Positions 1-64,000 of a DNA stretch of 64,000 nt are shown here, in pieces. Position numbers and translations under genes: made by a program. Every line of letters starts with the position of its first letter. Position 1 is the stretch's first letter. Under the pieces are notes generated by a model. The model was not told the origin of the DNA. It was given only the letters and a program-made list of their open reading frames with translations, and searched no databases. The DNA lies in the NCBI RefSeq assembly GCF_028356935.1, contig NZ_CP102798.1:1240001-1304000 (forward strand), in the 5' to 3' direction. This stretch comes from Lysinibacillus sp. OF-1 (GTDB taxonomy: Bacteria > Bacillota > Bacilli > Bacillales_A > Planococcaceae).

Positions 1-19
1 TTGAAGAAATAAAGAAGAA

Positions 20-50
20 GAGATTCCAATGCATTTTGGAATCTCTTTTT
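20..50. terminator. Rho-independent terminator, probably bidirectional
   Basis: A 10-bp stem (GAGATTCCAA pairing with TTGGAATCTC) is followed by a T-run on the plus strand and preceded by an A-rich tract. It lies directly behind the stop codon of the minus-strand pilin-like gene, so it can end that operon and also a plus-strand gene outside the window. Confidence 0.75.
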
Positions 51-1592
51 CTATTGTTCTACTAATTCATTTTCTTTTATTAAAGTAATAGGATCGCCAA
101 TTTCTGTATGTCCTGAAGAAGGTGGTTGGATTGTGCCTTCTGTAAATGTAACGGAAGTACCTCCATTAGCTAGTAAATTATCAGAAATAATAGCTCCTTT
201 AATGTGAGCGCCGCCTTCTAAAATGACAGAAGCATTTGGTGCAATAATATGTTGACCATTTGAGTTTGAACCACCATTAAAAGTAACCTTAGTTGCTCCT
301 GCATATATATTCCCTGTTAATCCTATCCCCCCTGTGAATGTTAAATTGGCTTGCTTAGAATAAAGAGAGGCAGCGCTTTGTGTTTCTCCTGCAATTGTGA
401 TAGCTGATGCTCCGTTATAATATAAATTTATTTGATTAGCATTACCGTTCCTGTTTAAAGATCCTTTTAGATTAAAAGTATTATTAATATATACATTTAA
501 CTTTCCTGTTCCTACAATTTTAATATGCCCCTGTAGTATATTAAAATCTTCGATATATAAATTTTTATCTGTATCTCCTACATTTATAGTCAACGTATTA
601 TTTTGATCCACTTTGAACTGTTTGAAATGTGTATCACCATTTAACTGTAAAGTATAGTTATTAGTCATCCAATTATCAGCTAAAAAATGTCCATTATTAA
701 TAATGAAGGTTTTGTTGTGTGGATCTTTGATGACTTCTTGATTTGGAGGAACAGGTAATTTTGATAATTGTTGCATTTTCTCTAATGGAAATAAAGGCAG
801 GATACTTGAACCAGGATATTTCCTACTTTGCGTAAGTTTGCTTGATAAATCCCCCATCCAAGATGGATATTGGAAATGATCACTTGAAGCACCTACAGTA
901 CCAGAAATAGATGAACCACCATCCAATGAAATTATACCGATGTCAGTAGCTACATCTCCCTTTATGGATGCCCCACCTGTTAGCTTAATATTGCCTTTAG
1001 TTTGTACTGCAAATTCAGGGGTAGCAGTATTTAAATTTTCCTCATCATCCCCACCATTATTATTAGTTGTTTCGGCATCAAGAACAAAGTCTACACTTTG
1101 CTGTAGTTCTCTTTTTTGTGAAGGCGATTCTCCATATGTACCGATAGAAGTTATCCAATATCGAAGATTCGTATCTAAATCCTGTTTTAGGGTAATCCTG
1201 GCAATAGGTTGCATTCCTAGTTGTTCTTCAAAATTATTTATAATGTTTTCGTTATTTAATAGTGGTTCTATTATGCTTTTAATATTCTCTTCATATAATT
1301 CTACAAATTTTTCATACTTTTTCTGTTGAATTGGTAAACGATCGTATTCTGCTTTTGCACTTTGATAAGCTTCATTCGCTTTTTCTAATAAAATTGCTTT
1401 TTCATAATTTACGCCTGCCTCAGCAATGTAATAAATGGATTGATCTTCTCGCTCATGTTTAGAGAGTTTTAAGGAATTTGAAGATACAGCAAGTAAACCT
1501 AGACCTAAAATCGTCACTAATATAATGGTTAAAAAAACTAATAAAAATGAAAAGCCTTCATCATTTAGTAGATTTTTTTTCATCTTTTGCAC
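51..1592 (-). CDS. PilX/GspK-like minor pseudopilin with large beta-helix-like domain
   Basis: Last gene of the three-gene pseudopilin operon. The N-terminus has a type III leader ending NDEG followed by FSFLLVFLTI and a hydrophobic helix (about residues 14-37), as in PilX_N proteins. Position 5 of the mature protein is Leu, not the usual Glu, a feature of the tip pseudopilin GspK. Residues about 40-170 are helical and charged. The C-terminal half is built of short Gly/Ser/Asn-rich beta repeats of the type ITGGASIKG and VTFNGGSNS, suggesting a right-handed beta-helix (DUF7305-like). I chose the GTG at 1592 because AGGAG lies 8 bases upstream; an ATG at 1583 is the alternative. It overlaps the preceding gene, so translation is probably coupled. 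Role at the pilus tip is inferred. Confidence 0.72.
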   Translation of the reverse strand: MQKMKKNLLNDEGFSFLLVFLTIILVTILGLGLLAVSSNSLKLSKHEREDQSIYYIAEAGVNYEKAILLEKANEAYQSAKAEYDRLPIQQKKYEKFVELYEENIKSIIEPLLNNENIINNFEEQLGMQPIARITLKQDLDTNLRYWITSIGTYGESPSQKRELQQSVDFVLDAETTNNNGGDDEENLNTATPEFAVQTKGNIKLTGGASIKGDVATDIGIISLDGGSSISGTVGASSDHFQYPSWMGDLSSKLTQSRKYPGSSILPLFPLEKMQQLSKLPVPPNQEVIKDPHNKTFIINNGHFLADNWMTNNYTLQLNGDTHFKQFKVDQNNTLTINVGDTDKNLYIEDFNILQGHIKIVGTGKLNVYINNTFNLKGSLNRNGNANQINLYYNGASAITIAGETQSAASLYSKQANLTFTGGIGLTGNIYAGATKVTFNGGSNSNGQHIIAPNASVILEGGAHIKGAIISDNLLANGGTSVTFTEGTIQPPSSGHTEIGDPITLIKENELVEQ

Positions 1593-2019
1593 CGTCACCA
1601 CTCCTAAAAGATAGTTGTGTAGAGATTGTGTGTTCGTTAATACTTTCAATATTTATGGAAATAGAGTCGCCAATACTTGTTAAGGAAAATGAGTGTATAT
1701 GAGTTGCAATAACCTCGTTGTTACGAGTAATCGTATTTTTTTCAGCATCAAAGATATATGTGTATTGAATAGAACCATCTCTGTTTTTAAATGTTGAATT
1801 ATTAGGATCATACGTAATGGTTTTTCTCATATCTTTCGTAATGAGCTTTAAAACATAAGACAACTCGGAAAGCTGTTCATTATTTTCAAGTTGTTTTTTA
1901 TTAGTTTCTTTGCTAGACGAAAGTATACTAAAAAGAATTGTTGAAACAATGCTTAAAATTAAGATAACAGCAAGTACTTCCACGAGTGTAAAACCTCTGT
2001 TATTTTTTATGAACCACAT
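1561..2019 (-). CDS. Type IV minor pilin / pseudopilin (prepilin-type N-terminus)
   Basis: The product (152 aa from the ATG at 2019, which has AGGAAG 7 bases upstream) starts MWFIKNNRG, then FTLVEVLAVILILSI. This is a classical prepilin cleavage site with Phe+1 and Glu+5 and a hydrophobic helix that packs in the filament core. The remaining residues (about 45-150) form a small globular domain with a GspJ/PilW flavour, which I cannot assign with certainty. It sits 4 bases behind the upstream pseudopilin gene and overlaps the next one, so the three are one transcription unit. Processing by the prepilin peptidase at 11068-11820 is expected. Confidence 0.75.
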   Translation of the reverse strand: MWFIKNNRGFTLVEVLAVILILSIVSTILFSILSSSKETNKKQLENNEQLSELSYVLKLITKDMRKTITYDPNNSTFKNRDGSIQYTYIFDAEKNTITRNNEVIATHIHSFSLTSIGDSISINIESINEHTISTQLSFRSGDGAKDEKKSTK

Positions 2020-2023
2020 GTAT

Positions 2024-2470
2024 TCACTTCCTACTATATATATTTTCCATCTTGCTTTTGAGTACATCGTTCTCATAAACTTCGATAACAATAGTATCTA
2101 GATATTCATATTGACAATGGCGCTTAATGGTTAGAATAAACCGTCTATCTTCCATCTGTTTTTCATAGCTCCAAATAGTTGAAAATTTACTATTTTTACT
2201 ACAACTAATATATTGAGGATTTTCTGTACTTGTATAGAGTAATTGTCTAGCTAGTTGTTCTTCTGTTCTGCCTTTGATTTCTCTAAATATATTTTCCATT
2301 TCATTTTGAGCAAGATAGGTAGAATCTACGATTGTGCTAGAAGTTTTGGAAGTTTTGTTAGATTGAATAAATAATCCGAAAAATGAAAGCAATATTATTG
2401 TAATTAGAATTAAAGAAGCAACGACTTCAATTAATGAAAAGCCACCTTCATTTTTAAAATTTTTTTGCAA
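2024..2470 (-). CDS. Type IV minor pilin / pseudopilin (prepilin-type N-terminus)
   Basis: First gene of the minus-strand pseudopilin operon (148 aa). It begins MQKNFKNEGG, then FSLIEVVASLILITI: a type III signal with Glu+5 and a following transmembrane helix (about residues 11-33). Two cysteines occur in the globular part. Start is TTG at 2470, supported by AAGGGG 8-9 bases upstream; no ATG with a ribosome binding site precedes it. The domain resembles GspI/PilV-class minor pilins by size and position ahead of a GspJ-like and a GspK-like gene, but that sub-assignment is inference. Confidence 0.75.
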   Translation of the reverse strand: MQKNFKNEGGFSLIEVVASLILITIILLSFFGLFIQSNKTSKTSSTIVDSTYLAQNEMENIFREIKGRTEEQLARQLLYTSTENPQYISCSKNSKFSTIWSYEKQMEDRRFILTIKRHCQYEYLDTIVIEVYENDVLKSKMENIYSRK

Positions 2471-2781
2471 TAATATCGCCCCTTATAAGTTTTTTGTGTC
2501 AAAAGAACCAAATGGTTATTTAGTGAATTATGTATTATGAAAAGAGTAGTTCAAAAAGCGTGATTCTAATCGACTAGTAATAAAGTATTCATAACGATAA
2601 TATAACATTATATAAGAGATAAACTAGTCTAAATCGTGAAATTTTTATATATTTTGAAGGGGTTATTTAAAATAAATTAGGTTTTTAGTAGTGTAATGTA
2701 GTAGTAAATATAGTATTCTAGTATCTGGATGAGCATAAAGTTGCAAACCAATAAATTACGATGTTTAAGGGGGATTGACAG
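2471..2781. promoter_or_regulatory. Divergent intergenic region between the two pilus operons
   Basis: 311 bases without a gene separate the minus-strand pseudopilin operon from the plus-strand pil operon, so both promoters should be here. It is very AT-rich. A 7-bp inverted repeat (GACTAGT at 2572-2578, ACTAGTC at 2623-2629) flanks a TATA-rich stretch near 2600, and could be an operator or spaced regulator site. I cannot assign -35/-10 boxes with confidence. Confidence 0.45.
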
Positions 2782-4113
2782 ATGAAAAAAATTATAACCA
2801 TTACTGTATTATTGATTGGAATATTTATACTAGCTGTAGTCTGTCTACCTAATTTTATAATAAATGGGAAAGTTTTTGCTAGTGATGAGACAAAAAGTTC
2901 AACAATTGGAGGTATAAAAGTCGGGGGTGTTAATAGTGCAAATTTATTACCAACTGTGGAAAAAGCAATTAAAGACTGGCAGCAAACAGAAATAAATGTT
3001 AAAAGTACTAATATCTCTAAGACCATTGACCCGAAACAATTAATTTTTGATACTACTACAGCCATATCACAGTTTGAACGGCTGACAAAAAAACCATGGT
3101 ATGCCTTTTGGAAAAATGAAAAAATTGTACATATCCCCATTCCTGTAACTGCCAGCGACACTGTTATTCAGGAACTAGATGAAATGGGCATTTTGGATAC
3201 TGATAAAACGCTTCAAAAAATAATAGTACAAGCAAGTTATTTGAAAGAACATGAGGTTGAAGCAGTAATCAATGCTGCTGCTTTGCAAATGCAAGAAAGG
3301 ATTGCCTTTCAAATTGCGGATGTACCGACAGATAGTCAAGGGGTTGCAAAACTAATCCCTTTATTAAATGACGTCACACTTGTACCGAACCAGTCATTCT
3401 CCTTGCTTTCACTTTTAGGGGAACAGGCTGGAGCTGCGAATGATACAGGTTTAGATTTTGTAGCTTCCATCCTCTATAGTGTAATTCTTCAGACAGAGTA
3501 TGAAGTTCTAGAAAGACATTCTCAACAAACAAAGCCCAACTATTTACAACTGGGGATTGAAGCGGATGTCAATGCTGCATTAGCGAAAGACTTACAATTT
3601 ATTAATCGTTCTCATCAGCTTGGCAAAATGCAAGCTACAATTGAGGGCAATCAATTAAAAATAGAAATATTTACAGCAGTAAAAGACAAAGATATAACGG
3701 TTCGTATCAGTAAAGATAAAATCGTTAAGCCACGAACTATTTACCGTTATTCAGAAGATTTAAAGGCTGGTCAAGAGCGTGTGGAACAAGAAGGGAAAGA
3801 AGGGGTGAGAGTTGAAGTTTATCGTTCCATTGTAGAGAACGGTGCAATGGAAGAACAGTTTATTAGCAGAGATTACTATGCGCCTCAAAATCGGATTGTG
3901 ACACGTTCATCGCAGGAGCCTATTACAGTCACTCCACCAACAAAAAACGCAGGGCAAAGTATAGCAGATCCTGATTTAGAGATAGATTTAGATGGCAACG
4001 GCTTACCTGATATAAAACCTTCAACACCTGAAGAATCTGAGCAAGAAGATGGACCAGAAATTGTCTATGGTTATTATGACAAGGGCGGTAATTTTGTACA
4101 AACAAGTCCATAA
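2782..4113 (+). CDS. VanW-like protein with C-terminal G5 domain, first gene of pil operon
   Basis: The 443-aa protein has an N-terminal signal anchor (residues about 4-22) and an extracellular remainder. Residues about 195-295 match the VanW family pattern (FSLLSLLGEQAG, then ILYSVIL and EVLERHS), but the usual GGGxCQ segment is missing, so it is a divergent member. Residues about 312-372 fit a G5 domain (LKAGQERVEQEGKEGVRVEV), a fold found on surface proteins that meet the cell wall. The tail is acidic and Pro/Gly-rich. ATG at 2782 has GGGGG about 10 bases upstream. Its stop is 17 bases before pilB. A role in anchoring or passing the pilus through the wall is inference from position. Confidence 0.7.
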   Translation: MKKIITITVLLIGIFILAVVCLPNFIINGKVFASDETKSSTIGGIKVGGVNSANLLPTVEKAIKDWQQTEINVKSTNISKTIDPKQLIFDTTTAISQFERLTKKPWYAFWKNEKIVHIPIPVTASDTVIQELDEMGILDTDKTLQKIIVQASYLKEHEVEAVINAAALQMQERIAFQIADVPTDSQGVAKLIPLLNDVTLVPNQSFSLLSLLGEQAGAANDTGLDFVASILYSVILQTEYEVLERHSQQTKPNYLQLGIEADVNAALAKDLQFINRSHQLGKMQATIEGNQLKIEIFTAVKDKDITVRISKDKIVKPRTIYRYSEDLKAGQERVEQEGKEGVRVEVYRSIVENGAMEEQFISRDYYAPQNRIVTRSSQEPITVTPPTKNAGQSIADPDLEIDLDGNGLPDIKPSTPEESEQEDGPEIVYGYYDKGGNFVQTSP

Positions 4114-4130
4114 TGATTGGAGGTATTTTT

Positions 4131-5801
4131 ATGGCGATGAAGCCAGGTCGTAAACGTTTAGGGGATTTACTTGTTGAATCAGGCGTTATTACAGCAGAAC
4201 AGCTAGAGTATGCACTGACTACTAAGTTGAAAAATGAGAAACTAGGTGATTTTCTCATTAAAGAAAACGTCTTAACGGAGCAACAACTCATTGAAGTTTT
4301 AGAATTTCAGCTTGGTATCCCTCATATTAGCTTAAATCAATTTTCAATCAGCCCTGAATTATTACAATTAATTCCTGCTGAGTTGGCAAAGCGGACAAAT
4401 ATTATGCCTATCCGCAAAGAGAAAAATAAATTGTTTATTGCGATGGAAGACCCGATGGATTATTTTGCTATCGAAGAAGTCCGTATGACGACAGGTTGTC
4501 AGATCGAAACAAGCATTGCTGCAAAAGATGATCTATATCGTACAATTACCAAATATTATGATTTGCAGGAGTCGATGGATGCTGCAATGTTAGATTTAGC
4601 GGCAACTAGTACTGAAACGCAAGACGAGATTGAGAATGAAGATTCACCCATTGTTCGTTTAGTAAATCAAATTATTGCCAATGGTGTAGCACAAAGAGCT
4701 AGTGATATTCATTTTGATCCACAAGAAACAGAGCTACGTGTGCGCTACAGAGTAGATGGAGTACTTCGTACAGAGAGGTCATTGCCCAAGCATATGCAAA
4801 ACGTAGTATTGGCTCGGATTAAAATAATGGGCAATTTAAATATTACAGAAAATCGTATTCCACAAGATGGGCGTATAAAAACGAATGTCAATTTTAGACC
4901 AGTTGATATACGATTAGCCACATTACCGACTGTCTTTGGAGAAAAAGTTGTTATGCGTATTTTAGATTTAACCAATTCGTCCAATGATATTGAGAAATTA
5001 GGCTTTAGTGCTACGAATGAAGTACTATTCAGGAAAATGATAAGCCGTCCCAACGGCATGATGCTTATTACTGGACCTACGGGTTCTGGTAAATCCTCTA
5101 CGTTATATGCAGCTCTTTCGCATTTAAATGAGGAAGGCGTCAACATTATTACGGTTGAGGATCCTGTGGAATACCAATTAGATGGCATCAATCAGATCCA
5201 AGTAAAGGAAGAGGTTGGCTTAACGTTTGCGGTAGGGTTACGTTCGATTTTACGACAGGACCCTGACATTGTGATGGTAGGGGAAATTCGTGATCTTGAA
5301 ACAGCGCAAATTGCTATACGTGCTTCACTTACAGGACATTTAGTGTTAAGTACGCTGCATACTAATAGTGCAGTAGAATCCATCTCACGTTTACATGATA
5401 TGGGCATTGAACCATTTCTACTATCTTCCTCACTTGTAGGCATTATGGCTCAACGACTTGTACGTAAAGTTTGTCGTGATTGTGCTGAACCATATGTATT
5501 CACCTCACGTGAATTAGAAATACTAGAGGAAAATGGGTTGGAAGGTGTTACCCAAGGTAAAAGGGGGCGTGGTTGTCCTGCATGTAATCATACAGGCTAT
5601 CGAGGACGTATGGCGATTCATGAAATCCTTCCAGTGGATCGAAAAGTGAAGGACATGATTTTAAATCGAGAAGGTGATTTGGTTCTTCGTGATTATATGA
5701 ATGACAAAGGCTATCACACCCTATTAGTAGATGGACTATTAAAGGTTGTAGCAGGTCAAACAACAACATCAGAAATTTTACGTGTTGCAAGTGTAGATTA
5801 G
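4131..5801 (+). CDS. pilB: Type IV pilus assembly ATPase PilB (GspE family)
   Basis: Cytoplasmic hexameric ATPase that powers pilin polymerisation. The 556-aa product has an N-terminal MshEN/GspE-N domain (about residues 5-150), a linker, and a GspE core with Walker A GPTGSGKSS (about 315-323), the Asp box, Walker B region ILRQDPDIVMVGEIRD and His box GHLVLSTLHTNS. A tetracysteine zinc motif (CRDC and CPAC, about 447-485) is typical of PilB/GspE and absent from PilT. I chose ATG 4131 rather than ATG 4113 because TTGGAGGT stands 6 bases before it; the earlier ATG overlaps the upstream stop. Second gene of the operon. Confidence 0.93.
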   Translation: MAMKPGRKRLGDLLVESGVITAEQLEYALTTKLKNEKLGDFLIKENVLTEQQLIEVLEFQLGIPHISLNQFSISPELLQLIPAELAKRTNIMPIRKEKNKLFIAMEDPMDYFAIEEVRMTTGCQIETSIAAKDDLYRTITKYYDLQESMDAAMLDLAATSTETQDEIENEDSPIVRLVNQIIANGVAQRASDIHFDPQETELRVRYRVDGVLRTERSLPKHMQNVVLARIKIMGNLNITENRIPQDGRIKTNVNFRPVDIRLATLPTVFGEKVVMRILDLTNSSNDIEKLGFSATNEVLFRKMISRPNGMMLITGPTGSGKSSTLYAALSHLNEEGVNIITVEDPVEYQLDGINQIQVKEEVGLTFAVGLRSILRQDPDIVMVGEIRDLETAQIAIRASLTGHLVLSTLHTNSAVESISRLHDMGIEPFLLSSSLVGIMAQRLVRKVCRDCAEPYVFTSRELEILEENGLEGVTQGKRGRGCPACNHTGYRGRMAIHEILPVDRKVKDMILNREGDLVLRDYMNDKGYHTLLVDGLLKVVAGQTTTSEILRVASVD

Positions 5802-5812
5802 GGGTGATAAAA

Positions 5813-6859
5813 ATGACATCTTATTCAATCGTTGAATTATTAACACGTGCGTTTGAAGAAAAAGCATCGGATCTTCATTTAACAAAAGGTATTCCGCCAG
5901 TATATCGTATTCATGGGCAGTTGGAACATTATGGTGCAGATCCATTAGATTCTGAAGAATTAAAGGGAATGGTAAATGCCATTCTCCCTGTACATAAACA
6001 ACAGGAGTTTGAGGGAAAGGGAGAAACTGACTTTAACTTTTCATTGCCTGGGAAATGTCGATTCCGTGTAAATGCCTATCATCAGCGAAATGAAGTGACA
6101 ATAGCGGCTCGTTTAATTGAAGCTAAAATTCCATCTATTGAAGCACTTAATATGCCACAAGTGTTATATAAGCTTGCGGAAAAACCACAAGGTTTAATTT
6201 TAGTAACTGGTCCAACAGGCTCAGGTAAATCAACTACATTAGCAGCAATGATTGATTATATCAACGAGACAAGATCAAAACATATTATTACGTTAGAGGA
6301 TCCAATTGAATACTTGCATACTCATAAAAAGTCTATCATCAATCAGCGTGAGGTTGGTGTCGATACAATGAGCTTTGCGAATGGTTTACGAGCATCATTG
6401 CGTCAAGACCCAGATATTATTTTAGTTGGGGAGATGCGAGATTATGAAACGATTTCAACGGCTATCACGGCTGCTGAAACAGGGCATTTAGTAATGGCAA
6501 CACTTCATACAAGTAGTGCACCAACTACAATCGACCGTATTATTGATGTATTTCCACCGCATCAGCAAAGTCAAATTCGAGTGCAGCTTGCGAATGTACT
6601 GCAAGGTATTGTTTCACAGCGTTTATTTATTCGTAAAGATGTAAAAGGGCGCATTGCTGCGACAGAAATTTTAGTACAAGCTCCTGCCATTTCGAATTTA
6701 ATTCGCAATGAAAAAATTCACCAAATTCCAAGCGTAATGCAGACAAGTAAAGCATTGGGCATGCACACATTAGAATCTTCGATGCAGCACCTGATTACCA
6801 CAGGTAAGATCTCGCTAGAAGATGCACGGCCATACATGAACGCTGGTGATTATAGTTGA
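5813..6859 (+). CDS. pilT: Type IV pilus retraction ATPase PilT
   Basis: The 348-aa ATPase is expected to depolymerise pili and drive twitching-type retraction. Walker A GPTGSGKSTT is at residues about 133-142, followed by the Asp box, Walker B region LRQDPDIILVGEMRDYET and His box GHLVMATLHTSS. The C-terminal AISNLIRNEKIHQ corresponds to the PilT AIRNLIRE motif. It has no tetracysteine zinc site and lacks the PilB N-terminal extension. Start ATG 5813 is preceded by AGGGGTG; the in-frame GTG 5804 overlaps that site. It lies 11 bases after pilB and overlaps pilC by 4 bases. PilT is unusual for a Bacillus-group genome, where comG systems lack it. Confidence 0.93.
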   Translation: MTSYSIVELLTRAFEEKASDLHLTKGIPPVYRIHGQLEHYGADPLDSEELKGMVNAILPVHKQQEFEGKGETDFNFSLPGKCRFRVNAYHQRNEVTIAARLIEAKIPSIEALNMPQVLYKLAEKPQGLILVTGPTGSGKSTTLAAMIDYINETRSKHIITLEDPIEYLHTHKKSIINQREVGVDTMSFANGLRASLRQDPDIILVGEMRDYETISTAITAAETGHLVMATLHTSSAPTTIDRIIDVFPPHQQSQIRVQLANVLQGIVSQRLFIRKDVKGRIAATEILVQAPAISNLIRNEKIHQIPSVMQTSKALGMHTLESSMQHLITTGKISLEDARPYMNAGDYS

Positions 6860-8061
6860 CTGTATTTCGTTATAGTGGTCGCACCAAAACAGGAGCACCT
6901 AAAAAGGGCATTATTGAAGCCCCAAATAAAAAAATTGCTATGGAGAAGCTTCGTGCACAAGGAATAAATGCGCGGGAGCTTCAAGAATCAAATAGCATTT
7001 TACATAAGGACATTGCCATTGGTACAAAAGTGAAGCACCAAGAGTTTGTTATTTATTGTCGGCAGTATGCGACATTAATTCGTGCTGGTGTCCCTGTCGT
7101 TGAAGCGACGCGTATTTTGGGTGAGCAAACACGGAATAAACCACTAAAGCGAGCATTGATGCAAGTTGAAGAGGATATTCGGAGTGGGATGGCATTTTCA
7201 GATGCAGCAGGTAAACATCCCAAAGTGTTTCCCTTGCTTTTTGTCAATATGATGCGTGCTGGAGAGGCTACTGGTAACGTTGACGACACATTAGATCGTC
7301 TGGCAAGCACACTAGAAAAGCAATATAACATCAAGAAAAAAATTCAATCGGCAATGACCTATCCAGCAATATTATCCCTTTTAACGCTGGTGGTTGGCAT
7401 GTTTTTAATGGTTTTTATTGTGCCTACCTTTATGGATGCATTTAAAGATATGGACTTAGAAATGCCGCTAATTACAGTTATTGTTGTTGGTATAAGTGAT
7501 TGGTTGATTCAGTTTTGGTATCTCGTGATTTTAGGGCTATTAGTGTTAGTAGTGGGATCACGTTATTTTTATAAAAATAATAAAGAGTTTCATTATACAG
7601 TTAATGTTTTGTTACTCCGCATGCCTATCTTTGGCCAACTTTTACAAAAAGATATTATAGCGAGAATGACGAGAACTCTATCTACTCTTTTTAGTAGCTC
7701 GGTGCCGATTTTACAAGCCCTAACGATTGTTGAAAAAGTCGGAGGTAATCCAGTTATGGGAAAAGTAGTGCTGGAGGCCCGCGATAATTTAGAAAAGGGT
7801 GGCACATTATCAGAGCCACTTGAAAAAAGCTGGCTATTTCCACCTCTTGTTACACAAATGACAGCAATTGGTGAGAAAACAGGCTCCTTGGATTACATGC
7901 TTGAAAAAATTGCTGATTTTTACGAGGAAGAAGTAAACCGTGCCGTCGATACAATGAAGTCACTTATCGAACCTTTAATGATTATAGTACTTGCTCTTGT
8001 TGTAGGAGTAATTGTTGCGGCTATATTCTTACCAATGTTCCAACTATATGAAAATATGTAA
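6856..8061 (+). CDS. pilC: Type IV pilus inner-membrane platform protein PilC (GspF family)
   Basis: Polytopic platform protein that couples PilB/PilT to pilin assembly. At 401 aa it has the usual PilC length, with two T2SSF domains (about residues 65-190 and 270-390) and hydrophobic segments near 168-195, 210-230 and 370-395. The sequences FVIYCRQYATLIRAGVPVVE and PLVTQMTAIGEKTGSLD are typical GspF repeats. Translation starts at TTG 6856, which overlaps the pilT stop codon, with only a weak GGTGAT upstream, so reinitiation after pilT is likely. Confidence 0.93.
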   Translation: MTVFRYSGRTKTGAPKKGIIEAPNKKIAMEKLRAQGINARELQESNSILHKDIAIGTKVKHQEFVIYCRQYATLIRAGVPVVEATRILGEQTRNKPLKRALMQVEEDIRSGMAFSDAAGKHPKVFPLLFVNMMRAGEATGNVDDTLDRLASTLEKQYNIKKKIQSAMTYPAILSLLTLVVGMFLMVFIVPTFMDAFKDMDLEMPLITVIVVGISDWLIQFWYLVILGLLVLVVGSRYFYKNNKEFHYTVNVLLLRMPIFGQLLQKDIIARMTRTLSTLFSSSVPILQALTIVEKVGGNPVMGKVVLEARDNLEKGGTLSEPLEKSWLFPPLVTQMTAIGEKTGSLDYMLEKIADFYEEEVNRAVDTMKSLIEPLMIIVLALVVGVIVAAIFLPMFQLYENM

Positions 8062-8148
8062 TTTTTAATTATATAAAACTTATTTAGAAATTGAATTAGA
8101 AGACCGTGTTTTCACACTTCATATAAAACTACTAAGGAGGAATTCTCT

Positions 8149-8634
8149 ATGTTTAAAAAATGGAAAAATAAAAAACTATTGAAAAATGAGAAGGGTTTAA
8201 CATTAGTTGAACTTTTAGCTGTAATTGTTATTTTAGCAATTATCGCAGCAATCGCTGTGCCTGCAATTGGTAATATTATTAATAAGTCAAAGGACCGTGC
8301 TATTTTAGCAGAAGCATCAAATATTCTATCTGGTGCTAAGATTGCTTATATTGATGGCGCTTGTAAAGGAGACAGCTCAGATAATGAGTGTGTGAAAGAT
8401 GAATTAGAAGCGTTTGTAGATGGTATTGAGCTAGGAAGCAATGATAAAGTAACGTATAACGAAAGTGAAAAAAAATGGTCAATTTCATATGGTAGATTTG
8501 AAGAGATTAAAACAGAGAGTCTCAAAGTTAGCTCAACTGCAGGTGCAATAACAATATTTGAAGAAGAACTTAATAAACTATTAAAAAGTGCAGGAGTAGA
8601 TAAGAAAAAAACAGAAAATACTAAAACTCAATAA
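8149..8634 (+). CDS. pilA: Major type IV pilin (PilA-like prepilin)
   Basis: 161-aa prepilin with a 16-residue basic leader ending NEKG, then LTLVELLAVIVILAIIAA with Glu at +5 of the mature protein and a long hydrophobic helix. Two cysteines (C72 and C81) bracket a short acidic segment and probably form a disulfide loop. The C-terminus is Lys/Thr-rich. It has the strongest ribosome binding site in the cluster (AAGGAGG, 8 bases before ATG 8149), 87 bases of untranslated DNA upstream and a large hairpin immediately downstream, as expected for an abundant structural subunit. Cleavage and N-methylation would be by the peptidase encoded at 11068-11820. Being the major subunit is inferred from these features. 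Confidence 0.85.
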   Translation: MFKKWKNKKLLKNEKGLTLVELLAVIVILAIIAAIAVPAIGNIINKSKDRAILAEASNILSGAKIAYIDGACKGDSSDNECVKDELEAFVDGIELGSNDKVTYNESEKKWSISYGRFEEIKTESLKVSSTAGAITIFEEELNKLLKSAGVDKKKTENTKTQ

Positions 8635-8647
8635 TCAGTCCTCCCAA

Positions 8648-8687
8648 CCCATTCAGAAACGATAATTTTCTTGCGTTTCTGGCTGGG
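8648..8687 (+). promoter_or_regulatory. Hairpin downstream of pilin gene (attenuator or RNA stabiliser)
   Basis: An imperfect stem: CCCA...CAGAAACG (8648-8661) pairs with CGTTTCTG...TGGG (8674-8687) around a 12-base loop. No T-run follows, so it is unlikely to be a full terminator. It lies 14 bases behind the pilin stop and 60 bases before pilM. Confidence 0.6.
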
Positions 8688-8746
8688 GAATGGATGACTA
8701 ATTGATAAAATCATTTATACTGAATAGGAAAAGGAGGTCTTTTCAC

Positions 8747-9721
8747 ATGTTTAAGAGAAAGAGAAAGTCGCATGTATCGATTGAACTGAAGGATTATGTG
8801 CTACGTGCGATTGTGGCGAAAGGACCTGAGCCTAGTCAATGGCATGGCTATGAATATCCTTTACCAGCTGATATTGTTGAAAATGGAGCAATCATAGATG
8901 AGGTGGCTCTTTTTGAAATTATTAAAGAACAGGTTGTGAAGTGGACAGGAAAAAAACAGGCTGTGCGTATGTTTGTGCCTGATACAACTGTTTTATTAAA
9001 AAGTTTCGAGCATCCTAAAGATGTTAAACCACAGGAATTACGAGGATATGCTGAAATGGAGTTGGGCCATTCTATTCATTTACCTTTTCAGGACCCGTTA
9101 ATTGATGTTTATGATCCCGATGCGGAGGACGGCAAGGCGATATTATTTGCTGCACCTTCAGAGGAAATTACGAAAATAGTAGGAATGCTGTTAGATGTCT
9201 CCTTGGACCCTGAAGCTGCCGATATTCGAGCCTTATGCAATATACGTTTGTTAGAACATATGTCAATGTTAGTGCCTAATAAAACATATTTAATTGCTGA
9301 GTGGTCTATCAATGAACTTTCCATTAGTATCTTTTCAAACGGACAGGTTGAGTTTTTACGTTATCAATCGATTGAAACAGATATGGCACAATGGCAGGGC
9401 AAAAAAGTCGATGAATTTAGCTACCAATTTCTCTACAATGGTGAAACCGAAGATTACCAGATGGTCGTCATGGATCAGGTTTTAGAAATTGATCGGATGA
9501 TGAATTTCTTTAAGTTTTCTTTACATAAAGGGGAAAAAACAGTAGATGAAATCATAATGCTTGGTGATAACCCGTTACTCAAATCAATAGGAACCTTATT
9601 ATCTTCTAATTTAGAGACACCTTTGATGATTGTTGATGGAGCAAAAATTGAAAAGTTCTTTCCTTATTTTAAAAAAGAATTTTCAACATTGCTAGGCTTA
9701 GCTTTGAAGGAGGTTCATTAA
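8747..9721 (+). CDS. pilM: Type IV pilus inner-membrane assembly protein PilM
   Basis: PilM is a cytoplasmic actin-like ATPase-fold protein that binds the N-terminal tail of PilN. The 324-aa product opens with HVSIELKDYVLRAIV, the first phosphate-loop strand pair of the FtsA/PilM fold, and contains VRMFVPDTTVLLK and a conserved-looking C-terminal GLALKE. Sequence identity to proteobacterial PilM is low, so the call leans on position ahead of PilN and PilO-like genes. I chose ATG 8747 because AAGGAGG stands 9 bases upstream; the TTG at 8702 has no site. The stop overlaps the next start (TAATG). Confidence 0.75.
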   Translation: MFKRKRKSHVSIELKDYVLRAIVAKGPEPSQWHGYEYPLPADIVENGAIIDEVALFEIIKEQVVKWTGKKQAVRMFVPDTTVLLKSFEHPKDVKPQELRGYAEMELGHSIHLPFQDPLIDVYDPDAEDGKAILFAAPSEEITKIVGMLLDVSLDPEAADIRALCNIRLLEHMSMLVPNKTYLIAEWSINELSISIFSNGQVEFLRYQSIETDMAQWQGKKVDEFSYQFLYNGETEDYQMVVMDQVLEIDRMMNFFKFSLHKGEKTVDEIIMLGDNPLLKSIGTLLSSNLETPLMIVDGAKIEKFFPYFKKEFSTLLGLALKEVH

Positions 9722-10314
9722 TGGTTCCAGATATAAACCTCTTACCACAGCTTGAAAAACGGTCTACTTCACCAAAGCTTTTTTATAGCTTGATAATTGT
9801 CATTGTGGGTCTAATAGCAGCTTATTTACTATTTATATTTTTTACAGCTAAAAGTGATTTGTCACGTTTAGCTGCTGAGGAAAAGACATTAACGACACAG
9901 CTTGAACAATTACAGCAAGAGTTAGATGTAAGACAAAGTGTTGATCAGGGATCATTGGAGGAATCTGTTGCCTATATTCAAGGTGTTTCTTATCCTGTAA
10001 CCCCATTAATTGATGAAACGAAAACTTTACTACCAACTCAAACATACTTGCGTAGCTACGTTTTTGGGGAAAATACAGTTACTATTGAAGTGGATTTTGA
10101 AACGATGACCGATATATCGAAATATGTAGAGCGACTTTTAATGAGTAGTTTTTTTACAGACGCACAAATTAATACAGTGTCAAACTTCGATATAGAGCTT
10201 GGCGAACAGAAGGAATTAACGCCTGAACAAAAATTTAAAGAAGTACCACGTTATTCAGTGTCCATTACGGCGACAATCGACTTTATATATTTAGCTGGAG
10301 GACGACGCTCATGA
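9721..10314 (+). CDS. pilN: Type IV pilus assembly protein PilN-like
   Basis: Bitopic membrane protein of 197 aa. The first residues, MVPDINLLPQ, match the conserved cytoplasmic PilN motif (INLLP) that docks in PilM. A transmembrane helix follows (about residues 20-43), then a coiled coil (about 45-75, TTQLEQLQQELDV) and a small alpha/beta extracytoplasmic domain. Start ATG overlaps the pilM stop by one base and the stop overlaps pilO (ATGA), so the three are translationally coupled. PilN and PilO form the alignment complex joining the platform to outer parts. Confidence 0.82.
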   Translation: MVPDINLLPQLEKRSTSPKLFYSLIIVIVGLIAAYLLFIFFTAKSDLSRLAAEEKTLTTQLEQLQQELDVRQSVDQGSLEESVAYIQGVSYPVTPLIDETKTLLPTQTYLRSYVFGENTVTIEVDFETMTDISKYVERLLMSSFFTDAQINTVSNFDIELGEQKELTPEQKFKEVPRYSVSITATIDFIYLAGGRRS

Positions 10315-11000
10315 ATAAATTAACGAGTAGTAAAAATTCATCTATTATCTTGTTATTGACTTTAATCGTTTCTATTTTATTTGCGCTTTATTATTATTTA
10401 TTATTACCAAGATTAAATGAAGTAGAAGCAAAAGAGAGTCATGTATCACAACTCCAGCAAGAGATTTCTAGTGTAAAAGAACAATTAGCTCAATTAGACA
10501 AGGAGCAGGGTCAGTCGACTATCAATGTTTTAGCGTTAAGACAGAAGCTACCTACAACAAGAGCTGTTGAAAAGATCATACTAGATTTAGCTGAGATTGA
10601 GGAAGTGACAGGAACACGCATAAAGTCATTAACAGTTCAAAATGATGATGCGGCTGTTTCGCAATCAGATGTATCGCAAGACCTTAATCTGTTGGAGCAA
10701 GCTGAAGAAGAGGTTAATGGTGAGCAGGATAACAAGATTAAGAGTTCACCGATTTCATCTATTTCAAAGGATTCCTTACCATCGAATTTAAAGTTGATTA
10801 CTTTTATATTAGAGGTTGGGGCGCTTGATTTTAATTCTCTAGAGAGCTTTTTACAAGAAATTGAACAATTACAGCGTGTGATGAAAACGGATACTATCGA
10901 ATTCAAATTGCCTGGAGAGCAGGATCAATTAGAAAAAGATACGGATCTTACTTTACAAGCTACCGTCCAGGTGACGACGTTCTATTACGAAGGAGAGTAA
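10311..11000 (+). CDS. pilO: Type IV pilus assembly protein PilO-like
   Basis: 229-aa bitopic protein with the PilO plan: a short cytoplasmic tail, a transmembrane helix (about residues 12-32), a coiled coil (about 38-65, VSQLQQEISSVKEQLAQL) and a C-terminal domain that ends LTLQATVQVTTFYYEGE, typical of the PilO ferredoxin-like fold. A Ser/Glu/Asp-rich insert occupies residues about 105-150. It is the third gene of the coupled pilMNO set and is followed by a long hairpin before the peptidase gene. Family assignment is by topology and order, since PilO sequences diverge quickly. Confidence 0.78.
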   Translation: MNKLTSSKNSSIILLLTLIVSILFALYYYLLLPRLNEVEAKESHVSQLQQEISSVKEQLAQLDKEQGQSTINVLALRQKLPTTRAVEKIILDLAEIEEVTGTRIKSLTVQNDDAAVSQSDVSQDLNLLEQAEEEVNGEQDNKIKSSPISSISKDSLPSNLKLITFILEVGALDFNSLESFLQEIEQLQRVMKTDTIEFKLPGEQDQLEKDTDLTLQATVQVTTFYYEGE

Positions 11001-11011
11001 TAATTGCATTG

Positions 11012-11047
11012 ATAGGCGTTCCATACTGCATCTGTATGGGCGCCTAT
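11012..11047 (+). promoter_or_regulatory. Long hairpin between pilO and prepilin peptidase gene
   Basis: ATAGGCG plus CCATAC (11012-11026) pair with GTATGG plus CGCCTAT (11034-11047) around a 7-base loop, with one bulge. There is no T-run behind it. It lies in the 67-base gap before the peptidase start and may be a partial terminator, a processing site or an RNA stabiliser. Confidence 0.6.
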
Positions 11048-11067
11048 TAGTTTAGGAGGACAGAAAA

Positions 11068-11820
11068 TTGGAAATGGCTTATACAATCTTTCTATTTTTA
11101 TTTGGGCTTGTCTTTGGCTCTTTTTATAATGTGGTAGGCTTACGTGTGCCACAGAAGGAGTCGATTGTACAACCTCCTTCACATTGTACTAAATGTCAAA
11201 GGCAACTGACGGCGCTTGATTTAGTGCCAGTTTTATCTTATGTGTTTTTGGGTGGAAAATGTCGGAGCTGTGGCAATAAAATAGCTTGGATTTATCCAGT
11301 AATGGAATTATTAACAGGACTATTGTTTGCCTTTGCTTATCGGCAGCTTGGTTGGAGCATAGAGTTTATAGTAGCCCTATTTTTTATTTCATTATTAGTC
11401 ATCATTGTTGTTTCTGATATAGCCTATATGCTGATTCCGAATAAGGTGCTTTTATTCTTTTTACCCTTCCTTATTATTGGACGAGTATTGTCGCCATTAA
11501 CACCCTGGTGGGACTGTGCTGTAGGTGCAGTCGTTGGTTTCGGCATATTATATAGTATTGCTGTGATATCAAACGGGGGCATGGGTGGAGGCGATATTAA
11601 ATTATTCTTTTTAATTGGACTTGTTCTTGGTACAATGCATACACTGTTAACATTATTTATAGCTGCAGTTATCGGCATGATTGTCGGGCTTGTCGTGTTA
11701 ACGAAGAACAAGCAGGGGAGAAAAACACCTATTCCTTTTGGACCTTCTATTGCATTAGCCGCTATCATTGTCTATTTTTATGGGGATTCATTAATCGATT
11801 GGTATTTAGGTTTTTGGTAA
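11068..11820 (+). CDS. pilD: Prepilin peptidase / N-methyltransferase PilD (A24 family)
   Basis: Polytopic aspartyl protease that cleaves type III leaders after Gly and methylates the new N-terminus. The 250-aa protein has the A24 N-terminal domain with two CxxC pairs (CTKC and CRSC, about residues 36-72) and the peptidase domain with the two catalytic Asp contexts VVSDIAYMLIPN and GMGGGDIKLF. About seven membrane segments are visible. TTG 11068 is preferred because AGGAGGA ends 7 bases before it; ATG 11074 would be 13 bases away. Last gene of the pil operon, and the processing enzyme for all four pilin-like proteins here. Confidence 0.93.
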   Translation: MEMAYTIFLFLFGLVFGSFYNVVGLRVPQKESIVQPPSHCTKCQRQLTALDLVPVLSYVFLGGKCRSCGNKIAWIYPVMELLTGLLFAFAYRQLGWSIEFIVALFFISLLVIIVVSDIAYMLIPNKVLLFFLPFLIIGRVLSPLTPWWDCAVGAVVGFGILYSIAVISNGGMGGGDIKLFFLIGLVLGTMHTLLTLFIAAVIGMIVGLVVLTKNKQGRKTPIPFGPSIALAAIIVYFYGDSLIDWYLGFW

Positions 11821-11853
11821 TTGTTCAATCTTCAAGCATATGGAGGGAAGCAA

Positions 11854-12576
11854 GTGAAACCGATTATTGGCATTACAGCCTTTGTGGAAGATGATTTATC
11901 CTCTCGATTAAATGCTGCTTACAGTAAAAGTATCATTGATGCAGGTGGGATTCCGCTTATTATTCCACTTGGCGTAGAGGAGGATGCCACACAAATTCTA
12001 TCCCTTACAGATGGTTTATTGTTATCTGGAGGCTATGACGTGCATCCATTTCTGTATGGGGCAGAGCCTGCACCAAAACTAGGGAAAATTCATCCAGCAA
12101 GAGATACGGTAGAGTTAGCATTAATTGAAGCGGCATTCACACGAAAGATGCCTATTTTGGGTATTTGCCGAGGCATTCAAATACTAAATGTAGCACTAGG
12201 TGGTACTTTATTTCAGGATATTGATAGTGACCATTTTAGTACTAAGCTGCTCAAGCATGTACAGCAATCTGCTCGAGCTGTAGCTACTCATTATGTACAA
12301 ATTATGGAGGAGAATTTATTAGCGACCATTTTACAACAAGAGAAAATAGCGGTAAATTCATTTCATCATCAGGCAGTTAATGTATTAGCAGAGAAATTAA
12401 AAGTAGCAGCAAAATCGAGTGATGGCATTATCGAAGCAGTTGTTCATGAAGAGTTGCCATTTTGCTTGGCTGTTCAGTGGCATCCCGAGGAACTAGCTAT
12501 AGCAGGAGATGAGCCTGCACAAAAATTATTTTCAGCCTTTGTTGAAGCTAGCTTAAAATTCAAAAAGGAAGCGTAG
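11854..12576 (+). CDS. Gamma-glutamyl-gamma-aminobutyrate hydrolase-like (class I glutamine amidotransferase, C26)
   Basis: Cytoplasmic class I glutamine-amidotransferase fold of 240 aa. The nucleophile elbow GICRGIQ carries the catalytic Cys, and the triad is completed by His and Glu in VQWHPEEL near the C-terminus. LSGGYDVHPFLYG is the usual PuuD/peptidase C26 loop, so it probably cleaves gamma-glutamyl amides. The substrate is not visible from the sequence. GTG 11854 is chosen as start because TGGAGGG lies 6 bases upstream; the earlier TTG abuts the pilD stop. It lies just after the pil operon and ends at a terminator, so it may be cotranscribed without being functionally linked. Confidence 0.82.
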   Translation: MKPIIGITAFVEDDLSSRLNAAYSKSIIDAGGIPLIIPLGVEEDATQILSLTDGLLLSGGYDVHPFLYGAEPAPKLGKIHPARDTVELALIEAAFTRKMPILGICRGIQILNVALGGTLFQDIDSDHFSTKLLKHVQQSARAVATHYVQIMEENLLATILQQEKIAVNSFHHQAVNVLAEKLKVAAKSSDGIIEAVVHEELPFCLAVQWHPEELAIAGDEPAQKLFSAFVEASLKFKKEA

Positions 12577-12590
12577 CAGGGGACTGTACA

Positions 12591-12621
12591 AAGAATCCAA
12601 CCATATATGGATTCTTTTTTT
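12591..12621 (+). terminator. Rho-independent terminator
   Basis: AAGAATCCA pairs with TGGATTCTT around an 8-base loop and is followed by a run of seven T. It closes the pil/amidohydrolase transcript. Confidence 0.85.
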
Positions 12622-12685
12622 GCGTAAAAAAGAGGATACATGCTCTTAGAAGGAACACATAATCCTCAAAACCTACTTTAAATGA

Positions 12686-13303
12686 TTAATGTACACGACG
12701 ATATAGTCCTACAACTTGTCCTAAAATAGAAACTTGATCGACGATAATAGGCTCCATAGATGAGTTTTCAGGCTGTAATCGGAAATGATTTTTTTCCTTG
12801 AAGAAACGTTTGACCGTCGCTTCATCCTCTGCTGTCATGGCTACAACAATATCTCCGTTATTAGCTGTTGCCTTTTGCTTCACAATAACTAAATCGCCGT
12901 CTAAAATTCCTGCTTCAATCATAGATTCCCCCATAATCTCTAGCATGAATAACTGATCCTCGCTTGTGCCATACGTATCTGGTAATGGGAAATATTCTTC
13001 AATGTTTTCAATAGCAGTAATTGGAGAACCAGCAGTTACCTTCCCCACAAGTGGTACATGAATGACTTGCTGCTTTTGAATAGACTCTTCAGGCTCTAAA
13101 ATTTCAATTGCACGTGGCTTTGTTGGATCTCGACGAATAAAGCCCTTTTGTTCTAATCGAGCTAAATGACCATGAACAGTTGAACTTGAAGCAAGTCCGA
13201 CTGCTTCCCCGATTTCACGTACTGATGGTGGATATCCCTTAGCTCGTACCTCTTCTTTAATAAAAGCCAAAATGTCCTCTTGTCTTTTCGAAACTTTTTT
13301 CAT
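12686..13303 (-). CDS. lexA: SOS repressor LexA
   Basis: 205-aa repressor of the DNA-damage regulon. It has an N-terminal winged helix (residues 1-65, with [20 protein letters not shown] as recognition region) and a C-terminal S24 self-cleavage domain. The scissile Ala91-Gly92 is in VTAGSP, the catalytic Ser127 is in GESM and Lys165 in ATVKRF, all intact. It is transcribed away from yneA, and the 166-base gap contains several sequences close to the Gram-positive SOS box, so it should be self-regulated as in Bacillus subtilis (DinR). Confidence 0.97.
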
Positions 13304-13360
13304 GAGTGCTCACCTCTTTTTTCTAATATCATTCTTCTTATTTGATAGTATAACAGAATG

Positions 13361-13451
13361 CGAACATGTATGCAAACATAGGTTCGAAAAGTGTTTGACA
13401 AAAACGTTTGTTCGCTTTATTATGAGAACGTACATTCCGAACAAACATTCT
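13361..13451. promoter_or_regulatory. Cluster of LexA (SOS) box-like sites between lexA and yneA
   Basis: Four 14-mers approach the Bacillus consensus CGAACRNRYGTTYG: CAAACATAGGTTCG at 13373-13386, AAAACGTTTGTTCG at 13401-13414, AGAACGTACATTCC at 13425-13438 and CGAACAAACATTCT at 13438-13451. Each has two to three mismatches. One overlaps the spacer of the yneA promoter and two lie just downstream of its -10 box, positions suited to repression. Confidence 0.7.
13395..13423 (+). promoter_or_regulatory. Sigma-A promoter of yneA
   Basis: TTGACA (13395-13400) and TATTAT (13418-13423) are separated by 17 bases, a near-consensus housekeeping promoter directed to yneA and embedded among the SOS-box-like sites. 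Confidence 0.8.
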
Positions 13452-13469
13452 AAAAAAGGGGTTGTAACT

Positions 13470-14467
<998 letters not shown>

Positions 14468-14484
14468 ATTCACAGTAAAAAATG

Positions 14485-15060
14485 CTATTGATAGGAAGCC
14501 AAACTGTCGATGATGATGTTAGTAGGTAGTTGAAAAGGATACTCTTTATTTATTCGATCATAAAACATTATGCCATTTAAATGATCGATTTCATGTTGGA
14601 CAACGATCGCCCCATAGCCCTGAAACGGCAAGATGAATTCTTGACCATCAATGTCATATGCTCTGACCTTAATACGTTCGTATCTTGGCACAAAACCATG
14701 GACAGGTCGATTAACCGACAGGCAGCCTTCTCCATCAGGTAAATAAATCATATTGAGGGAATGACTTATGATTTTGGGATTGATAAACACCATTTCATTA
14801 TGATCAAACAGTACAGCAAACATTCGTTTGTCTACACCTATTTGATTTGCAGACAACCCAGTTCCAGGGCGAAGCTTATATTTTTTGGCTAGCGTTGGAT
14901 CTTGGCTGTTTTTGAGATATTGCAGCATAGCTAATAAAGTATTTCGATCCTCTTGGTTTAAGGGTGTCGTCACTTCTTCGGTTTGTTTTCGTAATAATAC
15001 CGAGTCTTCTTTCACAAAATCTTTCATGGTAATGATCGAATCAGGAAGAAATTTAGTCAT
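14485..15060 (-). CDS. def: Peptide deformylase
   Basis: Metalloenzyme that removes the N-formyl group from nascent proteins. All three motifs are present in the 191-aa product: GTGLSANQIG (about 66-75), EGCLS (111-115) and the zinc site HEIDH (156-160). The insert LAKKYKLRPGTG before motif 1 marks the longer type 2 class common in Firmicutes. ATG 15060 is used because GAGGTG lies 7 bases before it; that site is inside the overlapping XRE gene, whose stop is 6 bases into def. It interrupts the usual yneB-ynzC adjacency and may be a second deformylase. Confidence 0.93.
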   Translation of the reverse strand: MTKFLPDSIITMKDFVKEDSVLLRKQTEEVTTPLNQEDRNTLLAMLQYLKNSQDPTLAKKYKLRPGTGLSANQIGVDKRMFAVLFDHNEMVFINPKIISHSLNMIYLPDGEGCLSVNRPVHGFVPRYERIKVRAYDIDGQEFILPFQGYGAIVVQHEIDHLNGIMFYDRINKEYPFQLPTNIIIDSLASYQ

Positions 15061-15217
15061 ACATAAACACCTCATCAATACGGCTATTGAGGACTTTAGC
15101 CATGTTCAAAGCTAATGGCTCGTACTTATCATTTTCAATACAATTAATTGTCTGTCTAACAACACCGCATTCTTTCGTAAGTATAGCTTTGGTTATCCCT
15201 AATTTGTTTCTCAACAT
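15053..15217 (-). CDS. Small XRE-family helix-turn-helix regulator
   Basis: A 54-residue open frame reads MLRNKLGITKAILTKECGVV, then RQTINCIENDKYEPLALNMA, ending in KVLNSRIDEVFMYD. RQTINxIENxKYxP and the IDEVF tail are hallmarks of short XRE repressors of the YozG type; helices 4-5 are slightly shortened compared with the family. I chose ATG 15217 because GAGGAG stands about 10 bases upstream; ATG 15226 is too close to that site. Its 3' end overlaps the def start by 8 bases, so the two are coupled. It may regulate its own operon. Too short to have been picked up by a length cut-off. Confidence 0.75.
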   Translation of the reverse strand: MLRNKLGITKAILTKECGVVRQTINCIENDKYEPLALNMAKVLNSRIDEVFMYD

Positions 15218-15293
15218 TTTGATCATACTCCTCAGGTTTATCCCTCCGTTTTGTCTGAAGTGTTAGCCATTTATTTTATACTCTTTTTACTGA

Positions 15294-15327
15294 ATGACCA
15301 AATGTTGTTACTATGTAACACGGTCAT
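15294..15327. terminator. Hairpin behind GNAT gene (possible bidirectional terminator)
   Basis: ATGACC pairs with GGTCAT, enclosing a second stem GTTAC/GTAAC. TTTTA follows on the plus strand. It sits directly downstream of the minus-strand GNAT stop and upstream of the XRE-def promoter region. Confidence 0.5.
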
Positions 15328-15328
15328 T

Positions 15329-15850
15329 TTATAGAGTTCTATGCCATTCTTCTTGCAAGATTGCGTAATAGTATTCATCCCACCAATTGTCACCATGCGG
15401 TATACATTTTTTAAAAAATCCTTCACGCCGCATACCGATCTTTTCCATCACTCGGTAAGAAGCTATATTTTCGGGTTGGCATGTTGCTATTATTCTATGA
15501 AGCTTCAATTTGGAAAATCCATAATCTAATAGGGCTTGAGCAGCTTCTGATGCATAGCCATGTTGCTGATAAGCAGGATTCAATACCCATCCAATTTCAT
15601 AGGTATGTTCGCCAAAGCATCGATGAAAAACTAAATGACCAATAACTTCTGGTTGATCGCGTAAAGTAATGGCAAAATGCTTAGCTTGATCCGCGCTATT
15701 TTCTGTTATAAATTTTTGGACTTGTTCTTCAGTTAAAACTCCTTCAGGCATATAATGCATCACCGTTTCATCAGACATATAGCTATAAACAGCCTGCCAA
15801 TCTTGGGCTTCAAATTTTCGGATAAGTAATCGCTGTGTTGTGATGTTCAT
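15329..15850 (-). CDS. GNAT-family N-acetyltransferase (RimJ/RimL type)
   Basis: 173-aa acetyl-CoA-dependent acetyltransferase. The N-terminus TTQRLLIRKFEAQDW and the acetyl-CoA loop EIGWVLNPAYQQHGYASEAA (V-x-x-x-x-Q/R-x-x-G) are those of the Acetyltransf_3 / RimJ-RimL group, as is the region RIIATCQPENIASYRVMEKIGM. The substrate (protein N-terminus or small molecule) cannot be read from the sequence. ATG 15850 has GGAGGAA about 6 bases upstream. Stands alone between the def operon and ynzC on opposite strands. Confidence 0.9.
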   Translation of the reverse strand: MNITTQRLLIRKFEAQDWQAVYSYMSDETVMHYMPEGVLTEEQVQKFITENSADQAKHFAITLRDQPEVIGHLVFHRCFGEHTYEIGWVLNPAYQQHGYASEAAQALLDYGFSKLKLHRIIATCQPENIASYRVMEKIGMRREGFFKKCIPHGDNWWDEYYYAILQEEWHRTL

Positions 15851-16036
15851 TTAATTTCCTCCAATAAATATAAATTTTTTCCTTTTATTATTAGTTATAC
15901 ACGACTAACATCTGGAAGTCATGTAAATTATGGCTAAGAAGTGTTATTAAGGGTTGGTATAACTGCATTTTAAGGGAAAGCATGCTATACTTTGCATACT
16001 GAAGTCATTAAGCTAGGTATTGAAAGGTGTGTAACA

Positions 16037-16270
16037 ATGTTATCAAAGGAAAAAATTAACCGAATTAATGAACTTTCTGCTAAGGCCAAAAGTGGTCAAT
16101 TAACAGAAGCAGAGGCTAAGGAGCGAACAGCGCTTCGCAAGGAGTACTTAGATACGTTTAGAGCGACTATGCGAGATACGATTGAAAATGTAAAAGTGGT
16201 AGATGCAGAAGGTAATGATGTGACACCAGAGAAAGTAAGACAAGCTAAAAAAAATAAATTTCTAAATTAA
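16037..16270 (+). CDS. ynzC: DUF896 family protein YnzC
   Basis: 77-aa cytoplasmic helical protein. MLSKEKINRINELSAKAKSG and the stretch LTEAEAKERTALRKEYL are diagnostic of the YnzC/DUF896 family, two helices followed by a basic tail. In B. subtilis it is the third gene of the SOS operon yneA-yneB-ynzC; here three unrelated genes separate it from yneB, so it needs its own promoter. ATG 16037 has AAAGGTG 7 bases upstream. Biochemical role unknown. Confidence 0.9.
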   Translation: MLSKEKINRINELSAKAKSGQLTEAEAKERTALRKEYLDTFRATMRDTIENVKVVDAEGNDVTPEKVRQAKKNKFLN

Positions 16271-16342
16271 TGTGACACAATTCAATAAAGTATGTATGAA
16301 AACGCAATTAGTATAACAAAAGCATTGTTTTCTAAAGCAATG

Positions 16343-16371
16343 TTGACTAAACTGTAAAAGAACAATATAGG
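16343..16371 (+). promoter_or_regulatory. Candidate sigma-A promoter of tkt
   Basis: TTGACT (16343-16348), a 17-base spacer and TATAGG (16366-16371) lie 24 bases upstream of the transketolase start. Confidence 0.55.
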
Positions 16372-16394
16372 ACGAGAAAGGATGTCACAATATA

Positions 16395-18389
16395 ATGACT
16401 CAACACGCGGATCTTTTAGCAATTAATGCTATTCGAACTTTGTCAATCGACGCTATCGAAAAAGCAAATTCTGGTCACCCAGGTTTACCAATGGGGGCGG
16501 CGCCAATGGCTTATACGCTATGGACAAAACAATTACGCCATAATCCAGCAAATCCAAAATGGTATAACCGTGATCGTTTTGTACTATCAGCTGGTCATGG
16601 TTCTATGCTTCTGTACAGCTTACTTCATCTTGGAGGCTATGGTTTACCAATGGAAGAAATTCAAAACTTCCGCCAATGGGATTCATTAACACCAGGACAT
16701 CCTGAATACGGTCATACAGTAGGTGTAGAGGCAACAACTGGTCCACTTGGTCAAGGGATTGCTATGACAGTTGGTATGGCAATGGCTGAGCGTCATTTAG
16801 CGGCTACTTACAATAAACCTGGTCATGATATCGTTGACCACTACACATTTGCCCTTTGTGGTGATGGTGACTTAATGGAAGGTGTAGCAGCTGAAGCTAT
16901 TTCATTGGCTGGTCACTTAAAACTTGAAAAATTAATCGTACTTTACGATTCTAATGATATTTCTTTAGACGGTGACTTAGAAAAGTCATTCTCAGAAAAC
17001 GTACAAAAACGCTTTGAATCTTATGGCTGGAATTACTTAAAAGTGGCTGATGGTACAGATGTAGATGCCATTAATGCCACAATTGAAGAAGCGAAAAAAT
17101 CAACTGGCAAACCAACATTAATTGAAGTAAAAACAGTGATTGGTTTTGGTTCTCCAAATAAATCTGGTAAAGCAGATTCACATGGTGCGCCACTTGGTAC
17201 AGATGAAGTTGTCTTAACGAAAGCTGCGTATGAATGGGCACACGAGCCATTCCAAATTCCTGCTGAAGTGTATGATACATTTAATGCTGCTGCTGAAATA
17301 CAAGGTGCACAATCTGAGGAAGCTTGGAATGCTAAATTTGCTGCATATAAAGAAGAGTTCCCAGAGTTAGCGGCTCAATTTGAAAAAGCGATGAATGGTG
17401 AATTACCAGAGGACTTTGCGTCAGAGCTACCAGTATATGAGGCAGGTAAATCTGTAGCAACACGTTCTTCTTCTGGTGACGCGATTAATGCCATTGCGAA
17501 GAAAACTCCTTCATTCTTTGGTGGTTCCGCTGACCTTGCTGGCTCCAATAAAACAACGATGAAGGGTGCAGGCGATTTCTCTGCAGACGATTATGCTGGT
17601 CGCAACATCTGGTTTGGTGTTCGTGAATTTGCAATGGGTGCTGCAATGAACGGTATGGCTCTTCATGGTGGTTTAAATGTATTTGGCGGTACGTTCTTCG
17701 TATTCTCTGATTATGTTCGTCCAGCAGTTCGTCTTTCTGCATTAATGGGGCTTCCTGTAACATATGTATTTACACATGACTCTATAGCAGTAGGGGAAGA
17801 TGGTCCGACACATGAACCAATCGAACACCTTGCATCACTACGTGCGATGCCAAATCTCTCTGTTATTCGTCCTGCGGATGCAAATGAATCAGCAGTAGCT
17901 TGGGAGCTTGCCGTAGCATCAGAAAAAACGCCAACTGTTTTAGTATTATCTCGTCAAAACTTACCTGTCCTTGACGCTTCTATTGAAACAGTTCGTGATG
18001 GTGTTACGAAGGGTGCTTACACAGTATCTCCTGCTACAAAAGAAGTAGCAGATGCTATTTTAATCGCAACAGGCTCTGAGGTTTCACTTGCTGTTGAAGC
18101 ACAGAAAGCATTAAAAGCAGAAGGTGTGGATGTGGCAGTTGTTTCCATGCCGTCTATGGATCGCTTTGAAAAACAAGACGCAGCTTATAAAGAATCTGTC
18201 CTACCAAAAGCTGTGACAAAACGTCTTGCGATTGAAATGGGTGCATCATTTGGCTGGCATAAATATACTGGCTTTGAAGGTGACGTTCTTGCAATCGACA
18301 AGTTCGGTGCATCAGCTCCAGGTGAATTAGTAATGGAAAAATACGGATTCACTGTAGAAAATGTCGTAGCGAAAGTAAAAGCACTATAA
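16395..18389 (+). CDS. tkt: Transketolase
   Basis: Thiamine-diphosphate enzyme of the pentose phosphate pathway that moves two-carbon units between ketose and aldose phosphates. The 664-aa length is standard. Visible motifs are the substrate-binding [18 protein letters not shown], the ThDP/Mg motif [34 protein letters not shown] in the Pyr domain, and a C-terminal transketolase_C domain. AAAGGATG lies about 10 bases before ATG 16395. It follows ynzC as in B. subtilis and has a strong terminator of its own. Confidence 0.97.
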
Positions 18390-18399
18390 TTTATATTAA

Positions 18400-18454
18400 A
18401 ATACCGCAACACTCAGTCGATGTTTAAGTTCGCTGAGTGTTGCGGTATTTTTTT
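18400..18454 (+). terminator. Rho-independent terminator of tkt
   Basis: A 17-bp perfect stem (18400-18416 with 18433-18449) with a 16-base loop is followed by T residues. It is the longest perfect stem in the window. Confidence 0.9.
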
Positions 18455-18460
18455 ATCGTT

Positions 18461-18652
18461 TTTCATTATGATAAAAGTGAGATTATTGCAGAGGTGCTGC
18501 ATCATTTTGCCAAGTATCCAAAGGAACAATTTATCATGATCGGGGCTCGTGAAAATGATTTTGATGCTATCAGCGTGACATATGGTTATGGATCATGACA
18601 AGAATTAGAAAAGGTATATTGTGGATCTAATCAAGTATCTCTAAATACATGA
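18461..18652 (+). pseudogene. Remnant of a HAD-family phosphatase (C-terminal part)
   Basis: Reading this strand in one frame gives FHYDKSEIIAEVLHHF, then QFIMIGAREN, DFDAISVTYGYGS, a stop, and QELEKV before a second stop. This is the C-terminal third of a PpaX/Gph-type HAD hydrolase, where the intact family has DK-S-x-I and MVGDRxxD followed by V-x-YGYG. The Asp of motif III has become Ala (IGAREN), an in-frame TGA is at 18596, and there is no N-terminal half or start. It lies just after the tkt terminator, in a place where B. subtilis has sirA. Confidence 0.65.
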
Positions 18653-18681
18653 AAAAACTGCATGCTGACATGCAGTTTTTT
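18652..18681. terminator. Bidirectional terminator
   Basis: AAAAAACTGCATG pairs with CATGCAGTTTTTT around a 4-base loop, A/T-tracts on both sides. It ends the minus-strand lia operon and any plus-strand read-through. Confidence 0.85.
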
Positions 18682-18690
18682 ATGTAGGTG

Positions 18691-19329
18691 TTATTTAGCA
18701 AGGCCACTTTGAAAAGCGTAGACAACGGCCTGTGTACGATCTTGCACTTCGAGCTTTGCTAAAATATTGCTAACATGTGTTTTTACGGTCTTTAAGGCAA
18801 TGTATAGTTCGTCAGCGATTTCCTGATTGGCTTTACCCTTTGCCATGAGCAATAATACTTCCATTTCACGGTCAGTGAGCTGTTCGTAAAGGGGCGTATT
18901 ATTACCGTGGCGCATACGGTGCATCATTTTGGATGTGACTTCTGGCTCTAATACTGTTTCGCCACCTATGGTTTTACGAATAGCATCGGCAATTTGTTTA
19001 GCATTAGAAGTTTTTAAAATATAGCTTACCGCACCAGCCTCTAAAGCAGGGTAGACTTTATCGTCATCTAAAAAACTAGTCACCATCATGATTTTTGCCT
19101 CTGGCCATGCCGTTAAAATTTCCGCTGTTGCCTCTGCTCCTGTCATGATGGGCATGACATTATCCATTAAAATAATATCAGGTCTTAGGGCAAGGGCACG
19201 CTCCACAGCCTCTTTGCCGTTTTCAGCCTCACCTACAACTGTAATATCTGGTTGTGCTGAAAGATAGGCTGAAACGCCAATCCGTACCATTTCATGATCA
19301 TCCACTATGAGCACTTGTATCATCGACAT
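18691..19329 (-). CDS. liaR: Two-component response regulator LiaR (NarL/LuxR type)
   Basis: About 212-aa regulator with a receiver domain ([14 protein letters not shown] at the start, phosphoacceptor Asp in [10 protein letters not shown]) and a C-terminal LuxR helix-turn-helix ([20 protein letters not shown], then [17 protein letters not shown]). Its place after a LiaS-type kinase and a LiaF protein identifies it as the LiaR/VraR regulator of cell-envelope stress. ATG 19329 has AAGGAGG 6 bases upstream; the reading frame could begin further upstream but without a site. It overlaps the kinase gene by about 32 bases and is last in the operon. Confidence 0.93.
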
Positions 19330-20338
19330 GAACCTCCTCCTTCTGTAGCGGAATTTTAACCTCCACAATCGTTCCTTCTTCAGGCACGGACACAATTTTG
19401 TATGTGCAGCCAATTTCAACAGCTCGTTCAGCTATATTTTGTAAGCCGTACGAAGTTGATTTATCGGCCTCCACATCAAAGCCTAACCCATTATCCTGAA
19501 TTCGTAAAATGGCTAAGTCATCTCGTGCAACAAGCAGTAACTCCACTTCACTTGCTTTGGCATGACGGAGCGTGTTAGAGAGGGCTTCCTGTGCAATACG
19601 GAATAAATGGTCTTCTTCTGCTTTTGTTAAGGCCATTTCCTCTAGCTCATATTCAATATGGAAATAAACTTTTTGTTGAAGTTCAATAATCAATTCCTCT
19701 AAGCCTTGTGCTAGCGTTTTATTGTGTAGAGCTACAGGTCGTAAGTGGAGCAGCAATGCGCGCATTTCTAGCTGTGCCTGCTGAACAATCTTTTCCACCT
19801 GTTTTAAGCTAGTAGCATTTTCGTCATTTTCAGTTAATGCTGAGAGTAACATAGAAGCCGCAAATAATTGCTGTGATACGGAATCATGCAATTCCCTAGC
19901 AAGTCGTTGGCGTTCAGCAATAATACGCTCCTGAATAATTTTATCATTTGCTTCTGCCCGTTCATTGGAGAGTCGCTGTAAGCTTTTTCGCTGTGTATCG
20001 ATTAATTCACTTGTTTGAACTATTGCCTTTTTTAATGATTTCGGAAGTGCTTGTTTTTTAGGGAAAATAAAATCAGGCTCGATTAATTGCTTCACAATGC
20101 GTGTTGCTTGAGCTTCTCGTGCCCGAGCAGTCATGCTGATCCAGCTAGCAAACAGGAAGCTAAGTACAAACAGGCTAACTACGATGATGCCTCCTAGCGG
20201 AATATTATCGTAAGTCTGCTGCCACAATGGCTCCCATGTTTTTTCATCCGGATTGCCCCATACCGCCACAAGCAGACCGAAAACAGCACTCATTAAAATG
20301 AAAAATAGCGTAAACAATCTTGAGATAAAGGCAATCAT
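19298..20338 (-). CDS. liaS: Sensor histidine kinase LiaS
   Basis: 346-aa membrane kinase of the intramembrane-sensing HPK7 group: two N-terminal helices (about residues 5-27 and 47-68) with almost no extracellular loop, a linker, HisKA_3 dimerisation region with phospho-His in [12 protein letters not shown], and a HATPase_c domain ([29 protein letters not shown]). Such kinases respond to lipid II-targeting antibiotics through LiaF. The start overlaps the liaF stop (4 bases). Confidence 0.93.
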
Positions 20339-21027
20339 TTTCGTAGCACCTCCAAATCTCCCAGCCAGGTTGCGACATGAATAATTAAAACGCGTTTAGC
20401 ATCCTCAGGGTTGCCGTCAGCGAAAGTAATACTTTCATTTAAGATGCGTTGTGGCCCCTTATGTAAGCAGATAAGCTCACCAAATAACGTCGTATACTGT
20501 AAACGGAAAGGGATTTCATAGGGAATATAGATTTGAACTTTCCCGATCCCTTGGCGAATTGTAATGAGACTAGTGCCAGCAGGTAAAATTGTTTGTGTTG
20601 TATCAATCGTAATATCTCCTGCAAGGCGTTGAATTTGTACATCTTGCCATTTGTACGCTTCTGTAGGTGCTGGCATTGTGCCAATCAAGTCATTTTTAGT
20701 TGTAGGAAGCTTTTCAAAAAGCTCTGCACCGACTACCTTTGGTTCGTTTTCTCGTTGTAGGTATTGATAAAGCATATATAAGAGCATGATGACGACGAAT
20801 AAACGTAGGCTCCACATGGTAAACAAAGCAATAGCAATGAAGAAAATTCCTGTCCATTTAAAAAAACGAACTTTTTTGGAAAAACTTAAATAAAGAAGTA
20901 CTGCCCCAATCAATAAACAGAAGGCTCCGCCATTATTAAAAATAGTAAGCTCTACAAAGACGAGTAAAAAGAAGCATAGTACCCAAAACGTGAGCTTATT
21001 TGTTGTGAAATTTTGCAAGAGGGTCAC
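20335..21027 (-). CDS. liaF: LiaF, membrane inhibitor of the LiaRS system
   Basis: 230-aa protein with four N-terminal hydrophobic segments (about residues 13-100) and a soluble C-terminal domain (DUF2154/LiaF type, VQIQRLAGDITIDTTQTIL and YIPYEIPFRLQYTTLFGE). LiaF keeps LiaS silent in the absence of envelope stress. GTG 21027 has AAGGAAGG immediately upstream, too close for ideal initiation; TTG 21018, nine bases behind the same site, is an equally good start. It is coupled to liaS by an ATGA overlap. Confidence 0.9.
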   Translation of the reverse strand: MTLLQNFTTNKLTFWVLCFFLLVFVELTIFNNGGAFCLLIGAVLLYLSFSKKVRFFKWTGIFFIAIALFTMWSLRLFVVIMLLYMLYQYLQRENEPKVVGAELFEKLPTTKNDLIGTMPAPTEAYKWQDVQIQRLAGDITIDTTQTILPAGTSLITIRQGIGKVQIYIPYEIPFRLQYTTLFGELICLHKGPQRILNESITFADGNPEDAKRVLIIHVATWLGDLEVLRK

Positions 21028-21087
21028 CCTTCCTTCTACTAATAGTATAAGAGAGGGAATGGGACCCTCTATTTTTAAACGTGAAAG

Positions 21088-21113
21088 AATGCGCCTTATA
21101 AAGTTGGCGCATT
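21088..21113 (-). terminator. Partial terminator/attenuator between liaH and liaF
   Basis: An 8-bp stem (AATGCGCC with GGCGCATT) lies in the 103-base gap. In the minus direction it is followed by CTTTC only, so it should pass part of the transcripts. This matches the known pattern in which liaIH is much more abundant than liaFSR. Confidence 0.6.
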
Positions 21114-21130
21114 GCTTTCATTATAACATG

Positions 21131-21769
21131 TTATTTATTTTCAATTAGCAGTGGTGAGTGATCTTCTGCTGCTTTTTTTTCTAATTCTGCCAGTCTTGCC
21201 TCGAAAGTTGTTACCTCATGATCTTTATCGATTTGGTAAGCTAATTTATCGATATAGGCTTCTAAATCTTCAAAATTTGTTTTATTGTTTTTGGCAATCA
21301 TGCCGTCCATTTGATGGTGAGCACGTGTTACATTTTCTTTTCCCATCAGCTGTAATTGACGTACTTTCATATCTTTAATTTTATGCTTCATTGTTTCGAA
21401 TTTACGCTCTAGCTCGAAGTATTCACGTGTACTCGATTCAATGCTCGCTTGTAGTGTATGATTACGAGCTGTGTAAGCCGTTACTTCATCTGTAGCGAAA
21501 TCAATTAAATCCTGTTCACCACTAGTTGTTGCCAATGTTAGTTGGGCTTCACGTTTAGCTAGTAATTCAGCATTTTGCTTATATTCTTGCTCTAGCTTTT
21601 CTTTTAATTGCCCTTGTCGTTCTAATAATTTACCTGTTTGTTCTGTTTGTTTTTCTGCCTCGCGAATGTATTGATTTAACATTGCAATCGGATTTTTTTG
21701 TTCCTTTTTATCAAATATTTGATGTAAGTCTGCCTCTACTGTATATCTAAAACGTTGAAATAAATTCAT
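21131..21769 (-). CDS. liaH: LiaH, PspA/IM30-family phage shock protein
   Basis: 212-aa cytoplasmic PspA/Vipp1 homologue, almost entirely coiled coil (about residues 25-200), starting NLFQRFRYTVEADLHQIFDK and including AMLNQYIREAEKQ, the conserved helix of the family. It forms large ring or rod assemblies that protect the membrane and is recruited by LiaI. ATG 21769 has AAGGAG upstream. It lies 16 bases behind liaI, with which it is expressed from the stress-inducible promoter. Confidence 0.93.
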   Translation of the reverse strand: MNLFQRFRYTVEADLHQIFDKKEQKNPIAMLNQYIREAEKQTEQTGKLLERQGQLKEKLEQEYKQNAELLAKREAQLTLATTSGEQDLIDFATDEVTAYTARNHTLQASIESSTREYFELERKFETMKHKIKDMKVRQLQLMGKENVTRAHHQMDGMIAKNNKTNFEDLEAYIDKLAYQIDKDHEVTTFEARLAELEKKAAEDHSPLLIENK

Positions 21770-21785
21770 TTAATTTCGCTCCTTT

Positions 21786-22142
21786 TTATTTTGTTAAGTT
21801 TGACCATTCTTTTTCAAAGTTTGTAAACGGATCTTCTTCTTTTTTCCCTTCGATTGTAGGGATTTTTACATCTTCGCCATTCCATTTTTTATAGATGACA
21901 TAGATAATAGCGATAGCTGCAAGACCGATCATTGCTGGAATGTTAGACACTGCTGATAGAACACCGATTAGACCAACTGTAAACCAGAAAATTTTACCGA
22001 ATGTTGATTTGCTTGCCATGTAGAAATGCATGCCTAGTGCTACAAATAATCCAGAGAATAGTAAACCTGCCAGTGGTCCTATTAAGGCAAGTGCAACACA
22101 TGCTGCGATGACGCCTCCAGTTAATAAAAGAAATTTTTTCAT
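21786..22142 (-). CDS. liaI: LiaI, small membrane anchor for LiaH
   Basis: 118-aa protein with three hydrophobic segments (about residues 3-22, 26-45 and 52-80), then a hydrophilic tail ending TNFEKEWSNLTK. In B. subtilis LiaI anchors LiaH to the membrane. First gene of the operon: liaI-liaH-liaF-liaS-liaR, without liaG. ATG 22142 has AAAGGAG about 8 bases upstream. This protein is poorly conserved, so the identification rests mostly on order. Confidence 0.82.
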   Translation of the reverse strand: MKKFLLLTGGVIAACVALALIGPLAGLLFSGLFVALGMHFYMASKSTFGKIFWFTVGLIGVLSAVSNIPAMIGLAAIAIIYVIYKKWNGEDVKIPTIEGKKEEDPFTNFEKEWSNLTK

Positions 22143-22481
22143 TTGTTTTAGCTCCTTTCGTTTGTACCTTTATGTTACCTCTATACAAGATTGTCTAAAA
22201 CGGACTCGAAATTGATTTTGATCTAGGTCTTGAGGCTGAGAACCATCTAAGCTGTAACGAAAGTGGGTTTTTGGCGTATAAAACGAGCTGCTTTTTCTTG
22301 TTTTTGGAAAATAACTATTTTGTTTTATCAAAAAATACCATTTGTCATAAAGTCATTTATAGATGCGAAACTAGAATTTTTTCGACAAAAATAGAAGATA
22401 GATCCTTCCTTCGTTTGACAAATTAACAAGGTTGGATGAGCTATACTTATGGAAAAGAAACTGAGCGAAGGAGGATTTCTG
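22143..22481. promoter_or_regulatory. Intergenic region with presumed liaI promoter
   Basis: No gene is visible in this ~340-base stretch between divergently transcribed liaI and sirA. Reading toward liaI, TATAGA (22181-22186 region) could be a -10 box without a good -35; instead GTCCGTTTTAGAC, a short dyad, lies where an activator such as LiaR would bind (22193-22205). This is suggestive only. The right half is AT-rich and must hold the sirA promoter. Confidence 0.35.
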
Positions 22482-22907
22482 GTGAGAACCTATTCTATAT
22501 ATAAGATAAAAGAAGAGCATTTAACATTTATTTTTGGCAGAGAGCGTAAGTTGTTAGAGATGATGCAAGGCTGTGAAGACGCCAACGAGAAATCCTTAAA
22601 AGAGCTTGCATATATATGTGAATCTGTTCGTTTTGAAGAAATTGCAGCGATGTTGGAACATCAACTTGATTCCAAATATGCACATTTAGAAAGAGCCCGC
22701 AATGCTTTGTTTTTAGAACATCCGATAAAAGGCAAAATGGCTATTTATTTGGTCGATCGTAAAATTTGCGTTTATTGTGAAGGTTCGCGAATGCTAGATT
22801 TAGATTTATTTCAAATGCTTGCCAAAATGAGTGAACGGTTTATTGCTTTTAATAAACAGGATAATGAGTGTGGGTGGTTAAAGCCGATGAAGTATACAAT
22901 GCACTAG
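22482..22907 (+). CDS. sirA: Sporulation inhibitor of replication SirA (YneE)
   Basis: 141-aa cytoplasmic protein starting RTYSIYKIKEEHLTFIFGRE, the SirA family signature. In B. subtilis it is made under Spo0A control and binds DnaA domain I to block replication initiation as sporulation starts. The placement next to yneF downstream of the tkt neighbourhood is conserved, although the lia operon has been inserted between tkt and sirA here. GTG 22482 is chosen because GGAGG lies 7 bases upstream; the in-frame ATG 22449 has no site. Confidence 0.85.
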   Translation: MRTYSIYKIKEEHLTFIFGRERKLLEMMQGCEDANEKSLKELAYICESVRFEEIAAMLEHQLDSKYAHLERARNALFLEHPIKGKMAIYLVDRKICVYCEGSRMLDLDLFQMLAKMSERFIAFNKQDNECGWLKPMKYTMH

Positions 22908-23005
22908 GAAAATTCACTACAATATATAGTAACACGCTATCATTTGGTGTATAATGGTGCGTGGAGAGTTTTTCTCGGTATATTGTAGTGGAGGAGGTTG
23001 GTTGT

Positions 23006-23224
23006 ATGCCTACATGGGGCTGGATTATTATCGTAATTATCGCATTAGCAGCGGGAGCGGCACTTGGTTTCTATTTCGCTCGTCAAGCTATGATGAAATA
23101 TTTAAAAGAAAACCCACCTATTAATGAGCAAATGATTCGTATGATGATGGCACAAATGGGTCGTACGCCGTCTGAAAAGCAAGTACGTCAAATGATGGCA
23201 CAAATGAATAAATTCCAAAAGTAA
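23006..23224 (+). CDS. yneF: UPF0154 membrane protein YneF
   Basis: 72-aa protein with one N-terminal transmembrane helix (about residues 4-25, GWIIIVIIALAAGAALGFYF) and a basic, Met-rich tail containing the family motif NPPINEQMIRMMMAQMGRTP and a repeat of it (KQVRQMMAQMNKF). Function unknown. ATG 23006 is preceded by GGAGGAGG. It ends at a terminator and follows sirA, as in Bacillus. Confidence 0.93.
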   Translation: MPTWGWIIIVIIALAAGAALGFYFARQAMMKYLKENPPINEQMIRMMMAQMGRTPSEKQVRQMMAQMNKFQK

Positions 23225-23239
23225 TCGGAATGATGAGAG

Positions 23240-23271
23240 CAACTAGTTCAAACTTAACTAGTTGTTTTTTT
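23240..23271 (+). terminator. Rho-independent terminator of yneF
   Basis: CAACTAGTT pairs with AACTAGTTG around a 7-base loop, followed by eight T. Confidence 0.9.
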
Positions 23272-23370
23272 TTATATTTTTTACAGTATTTAAAAAATTC
23301 TTGAAAATCATATAATTCTATCGGGAAACTATGTATAATAGAATTACCATACGGAAAGGGGTTATGTATT

Positions 23371-23841
23371 ATGCAAAAAGAAAAGACAAATGTAGAAAGC
23401 TTTGATCTGGATCATACAAAAGTAAAGGCACCTTATGTTCGTTTAGCTGGTGTTAAAACGGGTCAAAATGGCGACGAAGTGTACAAATATGATATTCGCT
23501 TTAAACAGCCAAATAAAGAGCATATGGATATGCCTGCCTTACATTCTTTAGAGCATTTATCTGCTGACATTATTCGTAACTACTCTGATCACATTGTTGA
23601 TTTTAGTCCAATGGGTTGCCAAACAGGCTTCTATGTATCACTGATTAATCATAATGATTATGAGGAATTATTAACTATTTTAGAGAAAACATTTATTGAT
23701 GTGACAAAAGCAACAGCTGTTCCTGCATGCAATGAGGTGCAGTGTGGCTGGGCTGCTAGCCATAGCTTGGAAGGTGCACAATCATTAGCTGAAGAATTTT
23801 TAGCAAAACGAGATGAATGGCATATCGTTTTTGGAGAATAA
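23371..23841 (+). CDS. luxS: S-ribosylhomocysteine lyase LuxS
   Basis: Iron/zinc enzyme of the activated methyl cycle that splits S-ribosylhomocysteine to homocysteine and DPD, the AI-2 precursor. In the 156-aa protein the metal ligands are visible: H58 and H62 in HSLEH and C125 in EVQCGW. Glu61 is the general base and the Cys in MGCQTG is also conserved. ATG 23371 has AAAGGGG about 9 bases upstream. A TATAAT-like -10 is at about 23334. Monocistronic between two terminators. Confidence 0.97.
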
Positions 23842-23849
23842 TCATTTAT

Positions 23850-23883
23850 AAAACCTTGCGGAGATAATTCCGCAAGGTTTTCT
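23850..23883 (+). terminator. Rho-independent terminator of luxS
   Basis: A 13-bp stem (AAAACCTTGCGGA with TCCGCAAGGTTTT) with a 6-base loop. Confidence 0.88.
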
Positions 23884-23922
23884 TAGTGTTGAAAAACAAA
23901 ACAGTCAATTGGAAGGTAGAAA

Positions 23923-24052
23923 TGGATTTCCCTTGCAGGCTACTTGCTTTCCTGTGGGCAAGCGTCCCGAGCCGCTTCCTCCGCTATCGCTCCGTTTAGA
24001 GGCTCGCCTGTCTCGTTATCCCACGGGAGTCAAGTAGCCTTCCACTCCAACC
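23923..24052 (-). repeat. Palindromic GC-rich interspersed element (Bacillaceae type)
   Basis: About 130 bases much richer in GC than the surroundings. Ends form inverted repeats (GGCTACTTG at 23938-23946, CAAGTAGCC at 24031-24039) and an outer GGATTT/GGTTGGAGTGGA pair. Read on the minus strand it has the pattern GGAGTGGAAGG...GAGGAAGCGGCTCG seen, from memory, in dispersed repeats of Bacillus relatives. It contains no credible gene. Confidence 0.6.
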
Positions 24053-24372
24053 TACAAAAGTATTACCTTTTTAGCAAAGGTTTTCAAATAAGGCGAAGGT
24101 CTTCACTACTCTTTATGGAGAGGTGTTGTCACACATCACTTCCCCACATTGAAAATAAGAGCTTATTCCCTCTAAAAATAATGGGCTATTTAATCGCTAT
24201 ATTACTATGAAAAAAAGTAAAGACACTTTGCAGAATGGTTGATTGGAGTGGAGCCAGCGTCACTCCTAGGGGATTAGCGTCACAGATGAGACCCTGGAGC
24301 GAGCGTAAGTGAGTGAAGCGGCTCATCGGACGCCCCCTGGAAAGGGCGCTGGCGGAACGGAAATCAACCTCT
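24049..24372 (+). repeat. Interspersed repeat, copy A (inverted relative to copy B)
   Basis: About 320 bases that match, in reverse complement, 27845-28127. Shared blocks in the same order are CTACAAAAG, CAAAGGTTT, TTCACTACT, CTCTAAAAATA, GACACTTT, CAGAATGGTT and then a GC-rich core (24237-24369). The core has terminal inverted repeats GGTTGATT/AATCAACC and GCCAGCG/CGCTGGC. Copy A has an extra ~20 bases flanked by AGCGTCAC duplicated. With copy B it brackets the yqkD-thiolase-yqkE-GNAT block. Confidence 0.75.
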
Positions 24373-24424
24373 CACCTTGCAAAGTTGCTTTTTCTGCCTT
24401 TGACATGATCTTTTTTCATGTGTG

Positions 24425-25399
24425 CTAAAAATGGAATGGAATGACATTGGAGGAGGAAGACTCGGGATTGATTTTTTGGTAAATAAAACTTTCTAAAAAA
24501 TCATGAATTAAATCCTCATATTCATCTATATTTTCATTAAAGGACTGTGCATGTGCCCCAGTGTCAAAAAGTTTTAATTTTTTGGGACCTGCTTTTTTAT
24601 TGTAGAGATCTAGTGACATCGACGCTGGAATAAATGTATCAGGAATACTGTGAATAAAGAGTACTGGTTTTTCAATATGTGTCACGGCTTCAGCAGGTGT
24701 TACACTTTTGAAGGAGTAGCCATCTCTGAGGCGGACAAAGAAATCGGCAAAGCGAATGGGAATAATGGAGCCATATTTAAATTCGGTTTTGGCGATTTGC
24801 TTCAACAACATGGAAAAATCGGAGAACGCACAGTCTGAAATATAGAAATCAGCACCATCTTCCACTGTTCCAGCATAAAGTAGCATAGTTGCTGCCCCCA
24901 TGGATTCACCGTGAATCCCAAGGATAGCGTCTTCACCAATCATGGCTTTCACTGTCTTTACTACTGCATCAAGATCATTTTTTTCATAGTAGCCATAACT
25001 CGTTGTTTTGCCCCCAGATTCACCATGACGACGATGGTCAAAAATAACTGAATTATAGCCAAGTCTTTCAAATAATCGAGCATATTTTACGGAATTTATT
25101 TTATTTTCAGTGACACCGTGACAAATGATGATGGTGTTATTAGTTTGCAAAGGCTGAAACATAATGCCTCGAATTGAGTAGCCATTAGGAGAATCAATAT
25201 TGAGTTCACATTTCAAGTTATTATTGTACCAAGCTTCATCAAAGCGCTTGGCAGTCGTTTCTCGTTCTCGAACAAACTCCGGGTCTTTTTGTTGGATATA
25301 CATTAATTTATTGGAAAGCGCGAAGCCGAACAGACCTGTTGCAGCTGCGGCTAGCGTTGTTGTAATACCAGAGAATAAAAGCATCTTCTTTTTCATCAT
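24425..25399 (-). CDS. yqkD: Alpha/beta hydrolase YqkD-like
   Basis: 324-aa serine hydrolase with an N-terminal membrane anchor or signal (about residues 5-30). The nucleophile elbow is HGESMG, the acid is probably Asp in HSIPDTF, and the base His in TGAHAQS; IICHGVTENK carries the oxyanion HG. The substrate is unknown; family members are esterase-like (peptidase S9/BAAT-like fold). ATG 25399 has GGAGG 6 bases upstream. In B. subtilis yqkD is next to yqkE and yqkF, as here apart from inserted genes. Confidence 0.85.
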   Translation of the reverse strand: MMKKKMLLFSGITTTLAAAATGLFGFALSNKLMYIQQKDPEFVRERETTAKRFDEAWYNNNLKCELNIDSPNGYSIRGIMFQPLQTNNTIIICHGVTENKINSVKYARLFERLGYNSVIFDHRRHGESGGKTTSYGYYEKNDLDAVVKTVKAMIGEDAILGIHGESMGAATMLLYAGTVEDGADFYISDCAFSDFSMLLKQIAKTEFKYGSIIPIRFADFFVRLRDGYSFKSVTPAEAVTHIEKPVLFIHSIPDTFIPASMSLDLYNKKAGPKKLKLFDTGAHAQSFNENIDEYEDLIHDFLESFIYQKINPESSSSNVIPFHF

Positions 25400-25603
25400 A
25401 AAACACCTCCACATGCTGTTTCTTATTTGTAATGTTCCCAACTAAGATTGTTTAAAACACGTCAACATTTTACAATATCTTTGGCAAAACTGCGATTATT
25501 TCTATTATCGAAAATCGTCAAAATATTTGTTAAAATATACATATCTGCTAGTAGCATATGCATGCAGTGTTGATTTTTGAACGGGGAAAAGGGGAGAATG
25601 ATT

Positions 25604-26788
25604 ATGACAAACGAGGTAGTAATCGTGAGTGCTGTGCGTACAGCGATAGGCTCATTTCAGGGGACATTAAAAGACGTACCAGCAACAACGTTAGGTAGCA
25701 TTGTCATTAAAGAGGCGTTAGCACGTGCAGGCGTAGCAGGAGAACAGGTCGATGAGGTTATTATGGGGAATGTTTTAGCGGCAGGGCTTGGACAAAATCC
25801 AGCTCGTCAAGCGGCAATTAAAGCGGGGTTACCTCACGAGGTATCAGCATTAACAATTAATAAAGTATGTGGATCGGGTTTAAAGGCTGTTCATTTAGCC
25901 ACACAGGCGATTATAGCGGGAGATGCTGAGATTGTTGTTGCGGGGGGCTTTGAAAATATGAGCCAAGCACCTTACGTCTTAAAAAATGCGCGAGAAGGCT
26001 TCCGAATGGGCGATCAAAAGGTAGTAGATACAATGATTCAAGATGGCCTATGGTGTGCTTTTAATGATTATCATATGGGGATTACCGCTGAAAATTTATG
26101 TGATATGTATCAAATTTCTCGAGAAGAACAGGATGCTTTTGCGGCTCGTTCTCAGCAACGTGCAGAGGCAGCGATTGCAGTTGGCAAGTTTGAAAATGAA
26201 ATCGTGGCTGTCGAGATTCCACAGCGTAAGGGAGAGCCACTTCTTTTCAATAAAGATGAATTTCCACGAGCAGGTGTGACAGCGGAGTCCTTAGCTAAGC
26301 TACGACCAGCATTTAAAAAGGATGGCTCCGTTACCGCAGCGAACGCATCGGGTATTAATGATGGTGCAGCAGCAGTTGTGGTGATGTCAAAGGAAAAAGC
26401 ACAAAAGCTAGGCATTCAACCAATGGCAATTATTACAGCGAATGCCAGCGCAGGTGTCGATCCAGCTATTATGGGGACAGGTCCTGTAAAAGCTGTCCAA
26501 AAAGCACTAACAAAAGCAGAGACAACTTTAGACGATATCGATTTAATTGAAGCAAATGAAGCATTTGCAGCACAATCAATTGCTGTAGATCGTGAATTAA
26601 GCTTTAATCATGATAAACTAAATGTTAACGGGGGTGCTATTGCTCTTGGTCATCCAATCGGTGCAAGTGGTGCTCGTATTTTAGTGACGCTATTGCATGA
26701 AATGGAAAAGCGTGACGCAAAAATGGGCTTAGCCACATTATGTATTGGCGGTGGCCAAGGCGTAGCGACTGTTGTAAAGCGCCCTTGA
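25604..26788 (+). CDS. Acetyl-CoA C-acetyltransferase (thiolase)
   Basis: 394-aa type II biosynthetic-type thiolase (acetoacetyl-CoA from two acetyl-CoA, or reverse in fatty acid/ketone use). Active-site Cys is in [11 protein letters not shown], the His in [16 protein letters not shown] and the second Cys in LCIGGGQG. Start ATG 25604 has GGGGAG 7 bases upstream, better than ATG 25577. It separates yqkD and yqkE, which are adjacent in B. subtilis, and is probably cotranscribed with yqkE (22-base gap). Which pathway it serves cannot be told from this window. Confidence 0.93.
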
Positions 26789-26810
26789 TATCAATAAGAA
26801 GGTGAATGTA

Positions 26811-27077
26811 ATGGGAAAGAAACGAAAACAGCAGCAACGTACTGACAATAGCATGACAGCTAGCCTACCTAAGCAAGAGGCGGTCACATTAGCGGATCAG
26901 CTTGGCGGCGATGTGCTCGCAAAATTAAAAGCGGCGAAGCAAGATTTAACAGCCAAAGAGCAGGCGGCAGAGGAAGAACGTCAAGCAAAATTAGCGTTTG
27001 AACGCAAACAACGTGAAAAAAATAAATCGTTTGAAGAATTACTAAACGAATACGGCGATAAAGGCTCTAAATTTTAA
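26811..27077 (+). CDS. yqkE: DUF3886 protein YqkE
   Basis: 88-aa, very charged, mostly helical cytoplasmic protein. MGKKRKQQQ at the start, then VTLADQLGGDVLAKLKAAKQ, a coiled-coil region and the C-terminal KNKSFEELLNEY are the YqkE/DUF3886 pattern. Function unknown. ATG 26811 has AAGGTG 6 bases upstream. Followed by a terminator, so the thiolase-yqkE transcript ends here. Confidence 0.88.
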   Translation: MGKKRKQQQRTDNSMTASLPKQEAVTLADQLGGDVLAKLKAAKQDLTAKEQAAEEERQAKLAFERKQREKNKSFEELLNEYGDKGSKF

Positions 27078-27085
27078 GAATAAAG

Positions 27086-27117
27086 CAGTGAATTCACACA
27101 GGTGGGTTCACTGTTTT
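27086..27117 (+). terminator. Rho-independent terminator of yqkE
   Basis: CAGTGAA pairs with TTCACTG, followed by TTTTGTCTTTT. Confidence 0.75.
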
Positions 27118-27256
27118 GTCTTTTATAGCATTTAAATTATGTCGTTATAGTCGATATACAAAGAGAGATTTTTGAATTTAATGGAACGGGAGACGCTGCC
27201 AATAACATATACCTAATTGTAGTTTAGTATCAATTAAATTATGTTAGGAGAACAAC

Positions 27257-27763
27257 ATGGTAGAATTACAGACAGAAAGAATAAGATTAATTCCTTTAAA
27301 CGCCAAGTATCTAAAATTACTAATAGAGCATGAGAAACAAATGGCCAAGCAGTTGTCATTAAGTATGGGTGAGGGGCGTTTAGATTGTGAGCTTAAACAA
27401 GCATTGTATTTTAGACTTTCCAAAGTCGTAGAAGATGAGCAAAACTATCTTTGGCATACGAACTGGTTACTTGTGTTAAAAGAGAAAAATTGTGCTGTTG
27501 GTGGCATAATGCTAAAAGGTATGCCAAATGACCAAGAGGAAGTTGTGATTGGGTATTATACTTTTCCTCCTTATCAGGGGCAGGGCTATATGACAGAATC
27601 AATCATAGCTCTTCAAAACTGGTTACTTCATCAGCTAAATGTAAAATACGTTATTGCAGATACCGAAAAAGATAATGTGGCATCCCATCGAGTTTTAGAA
27701 AAAGCAGGAGCTACCTTGTATAAAGAAACAAACTCCCTCTATTTTTGGAGATTCCAACTTTAA
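27257..27763 (+). CDS. GNAT-family N-acetyltransferase
   Basis: 168-aa acetyltransferase of the Acetyltransf_3 group. The N-terminus LQTERIRLIPLNAKYL, the acetyl-CoA loop region YYTFPPYQGQGYMTESIIAL and the DNVASHRVLEKAGA segment near the end are typical. Substrate unknown. ATG 27257 has AGGAG 6 bases upstream. It has its own terminator and is not part of the conserved yqk order, so it is an accessory gene. Confidence 0.88.
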   Translation: MVELQTERIRLIPLNAKYLKLLIEHEKQMAKQLSLSMGEGRLDCELKQALYFRLSKVVEDEQNYLWHTNWLLVLKEKNCAVGGIMLKGMPNDQEEVVIGYYTFPPYQGQGYMTESIIALQNWLLHQLNVKYVIADTEKDNVASHRVLEKAGATLYKETNSLYFWRFQL

Positions 27764-27776
27764 AATAAATGACTGA

Positions 27777-27812
27777 GACAAAAGGCTATAATAGAGCCTT
27801 TTGTCTTTATTT
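27777..27812 (+). terminator. Rho-independent terminator of GNAT gene
   Basis: GACAAAAGGCT pairs with AGCCTTTTGTC (11 bp) around a 7-base loop, followed by TTTATTTT. A near copy lies at 28178-28216. Confidence 0.88.
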
Positions 27813-27844
27813 TGGTGAAAAATGGTAATGTCACAAAGAATATT

Positions 27845-28127
27845 TTTTAGCAAGGCGAGTAGTTCCGTTCCGCCAGCGTCCTTTTCAGGGGGCGTCCGAT
27901 GATCTGCTTCCCTCACTTACGTTCGCTCCAGGGTCTTCTCTGTGACGCTGGCTCCACTCCACATTAACCATTCTGTAAAAGTGTCAGTAGCAGTAGTGAA
28001 TAAAATATTTCTATTTTTAGAGAGTGGAGACGCGATTAATCACCACTACCATCAATAAAGTAGTGAACACCTTCATTTTATTTGTGAAACCTTTGTAAAA
28101 AAGAGAACTCTTTTGTAGAGCGGCAAA
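27845..28127 (-). repeat. Interspersed repeat, copy B
   Basis: Reverse-complement partner of 24049-24372. The GC-rich core is at about 27858-27969 (GCCAGCG/CGCTGGC ends kept, terminal repeat partly decayed) and the AT-rich arm at 27970-28127. It lies between two similar terminator hairpins. No gene can be supported in the 420 bases from 27764 to 28186. Confidence 0.75.
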
Positions 28128-28177
28128 CCTTTTTTTACTTTAAATTCTATGGATATTTTGTTATTCAACACAATGAA

Positions 28178-28216
28178 GACAAAAGGCTACGGTAATGCCT
28201 TTTGTCTTTTATTTTT
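28178..28216 (+). terminator. Terminator-like hairpin, near duplicate of 27777-27812
   Basis: GACAAAAGGC pairs with GCCTTTTGTC and is followed by TTTTATTTTT on the plus strand, where no gene precedes it. It overlaps the last codons and stop of the minus-strand VanZ-like gene. Confidence 0.65.
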
Positions 28217-28666
28217 AAGTATTTTTCTCAGTGCAACAACGATACTCACAAAAACAATGGCTCCAGCTGTATCAACCAAGACATCTTGGAAGCTCATTGT
28301 GCGACCTGGTGTAAAGCTTTGACGAAATTCGTCAATGATAGCAATTGTAGCTGTTCCTGCAATGGCAATACTTGCTGCAAAACGTCTTTTTCCCCAAGCA
28401 AAATACAGACCAAGTGCAATGCATCCAAACCCAATAAAATGTGTCAATTTACGAATTAAAAACTCTACAAATGGAAAATAACCACGTTCTTCAACGGAAA
28501 CGATGGTTCCCCAATAGGGAATTTTTAAAACAGATAGTTGTTTTTCAAAAGGTTTATTGGCAAGTAGATCTTCTAATTCTGGTAGGATACTCTGTTGCTC
28601 ATAGGTCATACTAGAGGAGATTACTAATATGACAAGACAGATGATGAAGACCAGCCATTTTTTCAT
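28187..28666 (-). CDS. VanZ family membrane protein
   Basis: 159-aa protein with four hydrophobic segments (about residues 5-20, 75-95, 100-118 and 130-150). The VanZ signature is present: VEFLIRKLTHFIGFGCIALG and IIDEFRQSFTPGRTMSFQDV followed by DTAGAIVF. VanZ domain proteins occur in glycopeptide resistance clusters but most, like this one, are stand-alone of unknown role. It overlaps the upstream aldo/keto reductase by 4 bases (ATGA), so they are coupled. The final residues (KRQKALP) are encoded by a terminator-like hairpin. Confidence 0.85.
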   Translation of the reverse strand: MKKWLVFIICLVILVISSSMTYEQQSILPELEDLLANKPFEKQLSVLKIPYWGTIVSVEERGYFPFVEFLIRKLTHFIGFGCIALGLYFAWGKRRFAASIAIAGTATIAIIDEFRQSFTPGRTMSFQDVLVDTAGAIVFVSIVVALRKILKNKRQKALP

Positions 28667-29562
28667 CGGTGTTCTTGATACTGCTCATTTTTAGTCAGTT
28701 TATTGGCTGCATTAAAATCTGTGATTACGTTGATTTTTTCATAGGCAGCTAGCGTTTGAGCTAGCTGTTGTTGTGAGCTTGCCCCAATTACCGTTGAAGC
28801 GATCGTAGGCTCTTTCAAATTAAAGGCGATGGCCAGCGCATGTAAATCATCATATTGTAAAGCTAAGTCTGTTAACGATGCTGTTAATTCCTCTGTCGTA
28901 TAGCCGTTAAAACCATTGACCTGTTGTAGACGTTGTTGCCAGCTATTTGTTAATAAGCCTTTTGCCACTGTGCCACGTGTTACAACAGATGCACCTTGAT
29001 TTGCAATAAACTCAAACCATTCTTCAGGGCGACGATCTAGAGCACTGTATTGCATCATAACGCTTTTAGCTGAGCTTGCAGGTAAAAATCGCTGCAATAC
29101 ATTTGGACGAATAGAAGAAATGCCATATTCACGAATGAGCCCTTCTTTTTTAAGTCCTTCAAATGTGTCAATAATTCCATCCCAATCATCTTCGATTGTG
29201 CCGCCATGTAATTGATAGACATCAATATAGTCTGTACCTAGTCGTCGTAAGCTAGCATGGGCAGCTTCTTGAATATAGTCTGGGGATGCGTCCCAATGCC
29301 AACCATCGACGCCTTCTGTCCAACGGTTTCCTACCTTTGTTGCTAGGATGACATCATGACGACGTTTACCTAACGTTGTACCAATGATTTCTTCGTTTGC
29401 ACCAAAATCATATAAATCCGCTGTGTCGATATAATTAATCCCGGCATCTAATGCCATATCGACAATGGCAGCTGCTTGCTTTTTATCTGTCGAAAGAGAC
29501 ATGCCTCCTAAACTAATCTCTGAAATAAACAATTCACTTATGCCAAGCTGTCTTTTTTTCAT
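28663..29562 (-). CDS. yqkF: Aldo/keto reductase YqkF-like
   Basis: 299-aa NADPH-dependent oxidoreductase of the aldo/keto reductase barrel family. Starts KKRQLGISELFISEISLGGM; the catalytic Asp and Tyr are in INYIDTADLYDFGANEEIIG, the Lys in VILATKVGNRW and the His in DVYQLHGG. The C-terminal cofactor region is STVIGASSQQQL. ATG 29562 has AAGGAGG 8 bases upstream; the longer frame has none. Position between yqkE and nudF matches B. subtilis yqkF. Substrate unknown. Confidence 0.88.
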   Translation of the reverse strand: MKKRQLGISELFISEISLGGMSLSTDKKQAAAIVDMALDAGINYIDTADLYDFGANEEIIGTTLGKRRHDVILATKVGNRWTEGVDGWHWDASPDYIQEAAHASLRRLGTDYIDVYQLHGGTIEDDWDGIIDTFEGLKKEGLIREYGISSIRPNVLQRFLPASSAKSVMMQYSALDRRPEEWFEFIANQGASVVTRGTVAKGLLTNSWQQRLQQVNGFNGYTTEELTASLTDLALQYDDLHALAIAFNLKEPTIASTVIGASSQQQLAQTLAAYEKINVITDFNAANKLTKNEQYQEHR

Positions 29563-29638
29563 ATGATCGTCCTCCTTCGATTTCTCTACTTGTAATGGTA
29601 CAATGAACATATCTGAAGAACAAGCGAGGTTATCGTCA

Positions 29639-30196
29639 GTGAAAAAGTTTGAGGAAAAAACAACGACAACAACACCAATCTATGATGGAAGAATAATAAA
29701 ACTACAAATTGATGAGGTAACTTTACCAAATGGACAGGTTGCGAAACGTGAAATCATAAAGCATCCCGGTGCCGTAGCAGTTATTGCCGTTACGGACGAG
29801 GGGAAACTAGTGTTGGTAGAACAATATCGTAAAGCGCTTGAACGTTCAATCATTGAAATTCCGGCAGGGAAGCTGGAACCTGGTGAGGAGCCAGTGGTGA
29901 CAGCACGTCGTGAATTAGAGGAAGAGACAGGCTATGGAGCGCATAAACTGACTTTTTTACAAACATTTGCAACATCACCAGGCTTTGCGGATGAAGTTAT
30001 TCATTTGTTTGTAGCGAGGGAATTATATACAATAGATAATAAAGCAGATTTAGATGAGGATGAATTTGTCGAATTATTAGAAGTTTCGTTGGAAGAAGCA
30101 CAAATAATGGTGGCAGATCAGCGTATATATGATGCTAAAACGGCATTTGCAGTACTCTGGCTGGCTGCCAATTTAGAAAATAATCTTTTAGCATAA
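29639..30196 (+). CDS. nudF: ADP-ribose pyrophosphatase (NUDIX hydrolase) NudF
   Basis: 185-aa enzyme that hydrolyses ADP-ribose to AMP and ribose phosphate. The Nudix box is GKLEPGEEP then RRELEEETGY, and ATSPGFADEVIHLFVA is characteristic of the ADP-ribose pyrophosphatase branch. I chose GTG 29639 since it gives MKKFEEKT, matching the known family N-terminus and length, with GAGG 9 bases upstream; ATG 29603 would add 12 residues. Divergent from yqkF and the first of the nudF-membrane protein-fur series. Confidence 0.92.
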   Translation: MKKFEEKTTTTTPIYDGRIIKLQIDEVTLPNGQVAKREIIKHPGAVAVIAVTDEGKLVLVEQYRKALERSIIEIPAGKLEPGEEPVVTARRELEEETGYGAHKLTFLQTFATSPGFADEVIHLFVARELYTIDNKADLDEDEFVELLEVSLEEAQIMVADQRIYDAKTAFAVLWLAANLENNLLA

Positions 30197-30249
30197 TAGA
30201 GACGGACGAGCATAAGCTGTACAAACCTTGATAGAAAAGGAGCATGTTT

Positions 30250-30762
30250 ATGTCTCGTACGGTGTCTATTTTTTATCACGCTTCCATCATTGCAGTAAGT
30301 TTTGTTTGCGGCGTTATTTTCTTTCATATTATTGGTGGACCGAAAGCGGAACCATTTATATTATTTATAGAGCCTCGTTTAGCAGATGGGGACAGGCACT
30401 CCATTTTTCGTTTAGTACTGCCTGTCACTATTTCTATAGGTCTTGTATTATTACTAGCAACACATAGCGTATTAAAAGTTTTAGTGCGTGTGACAGTAGC
30501 CATACGTGCCACTTTTTTTGGCTTTAGTTCTGTTTTTTTATTACAAAAACTTGAAGCTTTTTGGCTTTATACGATTTGGTGGTTTCCATTTCAGCTCATC
30601 TATTGTATATTGTTGCTAGTCCTATGCAATTTACTTGTACCCGCTTGGTCCAAGCGAAAAATCGGGAAACAAGTATCTGGTCGAACAATTTTGTTGAATT
30701 TTATCGCATTTTTCATCATAATAGTTGCTGAGTTTATTATTATTGCTTATGTGTTAAAATGA
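30250..30762 (+). CDS. Membrane protein at the spoIIM position (possible divergent SpoIIM)
   Basis: 170-aa integral membrane protein with five hydrophobic segments (about residues 8-28, 56-76, 85-105, 112-135 and 145-168) and almost no soluble part. It lies between nudF and fur, where B. subtilis has spoIIM, whose product is part of the septal peptidoglycan-degrading DMP complex during engulfment. The pattern VSFVCGVIF and the segment FGFSSVFLLQK are weakly SpoIIM-like, but it is shorter than the ~210-aa family and I cannot confirm homology. ATG 30250 is chosen because AGGAG lies 7 bases upstream. Confidence 0.5.
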   Translation: MSRTVSIFYHASIIAVSFVCGVIFFHIIGGPKAEPFILFIEPRLADGDRHSIFRLVLPVTISIGLVLLLATHSVLKVLVRVTVAIRATFFGFSSVFLLQKLEAFWLYTIWWFPFQLIYCILLLVLCNLLVPAWSKRKIGKQVSGRTILLNFIAFFIIIVAEFIIIAYVLK

Positions 30763-30829
30763 AGGATTGAATGGACAGAAATTGTGATCAGATAAAAAAT
30801 AGAAGCATGTTAGAAATCTATTCACTATC

Positions 30830-30859
30830 TTGTAATAGGATTTACTCCTTTGGTATAAT
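30830..30859 (+). promoter_or_regulatory. Candidate promoter of fur
   Basis: TTGTAA (30830-30835), an 18-base spacer and an extended -10 TGGTATAAT (TATAAT at 30854-30859), 25 bases before the fur start. Confidence 0.6.
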
Positions 30860-30883
30860 GGAAAGAGTTTAGGGGGGCGTCAC

Positions 30884-31348
30884 ATGGAGAGCCGAATTGA
30901 TCGTATAAAAAAACAGCTGCATAGTGCTAGTTACAAGCTGACGCCGCAGCGAGAAGCGACAGTTGCTGTCTTGCTTGAGCACGAAGAGGACCACCTAAGT
31001 GCTGAGGATGTTTATCTTTTAGTAAAAGAAAAAGCACCAGAGATTGGTCTAGCTACTGTTTATAGAACGTTAGAATTATTAACTGAGCTCAAAATTGTCG
31101 ACAAAATCAACTTTGGCGATGGCGTATCGCGCTATGACCTACGCCAAGAGGGAGCTGCCCATTTCCACCATCATCTTGTTTGTATCGAATGTGGTGCTGT
31201 TGATGAAATTCAAGAAGATTTACTTGAAGATGTGGAAGCCGTTGTTGAAAAACGTTGGAACTTTATTATAAAAGATCACCGACTAACTTTCCACGGCATA
31301 TGCTGGCGCTGTCATGATAAAAACGACGAATCGAATGAAGAAAAATAA
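30884..31348 (+). CDS. fur: Ferric uptake regulator Fur
   Basis: 154-aa metalloregulator: winged helix (residues about 15-85, KLTPQREATVAVL and GLATVYRTLELL) and a dimerisation/metal domain with HFHHHLVC. Two CxxC pairs (CIEC and CWRC) bind the structural zinc. Fur represses iron uptake when Fe(II) is available. Its identity among Fur/PerR/Zur paralogues is supported by its place between the spoIIM position and xerD, as B. subtilis fur. ATG 30884 has AGGGGGG upstream. Followed by a terminator. Confidence 0.92.
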   Translation: MESRIDRIKKQLHSASYKLTPQREATVAVLLEHEEDHLSAEDVYLLVKEKAPEIGLATVYRTLELLTELKIVDKINFGDGVSRYDLRQEGAAHFHHHLVCIECGAVDEIQEDLLEDVEAVVEKRWNFIIKDHRLTFHGICWRCHDKNDESNEEK

Positions 31349-31349
31349 C

Positions 31350-31398
31350 AAAAAGCTGTCTGTTTTAATCTTAAGTATAGATTGAATCGGGCAGTTTT
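31350..31398 (+). terminator. Rho-independent terminator of fur
   Basis: AAAGCTGTCTG...AATCT pairs with AGATT...GGGCAG (some G-U pairs), followed by TTTTTTGTTTTTTT. Confidence 0.8.
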
Positions 31399-31418
31399 TT
31401 GTTTTTTTGAGGCAGCAA

Positions 31419-31511
31419 ATGTTTTTGTTCCGAAAGCGAAGTGTAAGAACAGAAGTCTCCTCGGACGAGCTTAATGAAAGAGTTATTAATAACTTGGACA
31501 CATTTAAGTAG
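31419..31511 (+). CDS. Possible 30-aa peptide
   Basis: A small frame, MFLFRKRSVRTEVSSDELNE then RVINNLDTFK, is preceded by GAGG 6 bases before ATG 31419. The basic start followed by an acidic helix recalls the first part of YaaL/DUF2508 proteins, so it may be a truncated gene. It lies in the ~285-base gap between fur and xerD, where B. subtilis has yqzK; there is no similarity to that. Coding status is uncertain. Confidence 0.3.
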   Translation: MFLFRKRSVRTEVSSDELNERVINNLDTFK

Positions 31512-31633
31512 AGTGGCCTTGGATTAATTATAATGTAACGATAATATGGTTGGATTATGTCGAATAGAGGGGGCTTTAGCACATTTCTTAAGGCCATGAT
31601 AAAATAGAGAATAATTGACAGTGAGGGGGCGTT

Positions 31634-32539
31634 ATGATGAATGAATTTCAATATGCAGTAGAGGACTATATCCATTTTATTCAGGTGGAAAGGCAGTTAT
31701 CTGTTAATACATTAGCATCCTATCGCCGTGATTTAGAAAGCTATGTGCATTTTTTGCAGGAAGCAGAGGGGATGGCTGATTTTAGCCGTGTGGAACGAAC
31801 AACTATTTTACGGCATTTAGAGCAATTGCGAGCACAGGGGAAGACAAGCCGTACCGTTGCCCGTCATATTTCTTCTATCCGGAGTTTCCATCAATTTTTA
31901 CTGCGAGAAAAGCGTGCAGAAACAGATCCAACTGTTCATTTAGAAATGCCAACTATTGAGCAAAAGCTACCGAATATCCTATCTATCGAAGAAATCGAAG
32001 CGTTACTAACAGCTCCGAATCGAAGTAAGCCACAAGGTATACGTGATCTTGCCATGCTAGAGTTACTATATGGATCTGGCATGCGCATCAGTGAGCTCAT
32101 TGCACTGGATTTAGCCGATATTCATTTAACGATGGGCTTTGTCCGTGTCTTTGGGAAGGGTGGGAAGGAACGAATTATTCCACTTGGCAAAAATGCCCTT
32201 TCGGCGATTAATGCCTATTTAAACGGTGCTCGTGGTCAGTTGCAAGGAAAGCACCCAAAAACAGATGCGTTTTTTATTAATCAAAGAGGGAAACGTTTAA
32301 CAAGGCAGGGTTGTTGGAAATTAATGAAGGAGCATGCTTTAAAGGCAGGCATCCAACATGAATTAACCCCACATACATTGCGTCATTCCTTTGCTACTCA
32401 TTTGGTCGAAAATGGCGCTGATTTACGAGCGGTGCAGGAAATGCTTGGTCATGCAGATATTTCTACAACGCAGATTTATACACATATTAGTAAAACAAGA
32501 TTATCTGAGGTCTATAAGCAATTCCATCCACGTGCTTAA
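31634..32539 (+). CDS. xerD: Site-specific tyrosine recombinase XerD
   Basis: 301-aa recombinase that with XerC resolves chromosome dimers at dif. It has the N-terminal SAM-like core-binding domain (about 1-90, VERQLSVNTLASYRRDLESY) and the catalytic domain with Arg151 in GSGMRISE, the HxxR of HTLRHSFATHL (Arg250), His in LGHADISTTQ and nucleophile Tyr282 in QIYTHI. Position downstream of fur and upstream of deoB matches ripX/xerD of B. subtilis. Start is ATG 31634 or 31637; GAGGGGG fits the second slightly better. Confidence 0.96.
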   Translation: MMNEFQYAVEDYIHFIQVERQLSVNTLASYRRDLESYVHFLQEAEGMADFSRVERTTILRHLEQLRAQGKTSRTVARHISSIRSFHQFLLREKRAETDPTVHLEMPTIEQKLPNILSIEEIEALLTAPNRSKPQGIRDLAMLELLYGSGMRISELIALDLADIHLTMGFVRVFGKGGKERIIPLGKNALSAINAYLNGARGQLQGKHPKTDAFFINQRGKRLTRQGCWKLMKEHALKAGIQHELTPHTLRHSFATHLVENGADLRAVQEMLGHADISTTQIYTHISKTRLSEVYKQFHPRA

Positions 32540-32640
32540 AACTCTTCAATAAGTAAAAATTATATTTTAGTCGGATGTCTGACCTTTATTTTTCGCATTT
32601 TTTTGGTAAAATAGAGTCATGAGATTAGGAGGCAACCATT

Positions 32641-33822
32641 ATGAATAAACCGTTTAACAAAATCCATGTTGTTGTCATGGACTCAGTAGGTATAGGTGAA
32701 GCGCCAGACGCAGCAAATTTTGGTGATGTTGGTGCACATACATTAGGACATATCGCTGAAAAAATGAATGGGCTTACAATGCCAGTGATGGAGTCCTTTG
32801 GTTTAGCAAATATTGAATCATTGCAAGGTATGCACGCGGCTACAGAGCCAAAAGCATACTACGGTAAAATGCAAGAAGCATCTGTCGGCAAAGACACGAT
32901 GACAGGCCATTGGGAAATCATGGGGTTAAATATCGATAAACCATTTAAGGTGTATCCAGAAGGATTTCCAGCGGAGCTTATTGCTGAGTTAGAGCAACGT
33001 ACAGGTCGTAAAGTACTGTGCAATCAACCAGCAAGCGGTACACAAGTGATTGAAGATTTCGGTAAGGAACATATGGAAACAGGTGCGATTATTGTTTATA
33101 CATCAGCCGATCCTGTTTTACAGATTGCTGCTCACGAGGAAATCATTCCATTAGAAGAATTATATAAAATTTGCGAAATGGCGCGTGAATTAACATTACA
33201 GCCTGAATATTTAGTAGGACGTGTCATTGCAAGACCATTTGTTGGTACGCCAGGCAACTTCACACGTACTGCCAATCGACATGACTACGCATTGAAGCCA
33301 TTTGGTCGTACAACAATGAATGTTTTAAAGGACGCAGGATTAGATGTCATTGCCATTGGAAAAATCTCAGATATATTCAATGGTGAAGGTGTCACTGATT
33401 CGGTACGCACAAAAAATAATATGGATGGTATGGATCAATTTGCAGAGGTTGTCCGCCGTGATTTTCGTGGGATGAGCTTCTTAAATTTAGTGGACTTTGA
33501 CGCCAACTTTGGTCATCGTCGTGATCCATTAGGCTATGGACAGGCACTACAAGAATTTGATGCACGCCTACCAGAAATTACAGAAGCGATGTCAGAGGAT
33601 GATTTATTAATCATTACTGCCGATCACGGAAATGATCCAACCTTCCATGGGACAGATCATACACGTGAATATGTACCGTTAATTGTCTATTCACCACGTT
33701 TCAATGGTGGAGCAGAACTAGCTTTGCGTGAAACTTTTGCGGATATTGCAGCGACAGTTGCTGAAAACTTTAATGTAGAAGCACCACCATTCGGCAAAAG
33801 TTTCTTACATGATTTGAAATAA
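32641..33822 (+). CDS. deoB: Phosphopentomutase DeoB
   Basis: 393-aa alkaline-phosphatase-fold mutase converting (deoxy)ribose 1-phosphate to the 5-phosphate in nucleoside salvage. [14 protein letters not shown] binds the first metal; the phosphorylated Thr is in [28 protein letters not shown] and [20 protein letters not shown] complete the two-metal site. ATG 32641 has AGGAGG 8 bases upstream and an extended -10 (TGGTAAAAT) near 32606. Cotranscribed with pdp, which makes its substrate. Confidence 0.97.
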
Positions 33823-33835
33823 GGGGGTTTTTCGT

Positions 33836-35086
33836 ATGAATATGGTTCAATTGTTTGAAAAGAAAAAACAAGGAATAGAGCTATCTCAAGCTGAAATTCA
33901 GTATTTTGTTGAAGGCTATACGACGGGTTCCATTCCAGATTATCAAGCAAGTTCACTTTTAATGGCCATACGCTTACTAGGTATGTCTGATGATGAAACA
34001 TTTTATTTAACAAAGGCCATGATCGAATCAGGGGATGTTATTGATTTAACGTCTATTGATGGCTTTAAAATCGATAAACATTCTACAGGAGGAGTTGGTG
34101 ACAAGGTCACACTTGTTGTCACACCAATTATCGCTTCTTTAGGAATCCCTGTGGCGAAATTTAGCGGTAAGGGTTTAGGCATTACAGGTGGAACAATCGA
34201 TAAACTTGAATCCATTGAAGGCTTCAAAACAGAGCTTTCATCACAGGAGTTTATTGACAATGTCAATCAGCATAAAATTGCAGTTGCCGGACAAACAGGG
34301 AATCTTGTACCAGCCGACAAAAAATTATATGCATTACGTGATGTGACAGGTACTGTCGATTCTATTCCATTAATCGCTGCGTCGATTATGAGTAAAAAAA
34401 TTGCAAGTGGCGCAGACGGTATTGTACTTGACGTAAAATGCGGCTCAGGTGCGTTTATGAAGACGCAAGAAGAAGCGCAGATTTTAGCGGATACAATGAC
34501 GGCCATTGGAGAAAAACTTGGGCGTAAAGTTGTCGCACATATTAGTGATATGGATAATCCTTTAGGAAAAATGATTGGCAATAAACTTGAAGTTGTAGAG
34601 GCGTATGCCTTATTAAGTGGACGCTTGGAAGAAACGCATGAAGATTTGTTGGATGAATGTATTGTTATTTCTTCCTTAATGTACCAAGTTGCCGCTGGCG
34701 TGAATGAAGCGGAAGCGACCGCTGCGGTTAAGCGCGTGCTTGCTGATGGTTCTGCTGCTGCAAAATTTGAGGAGTTCATTGTTGCACAAGGTGGTGTAGT
34801 TTCTGATATTGTCCAAAATGAAACCGCTCATAAAGTAGCGGTGACAGCTGTTGCAGAGGGCACTGTGGAAACCATTAATGCCTTATTAGTAGGTGAAGCG
34901 AGTGTCAGTCTAGGTGCTGGACGATTAACGAAGGAATCGGTACTTGATTATGATGCAGGCATCCAGCTGATTGCTAAAAAAGGTGACCATGTCAATCATG
35001 GCGACACGATTGCTTATTTATATGCCAATCAACCAATTGTTGAAGAGACAATCAATAAAATACAGCAAGCATATACAATTGCATAA
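33836..35086 (+). CDS. pdp: Pyrimidine-nucleoside phosphorylase
   Basis: 416-aa phosphorylase cleaving uridine, thymidine or deoxyuridine to base and pentose 1-phosphate. The signature GYTTGSIPDYQASSLLMAI, KHSTGGVGDK (phosphate binding), SGKGLGITGGTIDKLE and the C-terminal PYNP_C domain (LGAGRLTKES) are present. It is slightly shorter than the usual ~433 aa. It is 13 bases behind deoB with AAGGGGG before ATG 33836. In B. subtilis pupG follows deoB at this site, so a pyrimidine enzyme has taken the place of a purine one. Confidence 0.95.
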   Translation: MNMVQLFEKKKQGIELSQAEIQYFVEGYTTGSIPDYQASSLLMAIRLLGMSDDETFYLTKAMIESGDVIDLTSIDGFKIDKHSTGGVGDKVTLVVTPIIASLGIPVAKFSGKGLGITGGTIDKLESIEGFKTELSSQEFIDNVNQHKIAVAGQTGNLVPADKKLYALRDVTGTVDSIPLIAASIMSKKIASGADGIVLDVKCGSGAFMKTQEEAQILADTMTAIGEKLGRKVVAHISDMDNPLGKMIGNKLEVVEAYALLSGRLEETHEDLLDECIVISSLMYQVAAGVNEAEATAAVKRVLADGSAAAKFEEFIVAQGGVVSDIVQNETAHKVAVTAVAEGTVETINALLVGEASVSLGAGRLTKESVLDYDAGIQLIAKKGDHVNHGDTIAYLYANQPIVEETINKIQQAYTIA

Positions 35087-35095
35087 AGATTCGTT

Positions 35096-35134
35096 AGCGA
35101 GGGCTCTCACTTTAAGTGAGCTCTCGCTTTTTTT
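35096..35134 (+). terminator. Rho-independent terminator of deoB-pdp
   Basis: AGCGAG and the adjoining CTCAC on the left arm pair with GTGAG and CTCGCT on the right, followed by seven T. Confidence 0.85.
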
Positions 35135-35326
35135 GCGTTCTAAGGATCGTTAAACTTTAGCTAGCAATGGCGTTTAGAAAATGTAGATTTATCCCATACT
35201 GCACTTAACCTAAAAAGCTATAAGTATGTCGATTAGACACTATTTCGGAAGACTTTGCACTAGTTCTGTCAGCCGCAAGGATTCATTGCATTGAATGTGG
35301 AATTGCACGAGGAGGAGGCGATGTTC

Positions 35327-35680
35327 ATGCATTATCAATTAGAAATGGTCACAAGAGAGACTGTCGTTATACGTTTGTTTGGGGAGCTCGATCACCATGC
35401 AGTAGAACAAATTCGAGCGAAAATTTCTACAGCAATTTTTCAAGGCACTGTGACGACCATCATTTGGAACTTAGAAGGGCTTTCCTTTATGGATAGTTCA
35501 GGCGTTGGCTTAGTGCTTGGTCGAATGCGTGAGTTAGAAGCAGTTGCTGGGCGAACTATTTTATTGAATCCATCGCCAACAATGCGAAAAGTATTTCAAT
35601 TTTCAGGATTAGGGCCATGGATGATGGATGCAACAGAGGAACAAGCGATTGATCGCGTAAGGGGGATTGTAAATGGATAA
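35327..35680 (+). CDS. spoIIAA: Anti-sigma-F factor antagonist SpoIIAA
   Basis: 117-aa STAS-domain protein. Dephosphorylated SpoIIAA pulls SpoIIAB off sigma-F in the forespore; the regulatory Ser is in LSFMDSSGVGLVLGR. VIRLFGELDHHAVEQIR is the typical first strand-helix. ATG 35327 is chosen because GGAGG lies 8 bases upstream; ATG 35321 is only 2 bases from it. It overlaps spoIIAB by 8 bases. First gene of the spoIIA operon; dacF, which precedes it in B. subtilis, is absent here. Confidence 0.95.
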   Translation: MHYQLEMVTRETVVIRLFGELDHHAVEQIRAKISTAIFQGTVTTIIWNLEGLSFMDSSGVGLVLGRMRELEAVAGRTILLNPSPTMRKVFQFSGLGPWMMDATEEQAIDRVRGIVNG

Positions 35681-36113
35681 CGAAATGACATTAACATTTT
35701 TAGCACTTAGTGAAAATGAAGCCTTAGCCCGTGTGGCTGTTACAGGTTTTATTGCACAATTAGACCCAACTATTGATGAGCTATCAGAGTTTAAAACAGT
35801 TGTCTCTGAAGCGGTTTCCAATGCCATTATTCATGGCTATGAAGAAAATGGTAAGGGTGTTGTTACAGTTCATGCAAAACGTGAGGATGACATTGTAACG
35901 GTATCTGTCATGGATAAAGGAATAGGAATTGAGGACGTTAGTCGAGCAATGGAGCCATTATTTACAACGAAAAGTGCGATGGAGCGTTCGGGTATGGGCT
36001 TCACCATTATGGATAGCTTTTCAGATCAGCTAACAGTAATGTCTAAATGGCAAGAAGGAACAACTGTAACGTTTACGAAGAAATTTTACACAGTTCGCAC
36101 AGCGGTAATGTGA
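35673..36113 (+). CDS. spoIIAB: Anti-sigma-F factor / serine kinase SpoIIAB
   Basis: 146-aa GHKL-fold kinase that binds sigma-F and phosphorylates SpoIIAA. N box VVSEAVSNAIIHGYEEN, G1 box SVMDKGIGIED and G2 box RSGMGFTIMDSFSD are intact. ATG 35673 has AAGGGGG 7 bases upstream, inside spoIIAA. Ten bases separate its stop from sigF. Confidence 0.97.
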   Translation: MDNEMTLTFLALSENEALARVAVTGFIAQLDPTIDELSEFKTVVSEAVSNAIIHGYEENGKGVVTVHAKREDDIVTVSVMDKGIGIEDVSRAMEPLFTTKSAMERSGMGFTIMDSFSDQLTVMSKWQEGTTVTFTKKFYTVRTAVM

Positions 36114-36123
36114 GGTTGAGACA

Positions 36124-36915
36124 GTGAAGCCGCTAGAACAGTCGTCCGATAAGCTATTGTCTCAGGAGGAAATGCGTGATTTAATTGCACGCGCACAGCA
36201 GGGCGATCATGAGGCTCGTAAACGAATGGTAGAAGGCAATACGAGACTTGTGTGGTCCATTGTTCAACGTTTTACAACGAGAGGTGTTGAGCTTGAGGAT
36301 TTATTCCAGATTGGCTGCATAGGGCTGATGAAATCTGTAGATAAATTCGATTTAACCTATGATGTGAAGTTTTCAACCTATGCAGTCCCTATGATCATTG
36401 GTGAAATTCAACGCTTTTTGAGGGATGATGGCATGGTGAAGGTGAGTCGCTCTATTCGTGAGCTAAATTTTAAAATTCGTCATGCTACAGATGAATTTAT
36501 TAAGAAAAATGAACATCCACCAACCATTCAAGAACTTGCTCAGGTACTTGGTGTGACAACGGAGGAAATTGTCACAGCATCCGATGCGCTGAGAGATCCA
36601 GCATCTCTTCATGAGCAATTGTATGAAAGTGAAGGGGATTCCATTACATTGATGGACCAAATGAAAGATGAAAAATCTGAGCAACCATTTGATTATATCC
36701 CATTGAAGGAAGTACTCACGAGACTTGAACCGAGAGAGCAGTCTATTATTTATTTACGCTATTTTTCAGATTGCACGCAAACAGAAATTGCGAATAGGTT
36801 AGGGATATCACAAGTACAAGTGTCTCGTTTAGAGAAAAAAATCCTTGCCCAGCTGAAAAGTTGGATGGCTACAAGCGCTACCGTGGAGCAGGAAGCTATA
36901 AAAAAAGACATCTAA
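36124..36915 (+). CDS. sigF: RNA polymerase sigma-F factor (SpoIIAC)
   Basis: 263-aa forespore sigma factor with region 2 (EARKRMVEGNTRLVWSIVQR; VELEDLFQIGCIGLMKSVDK; VKFSTYAVPMIIGEIQRFLR), region 3 and region 4 (LEPREQSIIYLRYFSDCTQT; ISQVQVSRLEKK). It starts at GTG 36124, with GAGGTTGAG upstream. Last gene of the spoIIA operon proper. The next gene, spoVAF, begins 15 bases later. Confidence 0.97.
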   Translation: MKPLEQSSDKLLSQEEMRDLIARAQQGDHEARKRMVEGNTRLVWSIVQRFTTRGVELEDLFQIGCIGLMKSVDKFDLTYDVKFSTYAVPMIIGEIQRFLRDDGMVKVSRSIRELNFKIRHATDEFIKKNEHPPTIQELAQVLGVTTEEIVTASDALRDPASLHEQLYESEGDSITLMDQMKDEKSEQPFDYIPLKEVLTRLEPREQSIIYLRYFSDCTQTEIANRLGISQVQVSRLEKKILAQLKSWMATSATVEQEAIKKDI

Positions 36916-36930
36916 GAAAATGGTGACAGC

Positions 36931-38379
36931 ATGACAAATAAATTATTTAACAGCTTAGAAGAAGCCGAAGATTTTCTTATTGAACATTTTGGTGACGGCG
37001 AATCATTTGACGTTGGTATTAAACACTTATTTGTCAAGGATTTGCCGGTCCTTTGTGCATATATTAGCGGGCTTGTGGACGGAGAAGCTTTAACACAGTT
37101 ACTCTCTAGCATGCTTCCAAATGAAGACATTGACATTGATGTGGAGGATGAGAAGGAATATTTTGAGTCCTATTTTAATTTCCATGGGCGTTCAGAGGAA
37201 ACAGAGCGTAAAGCCTATTTATTAGCCATGTTAAGTGGACAAGTCACCTTTATTACTAAAAGTGGCTATTGCTACGTTGCAGAGCTGAGAAATTATCCAG
37301 GACGTTCTCCAGAAGAGCCAGATAATGAAAAGGTAATTCGTGGTTCGCGGGATGGCTTTACAGAAGGAATTTCTCAAAATACGGCTTTAATACGTAGGCG
37401 AATTCGCAATAGTAATTTACGTTTCGAGCTACATAAAATATCCAAAATCGGCCAAACCGACGTGGCGATCGCGTTTATGAAGGATATTGCCAATGAAGAT
37501 ATGCTCGAAAATTTACGACAGCGCCTTGGACAAATTAATCACGATGGCTTGACGATGGCCGATAAATCATTAGAAGAATGGCTTTTTAAGCAAAAATTCC
37601 ATCCAGTGCCATTTGTACGCTATACGGAACGACCTGATATTGCAGCAGCGCATCTGCTTGAAGGGCATATAGCGATATTGGTCGATACCTCTCCATCCGT
37701 GATTTTAGTACCTGTTACTATATTTCATTTATTACAGCATGCGGAGGAATATCGACAGGCACCAACAGTTGGTACGTTTGTGCGATTTATGAGGTATTTT
37801 GGTTCTGTCATGGGTTTACTTTTATTACCATTGTGGTATGTATTTGCGACAAATGAATCCTTACTGCCGGATGCCTTATCCTTTTTAGGCACCGAAGAGA
37901 AATCACATGTACCATTATTATTGCAAATATTGATCGCAGATATAGGTATTGAATTTTTAAGGATGGCCGCCATTCATACTCCGTCACCATTATCGACTGC
38001 GATGGGATTGGTTGCGGGGGTAATCATTGGTCAAATTGCTATTGATGTAGGATTATTTTCTGCAGAGGTAGTTCTTTATACAGCAGTAGCAGCTATTCTT
38101 ATTTTTATCATTCCATCATATGAACTCAGTATCTCGATCAAAATTTTTAGGTTGCTGTTATTAATTATAACGGGTCTCTGGGGTGTCAATGGCTTATTTA
38201 TTGGCTTATTTTTATTGTTTACGTATTTATGTTCATTACGACCTATGCAGGCACCTTATTTATGGCCGCTTGTTCCATTCTTCCCAACGGCAATGCTTCG
38301 TGTCATCATTCGTTTCCCAATGACTTCGGATGCATTAAGACCTTATGTAGTCGCTTCCAAACAGCGAAAAAGATCATAG
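36931..38379 (+). CDS. spoVAF: Spore germination protein SpoVAF (GerA-family subunit)
   Basis: 482-aa inner-membrane spore protein related to the GerAA germinant-receptor subunit. An N-terminal soluble domain (about 1-280) contains GYCYVAELRNYPGRSPEEPD and EVIRG/GSRDGFTEGISQNTALIRRR; four or five membrane segments follow (about 285-460), including PSPLSTAMGLVAGVIIGQIA. In B. subtilis it is the sixth gene of the sigma-G spoVA operon directly downstream of sigF; here spoVAA to spoVAE are missing and spoVAF adjoins sigF. Weak ribosome binding site (GGTGAC). Confidence 0.92.
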   Translation: MTNKLFNSLEEAEDFLIEHFGDGESFDVGIKHLFVKDLPVLCAYISGLVDGEALTQLLSSMLPNEDIDIDVEDEKEYFESYFNFHGRSEETERKAYLLAMLSGQVTFITKSGYCYVAELRNYPGRSPEEPDNEKVIRGSRDGFTEGISQNTALIRRRIRNSNLRFELHKISKIGQTDVAIAFMKDIANEDMLENLRQRLGQINHDGLTMADKSLEEWLFKQKFHPVPFVRYTERPDIAAAHLLEGHIAILVDTSPSVILVPVTIFHLLQHAEEYRQAPTVGTFVRFMRYFGSVMGLLLLPLWYVFATNESLLPDALSFLGTEEKSHVPLLLQILIADIGIEFLRMAAIHTPSPLSTAMGLVAGVIIGQIAIDVGLFSAEVVLYTAVAAILIFIIPSYELSISIKIFRLLLLIITGLWGVNGLFIGLFLLFTYLCSLRPMQAPYLWPLVPFFPTAMLRVIIRFPMTSDALRPYVVASKQRKRS

Positions 38380-38589
38380 GAGCCGTTGCACTCGTTTTTT
38401 TCATGTGATAAAGTTCACATATAGTATTTTGTGATTTTTGCAAAAATTATTTTCATTCAAGAAAAAGTAGGGTATATACATTTTTCTTTTAATATTTTTA
38501 TGGAAATAATTACTTGATGGGATGCTACGAAAGCCCCCACAAAGTGTGAAAATAACAAGATGGAACGATGTGAAAAGGGAGAGATGCAC

Positions 38590-39909
38590 ATGCATTTATA
38601 TGGAACACAAGCGATTTCTGAAGATGGTCATTTAACAATTGGACAGGTAGACACACTAGAGCTAGCAAAAGAGTATGGTACACCACTTTTCGTGTATGAT
38701 ACTGCACTTATTCGTAAGCGTGCACGCGGCTTTATCGATACGTTTAAAAAATTAGGCGTAAAAGCAGAAGTAGCTTATGCTTCAAAAGCATTTGCATGTG
38801 TAGCGGTGTATCAATTAGCAGCAGAAGAAAATTTATCCTTGGATGTTGTATCTGGTGGGGAGTTATTTACTGCCTTAAAGGCAGGCTTCCCAGCAGAGCG
38901 CATTCATTTCCATGGTAATAATAAAAGCATTGCTGAAATAGAGCTAGCTTTTGACTCCAAGATTGGATGTATGGTTGTAGATAATTTCTATGAAATACAG
39001 CTTTTAAAAGAAATTTCGGAGCGCCGTCAGCAAAAAATGCGTATTTTATTACGTGTTACACCAGGTGTGGAAGCACATACGCATGATTTCATCACGACAG
39101 GTCAAGCAGATTCAAAATTCGGCTTTGACTTAAACAATGGTCAAGCGGATGAAGCATTCCAACAAACATTTAACCATGAATTCCTAGAGCTACTTGGCTT
39201 ACATTGTCATATTGGCTCACAAATTTTTGATACTGCTGGCTTTGGCTTAGCTGGAGAAAAATTGATTGACAAAATTTCTGATTGGAACAAGACTCACGAA
39301 TTTACGTGTACTGTGTTAAACTTAGGTGGGGGCTTTGGTATTCGTTATACTGAAGAAGATGCACCGCTGGAACCACAAGTTTATGTAGAGGATATGATAA
39401 CAGTTGTGAAAAATAAAGCAACTGTGCTTGGACTGAAGATGCCAGAAATTTGGATTGAACCAGGTCGATCACTTGTAGGTGATGCAGGAACATCTCTTTA
39501 TACAATCGGTTCACAAAAAACAGTGCCAGATGTGCGCAAATATATTGCGGTTGATGGTGGGATGAGTGATAACATCCGCCCAGCATTATACGATGCTAAG
39601 TATGAGGCAGTCATTGCAAGTAAAGCGAATGAGCCGAAAAATGAACTCTATACAGTGGCTGGTAAATTATGTGAATCTGGCGATAAATTAATTATTGATG
39701 CGAAACTACAAGATGCTGCTTCAGGCGATGTGTTAGCCATATTCTGTACAGGTGCGTATGGTTATTCGATGGCTAGTAACTATAACCGTGTGCCAAGACC
39801 TGCTGTTGTATTTGTAGAAAATGGACAGCATCAACTAGCTATTCGCCGCGAAAGTTATGAAGATATTGTGCAAAACGATCTCCCGCTAACTTTAAAAAAG
39901 GGTGAGTAA
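38590..39909 (+). CDS. lysA: Diaminopimelate decarboxylase LysA
   Basis: 439-aa PLP enzyme making lysine from meso-diaminopimelate. PLP-Lys is in AEVAYASKAFACVAV, the phosphate-binding glycine loop is LNLGGGFGIRY, the conserved His in GLHCHIGSQI, and the second-subunit Cys in KLCESGDKL. ATG 38590 is used, with GGGAG 8 bases upstream; ATG 38584 is too close. It follows spoVAF as in B. subtilis. The 180-base gap before it shows no lysine riboswitch that I can recognise. Confidence 0.97.
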   Translation: MHLYGTQAISEDGHLTIGQVDTLELAKEYGTPLFVYDTALIRKRARGFIDTFKKLGVKAEVAYASKAFACVAVYQLAAEENLSLDVVSGGELFTALKAGFPAERIHFHGNNKSIAEIELAFDSKIGCMVVDNFYEIQLLKEISERRQQKMRILLRVTPGVEAHTHDFITTGQADSKFGFDLNNGQADEAFQQTFNHEFLELLGLHCHIGSQIFDTAGFGLAGEKLIDKISDWNKTHEFTCTVLNLGGGFGIRYTEEDAPLEPQVYVEDMITVVKNKATVLGLKMPEIWIEPGRSLVGDAGTSLYTIGSQKTVPDVRKYIAVDGGMSDNIRPALYDAKYEAVIASKANEPKNELYTVAGKLCESGDKLIIDAKLQDAASGDVLAIFCTGAYGYSMASNYNRVPRPAVVFVENGQHQLAIRRESYEDIVQNDLPLTLKKGE

Positions 39910-39911
39910 AT

Positions 39912-40022
39912 TTGAGGAAAAATAAGTGGGTATTACTAGCGTCCATTTCAACTTTTATTTTGTTGTGGGGCGTTGTCTATTGGGTGTTGGCGTCTAAAGG
40001 TATTCTCGGACCTGGTTCGTAA
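39912..40022 (+). CDS. Possible 36-aa single-pass membrane peptide
   Basis: Frame beginning TTG 39912 encodes MRKNKWVLLASISTFILLWG then VVYWVLASKGILGPGS: a basic start, one transmembrane helix and a short tail. GGTGAG lies 5 bases upstream and the start is only 2 bases behind the lysA stop, as expected for a coupled gene. No family is recognised. Length and hydrophobicity are persuasive, but similar frames arise by chance. Confidence 0.5.
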   Translation: MRKNKWVLLASISTFILLWGVVYWVLASKGILGPGS

Positions 40023-40108
40023 GACAGAAATTGGCTTGCGGTAAAAGTACAAATCGTGTAGGATAGTCAAAGATTATGTACAGCTAGAAAAAGAGGGAAT
40101 AGACAAAT

Positions 40109-40480
40109 ATGTTAATTCGATATAAGAAAGCTTTAGAGAAAATAGCAATGGGGCTACTTTCATTTATGCCTAATGAAAAAGACGTAAAAAAGCTTACAGA
40201 GACCATCCACTCCTATGAAAATGACGATAATTGGGTTTTATATTTATGGAAAAAGAATGATGAATATGTTGGCATTGTTGGGCTTGTCATTGATGAGCAT
40301 AATACAGCTACCATCCAGCATGTATCGGTGATCCCTTCCTATAGGGGTGAAGGCGTAGCAACGGAAATGCTTCAAGAAGTGGCAGAACTTGGCCAATATG
40401 AAAGTGTACGTGCTACCGATGCAACACGGAGCTTGGTTCAAAAATGTATCCATTGTAAAGATGAAAAAGCAGACGATTAA
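40109..40480 (+). CDS. ribT: GNAT-family protein RibT
   Basis: 123-aa GNAT acetyltransferase. MLIRYKKALEKIAMGLLSFM is the distinctive RibT N-terminus and VSVIPSYRGEGVATEML the acetyl-CoA loop. In B. subtilis ribT is the last gene of the riboflavin operon and precedes ypuF and scpA; here the rib genes are absent and ribT stands near lysA. Substrate unknown. Its stop codon lies inside a terminator shared with the convergent ypuF. Confidence 0.85.
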   Translation: MLIRYKKALEKIAMGLLSFMPNEKDVKKLTETIHSYENDDNWVLYLWKKNDEYVGIVGLVIDEHNTATIQHVSVIPSYRGEGVATEMLQEVAELGQYESVRATDATRSLVQKCIHCKDEKADD

Positions 40481-40495
40481 CAGCGTCTGCTTTTT
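40464..40495. terminator. Bidirectional terminator between ribT and ypuF
   Basis: AAAAAGCAGACG pairs perfectly with CGTCTGCTTTTT around an 8-base loop. Both stop codons (ribT at 40478-40480, ypuF at 40477-40479) lie in the loop. Confidence 0.9.
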
Positions 40496-40983
40496 CTTTG
40501 TTTGCTTTCTTGCCGCTCTGCAAGAATATGTGAGCGATCTCGTAGCATATGTTTATGAAGAAGATAGTTTGAACTACTAGAAGGCAAGAGCTGTATACGT
40601 GCAATCGTTAACTCCAGCAAATTGGGAGAGAGAGGGAGCTGGATAGCTTGAAAGGAATTGCCCGTTTTCAACGAAATAAGGGTCGTTGTTACTTGTGTTA
40701 GGAGTTGCTGATAATCAATTTCTTGGAAAAAAATATGGCCTTCATTTTCTTGGAAATTATGAAGTGCCTTTTCTAAAATTCGTATAGCGCCAGTATTGTT
40801 ACCACGTCGCCAATGATAGAAACCTGTTGCAAGCTGCACATAGCCAACAAGCGGATGCATTTTATCACCAGGTGCAATTTCCTTCCAATATTCCTCCAGC
40901 ACTTCATGGCATTCAAAAAAATCTTGATTGCCATTAAAATAAGCACAGTAATCTATAAATAAAGTATGATGCTGTGGATGCAT
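40477..40983 (-). CDS. ypuF: DUF309 family protein YpuF
   Basis: 168-aa protein whose first half carries the DUF309 signature: FIDYCAYFNGNQDFFECHEV, LEEYWKE and LVGYVQLATGFYHWRRGN, a three-helix bundle with conserved His/Glu. Function unknown. In B. subtilis ypuF lies between ribT and scpA on the same strand; here the gene is in the same place but inverted. ATG 40983 has AAAGGAG about 6 bases upstream. Confidence 0.88.
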   Translation of the reverse strand: MHPQHHTLFIDYCAYFNGNQDFFECHEVLEEYWKEIAPGDKMHPLVGYVQLATGFYHWRRGNNTGAIRILEKALHNFQENEGHIFFQEIDYQQLLTQVTTTLISLKTGNSFQAIQLPLSPNLLELTIARIQLLPSSSSNYLLHKHMLRDRSHILAERQESKQRKSRRC

Positions 40984-41038
40984 TTTGGACTCCTTTCAAC
41001 TATACTAAAAGAACATAGAATCTCAGGGTGGTAAAATA

Positions 41039-41818
41039 ATGTCTTATGAAGTAAAATTAGAAGCCTTTTCAGGGCCTCTTGATTTATTATTGCATTTAAT
41101 TCACAGATTGGAAATTGATATCTATGATATCCCAATGGCTGAAATTACACAACAATATATCGACCATATACATGCAATGCAAGTACTGGAATTAAATGAA
41201 GCAAGTGAATATTTAGTAATGGCAGCAACATTGCTGGCAATTAAAAGCCGCATGCTATTGCCGATTCATGAAGGTGAAATGGAAGACGCAGAATTAGAAG
41301 TGGACGGCCCTGACCCTCGTGAAGAACTGGTGCAACGCTTAATTGAATATAAAAAATATAAGGAAGCCGCCAGTAATTTGCAAGAGCTTGAAACGGATCG
41401 ATCACAAGTATTTACAAGGCCACCAGCTGATTTAACAGGGTTGGCCTCGGATGAACAAATGGCTTTGTTTGATTTAAATGTGAACATCTATGACATGCTT
41501 GGAGCATTTCAAAAATTGATGCGTCGCAAAAAATTAAAGAAACCACTAAAAACGACAGTAGCGAGGCAGGAAAGATCAGTAAAAGATCAAATGCGTTCTG
41601 TTGTTGATTCTTTACGTTTAACAGGTGGACGTGCATCATTTTTCGAGCTTTTTCCCTATGAAGATAAGCCGACACTTATTCTGACGTTTGTTTCCCTTCT
41701 AGAACTGATGAAACGTCAGGTCGTCGTCGTAGAACAAGATGGTAACTTTGAAGAATTAACGGTTACCTTGCAGAAGGAGGAATGGGAAGATGACGAAAAC
41801 TTTGATGTTACAGAGTAG
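41039..41818 (+). CDS. scpA: Segregation and condensation protein ScpA
   Basis: 259-aa kleisin that bridges the SMC heads. YEVKLEAFSGPLDLLLHLIH is the conserved N-terminus, followed by ASEYLVMAATLLAIKSRMLLP, and a C-terminal winged helix (about 175-250, FFELFPYEDKPTLILTFVSL). It overlaps scpB by 29 bases. GGGTGG precedes ATG 41039. Confidence 0.97.
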   Translation: MSYEVKLEAFSGPLDLLLHLIHRLEIDIYDIPMAEITQQYIDHIHAMQVLELNEASEYLVMAATLLAIKSRMLLPIHEGEMEDAELEVDGPDPREELVQRLIEYKKYKEAASNLQELETDRSQVFTRPPADLTGLASDEQMALFDLNVNIYDMLGAFQKLMRRKKLKKPLKTTVARQERSVKDQMRSVVDSLRLTGGRASFFELFPYEDKPTLILTFVSLLELMKRQVVVVEQDGNFEELTVTLQKEEWEDDENFDVTE

Positions 41819-42389
41819 AATTGAAGCCTTATTATTCGTTGTTGGAGATGATGGCTTAACGATTAAACAGCTATCGCAACTTTTAGGAGAACAGGAAGAG
41901 CTGATTGTTCAGGCGATGAGTGCATTGAGAGAAGCCTTTGACGAAGATGTAGCAAGAGGCATTACTGTGAAGGAAATTGCAGGCGTTTATCAGCTCATTA
42001 CAAAATCTGAGTTTGCTGATACGATTCAAAGATTAGTAGAGAATCCAACGGCACAATCCCTATCCCAAGCCTCCTTGGAGGTGCTGGCGATAGTGGCTTA
42101 CAAACAGCCCATTACACGTGTAGCAATAGAAGATTTGCGCGGTGTAAAGTGTGAACGACCAATTCAAACATTAGTGTCACGAGGATTAATTAAAGAGGTA
42201 GGGCGTTCAGAAGGAACTGGACGTGCCATACTATATGGAACGACAAAAGAATTTTTACATTATTTTGGCTTAAATACTATTGAAGAAATGCCGCCTCTAC
42301 CTGAAGAGGATCTTGTTGAAACAGAACAAGAAACAGATTTATTTATGACAAAGTTCCAAGAGACATTTAGCAGTCAAAATAATGATTAG
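41790..42389 (+). CDS. scpB: Segregation and condensation protein ScpB
   Basis: 199-aa partner of ScpA with two winged-helix domains. The conserved SQASLEVLAIVAYKQPITRV and EDLRGVKCERPIQTLVSRGL are present. AAGGAGG, inside scpA, lies 9 bases before ATG 41790. Forms the SMC-ScpAB condensin needed for origin segregation. Confidence 0.97.
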   Translation: MTKTLMLQSRIEALLFVVGDDGLTIKQLSQLLGEQEELIVQAMSALREAFDEDVARGITVKEIAGVYQLITKSEFADTIQRLVENPTAQSLSQASLEVLAIVAYKQPITRVAIEDLRGVKCERPIQTLVSRGLIKEVGRSEGTGRAILYGTTKEFLHYFGLNTIEEMPPLPEEDLVETEQETDLFMTKFQETFSSQNND

Positions 42390-42459
42390 GTATAATGCGT
42401 AGCCTTCAACATAAATATGAATCTATATTTTCTTATCACATTAAATAAGGAGTGGCTCG

Positions 42460-43530
42460 TTGCTTCGGTTATTTCGTTTAACACTGTTCATGCTCATGAT
42501 ATTAATGGTAATGCTTCCTCAAACTAGCTTTGCCAGAGGGGGAAGTGGCTATGCTGTCTTAGATGGCGCTACAGGCCGCGTTTTAATAGGGTCTAATAGC
42601 GATGAACGCTTACCTATTGCTAGCCTAACAAAAATTTGGACAGCACTTGTCGCAATCGAAAATAGTGACCTGCAAGATGAAGTTGTAATATCACCGAATG
42701 CTGCTATGGCTGAGGGGAGTTCTATTTATTTACAGGCTGGCGAAACAGTAACAGTCGAAACGTTATTGTACGGTTTAATGCTGCGTTCAGGCAATGATGC
42801 TGCGACCGCTTTAGCAGAACACGTAGGGGGCTCTGTGGAGGGCTTTGTCAAATTAATGAATGAAAGAGCTGTGATTGCAGGTCTGACTAACACCGTTTTT
42901 ATGAACCCTTCTGGTCTTCATCATGATGAGCATTTATCGTCAGCAAGAGATACTGCTGAGATGTTAAGACTTGCTTTGCAAAATAAAACATTTGAGAAAA
43001 TTGCTTCAACGATTCTTTATCGGGCGAATACGGTAAACGGAATGCTTTGGGAAAATAAACACCGATTATTAAGAGAAGGTTCAGGGATGGCTGCACATAT
43101 AGATGATGAAACGGAGCAGCCTGTTAGTTCTTTAAAATCAGCGACTGGCACTGCGTTCGCTGGAAAAACCGGCTTTACAAAGGTTGCTGGACGTACACTA
43201 GCAACAGCCTTTCAAAAGGACGGGCAAATCTGCATTGTTGTCACTTTAAATGAATCCGATGATTGGAATGTACATCGAGGTTTATCGAATAGAGTATGGC
43301 AAGACTATAGCCTTGAAACCGTAGTGAAGAAGGGCAAATACAACGTCAACAAAAAGTTAGCTATTCGATTAGAAGAGCCCGTTCGCCTACAATTAAATAA
43401 AGAAGAAAAAGAGCAGGTGCGGCAAGTTTTACATGTATCAAGAAAACGTCAAGAAGCTGTCTTGTCGATCTTTATTGGTGAAGAGCGTATTTATGCAACT
43501 CCAGTAAAAGTTGAATCAGCAGATCGTTAA
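42460..43530 (+). CDS. dacB: D-alanyl-D-alanine carboxypeptidase (DacB/DacF-like penicillin-binding protein)
   Basis: 356-aa exported S11 peptidase that trims peptidoglycan pentapeptides. Signal peptide residues about 1-26 (cut near SFARGG). Active-site motifs are S55LTK58, S110GN112 and K-T-G in GKTGFTK (about 235). The usual C-terminal domain is partly present (about 290-350). Start is TTG 42460 with AAGGAG 7 bases upstream. Place after scpB corresponds to sporulation dacB in B. subtilis, which is followed by spmA-spmB; these are absent here. Could alternatively be a DacF-type paralogue. Confidence 0.85.
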   Translation: MLRLFRLTLFMLMILMVMLPQTSFARGGSGYAVLDGATGRVLIGSNSDERLPIASLTKIWTALVAIENSDLQDEVVISPNAAMAEGSSIYLQAGETVTVETLLYGLMLRSGNDAATALAEHVGGSVEGFVKLMNERAVIAGLTNTVFMNPSGLHHDEHLSSARDTAEMLRLALQNKTFEKIASTILYRANTVNGMLWENKHRLLREGSGMAAHIDDETEQPVSSLKSATGTAFAGKTGFTKVAGRTLATAFQKDGQICIVVTLNESDDWNVHRGLSNRVWQDYSLETVVKKGKYNVNKKLAIRLEEPVRLQLNKEEKEQVRQVLHVSRKRQEAVLSIFIGEERIYATPVKVESADR

Positions 43531-43550
43531 AAACGATTTGCTGATTTTTT
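43514..43550 (+). terminator. Rho-independent terminator of dacB
   Basis: AATCAGCAGATCGT pairs with ACGATTTGCTGATT (one mismatch), overlapping the dacB stop and followed by six T. Confidence 0.85.
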
Positions 43551-43562
43551 GTGTGCTTTGAA

Positions 43563-43585
43563 AACCCCCTGCTATGCAGGGGGTT
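43563..43585 (+). repeat. Left-end hairpin of IS200-type element
   Basis: Ten-bp stem with TAT loop. Besides TnpA recognition, this GC-rich stem followed by GGTT may also block read-through transcription into tnpA, as in IS200. Confidence 0.75.
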
Positions 43586-43680
43586 CCGGAAAGCTTTTAG
43601 CTATGGACAATAAAAAAACTCCAAACGTACAATAAAGTCAGGTCTAGTCAACCGACTTCGTACGAAAGGAGCCACCATAA

Positions 43681-44154
43681 ATGGATAACAAAAGTTTAGC
43701 ACATACAACGTGGAATTGTAAGTATCATATCGTCTTTGCGCCAAAGTATAGAAGGCAGATTATTTATAGTCAAATTAAAGCAGATGTTGGAAGAATATTG
43801 CGCCAATTATGTGAAAGAAAAGATGTAGAAATCATAGAGGCAACAGCCTGTCCTGACCACATTCATATGTTGGTAAGTATTCCACCGAAATTGAGTGTAT
43901 CTGCGTTCATGGGTTATTTAAAAGGGAAGAGTAGTCTAATGATTTTCGACCGACATGCGAATTTAAAGTATAAATACGGTAATCGTCAATTCTGGTGTCG
44001 AGGATACTATGTGGACACAGTCGGCCGAAATAAGAAAAAGATACAAGAGTATATAAAAAATCAATTACAAGAAGATATCCTGCAAGATCAAATGACGATG
44101 AAAGAATTCATTGACCCATTCACAGGAGAAGAGATCAAGAGAAAGAAAAAATAA
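43681..44154 (+). CDS. tnpA: IS200/IS605-family transposase TnpA
   Basis: 157-aa Y1 transposase, full length for the IS200 group. The HUH motif is H60-I-H62 in ACPDHIHMLVSIPP and the nucleophile is Y124 in IQEYIKNQ. TWNCKYHIVFAPKYRR is the usual N-terminus and GNRQFWCRGYYVDTVG the conserved central block. It acts on single-stranded DNA through the end hairpins. AAAGGAG lies about 9 bases before ATG 43681. The frame is intact, so the element may be active. Confidence 0.96.
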   Translation: MDNKSLAHTTWNCKYHIVFAPKYRRQIIYSQIKADVGRILRQLCERKDVEIIEATACPDHIHMLVSIPPKLSVSAFMGYLKGKSSLMIFDRHANLKYKYGNRQFWCRGYYVDTVGRNKKKIQEYIKNQLQEDILQDQMTMKEFIDPFTGEEIKRKKK

Positions 44155-44280
44155 GTAAGCCGCTTTAGCGGTTTGTGTGAAAACGGAGTGCGGTTGGCAG
44201 ACCATTCAGAATGTCTTTAGACATGGGCCAGTACCCCAGCGTTTCACGCGCAGAGCAAACCACCAGTTATACTGGTGGTT
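44155..44280 (+). ncRNA. Structured 3' region of IS200-type element (possible RNA)
   Basis: About 125 bases between tnpA and the right end hold three compact hairpins: CCGC/GCGG at about 44160-44172, ATGTCT/AGACAT at about 44210-44224 and the end stem 44258-44280. The stretch is G/C-richer than its surroundings. It resembles the layout of omegaRNA-type 3' ends in elements that carry tnpB, but there is no tnpB here, so a separate RNA is only a possibility. Confidence 0.3.
44258..44280 (+). repeat. Right-end hairpin of IS200-type element
   Basis: AACCACCAGT pairs with ACTGGTGGTT around TAT, matching the geometry of the left-end stem. Confidence 0.75.
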
Positions 44281-44290
44281 CTGATTTAGT

Positions 44291-44882
44291 ATGGAATCTC
44301 TGCTAAATGACGGATGACTATAGCATAAACAGCCAAGTGATTCAGTGCAATATGCTTTTATTTTGAGCCGTTCTTTCGTGCTCCTATAATCTGCATTACT
44401 AGACAACTAACTGCTTGGAAGAAAGGTGAGTAAATCAATATAGAAAAAGCTGACGTAACAATACATGCTAAAATTTTTTTGTGCTACAAGATGTTTTAAC
44501 AATTGAGCAAACACTAACAAGTAGAAGCTCAAAACGTTTTCATTTCAATATGGACTAACAATTGACAATAAGGACGATTAAAAGCTGCTGAATGATAGCT
44601 TTCTTGTCTGTTAAAATAAAGATTTTTAAGTCGATTCGCTTTTTTGCCAAATGAGTATACTGGTTATGAGGAACGTAAAATGTAGGTGCAAATGATAAGA
44701 AATTTGTGAATGAGAAATAATTTGGAATACTCAATTAAAAAATGTGAAATTTGTTTTTCTTTAATAATGCTTAAAAGTATGACATAATTTTCACAGATTA
44801 GCGGGAAAGATAACCCTATTCATAAGAGCGAAATCGAATGATGACGAAAGTGTCAATGTGAAAGAAAACTAGAGGTGAAAAA
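44291..44882. other. Gene-free AT-rich stretch before rluB
   Basis: About 590 bases with no coding frame that I can support and no recognisable remnant of spmA or spmB. The rluB promoter must be within it. The high A/T content and many stops suggest long-decayed sequence. Confidence 0.5.
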
Positions 44883-45614
44883 ATGGAAAGATTACAAAAG
44901 GTCATTGCCTATGCAGGAGTTGCTTCAAGGCGCAAGGCAGAGCAATTGATAGTAGAAGGCAAAGTAAAAGTTAATGGTGTAGTTGTTCGTGAGTTAGGAA
45001 CGAAGGTTTCTAATTCTGATACAATTGAAGTAGAAGGTGTGAAATTGGAAAAGGAAGATAAGGTATATTATTTACTTTACAAACCACGTGGAACAATTTC
45101 GGCTGTGACGGATGATAAAGGACGCAAAACTGTCACAGATTTATTTCACCATATTCCGCAACGTATTTTCCCAGTTGGTCGTCTTGATTATGATACATCT
45201 GGATTATTATTATTGACAAATGATGGGGAATTCTCCTATATGTTGACACATCCGAAGTTTAAAATTGATAAAACCTATATCGCGCGTGTCAAAGGTATTC
45301 CAACAATTGAAGGGCTTAAAAAACTTCAAAGAGGGATTAAATTAGAGGATGGGAAAACAGCTCCAGCTAAGGTTAGTATGACATCCTTTGACGAAAAAGC
45401 AGGCAAAGCAATTTGTGAAATTACGATTCATGAAGGACGCAATCGCCAAGTTCGTCGTATGTTTGAAGCCATTGGGACACCTGTTGTCAAATTAAAACGT
45501 GAACGCTTTGCATTCTTAGATTTATTCGGCCTTACACCAGGAGAATACCGTGAATTATCAAAGCATGAAGTCAAGCAATTACGTGTTTTAGCGGAGACTG
45601 GAAAGCTTGATTAA
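44883..45614 (+). CDS. rluB: Ribosomal large-subunit pseudouridine synthase B
   Basis: 243-aa enzyme that converts a uridine of 23S rRNA helix 93 region to pseudouridine. An N-terminal S4 RNA-binding domain (residues 1-60, MERLQKVIAYAGVASRRKAE) is followed by the RsuA/RluB catalytic domain with the nucleophilic Asp in FPVGRLDYDTSGLLLLTNDG and the C-terminal EGRNRQVRRMFEAIG. AGAGGTG lies 5 bases before ATG 44883. Followed by the res genes as in B. subtilis (ypuL). Confidence 0.95.
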   Translation: MERLQKVIAYAGVASRRKAEQLIVEGKVKVNGVVVRELGTKVSNSDTIEVEGVKLEKEDKVYYLLYKPRGTISAVTDDKGRKTVTDLFHHIPQRIFPVGRLDYDTSGLLLLTNDGEFSYMLTHPKFKIDKTYIARVKGIPTIEGLKKLQRGIKLEDGKTAPAKVSMTSFDEKAGKAICEITIHEGRNRQVRRMFEAIGTPVVKLKRERFAFLDLFGLTPGEYRELSKHEVKQLRVLAETGKLD

Positions 45615-45739
45615 AGAACATTTGCCAAAAGAAAGTAGATACCACAATAGGTATTATTTGGGTGTTTACACTTTCTTTATGGTGAATTCGTTCATAAATC
45701 ATTCATAATTAATAGCTAAGTGTTTTTGTATCATTTTGC

Positions 45740-45948
45740 TATAATAGGTGAGAATAGTACACCTAGTAACAGTTTGTTCAAAAGAACTGTTACACATACA
45801 ATCTGGTATTGTTGACGTCAATTTGAAAGAAGTTTTTACATAATTAAAGACGTATATAAAATGAAAAAGTTCATTGGGTCTGCATTAGGTAAAAGCTTCG
45901 CGTTTACAAACTTTACGCTAAGCCGTAATTGATAGGGGGTTTATTAAC
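45740..45948 (+). promoter_or_regulatory. resA promoter and long structured leader
   Basis: An extended -10 (TGCTATAAT, TATAAT at 45740-45745) lies about 200 bases before resA. The leader contains a perfect 9-bp dyad, GTAACAGTT/AACTGTTAC (45766-45793), and a hairpin AGCTT-GCGT/ACGC-AAGC (45892-45921) just ahead of the AGGGGG ribosome binding site. The first could be an operator, the second could affect translation. The region 45615-45739 shows only a weak terminator-like repeat after rluB. Confidence 0.5.
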
Positions 45949-46482
45949 TTGGAGAAAAAGAAAAAGCGTCTCGTACTGCGAACGGTCATCTTAGCACTGC
46001 TAGCGTTGGCAATCGGGTACACAGTATATGGAACAGCGACAAAGGAAAAAGTAGAGTTAGTGGCACTAGGCTCTGAAGCACCTGACTTCACGTTAGTAGA
46101 TTTAAACGGTGAAAAACATAAATTGTCGGATTATAAAGGACAAGGGGTATTTTTAAACTTCTGGGGAACTTGGTGTAAGCCTTGTGAGAAGGAAATGCCT
46201 GCGATGGACAATCAGTATCAAGAATTTAAAGATCAAGGTGTACAAACTTTAGCGGTCAATATCGCTCAAACTGATTTTGAAGTGCAGAATTTTGTTGATC
46301 GGTATGGTTTATCATTCCCAGTAGTGATCGACAAAACGAAAAGTGTTATGACTGCTTATAATGTAGGTCAATTACCTGCTACAGTATTAATTGATCCTGA
46401 AGGCAAAGTGACTAAGATTATTACAGGTGAAATGACGGAGGAAAATATCGCTTCGTACATGGAATTAGTGAAGCCGGAATAA
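45949..46482 (+). CDS. resA: Thiol-disulfide oxidoreductase ResA
   Basis: 177-aa membrane-anchored thioredoxin-fold protein that reduces apocytochrome c before heme attachment. N-terminal anchor about residues 8-28; active site WCKPC in NFWGTWCKPCEKEMPAMD; cis-Pro in GQLPATVLID. The Glu near EKEMP and the insertion typical of ResA are present. Start TTG 45949 has AGGGGG 8 bases upstream. First gene of resABC. Confidence 0.95.
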   Translation: MEKKKKRLVLRTVILALLALAIGYTVYGTATKEKVELVALGSEAPDFTLVDLNGEKHKLSDYKGQGVFLNFWGTWCKPCEKEMPAMDNQYQEFKDQGVQTLAVNIAQTDFEVQNFVDRYGLSFPVVIDKTKSVMTAYNVGQLPATVLIDPEGKVTKIITGEMTEENIASYMELVKPE

Positions 46483-46495
46483 GGAGTATATGACG

Positions 46496-48172
46496 ATGGA
46501 AAAAATCATTTGTGCTTGCGGTCATAGTAACCCATACGGCACGAAGCTTTGTGAGAAATGTGGTCGTCCTTTAACCGAAGAAGAACAGCAAAATAAAGTA
46601 GTTGATATGCGCTACGATGGTATGGCCATTCGCTCTAAAACATATAACAAGTCATTTATTGATAAAATATGGAATTTCTTCTCAAGTGTTAAAGTCGGTA
46701 TATCCTTAATTATTATCACATTAATTGCTGCTTCAATCGGAACATTACTACCACAAGAGTTTTACGTGAAAGCTTCTGATTTGGAGAAGGGAGCTTATTA
46801 CGCAGACGTTTATGGTACATTCGGTAAAATTTATTATACGTTAGGCCTTTCAGATTTATATAGCTCGTGGTGGTTCCAAATTTTAGTTGGTATGCTTGCT
46901 GTATCCATTATTGTGGCAAGTCTTGACCGGGGAATACCACTTTATAAATCATTGAAGAATCAACGTGTGAAAAGACATGAAAGCTTTATGAAGCGTCAGC
47001 GCATTGTTGCAGAAGGACAAGTGACAGCAGGCGCAGAGGAAACGCTTGATAAAGTGGCACAAAAAATGTCTGAGATGAGATATTTTGTTCGTCGAGATGG
47101 TAGCGCTCTCTTAGCTGAAAAAGGACGCTTTTCTCGTTACGGTCCGTACATAAACCATGTCGGTCTCATTATCTTTTTAGGTGGGGTCATGCTACGTCTG
47201 GTGCCAGGTTTCTATGTTGATGAATCAATCTGGGTACGTGAGGGCGAGACACGTGCGATTACTGGCATGGACGGTTATTTCATTGAAAACAATGATTTTG
47301 TTTTAGAGACACATGATAATGAACCACAGGGTGAGCAAGTAAAGCAGGGTGTAAATGTTGTTGCGAAAAATTTCCAAACAGATATTACACTATATAAGCA
47401 GCCTAAAGATGCTTTGCCAGGTGACACAGATAATCTAGAAAAAGTAAAAGACTATTCCATTCGTGTAAACCATCCTTTAAAGGAAGATGGCTTTGCGCTT
47501 TACCAAATGGATTATCGTTTAAATGAATTAAAGCAAATGAATTTCGAATTAATCAATAAAACGACTGAACAATCACTTGGTAAGGTGGAAATTGATTTAA
47601 CAAACCCAAAAAAGGAATATGATTTAGGTAATGGTTCTTCCGTTCAAATTCTTGTTTATACACCAGATTTTGATGGATTTGAAAATGGTGAGCCACAAAC
47701 AAAAACATCCATTCCAAATAACCCAGCATTCTTATTTAAAATGACAACACCAGAAACACCTGAAGGCGAAGTGAGCTTTGTTGAAATTATGCAACCTCCT
47801 TTAGAGCCACTTGGTGAAAATAAATACAGAATGAAATTTGCAGCAGCAGAAATGCGTGATATGTCAGGTATTACAGTACGTAAAGATCGTACAATTCCTA
47901 TCTTATTTGTTGGGGGCGTCATCTTTATGATTGGTGTTGTTATTGGTTCTTACTGGAATCACAGACGTTTATGGATTCAAGTGGAACCAGATGGCCGTGT
48001 GTTAATGGCTGCCCATGTTAACAAAAATATGTTCAGCATGAAAAAGGATTTAGATGCTGTTACAACATTTGCTGCATTGCCTCCGTATCAAGATCAGTTA
48101 GAGAAAGATGAGGCTGGCGAAGAGTCCACGAATGGTGGCATTAAAGAAAAGGAAGGTGACAACACCTTATGA
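46496..48172 (+). CDS. resB: Cytochrome c biogenesis protein ResB
   Basis: 558-aa membrane component of the system II heme lyase. It starts with a zinc-ribbon-like [20 protein letters not shown], then [20 protein letters not shown], with membrane helices at about residues 65-85, 125-145, 215-235 and 475-495 and a large extracytoplasmic domain between the last two. ATG 46496 is preferred since AAGGAG lies 9 bases before it; ATG 46490 is too close. The stop overlaps resC by 4 bases. Confidence 0.95.
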
Positions 48173-49350
48173 GTTTGATTGACATAAGTGGAAACCTATT
48201 ATTTGTAGCTTTTATTGCTTATCTAGTTGCAACATTATTATTTGGTGGTTCAATTAAGCAAGCAAATGCTACTGGTAAAAATACTGGCAAATGGGGCAAG
48301 CTTGCCATTGTGGTAACCATTATTGGTTTCTTATCACAGCTAGGCTATTTTATTACGCGTTGGATCTATACAGGACATGCACCAGTAAGTAATATGTTTG
48401 AATTTACGACTGCCTTTGGTATGTTCATTGTTGGCGCGTTTATTTTAATTTATTTTATTTATCGTTTGACTGCACTTGGGCTAGTTGCATTGCCTGTTGC
48501 ATTATTAATCATCTCCTATGCAGCAATGTTCCCGAAAGAAGTAAGTCCGTTAGTACCATCGTTACAAAGTCATTGGCTAACGATACACGTTATCACAGCA
48601 GCATTAGGACAATCTATTTTAGCCATTAGTGCTGTAGCAGGGCTCATTTATTTATTAAAAGTAGTCGATTTAACAAAGCCTTCTAAACAACGTTTTTGGT
48701 TAGAAGCCGTGATGTACTGTCTTGTAGTAGTGGTTGGTTTTGTCGCAGTGACATCTACATTCGGTGCTATGGATTATGAGTCTAGCTATAATTATGTGGA
48801 TAAAGAAGGAACTACTCGTAAAATTATTTACAATTTACCGCCAATTTTCGGTATGAATGAGTATGAAGCAGTTGAAGAACATGGCATGTCACCGCTAGTA
48901 GAAATGCCTGCATTAATTAATGCCAAAAAATTAACAACTGTTTTTTGGTCATTATTGGTAGGGTCAATCTTGTATTTATTAATTCGTTTAATTGCTCGTC
49001 GTCGAATTAGTGCCATTTTCCAACCACTTGTTAAACGCGTTAATTTGCAATTATTAGATGAAGTTGGTTATCGTTCGGTGCTGATAGGATTCCCTGTATT
49101 TACCCTAGGTGCTTTAATTTTTGCGATGATTTGGGCACAAATTGCTTGGAGTCGTTTCTGGGGTTGGGATCCAAAAGAAGTATGGGCTCTTATTACATGG
49201 TTATTCTACGCAGCATTCCTACATTTACGTCTATCAAAAGGCTGGGAAGGTCGAAAATCTGCTTGGTTGGCATTAATTGGTTTCGGAATTATTTTATTTA
49301 ACCTAATTGCTGTTAACTTAATTCTTGCAGGTTTACACTCTTACGCATAA
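48169..49350 (+). CDS. resC: Cytochrome c biogenesis protein ResC (CcsA family)
   Basis: 393-aa polytopic heme-handling protein, partner of ResB. About eight membrane helices; the CcsA tryptophan-rich WWD-type motif appears as [20 protein letters not shown], flanked by conserved His residues ([11 protein letters not shown] and [14 protein letters not shown]). Heme is passed to exported apocytochrome c. Followed by a terminator, so resDE has a separate promoter or relies on read-through. Confidence 0.95.
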
Positions 49351-49363
49351 CTTGTAAAATAAC

Positions 49364-49402
49364 AAGCCTTTTCGCTGTGGCGAAGAGGCTTTCTTTTCTT
49401 TT
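49364..49402 (+). terminator. Rho-independent terminator of resABC
   Basis: AAGCC..TTCGC pairs with GCGAA..GGCTT around a short loop, followed by a T/C tract. Confidence 0.8.
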
Positions 49403-49459
49403 CAATATGTGTCACACCATGTACAATAGAAGTTAGAGAAAGATTGGAAGAGAGGGATC

Positions 49460-50182
49460 GTGAAAGTGTCAGAAAATATTTCAGTATTAGTAGTAGACGA
49501 TGAGGATCGTATTCGCCGATTATTAAAAATGTACCTAGAGCGAGAAGGATACCTTGTTGACGAGGCAGAAAATGGTGAACAAGCGATCGAAAAATCTTTA
49601 GAAAAAGAGTATCACTGTATTTTACTTGATATTATGATGCCTGAAAAAGACGGGCTAGAAGTGTGTGCGGAAATTCGAGAACGCGCAGCAACACCCATTA
49701 TTTTATTAACTGCAAAGGGCGAGGAAGCGAATCGTGTACAAGGCTTTGAGCTTGGCGCAGATGACTATATTGTAAAGCCATTTAGTCCTCGTGAGGTTGT
49801 GTTACGTGTGAAGGCTATTTTACGTCGTTCACAGGCTTTCTCACCAACGACAAATGCCTCTTCTTCAAAAGATTTAGTAGTGTTCCAGCATTTAATGATC
49901 GATCATGATGCACACCGTGTAACGGCAGAGGGCATTGAGGTTAATTTAACACCGAAAGAGTATGAATTACTATACTTCTTAGCAAAATCGCCAGACAAAG
50001 TATTTGACCGTGAACAATTACTAAAAGAGGTTTGGCATTATGACTTCTTTGGTGATTTACGTACAGTTGACACACACGTAAAACGTTTACGTGAAAAGCT
50101 CAACCGAGTTTCTGAAAACGCTGCTAAAATGATTGTGACGGTTTGGGGCGTTGGATACAAATTTGAGGTTGTCAATGAATAG
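49460..50182 (+). CDS. resD: Two-component response regulator ResD (OmpR type)
   Basis: 240-aa regulator of aerobic and anaerobic respiration genes. Receiver domain with ISVLVVDDEDRIRRLLKMYL and phospho-Asp in CILLDIMMPEKDG, Lys in YIVKPFSPRE; winged-helix domain ending LRTVDTHVKRLREKL and VTVWGVGYKFE. In B. subtilis it activates resA, ctaA and nitrate respiration. Start is GTG 49460 or GTG 49466; GAGGG is at better distance for the second. Overlaps resE by 8 bases. Confidence 0.95.
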   Translation: MKVSENISVLVVDDEDRIRRLLKMYLEREGYLVDEAENGEQAIEKSLEKEYHCILLDIMMPEKDGLEVCAEIRERAATPIILLTAKGEEANRVQGFELGADDYIVKPFSPREVVLRVKAILRRSQAFSPTTNASSSKDLVVFQHLMIDHDAHRVTAEGIEVNLTPKEYELLYFLAKSPDKVFDREQLLKEVWHYDFFGDLRTVDTHVKRLREKLNRVSENAAKMIVTVWGVGYKFEVVNE

Positions 50183-51950
50183 AATATGGAATAGTGTTGT
50201 CGGGAAGCTATGGGTAACCATATTGCTTCTCGTTTCATTTGTATTATTTGTTTTCACGGTATTGATGCTTGAATTTCTTCAAAACTATCATATGCAGCAA
50301 GCCGAAATATCTTTACGGCAAACAGCTGCAACAGTAGCAAGTATAGTGGATGACAATGAAACAGCGGAATCTACTTCGGAATTATTAAAAGATATCTTAC
50401 CTACAGGAACCAATGCATTAATTGCAATCAATCATGTTGAAGTATCCTTTGCCATGCAGGAGGGTGTCAACAAAAAAGAAATACAAGAGACCATTTTAGC
50501 CAATAAATCGTTTCGAGAAGTATTTCAATCAGATGAACCTATTACGAAAGAAATGATGATGCCTTCTTCGACAGATCAAGAAAAAATGGAATCTTATGTC
50601 GTGCTAGGTTTCCCATTAAATGTTGAAAATGCAGTACACGGAGCTGTCTTCATCTATCAAAGCCCAGATGCACTACATAAAACGTCTAAGGAAACAACGA
50701 AAATTGTTTTTTTGGCGGCTTTCATTGCATTTGTGCTGACGACATTCTTCGCGTTTTTCCTTTCCTCACGTATTACGTCACCACTTAGAAAAATGCGAGA
50801 GTTGGCTTTTGAAATTGCGAAGGGTAATTTTGAAGCGAAAATGCCAACAACTCAAAATGATGAAATTGGTCAACTTGCTGTTGCCTTCAATCAAATGGGC
50901 CGTCAATTAAAGCATAACTTAGAGGTCATCAATCAAGAAAATGAACAACTTTCAAATATTTTGACATCTATGACAGATGCAGTTATTACATTTAACCGTG
51001 ACCTTACAATATTATTAAGTAATCCACCAGCTGAACGACTTATGCAAAAATGGTTCGTCAATAAAGGCTCACAAAGTGCTAAACCTATTCCTCCAGAGCT
51101 GTATCATATGCTTGATCATGTGCTAATGTTTGAGGATAAACTAGAAGAGGAAATTGAAATGGATGGTAACTACTATACATTTACTATTAGCCCTCTTTAT
51201 AGTGGTGACATGATACGTGGGGCTGTGGCTGTTATTCGTGATATGACTGAGCAACATCGCTTAGAAAAACTACGATCCGATTTTATCGCCAATGTCTCTC
51301 ATGAGCTACGGACACCAATTGCCATGCTGCAAGGATATTCTGAAGCATTAATGGATGATGATTTTATTCAGGATCAGGAAGAACGTAATGAGATTACTAA
51401 AATCATTTATGATGAATCGAAGCGGATGGGGCGTCTTGTAACAGATTTATTAGATTTAGCACGCATGGAATCGGGACATATGACGCTGTATAAAGATGAA
51501 TTACCGATTAATTCTACATTCGAACGTATTACTCAAAAATTTGCACAGGTTGCAAAGGAAAAACACGTTCGTCTATTGTTTGAAAGTGAATTTAATGACG
51601 ATGCCATGATTAATATCGATGAGGATCGTATTGAACAAGTGCTCACAAATCTAGTAGATAATGCACTTAGACATACGGATGAAGGAGCAGTCACTGTAAA
51701 AGTTGAGCAGGAACCAACATTCGCTAAAATATCTGTTCAAGATACAGGGCACGGCATTCCTCATGACGACTTACCTTATGTCTTTGAACGTTTTTATAAA
51801 GCAGATAAGGCACGTACCCGTTCAAAAGGTGGTACGGGTCTCGGCTTAGCCATTGCGAGAAATATTGTGAAGGCACACTCAGGTAATATTATGGTAGACA
51901 GTGTGCTGAAAGAAGGTACGACCTTCACGTTTTATTTACCGTTCGATTAA
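50175..51950 (+). CDS. resE: Sensor histidine kinase ResE
   Basis: About 591-aa membrane kinase: helix at about residues 12-35, extracytoplasmic sensor domain (36-180), second helix (about 182-205), HAMP ([20 protein letters not shown]), PAS domain (about 265-360), HisKA with phospho-His in [20 protein letters not shown], and HATPase_c with [16 protein letters not shown] and [16 protein letters not shown] 50175 is used because GAGGT lies 5 bases before it. ResE-ResD responds to oxygen limitation and nitric oxide. Confidence 0.95.
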
Positions 51951-52028
51951 TAACATGTATTGCTATTAATTGGCTGTAACTTTCACGAATGTAAGACGAC
52001 AAATATTATAGAACGGGGGTGGAGTGCT

Positions 52029-52562
52029 TTGAATGACTCCGTGTTCCATCGACTATACGATGCATATCACCAAGACGTGTTCCAGTTTTTAATATATTTA
52101 GTAAAAAACCGTACATTGGCTGAAGATTTAGCACATGAAGTTTATGTACGAGTATTGCGCTCATATGATCAATTTGCAGGTAATAGTAGTGAGAAAACAT
52201 GGCTTTTTGCTATTGCCAAAAATGTAGCGATTGATCATTTTAGAAAGCAGGCTGTACGCCAGAAGCATTCACTTGATTTCTTTGACTGGGAAACGGAACA
52301 GCTCCATTCAACCACACCATCACCGGAAGATATGCTACAGGCCAGTGATGAATTTATGCAAGTAGCGTCAGCACTGGAAAACTGTACAGGCGACCAAAAA
52401 ATGGTCATTATTATGCGCTATTTTCAGGATTTATCGATTGCAGAAACTGCTCAAATATTAGATTGGACAGAAGCTAAGGTAAAAACGACCCAGCATCGAG
52501 CCATAAAATTTTTAAGGCAACAGCTACAGCCGATTAGAGAACAGGAGGCGAAACGGCAATGA
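52029..52562 (+). CDS. sigX: ECF RNA polymerase sigma factor SigX
   Basis: 177-aa extracytoplasmic-function sigma factor. Region 2 is FHRLYDAYHQDVFQFLIYLV through LAHEVYVRVLRSYDQF and SSEKTWLFAIAKNVAIDHFR; region 4 is DQKMVIIMRYFQDLSIAETA and KVKTTQHRAIKFLR. In B. subtilis SigX controls envelope charge and antimicrobial peptide resistance. TTG 52029 is chosen (GGGGGTGG 6 bases upstream); the earlier ATG has no site. It is followed by its anti-sigma gene with an ATGA overlap, downstream of resDE as in B. subtilis. Confidence 0.92.
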   Translation: MNDSVFHRLYDAYHQDVFQFLIYLVKNRTLAEDLAHEVYVRVLRSYDQFAGNSSEKTWLFAIAKNVAIDHFRKQAVRQKHSLDFFDWETEQLHSTTPSPEDMLQASDEFMQVASALENCTGDQKMVIIMRYFQDLSIAETAQILDWTEAKVKTTQHRAIKFLRQQLQPIREQEAKRQ

Positions 52563-53839
52563 CGCATAAGCCATTTGATGATGAGCAGCTTGAACATGTA
52601 TTGAACAATGCCCCTAAGCTTTCTGACCACCGTTCAAAAGAGGACATATTAAATCGGTTAATGGCAGATGCTCGCTTGCAGGATAACAGTTACCTTCAAG
52701 AAGCGATACAACAACCAAAAGAGGATGAACAAAAGCAAAGCAATTCCTCCATCCAAGAAGAACGAACAACACGATCTAAGCTTCGTAAAATGCCAATTTT
52801 TATGAGCGTTGCAGCAGTTTTTGCGTTAACGATACTTGTAGGCTCAATGGTCATGAATAATGATGTTGGACATAAGGATCAAGCTAGTACTGCCGATACG
52901 GCTACCTATTCTACTTTACAGGAAGATCTTTCTCCAAAGGAGGCTGCTACGCAAGACGAAGCACTCCAATCTCCTATCGTAGCAGAGCATGAGCGCATGT
53001 TATCTTTACGGTCATCTGTCTATGAGGAAGATGTGAAAGATGCTGTCGTTTTCCGTATTGGCTTAGCAGGGCGAGATGCGGAAAGTGTACCAATGACGTA
53101 TGTGATACCAAATGAGCGAGTAGCAACGGATTTTGGAACAGAAAAACCTTCTACTTTACAGATGTATGAAAAATACGCGCCTCAAATAGATGAGAAAGCT
53201 AAAGGATTTACTGATTACCATCCTTACAAAGGTGAGCTGAAGGAGAAGGACGATAAGCTTGTCCATGTGCTACCAAAGGACAATAGCTATGATGTTGCTT
53301 CTGCTACTGTCAATGAGTACAAAGGAACTTTGGAGGATACATTCTCTGATTCTGAATATACAGAAGTTGAGATTCAAAATGAAGATGGAACACCTTATGA
53401 GTTTTCTCAAGAAGGTGAGCCAAGTCCACCTATGTCATTAACGAACGCCAAGCATTATAATTATTATATATATCAAGATGGTACAGGTGCAGAATATTTA
53501 TCACCAGATTTCCGTCAAACATTTGCAAATGTCACAGAGGCGCTCACACTGATGAAAAATAAAAATGATGATGTCTATGTGTCCGTTGTTCCTGAAAACG
53601 TATCATATACGGTGACAGAGGAAGCAGAGGGCGTAGTCGTTACATTTGATCTTCCGCTTGATTTAACATCAATGGAACCGATTCGTGCCACACAACTGAT
53701 TGAGGCCATGATGTTAACGGCTGCTAGCTTTGACCAACAATTACGCCTAAATAATGTTGTCCAAGAAAGCTGGGAGGGCTTTGATTTAAAAATGTTTTTA
53801 CCAAAGCCTGTAGGGCCAAATAAGCAATATATGCCTTAG
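52559..53839 (+). CDS. rsiX: Anti-sigma-X factor RsiX
   Basis: 426-aa bitopic protein. Cytoplasmic part (about residues 1-78) would bind SigX; a membrane helix follows (about 79-100, MPIFMSVAAVFALTILVGSM) and a large extracytoplasmic domain with LTLMKNKNDDVYVSVVPENV near the C-terminus, a GerMN/RsiX-type region. It is longer than the ~370-aa B. subtilis protein because of a Glu/Asp-rich insert about 105-150. Last gene of the resD-to-rsiX series, ended by a terminator. Confidence 0.88.
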   Translation: MTHKPFDDEQLEHVLNNAPKLSDHRSKEDILNRLMADARLQDNSYLQEAIQQPKEDEQKQSNSSIQEERTTRSKLRKMPIFMSVAAVFALTILVGSMVMNNDVGHKDQASTADTATYSTLQEDLSPKEAATQDEALQSPIVAEHERMLSLRSSVYEEDVKDAVVFRIGLAGRDAESVPMTYVIPNERVATDFGTEKPSTLQMYEKYAPQIDEKAKGFTDYHPYKGELKEKDDKLVHVLPKDNSYDVASATVNEYKGTLEDTFSDSEYTEVEIQNEDGTPYEFSQEGEPSPPMSLTNAKHYNYYIYQDGTGAEYLSPDFRQTFANVTEALTLMKNKNDDVYVSVVPENVSYTVTEEAEGVVVTFDLPLDLTSMEPIRATQLIEAMMLTAASFDQQLRLNNVVQESWEGFDLKMFLPKPVGPNKQYMP

Positions 53840-53863
53840 TCAAAGAAAATAACAATAAGAAAT

Positions 53864-53901
53864 GGAGCATTCCTGTTCGGTGAGGATGCTCCATTTTTTT
53901 T
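53864..53901 (+). terminator. Rho-independent terminator of sigX-rsiX
   Basis: GGAGCATTCCT pairs with AGGATGCTCC (one bulge) followed by eight T. Confidence 0.9.
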
Positions 53902-53997
53902 ACAATGCATACAAGTCTAATAGGTTTTTTGAGCAGAACTATTTACTTTTTGTTGATAATTCTTTATAGTAAAACTGTAGTATAAAATAATAGTGAT

Positions 53998-54181
53998 TCA
54001 TCTTCGGGGCAGGGTGAAAATCCCGACCGGCGGTAATAGAGTGCTAAACCGTTAATGTTTATTCATTAACTCGAATGGTTTAGGCAAAACTCTTTAGCCC
54101 GCGACCTGTGCAAATTTATTTGCATGGCTGACTTGGTGAAATTCCAAGGCCGACAGTTACAGTCTGGATGGGAGAAGATGG
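53998..54181 (+). ncRNA. FMN riboswitch (RFN element)
   Basis: All conserved blocks of the FMN aptamer are in order: TTCGGGGCAGGGTGAAA, TCCCGACCGGCGGTA, AGCCCGCGACC, the variable arm, GACTTGGTGAAATTCC, CCGACAGTTACAGTCTGGAT and the closing GGGAGAAGATG. FMN binding should stop ribU expression through the terminator at 54300-54331. The variable P2/P3 arms are AT-rich. A -35-like TTGATA lies at 53953-53958, but the -10 box is unclear. Confidence 0.96.
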
Positions 54182-54299
54182 AGGTACGATCGTCATTCAT
54201 TGTTATGAAATGAACTATGACTGAGCGCTTTTTTTGTATGGCTTTTAAAATAGTGCTCAAAAAATAGTTTAGATTGACGCTTATTCGTCATGCCTTTCT

Positions 54300-54331
54300 C
54301 CCTTGTGCTTTTTAATGCATAAGGGTTTTTT
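54300..54331 (+). terminator. Riboswitch-controlled intrinsic terminator
   Basis: CCCTTGTGC pairs with GCATAAGGG (one mismatch) and is followed by six T, 70 bases before ribU. It is the likely OFF structure of the FMN switch. The 118-base stretch between aptamer and terminator is unusually long. Confidence 0.75.
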
Positions 54332-54402
54332 CATGCTAACAATTGAAAGATCGTCACCTTTCTTCTTGCGAGATTGAATCAGCAAAGAGGAGAGAGTTTT
54401 CT

Positions 54403-54990
54403 ATGAAGAAAAATGTTAAACTTCAATCGTTTATTACGATTGGTATGCTGAGCAGTATTTCGTTTTTATTAATGCTTTTTAATTTCCCAATACCGCCGTT
54501 CCCAGCATTTTTGGAAGTGGACTTTAGTGATATGCCTGCATTAATAGCGGCCATCACAATGGGACCTGTAGCTGGTATTTTAGTAGAATTGTTTAAAAAT
54601 GTGTTGGATTGGATTTTCTCGGGTACACCAACAGGTGTGCCAGTAGGGCATATTGCCAACTTTACAACAGGCATTTTATTTATTTTGCCAGTTAGCTTTA
54701 TTTTTAATCGTTTTAAAACGACTGCTGGTCTTGTTGGAGGTTTAGCGACAGGAACAGTCGTGATGGCAGTAGGAATGAGCGTTTTGAACTATGTTGTATT
54801 TTTACCGATGTACACATATTTCCTTGGTATGGAACCTGTTGTAGGTGACTCCCTTTATAAAATGATCGTCGCTGGAATTTTACCATTTAATATTGTAAAA
54901 GGTATTTTATTAACAGCTATTATGGCGTTTTTATTTACTACAATGCGCAAATGGATCGACCGCCAGCGCTCTATGTATATAGCAAAATAA
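54403..54990 (+). CDS. ribU: Riboflavin transporter RibU (ECF S component)
   Basis: 195-aa, six-helix substrate-binding S component (FmnP/RibU) that joins the general ECF energising module. FITIGMLSSISFLLMLFNFP, EVDFSDMPALIAAITMGPVA and the following GILVELFKNVLDWI are the conserved RibU regions. ATG 54403 has GAGGAG upstream. The FMN riboswitch directly ahead supports the substrate. Ends at a terminator. Confidence 0.95.
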   Translation: MKKNVKLQSFITIGMLSSISFLLMLFNFPIPPFPAFLEVDFSDMPALIAAITMGPVAGILVELFKNVLDWIFSGTPTGVPVGHIANFTTGILFILPVSFIFNRFKTTAGLVGGLATGTVVMAVGMSVLNYVVFLPMYTYFLGMEPVVGDSLYKMIVAGILPFNIVKGILLTAIMAFLFTTMRKWIDRQRSMYIAK

Positions 54991-54999
54991 TGGACCATA

Positions 55000-55029
55000 A
55001 ACCTCGAGTAGTTAGCTCGAGGTTTTTTT
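55000..55029 (+). terminator. Rho-independent terminator of ribU
   Basis: AACCTCGAG pairs with CTCGAGGTT around a 7-base loop, followed by seven T. Confidence 0.92.
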
Positions 55030-55175
55030 GTGGGAAGAAGTGATGGGACGAATAAAATTAGAAAAAAGTAGTAGAAAATGCTCGTGCTCTAGTGCTTTAT
55101 TATTATAATCTAGTCGAAGAACACATTTTCATGTAGAATAGAGGGGAGTTTAGAAAGTTTGAGGAGTTTGAAGAG

Positions 55176-56522
55176 ATGAGTGAAAAAAAGGGACAGTGGT
55201 CTAGTAAATTAGGATTTATTTTAGCATCAGCGGGTGCTGCGATTGGACTAGGAGCAATTTGGAAGCTACCGTATGTAACGGGGCAAAGTGGTGGAGGTGC
55301 ATTCTTCCTAATCTTTGTGTTATTTACGTTATTAATAGGGTTGCCAATGCTATTGTCCGAGTATGTTTTAGGGCGTGGTACACAATCGGAGGCGGTAACC
55401 GCGTATAAAAAGGTTGCTCCGACAAAACCAGGATGGGCTTGGATTGGCCGAATGGGTGTGCTAGGTTGTTTTTTATTATTAACATTTTATAGTGTTGTTG
55501 GAGGTTGGATTTTTATTTACAGCGGGCTAGGCGTCGCTGGTGCTGTGATAGATCCTGCGATTGATCCAGCTGCACTATTTGGAAAAATTATAGGTACACC
55601 TTGGATTACGCTAGTAGGTTTAGCTTTGTTTACATTAGCTAACGTACTCGTTATTTCATTAGGTGTACAAAATGGTATTGAAAAGGCGAATAAATGGATG
55701 ATGCCGTTACTCTTTGTGATGTTCATTGTTCTGGTTGTGCGTGCTGTTACATTAGATGGCGCAATGGAGGGAGTGAAATTCTTCTTATGGCCTGATTTCT
55801 CAAATATTACTGGTAGGGCATTATTAGAAGCGTTAGGGCAATCATTCTTTGGATTAGCTGTAGGATTTTCTTGTCTTGTTACATATAGTTCCTATCTAAA
55901 AAAAGATGTCAGCCTTCCAAATTCAGCAGGTTCTGTTGTGCTCTTAACCGTGCTTGTATCATTTTTAGCGGGTTTAGCAATCTTCCCTGTTGTGTTTGCC
56001 TTTGATTTAGAGCCAGCCGCGGGACCGGGCTTGTTGTTCATGGTGCTGCCGACAGCTTTTAGTCAAATGCCGTTTGGAGAATTATTTTTAGCGATGTTTT
56101 TATTGCTATTTTTATTTGCTACATTAACGTCATCATTTAGTTTATATGAGATTATCGTAGCGGCATTTATGGAACATAGTCAGAAATCTCGTCCGATGTG
56201 GACGCTTTTACTTGGTGTAGTCGTATTGATTGCGGCTATTCCAGCGGCACTTTCTTCTAGTGTTTTATCGGATGTAACCATTTTTGAGAAAAGTATTTTT
56301 GATGCCACTGATTTTTTAGTGTCGAATATAATGCTGCCATTAGGAAATTTATTCATTGCTATTTTTATTGCCCACATAGTGGATAAGGAATTTGTAAGGA
56401 AAGAACTGTTAATGGGTAGTCACTTAGGGCAGGGCTATTATGCAACATATCGTATGTTAATGTTAGTCGTTGTACCGATCGTTATTCTAGTTGTGTTCAT
56501 TAATATGCTATTACAATATTAA
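55176..56522 (+). CDS. Sodium-dependent transporter, neurotransmitter:sodium symporter (NSS) family
   Basis: 448-aa, about eleven-helix secondary transporter of the LeuT fold. WSSKLGFILASAGAAIGLGA followed by IWKLPY is the family signature for helix 1 with the unwound sodium/substrate site, and GQSGGGAFFLIF starts helix 2. One helix fewer than LeuT is usual for bacterial members. The substrate is probably an amino acid, not predictable further. GAGGAG lies 9 bases before ATG 55176. Monocistronic, with a terminator downstream. Confidence 0.92.
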   Translation: MSEKKGQWSSKLGFILASAGAAIGLGAIWKLPYVTGQSGGGAFFLIFVLFTLLIGLPMLLSEYVLGRGTQSEAVTAYKKVAPTKPGWAWIGRMGVLGCFLLLTFYSVVGGWIFIYSGLGVAGAVIDPAIDPAALFGKIIGTPWITLVGLALFTLANVLVISLGVQNGIEKANKWMMPLLFVMFIVLVVRAVTLDGAMEGVKFFLWPDFSNITGRALLEALGQSFFGLAVGFSCLVTYSSYLKKDVSLPNSAGSVVLLTVLVSFLAGLAIFPVVFAFDLEPAAGPGLLFMVLPTAFSQMPFGELFLAMFLLLFLFATLTSSFSLYEIIVAAFMEHSQKSRPMWTLLLGVVVLIAAIPAALSSSVLSDVTIFEKSIFDATDFLVSNIMLPLGNLFIAIFIAHIVDKEFVRKELLMGSHLGQGYYATYRMLMLVVVPIVILVVFINMLLQY

Positions 56523-56525
56523 AAT

Positions 56526-56567
56526 AAAAAAAGTGTATCCATTGTGGAAATGGATACACTTTTTTTA
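56526..56567 (+). terminator. Rho-independent terminator, potentially bidirectional
   Basis: AAAAAAAGTGTATCCAT pairs with ATGGATACACTTTTTTT around a 7-base loop. Confidence 0.92.
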
Positions 56568-56606
56568 TGCATCGAAAATCAAGATAAATATATTCTAAAA
56601 AAACTA

Positions 56607-56623
56607 TGTTATAAAACCTAACA
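56607..56623. promoter_or_regulatory. GlnR/TnrA-type operator 1
   Basis: TGTTA-N7-TAACA is an exact match to the consensus TGTNA-N7-TNACA for the nitrogen regulators GlnR and TnrA. It lies just upstream of a candidate -35 (TTGCGT at 56630-56635). Confidence 0.75.
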
Positions 56624-56679
56624 TATCTATTGCGTGAATTTCAATTTTCATGTATTTTAAGAACAGTTATAAAAACGTA

Positions 56680-56696
56680 TGTTAACTAAATTTACA
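56680..56696. promoter_or_regulatory. GlnR/TnrA-type operator 2
   Basis: TGTTA-N7-TTACA, also an exact consensus match, immediately before the glnA ribosome binding site and downstream of the candidate -10 (TATTTT at 56653-56658), a position suited to repression. Confidence 0.75.
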
Positions 56697-56711
56697 TTGG
56701 AGTGGTGAAGA

Positions 56712-58046
56712 GTGAAACATTACACAAAAGAAGATATTATACGCCGAGTAAAAGAAGAAAATGTGAAATTTATTCGCCTACAATTTACGGATATATTAGG
56801 AACAATCAAAAATGTGGAAGTCCCTGTCAGTCAGTTAGAAAAAGCATTAGATAATAAAGTCATGTTTGATGGTTCATCCATTGAAGGTTTTGTGCGTATA
56901 GAGGAATCTGATATGTATTTAAAGCCTGACTTTGATACATTCGTGATTTTTCCTTGGACTGCTGAGAAAGGCAAGGTGGCTCGTTTTATTTGTGATATTG
57001 CCAGACCAGATGGAACGCCGTTTGAAGGAGATCCGCGCTCCAATTTGAAACGCGTTTTAAAGGAAATGGAGGAGTTAGGCTTTACTTCCTTTAATTTAGG
57101 GCCAGAGCCAGAGTTCTTCTTATTCAAACTGGATGATAAGGGGCATCCAACACTAGAGTTAAATGATAGTGGAGGCTACTTCGATTTAGCACCGACAGAT
57201 TTGGGAGAGAATTGTCGTCGTGATATCGTTTTAGAGTTAGAGGGAATGGGCTTTGAAATTGAAGCCTCCCATCATGAAGTCGCACCTGGTCAGCATGAAA
57301 TTGATTTTAAGTATGCTAGTGCCATTGAGGCATGTGATAACATACAAACGTTTAAGTTAGTCGTAAAAACCATTGCTGCACAGCATGGTCTCCATGCAAC
57401 ATTTATGCCAAAGCCATTATTCGGTGTAAACGGCTCAGGAATGCATTTTAATCTATCATTATTCGAGGGTGATAAAAATGCCTTCTATGATGAACATGCA
57501 GACTTACAATTAAGTGCAACGGCACGTAGTTTTATGGCAGGGATTATAAAGCATGTACACGGCTTTACCGCTATTACGAATCCACTTGTTAATTCCTATA
57601 AACGACTAGTGCCTGGCTATGAGGCTCCTTGTTATGTAGCGTGGTCTGCTCAAAACCGTTCACCACTAATTCGTATTCCAGCAGCTCGTGGACTATCTAC
57701 TCGAATTGAATTGCGTTCAGTTGATCCAGCCGCAAATCCATACTTAGCAATGGCTGTTATTTTAGCATCTGGACTTGATGGCATACGGAAAGATTTAACG
57801 CCACCTGCAGCAGTAGATCGTAATATTTATAAAATGACAGCAGGAGAGCGAGAGTTGAACGGAATTGATAGCTTACCTTCCTCATTAGAATATGCGTTGA
57901 TTGAATTAGAGATGGATACCATTGTTCGTAATGCACTAGGCGATCATATTTATGATAAATTTACAGTCGCCAAAGAAATTGAGTGGAATAAATATCGCAC
58001 ACGCGTCCACAACTGGGAACGTGAGGAGTATTTAACGATGTACTAA
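56712..58046 (+). CDS. glnA: Glutamine synthetase, type I-alpha
   Basis: 444-aa dodecameric enzyme making glutamine from glutamate, ammonia and [23 protein letters not shown] carries the Arg linked to feedback inhibition in GSI-alpha; [37 protein letters not shown] and the RIPAARG region form the active site. The adenylylation-site Tyr loop of GSI-beta is absent, so control is by GlnR/TnrA and feedback. GTG 56712 has GGAG 9 bases upstream. No glnR gene precedes it, unlike the B. subtilis glnRA operon. Confidence 0.96.
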
Positions 58047-58051
58047 AAAGC

Positions 58052-58080
58052 GTTGGAGCTGTTTTGGCTCCAACACTTTT
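58052..58080 (+). terminator. Terminator of glnA
   Basis: GTTGGAGC pairs with GCTCCAAC around a 7-base loop, followed by ACTTTTA. Confidence 0.75.
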
Positions 58081-58127
58081 ACATTTCCTTTCTTTTCATC
58101 TATTATTAGAGAAAAGGAGTGTGGGCA

Positions 58128-58313
58128 ATGACACAAACGACCCAGGTTGTGACCATTCAAAACAATGATATTGTGCAATTTGAACATGACATTAACCGGG
58201 CTTTAGTAGATTTAAGAAGCTTTTTAATACTTGATATCAAATACAATACGCTCTATATTGGCGAACAGACAGTCATCCATTCTGCTTTAATTATTTATCA
58301 ACAAAACGATTAG
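58128..58313 (+). CDS. Small sporulation protein Cse60-like
   Basis: 61-aa cytoplasmic protein. The pattern QFEHDINRALVDLRSFLILD, IKYNTLYIG then HSALIIYQ (helix, strand, strand) resembles the Cse60 family of small sporulation proteins, which have E-x-x-x-N near the start, DIKY/DIQY and a terminal AMIIY. Similarity is modest and the function is unknown. ATG 58128 has AAAGGAG 8 bases upstream. Terminators on both sides make it monocistronic. Confidence 0.6.
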   Translation: MTQTTQVVTIQNNDIVQFEHDINRALVDLRSFLILDIKYNTLYIGEQTVIHSALIIYQQND

Positions 58314-58331
58314 CAATATGTACTTGAGATG

Positions 58332-58360
58332 AGTCATGTCATTAAGACGTGACTTTTTTA
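58332..58360 (+). terminator. Rho-independent terminator
   Basis: AGTCATGTC pairs with GACGTGACT (one G-U) around a 5-base loop, then six T. Confidence 0.85.
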
Positions 58361-58402
58361 TTGAAATAAAGATAAAAGAAAGGCACGATCTTCTGGAAAA
58401 GT

Positions 58403-58744
58403 TTATGACAATTGGGCCACTTCATTTTTTGATTGCCAAGCAATGTCATAAATTAATTCGTCAGGATCATGAATCATCATTTGTCCGTCAATCATAACTG
58501 TTTCAAAGTAATGAACTTCCACAGCTTCATTCTGCTTACAATAAATTTCTTTTAGAATAGCCACTATATAGCCCGTTTCTTCATAAACCTCTCGAATACA
58601 GCAAGCCTTAAAATCTTCCGCTGCTTCTTTACCACCTGATGGAACAGCCCACGTTTTTTCTTCTTCCACCGTTCCTTGTAAAACCATTAATAATTGATTG
58701 TTATCGTTCAAACAAATAGCAGCAGCACCTTGCCATTTTCCCAA
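58403..58744 (-). CDS. NUDIX hydrolase
   Basis: 113-aa pyrophosphohydrolase. The Nudix box is complete: G37-x5-E43-x7-REVYEETGY (residues 51-59), with WAVPSGG before it as in MutT/diadenosine hydrolases. Substrate unknown. TTG 58744 is preferred as start because GGAGG lies 8 bases upstream; that site is made by the codons of the alternative ATG 58759, which itself has no site. Stands alone on the minus strand. Confidence 0.88.
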   Translation of the reverse strand: MGKWQGAAAICLNDNNQLLMVLQGTVEEEKTWAVPSGGKEAAEDFKACCIREVYEETGYIVAILKEIYCKQNEAVEVHYFETVMIDGQMMIHDPDELIYDIAWQSKNEVAQLS

Positions 58745-58869
58745 GAGAAAAACCTCCATTTCATTTCTATTTATACTTAATTTACCTATTAAAGAACGTA
58801 GTTGTAAATATGTGTAGGATGGAGGGTGAAAATAAGTAGGGAGAATCGTCGGGAAAATACTTCCCTTTT

Positions 58870-58902
58870 AACCTGTCCAAAGTTAGCATAAAAAGACAGG
58901 TT
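58870..58902. promoter_or_regulatory. Inverted repeat upstream of AraC-family gene
   Basis: AACCTGTC (58870-58877) and GACAGGTT (58895-58902) form a perfect 8-bp dyad with 17 bases between, 45 bases before the start codon. It may be an operator. Confidence 0.4.
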
Positions 58903-58946
58903 ATACAGCAATATCTATTTTATGATGGAATCAAGGAGTGAAAGCA

Positions 58947-59810
58947 ATGAGTTGGATTGAGTCGATTCAAAAGGCCATTAATTTTATGGAGGATCATTTA
59001 TTAGAGGACATTACGATTGAACAGATTGCACAGGAGGTTAATTCATCTGTCTTTCATTTTCAACGCACGTTTGCAATTTTGACGGATATGTCCATTGCTG
59101 ATTATCTGCGACGAAGAAGATTGACATTAGCTGCACAAGAATTAATAGGCACGGAACAAAAAATAATCGATCTCGCCTACAAATATGGCTATGAAACTCC
59201 TGAAGCTTTTACAAAAGCGTTTCGTAAGCAGCACCATATAACGCCTAGTGAAGCAAGAAAGAAACAAGGGCCATTACAATCATACAATCGCCTGGTCATC
59301 CAGGTAAACTTGAAGGGAGCAGAACCAATGAAGTATAAAATCGTAGAAAAAGAAAAGTTTCAAATTGTTGGAGTGAAAAGAACGTACAACTGTCAAGACG
59401 GGGAGAACACACGAGAAATTCCTCTATTTTGGCAAGAGGTAAATCAAAGTGGCTTCGACCATCAACTATACCAATTAAATAATGGTAATATCAATGGAGT
59501 ACTAGGTGTTTGTGTACCAAATACAAACCAAGGACAAAAGGGTTTCATTGATTACTGGATTGCTACAGATCATGTAGGGGAAGTAGGAGAAGATCTATTA
59601 ACAATGGAAGTACCTGCCTCCAAATGGGTTGTCTTTGAAGTACATGGCCCTATGCCAGATGCGATGCAAAATACGTGGAAGCAAATTTATTCAGAGTGGT
59701 TCCCGTCCAATCCATACGAACCAGCAGGAACAGCGGAACTTGAGGTTTATCCTGAAGAGGATGCCTATAGTCCTGACTCCTATTCTGAAATTTGGATTCC
59801 AATTAAATAA
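58947..59810 (+). CDS. AraC-family regulator with GyrI-like effector-binding domain
   Basis: 287-aa transcription factor. N-terminal AraC double helix-turn-helix (about 1-100): DITIEQIAQEVNSSVFHFQR and IIDLAYKYGYETPEAFTKAF. C-terminal GyrI/SoxR-type ligand domain (about 125-285): MKYKIVEKEKFQIVGVKRTY and MEVPASKWVVFEVHGPMPDA, ending in a typical VYPEED and EIWIPI. Such proteins (Rob, BmrR class) usually sense hydrophobic drugs. ATG 58947 has AAGGAG 8 bases upstream. No adjacent efflux gene, so the target is unknown. Confidence 0.92.
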   Translation: MSWIESIQKAINFMEDHLLEDITIEQIAQEVNSSVFHFQRTFAILTDMSIADYLRRRRLTLAAQELIGTEQKIIDLAYKYGYETPEAFTKAFRKQHHITPSEARKKQGPLQSYNRLVIQVNLKGAEPMKYKIVEKEKFQIVGVKRTYNCQDGENTREIPLFWQEVNQSGFDHQLYQLNNGNINGVLGVCVPNTNQGQKGFIDYWIATDHVGEVGEDLLTMEVPASKWVVFEVHGPMPDAMQNTWKQIYSEWFPSNPYEPAGTAELEVYPEEDAYSPDSYSEIWIPIK

Positions 59811-59815
59811 CAAGA

Positions 59816-59855
59816 AAGCCAAGAATGCATGGATTAAGCATTCTTGGCTTTTATT
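59816..59855 (+). terminator. Rho-independent terminator
   Basis: A 13-bp stem AAGCCAAGAATGC/GCATTCTTGGCTT followed by TTATTATT. Confidence 0.88.
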
Positions 59856-59967
59856 ATTCAAAAGAAAATTTATCCTTTTTTTAGGTGTGTTAAAGATGTA
59901 AAATATATGTATGTTTAAAATAAACGATTGAGTTAATCGTGATATATTTTCATGAGGGGGTTAAAGT

Positions 59968-60471
59968 ATGATGAGAGGTACGATTCAAAACAAGCGTGTA
60001 GAAATTTCACAAGAGGAAGCACAGCATTTCTTAAAAGTAGGGCAAGTAGCACATGTTGCAACGGTTGGTGAGGAAGGTTTTCCATACGTTATTCCGTTTG
60101 TCTATGTATATGAGGGAGAAGATAAACTATATTTGCATATTGGTAATATTCGAGAAAGCCATTTTTGGTCAAATATTAAACAAAATCCTAAAATCTGTAT
60201 CGAAGTGAGTGAGATGGGTGATTTACATCCAGGGAAAAAATATGCCTGTCAATCTGCACTTGTGTATCAAAGCGTGGTGTTGTTTGGACAGGTCGTACGC
60301 ATTGAGGAGGAGTCGAAGAAAGAATGGTTTTTTGATGCACTGCTTGAGAAGTATGGCAATCCTGCATGGACATTTGAAAAAGAAGGCTATCCAATTCTGC
60401 CTAAAATCGAGTTGTTTGAAGTACAAATAGAGAAGTTAACAGGGAAAATTAATCATGGCATGTATCACTAA
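59968..60471 (+). CDS. Pyridoxamine 5'-phosphate oxidase-like flavin-binding protein
   Basis: 167-aa split-beta-barrel protein of the Pyridox_ox_2/NimA-like group. The pattern ISQEEAQHFLKVGQVAHVAT followed by PYVIPFVYVYEGEDKLYLHI, SHFWSNIKQNPKICIEVSE and SVVLFGQVVRIEE is the FMN/F420-type barrel. The activity may be heme or nitro-compound related in homologues; not assignable here. Start ATG 59968 or 59971, with GAGGGG upstream. Monocistronic. Confidence 0.88.
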   Translation: MMRGTIQNKRVEISQEEAQHFLKVGQVAHVATVGEEGFPYVIPFVYVYEGEDKLYLHIGNIRESHFWSNIKQNPKICIEVSEMGDLHPGKKYACQSALVYQSVVLFGQVVRIEEESKKEWFFDALLEKYGNPAWTFEKEGYPILPKIELFEVQIEKLTGKINHGMYH

Positions 60472-60477
60472 ATGAAG

Positions 60478-60515
60478 AAGCTAAGAATGATAGAATTCTA
60501 TCATTCTTAGCTTTT
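60478..60515 (+). terminator. Rho-independent terminator
   Basis: A 16-bp perfect stem (AAGCTAAGAATGATAG with its complement) around AATT, followed by TTTT. Confidence 0.9.
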
Positions 60516-60689
60516 AAATTTGATTTCGCTAAAGCGTATAGTTAGCCAGCAAAGTAAAATTTAATTTTTTCCAGCCTCCAAGATTTTCGTGATATTGGAT
60601 GCAAAATATGGCTATCTGCGCATCATTCAGTCCCTTTAACTAAATTTATCTATTATTATAAGAGAATAGAAATAACAGGAGGAGGTAGC

Positions 60690-61426
60690 ATGATGAAAAT
60701 TATAGAGGCTCATTACCCAATCATTAAACAAACCATTAAAAGAGCCCCGACATTTGTGTATAGTATACTAGATCAATTAATAGAAGGTACGGTCTATACA
60801 GACACAGAGAATTTACAAACATTATTATTTCAAACAAAATCAGGAATCTATTTTGTAGCTGGCGATTCAATTCATACGGTACTTGACGATCAGCTTGTCT
60901 GTTGTTTTCAACAGTCTATAGAGCAAAAGAAACGTTTTACCTTATTTTCTTATTCAGAACAGTGGAATATTAAAATTGAACAACTGCTAAATGACCAACT
61001 TCGAAAATTAGAGCGCTATACCTTTACTTTCGATGAAAGTTTGTATGATTCTAGAGAGGAGCGGGAAATACCCAATTTTGAGGTTATGCCTATTACTCGT
61101 CATCATATAAAAAATGCACAGGCGTTTACCTATGCTTACTACGATGAATATTGGGATTCAACAGCTAATTTCCTTGAAAATGGTTTTGGCTATTGCTTAG
61201 TGCAGCAAGAGCAAATCGTTAGTGAAGCTGTCTCTATTTTTAAATCAAATGATTTTGCAGAAATTGATATTATGACAGATTCGAATTTTAGGGGGCAAGG
61301 ATTGGCCGGCAGGATTGCCCACATTTTTATCGATCATTGTCTTGCCAACCAGCTGCATCTATTTATCTAGGCACAAAGCTTGGTTTTACGACTCCGCAAA
61401 AATATGCTATTTATACAAAGAAGTAG
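60690..61426 (+). pseudogene. Frameshifted GNAT-family acetyltransferase
   Basis: The main frame (60690-61370) encodes an intact N-terminal domain and most of a GNAT domain, up to MTDSNFRGQGLAGRIAHIFI and DHCLANQ, then ends early at LHLFI. Another frame from about 61348 gives AASIYLGTKLGFTTPQKYAI then YTKK and a stop at 61424-61426, the expected C-terminus of the family. The expected linker (P-x-WDC-x-x-N) between them is missing, so a short deletion, not a multiple of three, removed it and shifted frame. Ribosome binding site GGAGGAGG precedes ATG 60690. A truncated product could still be made, but it lacks a complete acetyl-CoA site. Confidence 0.8.
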
Positions 61427-61462
61427 CCCACGCTGTTTGCAAAAACATCGTGAGCGTCATTG

Positions 61463-61726
61463 TTAAAAAAATCGATGACGTAATTCGAAAACGCGATAAA
61501 ACAAACGGGCATCTCTAGCCATTTTATGATTTGCATTCATATGGGGGCGGAGGCATTGTTGAAACAATTCATCACAGAACTTTGTGCTACCATGGCGTGC
61601 ATAGCATTCATCATGCAATTTACAGCAACTATCCACAGCATTCGTAGGCTCACCTGGTCCTGAGCAACCAGGTCCACAGTATCGATAACCAGGATAACAA
61701 AAACCGAGCTTGCGATTTCTATTCAT
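61463..61726 (-). CDS. Small phospholipase A2-like protein
   Basis: 87-aa Cys-rich protein. The PLA2 calcium loop pattern YCGPGCSGPG (about 16-25) is followed by the active-site helix SCCKLHDECY, with His38 and Asp39, as in secreted and parvovirus-VP1-type phospholipases A2. A second helix with CDELFQQCLR supplies more disulfide Cys. There is no signal peptide, so it may be released on lysis or act in spores. ATG 61726 has GAGGT 7 bases upstream. The C-terminus is basic. Enzyme activity is predicted only. Confidence 0.8.
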   Translation of the reverse strand: MNRNRKLGFCYPGYRYCGPGCSGPGEPTNAVDSCCKLHDECYARHGSTKFCDELFQQCLRPHMNANHKMARDARLFYRVFELRHRFF

Positions 61727-61906
61727 CTGTTAAACCTCTCTTTACGATGTTTTTACTATAAAATATGAAACATTTTTTTGAAGAAGCGGATGAAAAACTA
61801 TAAGACTATTTTTGATTTGTAAGGTTCCTGTAAGCTTTAAAAAAAATAGCTGTAAGGATGGGGAGTTATGCTAGCTATAGCATAAAAGATAAGGAGTTAA
61901 TTCAAC

Positions 61907-62956
61907 ATGAATCCATCTGTTACACAAAAGGAACGTATCGTTTCCTTAGACATTATTCGAGGATTAGCGTTATTCGGTATTTTATTTATTAATGTAGGTG
62001 CCTATGTGGTCCTCATAGAGGGAGGTCCTATGCCTGATATGAGTGGTATCAATGGCATCATTGATTCACTTATTGATATTTTCATTGAAAAGAAATTCTT
62101 CTCTATCTTTTCATTTCTGTTTGGCGTTGGCTTTTATATTTTTGCTTCACGTGCAGAAGCTCGTGGGGATAAACCAAGAAAGCGTTTTGCTAGACGTTTA
62201 TTGGCCCTATTATTGATTGGCATTATTCATATTTTTCTATTTTGGGGTTCCATCTTAGCCATTTATGCGGTGATTGGATTTTTATTGCTACCATTTTACT
62301 CTGTCAAGATTTCAACTATTAGTAAATGGTTATTTACCATCATTTCACTTCATATTCTTGTTATCCTAGGTCAAATGTATATGCCAAATAATGCTGTTTT
62401 ATCAGCTATTTATGGCTTATTAGGAAATGATGCCGTAGCGATTTTTATCATGTTTTTAAGTGGTTTTTTAGTTGCAAAAGCTGGTTGGGTTGGCCATATT
62501 AGTGAGCATGCTCAAAAAATAAAAAGAGTGCTTTATAGTACATGTCCATTCTTTATTGGATTTTCTCTATGGATTTGGTTCGCATCACAAGCAGATGACC
62601 AACAAATCCAATCCATTATTGGCTTAGGAGTTGTGCCAACAACCTATTTTTATTTAAGCTGTTTATTTTTACTATTAGAAAATAAACAAATAGCGAAGCT
62701 GCTTCAACCAATTGGACGTGTAGGACAAATGGCGTTTACAAACTATTTGGCACAAAGCTTTATTGGGACGGCTATCATTTCGTTAATGGGCTTACAAGTC
62801 GTTTCACCATCAGAAATAGTAATCATCGCGAGCATTACTTTTATCATTCAAATTATTTTTAGTGTGATTTGGTTTAAATTCTTTTCAATTGGACCATTCG
62901 AAAAGCTATGGCGATTTATGACTTACGGCAAAAAAACTGTGACAAAGCAATCATAA
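61907..62956 (+). CDS. DUF418 (YeiB-like) integral membrane protein
   Basis: 349-aa polytopic protein. RIVSLDIIRGLALFGILFIN is the DUF418/DUF1624 N-terminal motif, FFSIFSFLFGVGFYIFASRA the next conserved block, RRLLALLLIGIIHIFLFWG the third, and the C-terminal DUF418 domain has PIGRVGQMAFTNYLAQSFIG with a Ser/Tyr/Gln pattern. About nine to ten membrane helices. Related to acyltransferase 3-like folds; the role is unknown. AAGGAG lies 10 bases before ATG 61907. Confidence 0.9.
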   Translation: MNPSVTQKERIVSLDIIRGLALFGILFINVGAYVVLIEGGPMPDMSGINGIIDSLIDIFIEKKFFSIFSFLFGVGFYIFASRAEARGDKPRKRFARRLLALLLIGIIHIFLFWGSILAIYAVIGFLLLPFYSVKISTISKWLFTIISLHILVILGQMYMPNNAVLSAIYGLLGNDAVAIFIMFLSGFLVAKAGWVGHISEHAQKIKRVLYSTCPFFIGFSLWIWFASQADDQQIQSIIGLGVVPTTYFYLSCLFLLLENKQIAKLLQPIGRVGQMAFTNYLAQSFIGTAIISLMGLQVVSPSEIVIIASITFIIQIIFSVIWFKFFSIGPFEKLWRFMTYGKKTVTKQS

Positions 62957-62965
62957 AACTCTGGA

Positions 62966-62999
62966 AATCCCAAACATGCATACGGTTTGGGATTTTTTT
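62966..62999 (+). terminator. Rho-independent terminator
   Basis: AATCCCAAAC pairs with GTTTGGGATT around a 9-base loop, followed by seven T. Confidence 0.9.
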
Positions 63000-63090
63000 G
63001 TTAAAATTAATTGTATGTTTTTGTAAAAGTGAAACCTATCATGATAGACAATCGTAAACTAGAGAACAGAAATAAAGGAGCGTTTATAAT

Positions 63091-63720
63091 ATGGCAAAGC
63101 AAATGAAAAAATATATGGCTGTGACAACGGCATCTTTTATGGCTGTCCAATTAGCAGCATGTGGCAATAGCGAAACACAGACAGTAGCTTCTTCTACGTC
63201 TACCCCAGTAACGGAAGATCAAGGTCAAGGAAACACAAATGAAGAGATAGTAAGTGTTTATAATAGTGAAATGGCAGATGCCTGTGATGAATGGCAAGAA
63301 GGAGACGATGGCTCCTATGAATGTCTTGATGAAAATTCTCCTTACTATGCACAGCATTTCTTTAATGGGCTTATGTATGCAACTGCTGGAGCAATGATTG
63401 GAAGTGCTATTTATAAAAGTCGTAATTTAAAAAATGGCACAGATCGAAATGAGCAAAATGGTGGCGGTTCTGCAGTACCGCGATCGACACAAAGTGGTAA
63501 TGCAAATAATAAATCTACAAATGGTATTACAAACAGTTCAAAAAATAAGGCTGGTACAACTTCAAATGGTTCAAATACTTATTCGAGTGGACAACGCTCT
63601 TATTCAACAGACAGTTCATCAAAAAGCACGAACTCCTACTCTAATAGCTCCCCCTCCAGCAAAGGAAAATCTGGTTTTGGTTCAGGTGGAGCATCCCGTG
63701 GCGGCTCGTCCTCCTCATAA
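63091..63720 (+). CDS. Ser/Asn/Gly-rich lipoprotein, YgiB-like partner of downstream ligase
   Basis: 209-aa predicted lipoprotein: basic start, hydrophobic h-region and lipobox LAAC (Cys24). The middle (about 55-105) holds DACDEWQEGDDGSYECLDEN, a short predicted globular part, and a glycine-rich hydrophobic stretch (FNGLMYATAGAMIGSAIY). The C-terminal half is low-complexity Ser/Asn/Thr/Gly, ending GFGSGG and SRGGSSSS. In Enterobacteria YgiB/YjfM lipoproteins (DUF1190) with similar SR/GGS tails sit next to glutathionylspermidine-synthase-like genes; the same order here supports an equivalent, though sequence similarity is slight. AAAGGAG precedes ATG 63091. Confidence 0.7.
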   Translation: MAKQMKKYMAVTTASFMAVQLAACGNSETQTVASSTSTPVTEDQGQGNTNEEIVSVYNSEMADACDEWQEGDDGSYECLDENSPYYAQHFFNGLMYATAGAMIGSAIYKSRNLKNGTDRNEQNGGGSAVPRSTQSGNANNKSTNGITNSSKNKAGTTSNGSNTYSSGQRSYSTDSSSKSTNSYSNSSPSSKGKSGFGSGGASRGGSSSS

Positions 63721-63743
63721 AGTGTGGAAAGGGAGCAAATAAC

Positions 63744-64000
63744 ATGATGAATCATACACAACAACGGCAAGCGTTCTATTCAAAATTCTCAGACTTTTTT
63801 CCTGACTTTGAGGATTTAGAGTATGCGTTATATGATGTCTTAGAATTGCCAAAGCAGCAGATCGATCAACTTCACTACGCAACACAAATACTTTGGCGCA
63901 TCTTTTTAAAAGTAGGGAAACAATTTAAGCATTTGTCGATTGATCAACTTTTAGCGTTAGGGATTCGCCCTGAAATGATACCGTATATTCAATTAGACTA
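63744..64000 (+). CDS. Glutathionylspermidine synthase-like protein, 5' part (cut by window end)
   Basis: Open to the window end (about 85 residues seen). YSKFSDFFPDFEDLEYALYD, VLELPKQQIDQLHYATQILW and LLALGIRPEMIPYIQLD match the N-terminal pre-ATP-grasp part of the GSP_synth family (E. coli YgiC/YjfC and the synthetase half of Gsp): acidic start, E-x-x-LYDVL, ATxxLW. The full-length enzyme would be an ATP-grasp C-N ligase. GGGAG lies 8 bases before ATG 63744; the gene begins 24 bases behind the lipoprotein and is probably cotranscribed with it. The substrate is unknown, since this family branch lacks the amidase half. Confidence 0.75.
   Translation, partial: MMNHTQQRQAFYSKFSDFFPDFEDLEYALYDVLELPKQQIDQLHYATQILWRIFLKVGKQFKHLSIDQLLALGIRPEMIPYIQLD

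Follow-up and report, generated by a model that had tools for sequence, protein, structure and literature searches.

A complete type IVa pilus locus in Lysinibacillus sp. OF-1, with a co-occurring VanW/G5 protein and repeated losses within the genus

In this analysis we describe an intact and complete type IVa pilus (T4aP) locus in Lysinibacillus sp. OF-1, found at positions 51-11820 of the window, by which we mean the whole 64,000-nucleotide stretch of DNA analysed. We give a probability of about 0.85 to the reading that it encodes a complete T4aP machine working as in the mechanism proposed below. All twelve genes are open and they form two divergent units, pilV-W-X on the minus strand and vanW/G5-pilB-T-C-A-M-N-O-D on the plus strand (Table 1). 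The left neighbour, a DUF2339 gene, stops at window position 12, and the locus therefore lies wholly inside the window. No Rfam match reached the gathering score across window positions 1-15000. The preliminary description had already recognised that a Bacillus-type organism carries a T4aP locus including a retraction ATPase, and protein families, gene order and the ATPase tree agree with it; the pil genes it named are open and lie in two divergent operons where it had placed them. Its gene inventory missed the VanW/G5 protein and the MshEN motif of PilB, and its three minor pseudopilins are indeed present as pilV-W-X, but one of them is a 532-aa modular protein.

Table 1. Features of the pil locus, in window coordinates.
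Feature	Position	Strand	Description
pilX	51..1649	-	large, modular minor pilin; 532 aa if started at the listed TTG
pilW	1561..2091	-	signal G/FTLVE; N_methyl 34.5 bits
pilV	2024..2470	-	signal G/FSLIE; N_methyl 21.9 bits (cut-off 21.2)
divergent intergenic region	2471..2781	.	separates pilV from vanW; presumably holds the promoters of the two units
vanW/G5	2782..4113	+	443 aa; first gene of the plus-strand unit
pilB	4113..5801	+	extension ATPase with MshEN / cyclic-di-GMP-binding motif
pilT	5804..6859	+	retraction ATPase, from TIGR01420 and tree
pilC	6856..8061	+	platform protein; T2SSF 235.6 bits
pilA	8149..8634	+	probable major pilin, long leader, G/LTLVE; N_methyl 30.8 bits
pilM	8702..9721	+	PilM_2 49 bits (cut-off 27)
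pilN	9721..10314	+	PilN 24.6 bits (cut-off 22.8)
pilO	10311..11000	+	PilO 25.6 bits (cut-off 22)
pilO-pilD spacer	11001..11067	+	predicted hairpin immediately before the ribosome-binding site, -24.3 kcal/mol predicted
pilD	11068..11820	+	A24_N_bact and Peptidase_A24; sole PF01478 prepilin peptidase found in the genome

The machine parts were assigned by Pfam curated cut-offs, and NCBIfam models were also used, PilN and PilD excepted. The locus holds the genes expected of a T4aP, namely PilB with PilC, PilT, PilM-N-O, and class III prepilins with a prepilin peptidase. PilB is over the curated Pfam cut-offs for T2SSE (452 bits) and MshEN (75.5 bits), and its cyclic-di-GMP motif scores 58.6 bits on NF053729 (cut-off 38); the host genome contains 18 open-frame GGDEF matches. 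On the NCBIfam models PilB is nearly equal for PilB (TIGR02538, 605.3 bits with 675.65 needed) and GspE (599.6 bits), both under cut-off; against the ComGA model it scores 262 bits, short of the cut-off of 300. PilT scores 491 bits on pilT_fam TIGR01420 (cut-off 319.1) and 180 bits on Pfam T2SSE, again over the curated cut-off. In the ATPase tree a 100/99 branch splits 22 PilT rows and E. coli YggR from the other ATPases, and the far side holds 22 PilB rows, GspE, HofB and the ComGA of the same genome. PilB falls in the PilB group, and the grouping of PilT with other PilT proteins, apart from PilB, GspE and ComGA, supports the retraction role predicted for it. The best NCBIfam score of PilC is for GspF, PilM is under the NCBIfam cut-off (TIGR01175, 52 bits versus 133), and the minor pilins weakly resemble ComG and Gsp pseudopilins. 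N_methyl is over cut-off in PilA, PilV and PilW.

The VanW/G5 protein has a predicted N-terminal helix, a VanW-like domain (PF04294, 39.6 bits, cut-off 27, profile positions 56-129 of 130), a G5 domain (PF07501, 42.8 bits, cut-off 23) and a low-confidence C-terminal tail. Among the family proteins aligned (43 of 81 sequences), the VanW domain is found in all 43 and G5 in 32. All 79 other family loci fetched encode the protein, in 75 of them immediately 5' of pilB, and searches of whole genomes found it in 16/16 pil-bearing congeners (a set without G049, which is of the same species) and in 0/9 pil-less ones. From this co-occurrence VanW/G5 is probably a pilus part. We suggest more tentatively, at somewhat less than even odds, that a large group of Bacilli with thick walls might use it as a dedicated T4aP component, namely a membrane-anchored and wall-binding sleeve or anchor that would let a retracting pilus cross the peptidoglycan without a secretin. 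Another possibility, which we consider rather unlikely, is that VanW/G5 is a wall-maintenance gene which happens to lie in the operon and plays no part in the pilus. Two observations fit such a gene: G5 domains are also found in unrelated surface proteins, and of 40 pil loci in other Bacilli families, searched with a profile made from family sequences, 20 gave a VanW match and 20 gave none. VanW is thus not required for Bacilli T4aP generally. A wall-maintenance gene would hardly be expected to be missing in 9/9 pil-less and present in 16/16 pil-bearing congeners, and the host genome encodes another VanW protein (165 bits) at a different place. In the parts of the openly licensed literature covered we found no link between VanW and type IV pili, which is why we call the component unnamed, and no match pairing VanW with a G5 domain.

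The minor pilins presumably form the tip of the fibre, and the largest of them, PilX, is a fast-changing minor pilin. Its start is likelier at Met23 (about position 1583) than at the listed TTG, judging from the sequence, and that of PilW is likely at Met25. The N-terminus of PilX is prepilin-like without Glu5, and this Glu at mature position 5 is missing in 15/15 genus PilX rows. PilX carries a DUF7305 module (40.6 bits, cut-off 27; domain scan of 79/86 pilX ORFs, the seven cut at stretch ends being omitted) and scores 17.3 bits on PilX_N, under the cut-off of 25.5. PilV is likewise under the cut-off of TIGR02523 (30.9 bits versus 52.2).

The question arises whether the fibre could be the conductive 6-8 nm appendage of Lysinibacillus varians GY32, whose composition its authors left open, tentatively proposing ComGD (PMC7969598). 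The host and GY32 would belong to one genus, as judged through the named relative L137, and the width and length of its appendage suit a T4aP (PMC7969598). Against this, aromatic residues make up 4.8% of PilA, with none within the first 50 mature positions, compared to the aromatic-density criterion used for that appendage (PMC7969598), and 9/27 genus genomes are without the locus. We therefore regard this identity as improbable.

The investigation of the taxonomic distribution shows that the core finding is ordinary for the family. PilT is over cut-off in 116/151 genomes of the same family and in 94/151 genomes drawn evenly across the class (83/139 outside the family), and in 17/19 genera, so the earlier view that Bacilli normally carry only comG-type pseudopili is not supported. 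Nor is a pil locus in Bacilli a surprise, as Imam et al. 2011 already counted Bacillus sp. NRRL B-14911, Geobacillus and Exiguobacterium among the Bacillales with such operons and noted that, of the Gram-positive ones, 'a significant number' include pilT (PMC3244431). The locus is a further example of a known system; what is new is the co-occurrence of VanW/G5 with it, the repeated losses sparing pilD and the features of PilX. Stretches were fetched from 79 of the 115 other PilT-bearing family genomes; 76 of them hold all nine plus-strand genes and 77 hold pilV-W-X. Three loci are short: L072 is cut by the end of its contig, whereas L093 and L113 have no separate pilN beside a long pilM. Outside the family, loci were fetched from 40 of 83 PilT-bearing genomes. 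In all 18 pil-bearing genus genomes the locus adjoins puuD, and it is thus kept at one chromosomal site throughout the genus. Our claim of vertical inheritance is confined to the genus: outside it, the PilB and PilT trees place the f8 and f14 rows between rows of the family, so the history there is not simple.

In 9 of the 27 genus genomes the pil locus is deleted and pilD is kept. This corresponds to five losses on a genus tree with pil-bearing outgroups, in which L036 fell with the outgroup, the outgroup is not one side of a branch and some forks are open. Next to the orphan pilD, a fossil of the pilO 3' end was detected in five of nine gaps with 0/100 shuffles as good, and weakly in one more (4/100); these shuffles were meant to preserve dinucleotides, with a fallback to plain shuffling possible. 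The same comparison found no pilO fossil in 3/9 gaps. Both peptidase motifs are kept in 9/9 orphan PilDs, a ComGA-like ATPase is found in 9/9 pil-less genus genomes (split in G093), and exactly one peptidase is found in 26/26 genus genomes as well as in the 27th, G121. It is probable that PilD works for the Com pilus too, with some exceptions elsewhere in the family. Four pil-less genomes (G063, G115, G145 and G152) contain T2SSE matches in addition to ComGA, and PilD may thus serve further systems. Beyond the genus, G034 and G050 have kept a peptidase while showing no T2SSE match, and in G103 a ComGA-like ATPase was found with no PF01478 match; retention of PilD is therefore not strictly tied to Com.

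Five losses within one genus mean that the pilus is dispensable, and they could also be taken as a sign of a cryptic or decaying locus retained by chance. We consider this very unlikely, since all twelve genes are open here, PilT is widespread in the family, and PilB, PilT and PilC are on average 84-90% identical across 15 genus loci (from 18 pil-bearing, leaving aside L035 of the same species, the outlying L036, and L127 with its split pilX). A comG-type or type II secretion pseudopilus with no long retractile fibre, to which the PilB, PilC and minor pilin scores might point, is highly unlikely given the adjacent PilT and PilM-N-O, the position of PilT in the tree and a separate comG operon near 2.94 Mb (G000:C1).

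In the T4aP mechanism that we propose, several steps follow from homology: PilD would cut the prepilins, PilB, probably gated by cyclic-di-GMP via MshEN, would drive assembly of PilA on PilC, PilM-N-O would form a membrane subcomplex and PilT would retract the fibre. We infer that PilV-W-X would be the initiating tip, with a variable surface module on PilX. VanW/G5, predicted to be membrane-anchored with G5 outside, may secure or gate the pilus where it passes through the thick wall, and its co-occurrence suggests that it might stand in for the parts found on the secretin side in diderms. Probably the ComG pilins, too, are processed by the single PilD, and this sharing could explain why the genus losses spare pilD. 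The likely outcome for the cell is surface attachment with pulling or twitching; DNA uptake is less likely because of the separate comG operon. For the problem of how a retracting pilus gets across the thick monoderm wall, a G5 protein co-occurring family-wide is a direct and testable candidate. The relatives that lack pil and keep pilD are natural knock-outs for separating functions of this pilus from those of the Com pilus.

A comparison with known systems places the locus close to the operons of Imam et al. 2011, which have pilB, pilC, pilD, pilM and pilN in genomes that also carry a com operon; the main text of that paper mentions neither 'VanW' nor 'Lysinibacillus', and MshEN and loss patterns were not sought there (PMC3244431). 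The Com pilus of the same genome is also a type 4 filament and probably has PilD in common with it, but its locus is separate, with its own ATPase ComGA and no PilT or PilM-N-O seen beside it. A ComGA-type ATPase without PilT and PilM-N-O marks a Com pilus, and the pil locus does not show this combination. The T4aP of Streptococcus sanguinis is likewise monoderm, with PilM-N-O, PilT-driven retraction and large modular minor pilins (PMC6916266). In contrast to these, the modular pilin PilX lacks Glu5 and has DUF7305, and whereas ComC processes the Com pilins of S. sanguinis (PMC10790768), here one PF01478 peptidase was found for both systems. PilX also shares with Thermus thermophilus ComZ (PDB 6qvi; PMC6561018) a large size, the missing Glu5 and, possibly, a solenoid-like shape, which a low-confidence AF2 model (mean pLDDT 59) predicts. 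The top Foldseek matches of this low-confidence model are ice-binding proteins (E 6e-4), whose solenoids ComZ resembles as well (PMC6561018). The direct match of the same model to ComZ is weak (E 0.13, TMq 0.15), and PilX possibly bears a ComZ-like solenoid tip.

The type IV pilus (pil) locus of Lysinibacillus sp. OF-1, whose genome is a single contig of 4.71 Mb, occupies positions 51-11820. Its twelve genes are all open and form two divergent units, with a 311-bp spacer in between. The complete locus with PilT claimed in the preliminary description is indeed present: every machine part passes its Pfam cut-off and PilT, at 491 bits, is also above its NCBIfam cut-off, with PilB and PilM below theirs and PilX below that of PilX_N. 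In a tree of 48 ATPases, 22 PilT rows and E. coli YggR are separated by a 100/99 branch from 22 PilB rows, and the genome's own ComGA, HofB and GspE fall off the PilT side; ComGA, HofB and YggR lie on long branches, so their exact placement is unsure. PilT does not fall inside a non-pilus ATPase clade, in agreement with the proposed retraction ATPase.

Features of the pil locus and its neighbours (window positions)
Feature	Position	Unit	Remark
DUF2339 gene	end at 12		left neighbour
Terminator-like hairpin	between DUF2339 gene end and pilX		ahead of pilX
pilX, pilW, pilV	within 51-11820	minus strand	
vanW/G5	2782-4113	plus strand	
pilB, pilT, pilC, pilA, pilM, pilN, pilO, pilD	within 51-11820	plus strand	
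pilO-pilD spacer with predicted hairpin	11001-11067		hairpin ahead of the pilD ribosome-binding site
puuD, lexA, yneB			right neighbours; families from domain matches, names presumed from sequence and gene order

As a finding, the locus is a sound annotation of a known kind of system and no anomaly. The expectation that Bacilli normally carry only comG-type pseudopili is not supported: PilT exceeds the cut-off in 116 of 151 Planococcaceae genomes, in 17 of 19 genera of the family (counted from rows). An even draw across the class, which favours small families, has PilT above the cut-off in 94 of 151 genomes. Imam et al. 2011 (PMC3244431) had already described Bacillales that carry pil operons, and Gram-positive pil operons that include pilT. 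The machine gene order of the window recurs in 'Bacillus' ndiopicus, Ureibacillus chungkukjangi and Lysinibacillus sp. KCTC 33748, the last with its pilV-W-X set turned round and a PilT 97% identical to that of G127, a genome classed in the window's genus. One fetched stretch (L044, G037:C5:258000-277999) holds two tandem loci with PilT genes ~12 kb apart, each with its own vanW, pilB, pilT and pilC, and in six others (L042, L045, L051, L075, L077, L087) a single machine is accompanied by a second pilV-W-X set of minor pilins.

The preliminary inventory of pil genes stands, except that it passed over vanW/G5. Stretches were fetched from 79 of the 115 other PilT-bearing family genomes; every one contains a homologue, which lies directly upstream of pilB in 75. 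Whole-genome searches find it in 16/16 pil-bearing and 0/9 pil-less congeners, and a profile search outside the family in 20 of 40 PilT loci (nine family codes). A second VanW protein, encoded far off in the same genome, has the higher VanW-model score. The AF2 model of VanW/G5 (mean pLDDT 69, four sequences) has a single helix at the N-terminus and, towards the C-terminus, a G5 domain, which matches solved G5 domains (E 1.8e-7). VanW/G5 may be a wall-facing part of the pilus.

At the pil site, 18 of the 27 genus genomes examined hold the locus and nine have, among the genes searched for, pilD alone, between the DUF2339 gene and puuD-lexA-yneB. In a pilD+puuD+lexA+yneB tree these nine fall in five places and the outgroup rows carry pil, so that five losses are the simplest count; a count of five changes does not by itself separate gain from loss. 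The gaps beside the orphan pilD (258-359 bp) encode PilO-end fragments in five of nine cases, equalled by 0/100 shuffles, and a weak one in a sixth (4/100 shuffles as good). The other three, from two of the five loss groups, gave no PilO fragment in the shuffle-tested search; what they preserve is the pilO-pilD spacer together with the left terminator. These gap contents support loss. The hairpin of this spacer is predicted in all nine pil-bearing genus loci folded and, judged by eye, at six of nine orphan sites; perhaps it uncouples pilD expression.

PilD probably also processes the Com pilins. A prepilin peptidase (PF01478) match occurs exactly once in each of 26 genus genomes and once in G121 also, both peptidase motifs are intact in all nine orphans, and all nine pil-less genus genomes have a ComGA-like ATPase. 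Against this link, four of the nine have further T2SSE (ATPase domain) matches. Family-wide, a peptidase is retained in 34 of 35 PilT-less genomes, but in two of these (G034, G050), where it is an A24 prepilin peptidase, a genome search found no T2SSE match; in the 35th (G103) the search found a ComGA-like ATPase without any peptidase match. In G053 (87% complete) PilT is present and a peptidase match was not found. The ComGA match of pil-less G093 is in two pieces ~13 kb apart (G093:C12:8277-22120), as if insertion-split.

PilB matches MshEN at 75.5 bits and scores above the cut-off of the NCBIfam c-di-GMP motif. GGDEF matches number 20 in the genome, two with internal stops; judging from these motifs, PilB would bind cyclic-di-GMP. 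Lysinibacillus varians GY32 forms long conductive appendages, whose make-up is left open in the relevant passages of PMC7969598. The pil locus is a candidate worth checking as their source, but the PilA of the window is poor in aromatics, which counts against this link.

PilT averages 90% pairwise identity over 15 genus loci and PilB 89%; the averages for PilA, PilV, PilW and PilX are 47%, 39%, 37% and 31%. Glu5 is present in PilV, PilW and PilA (15/15 each) and absent from PilX in all 15 rows. Domain matches among 79 PilX proteins are to DUF7305 (32), PilX_N (26), Bactofilin (4), ice-binding-like adhesive domains (2) and FapA (1). In G153 (L127:1420-3062) pilX reads as two pieces of 252 and 254 aa, a broken or frameshifted tip pilin. 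PilX is best read as a variable tip module. Its low-confidence model (pLDDT 59) is solenoid-like, with ice-binding proteins as best structural matches and ComZ matched weakly. ComZ is described in PMC6561018 as a tip pilin of solenoid form that has Gly5, its nearest relative being an ice-binding protein; PilX likewise lacks Glu5 and, as far as the model and weak match indicate, may resemble ComZ in a solenoid-like form.
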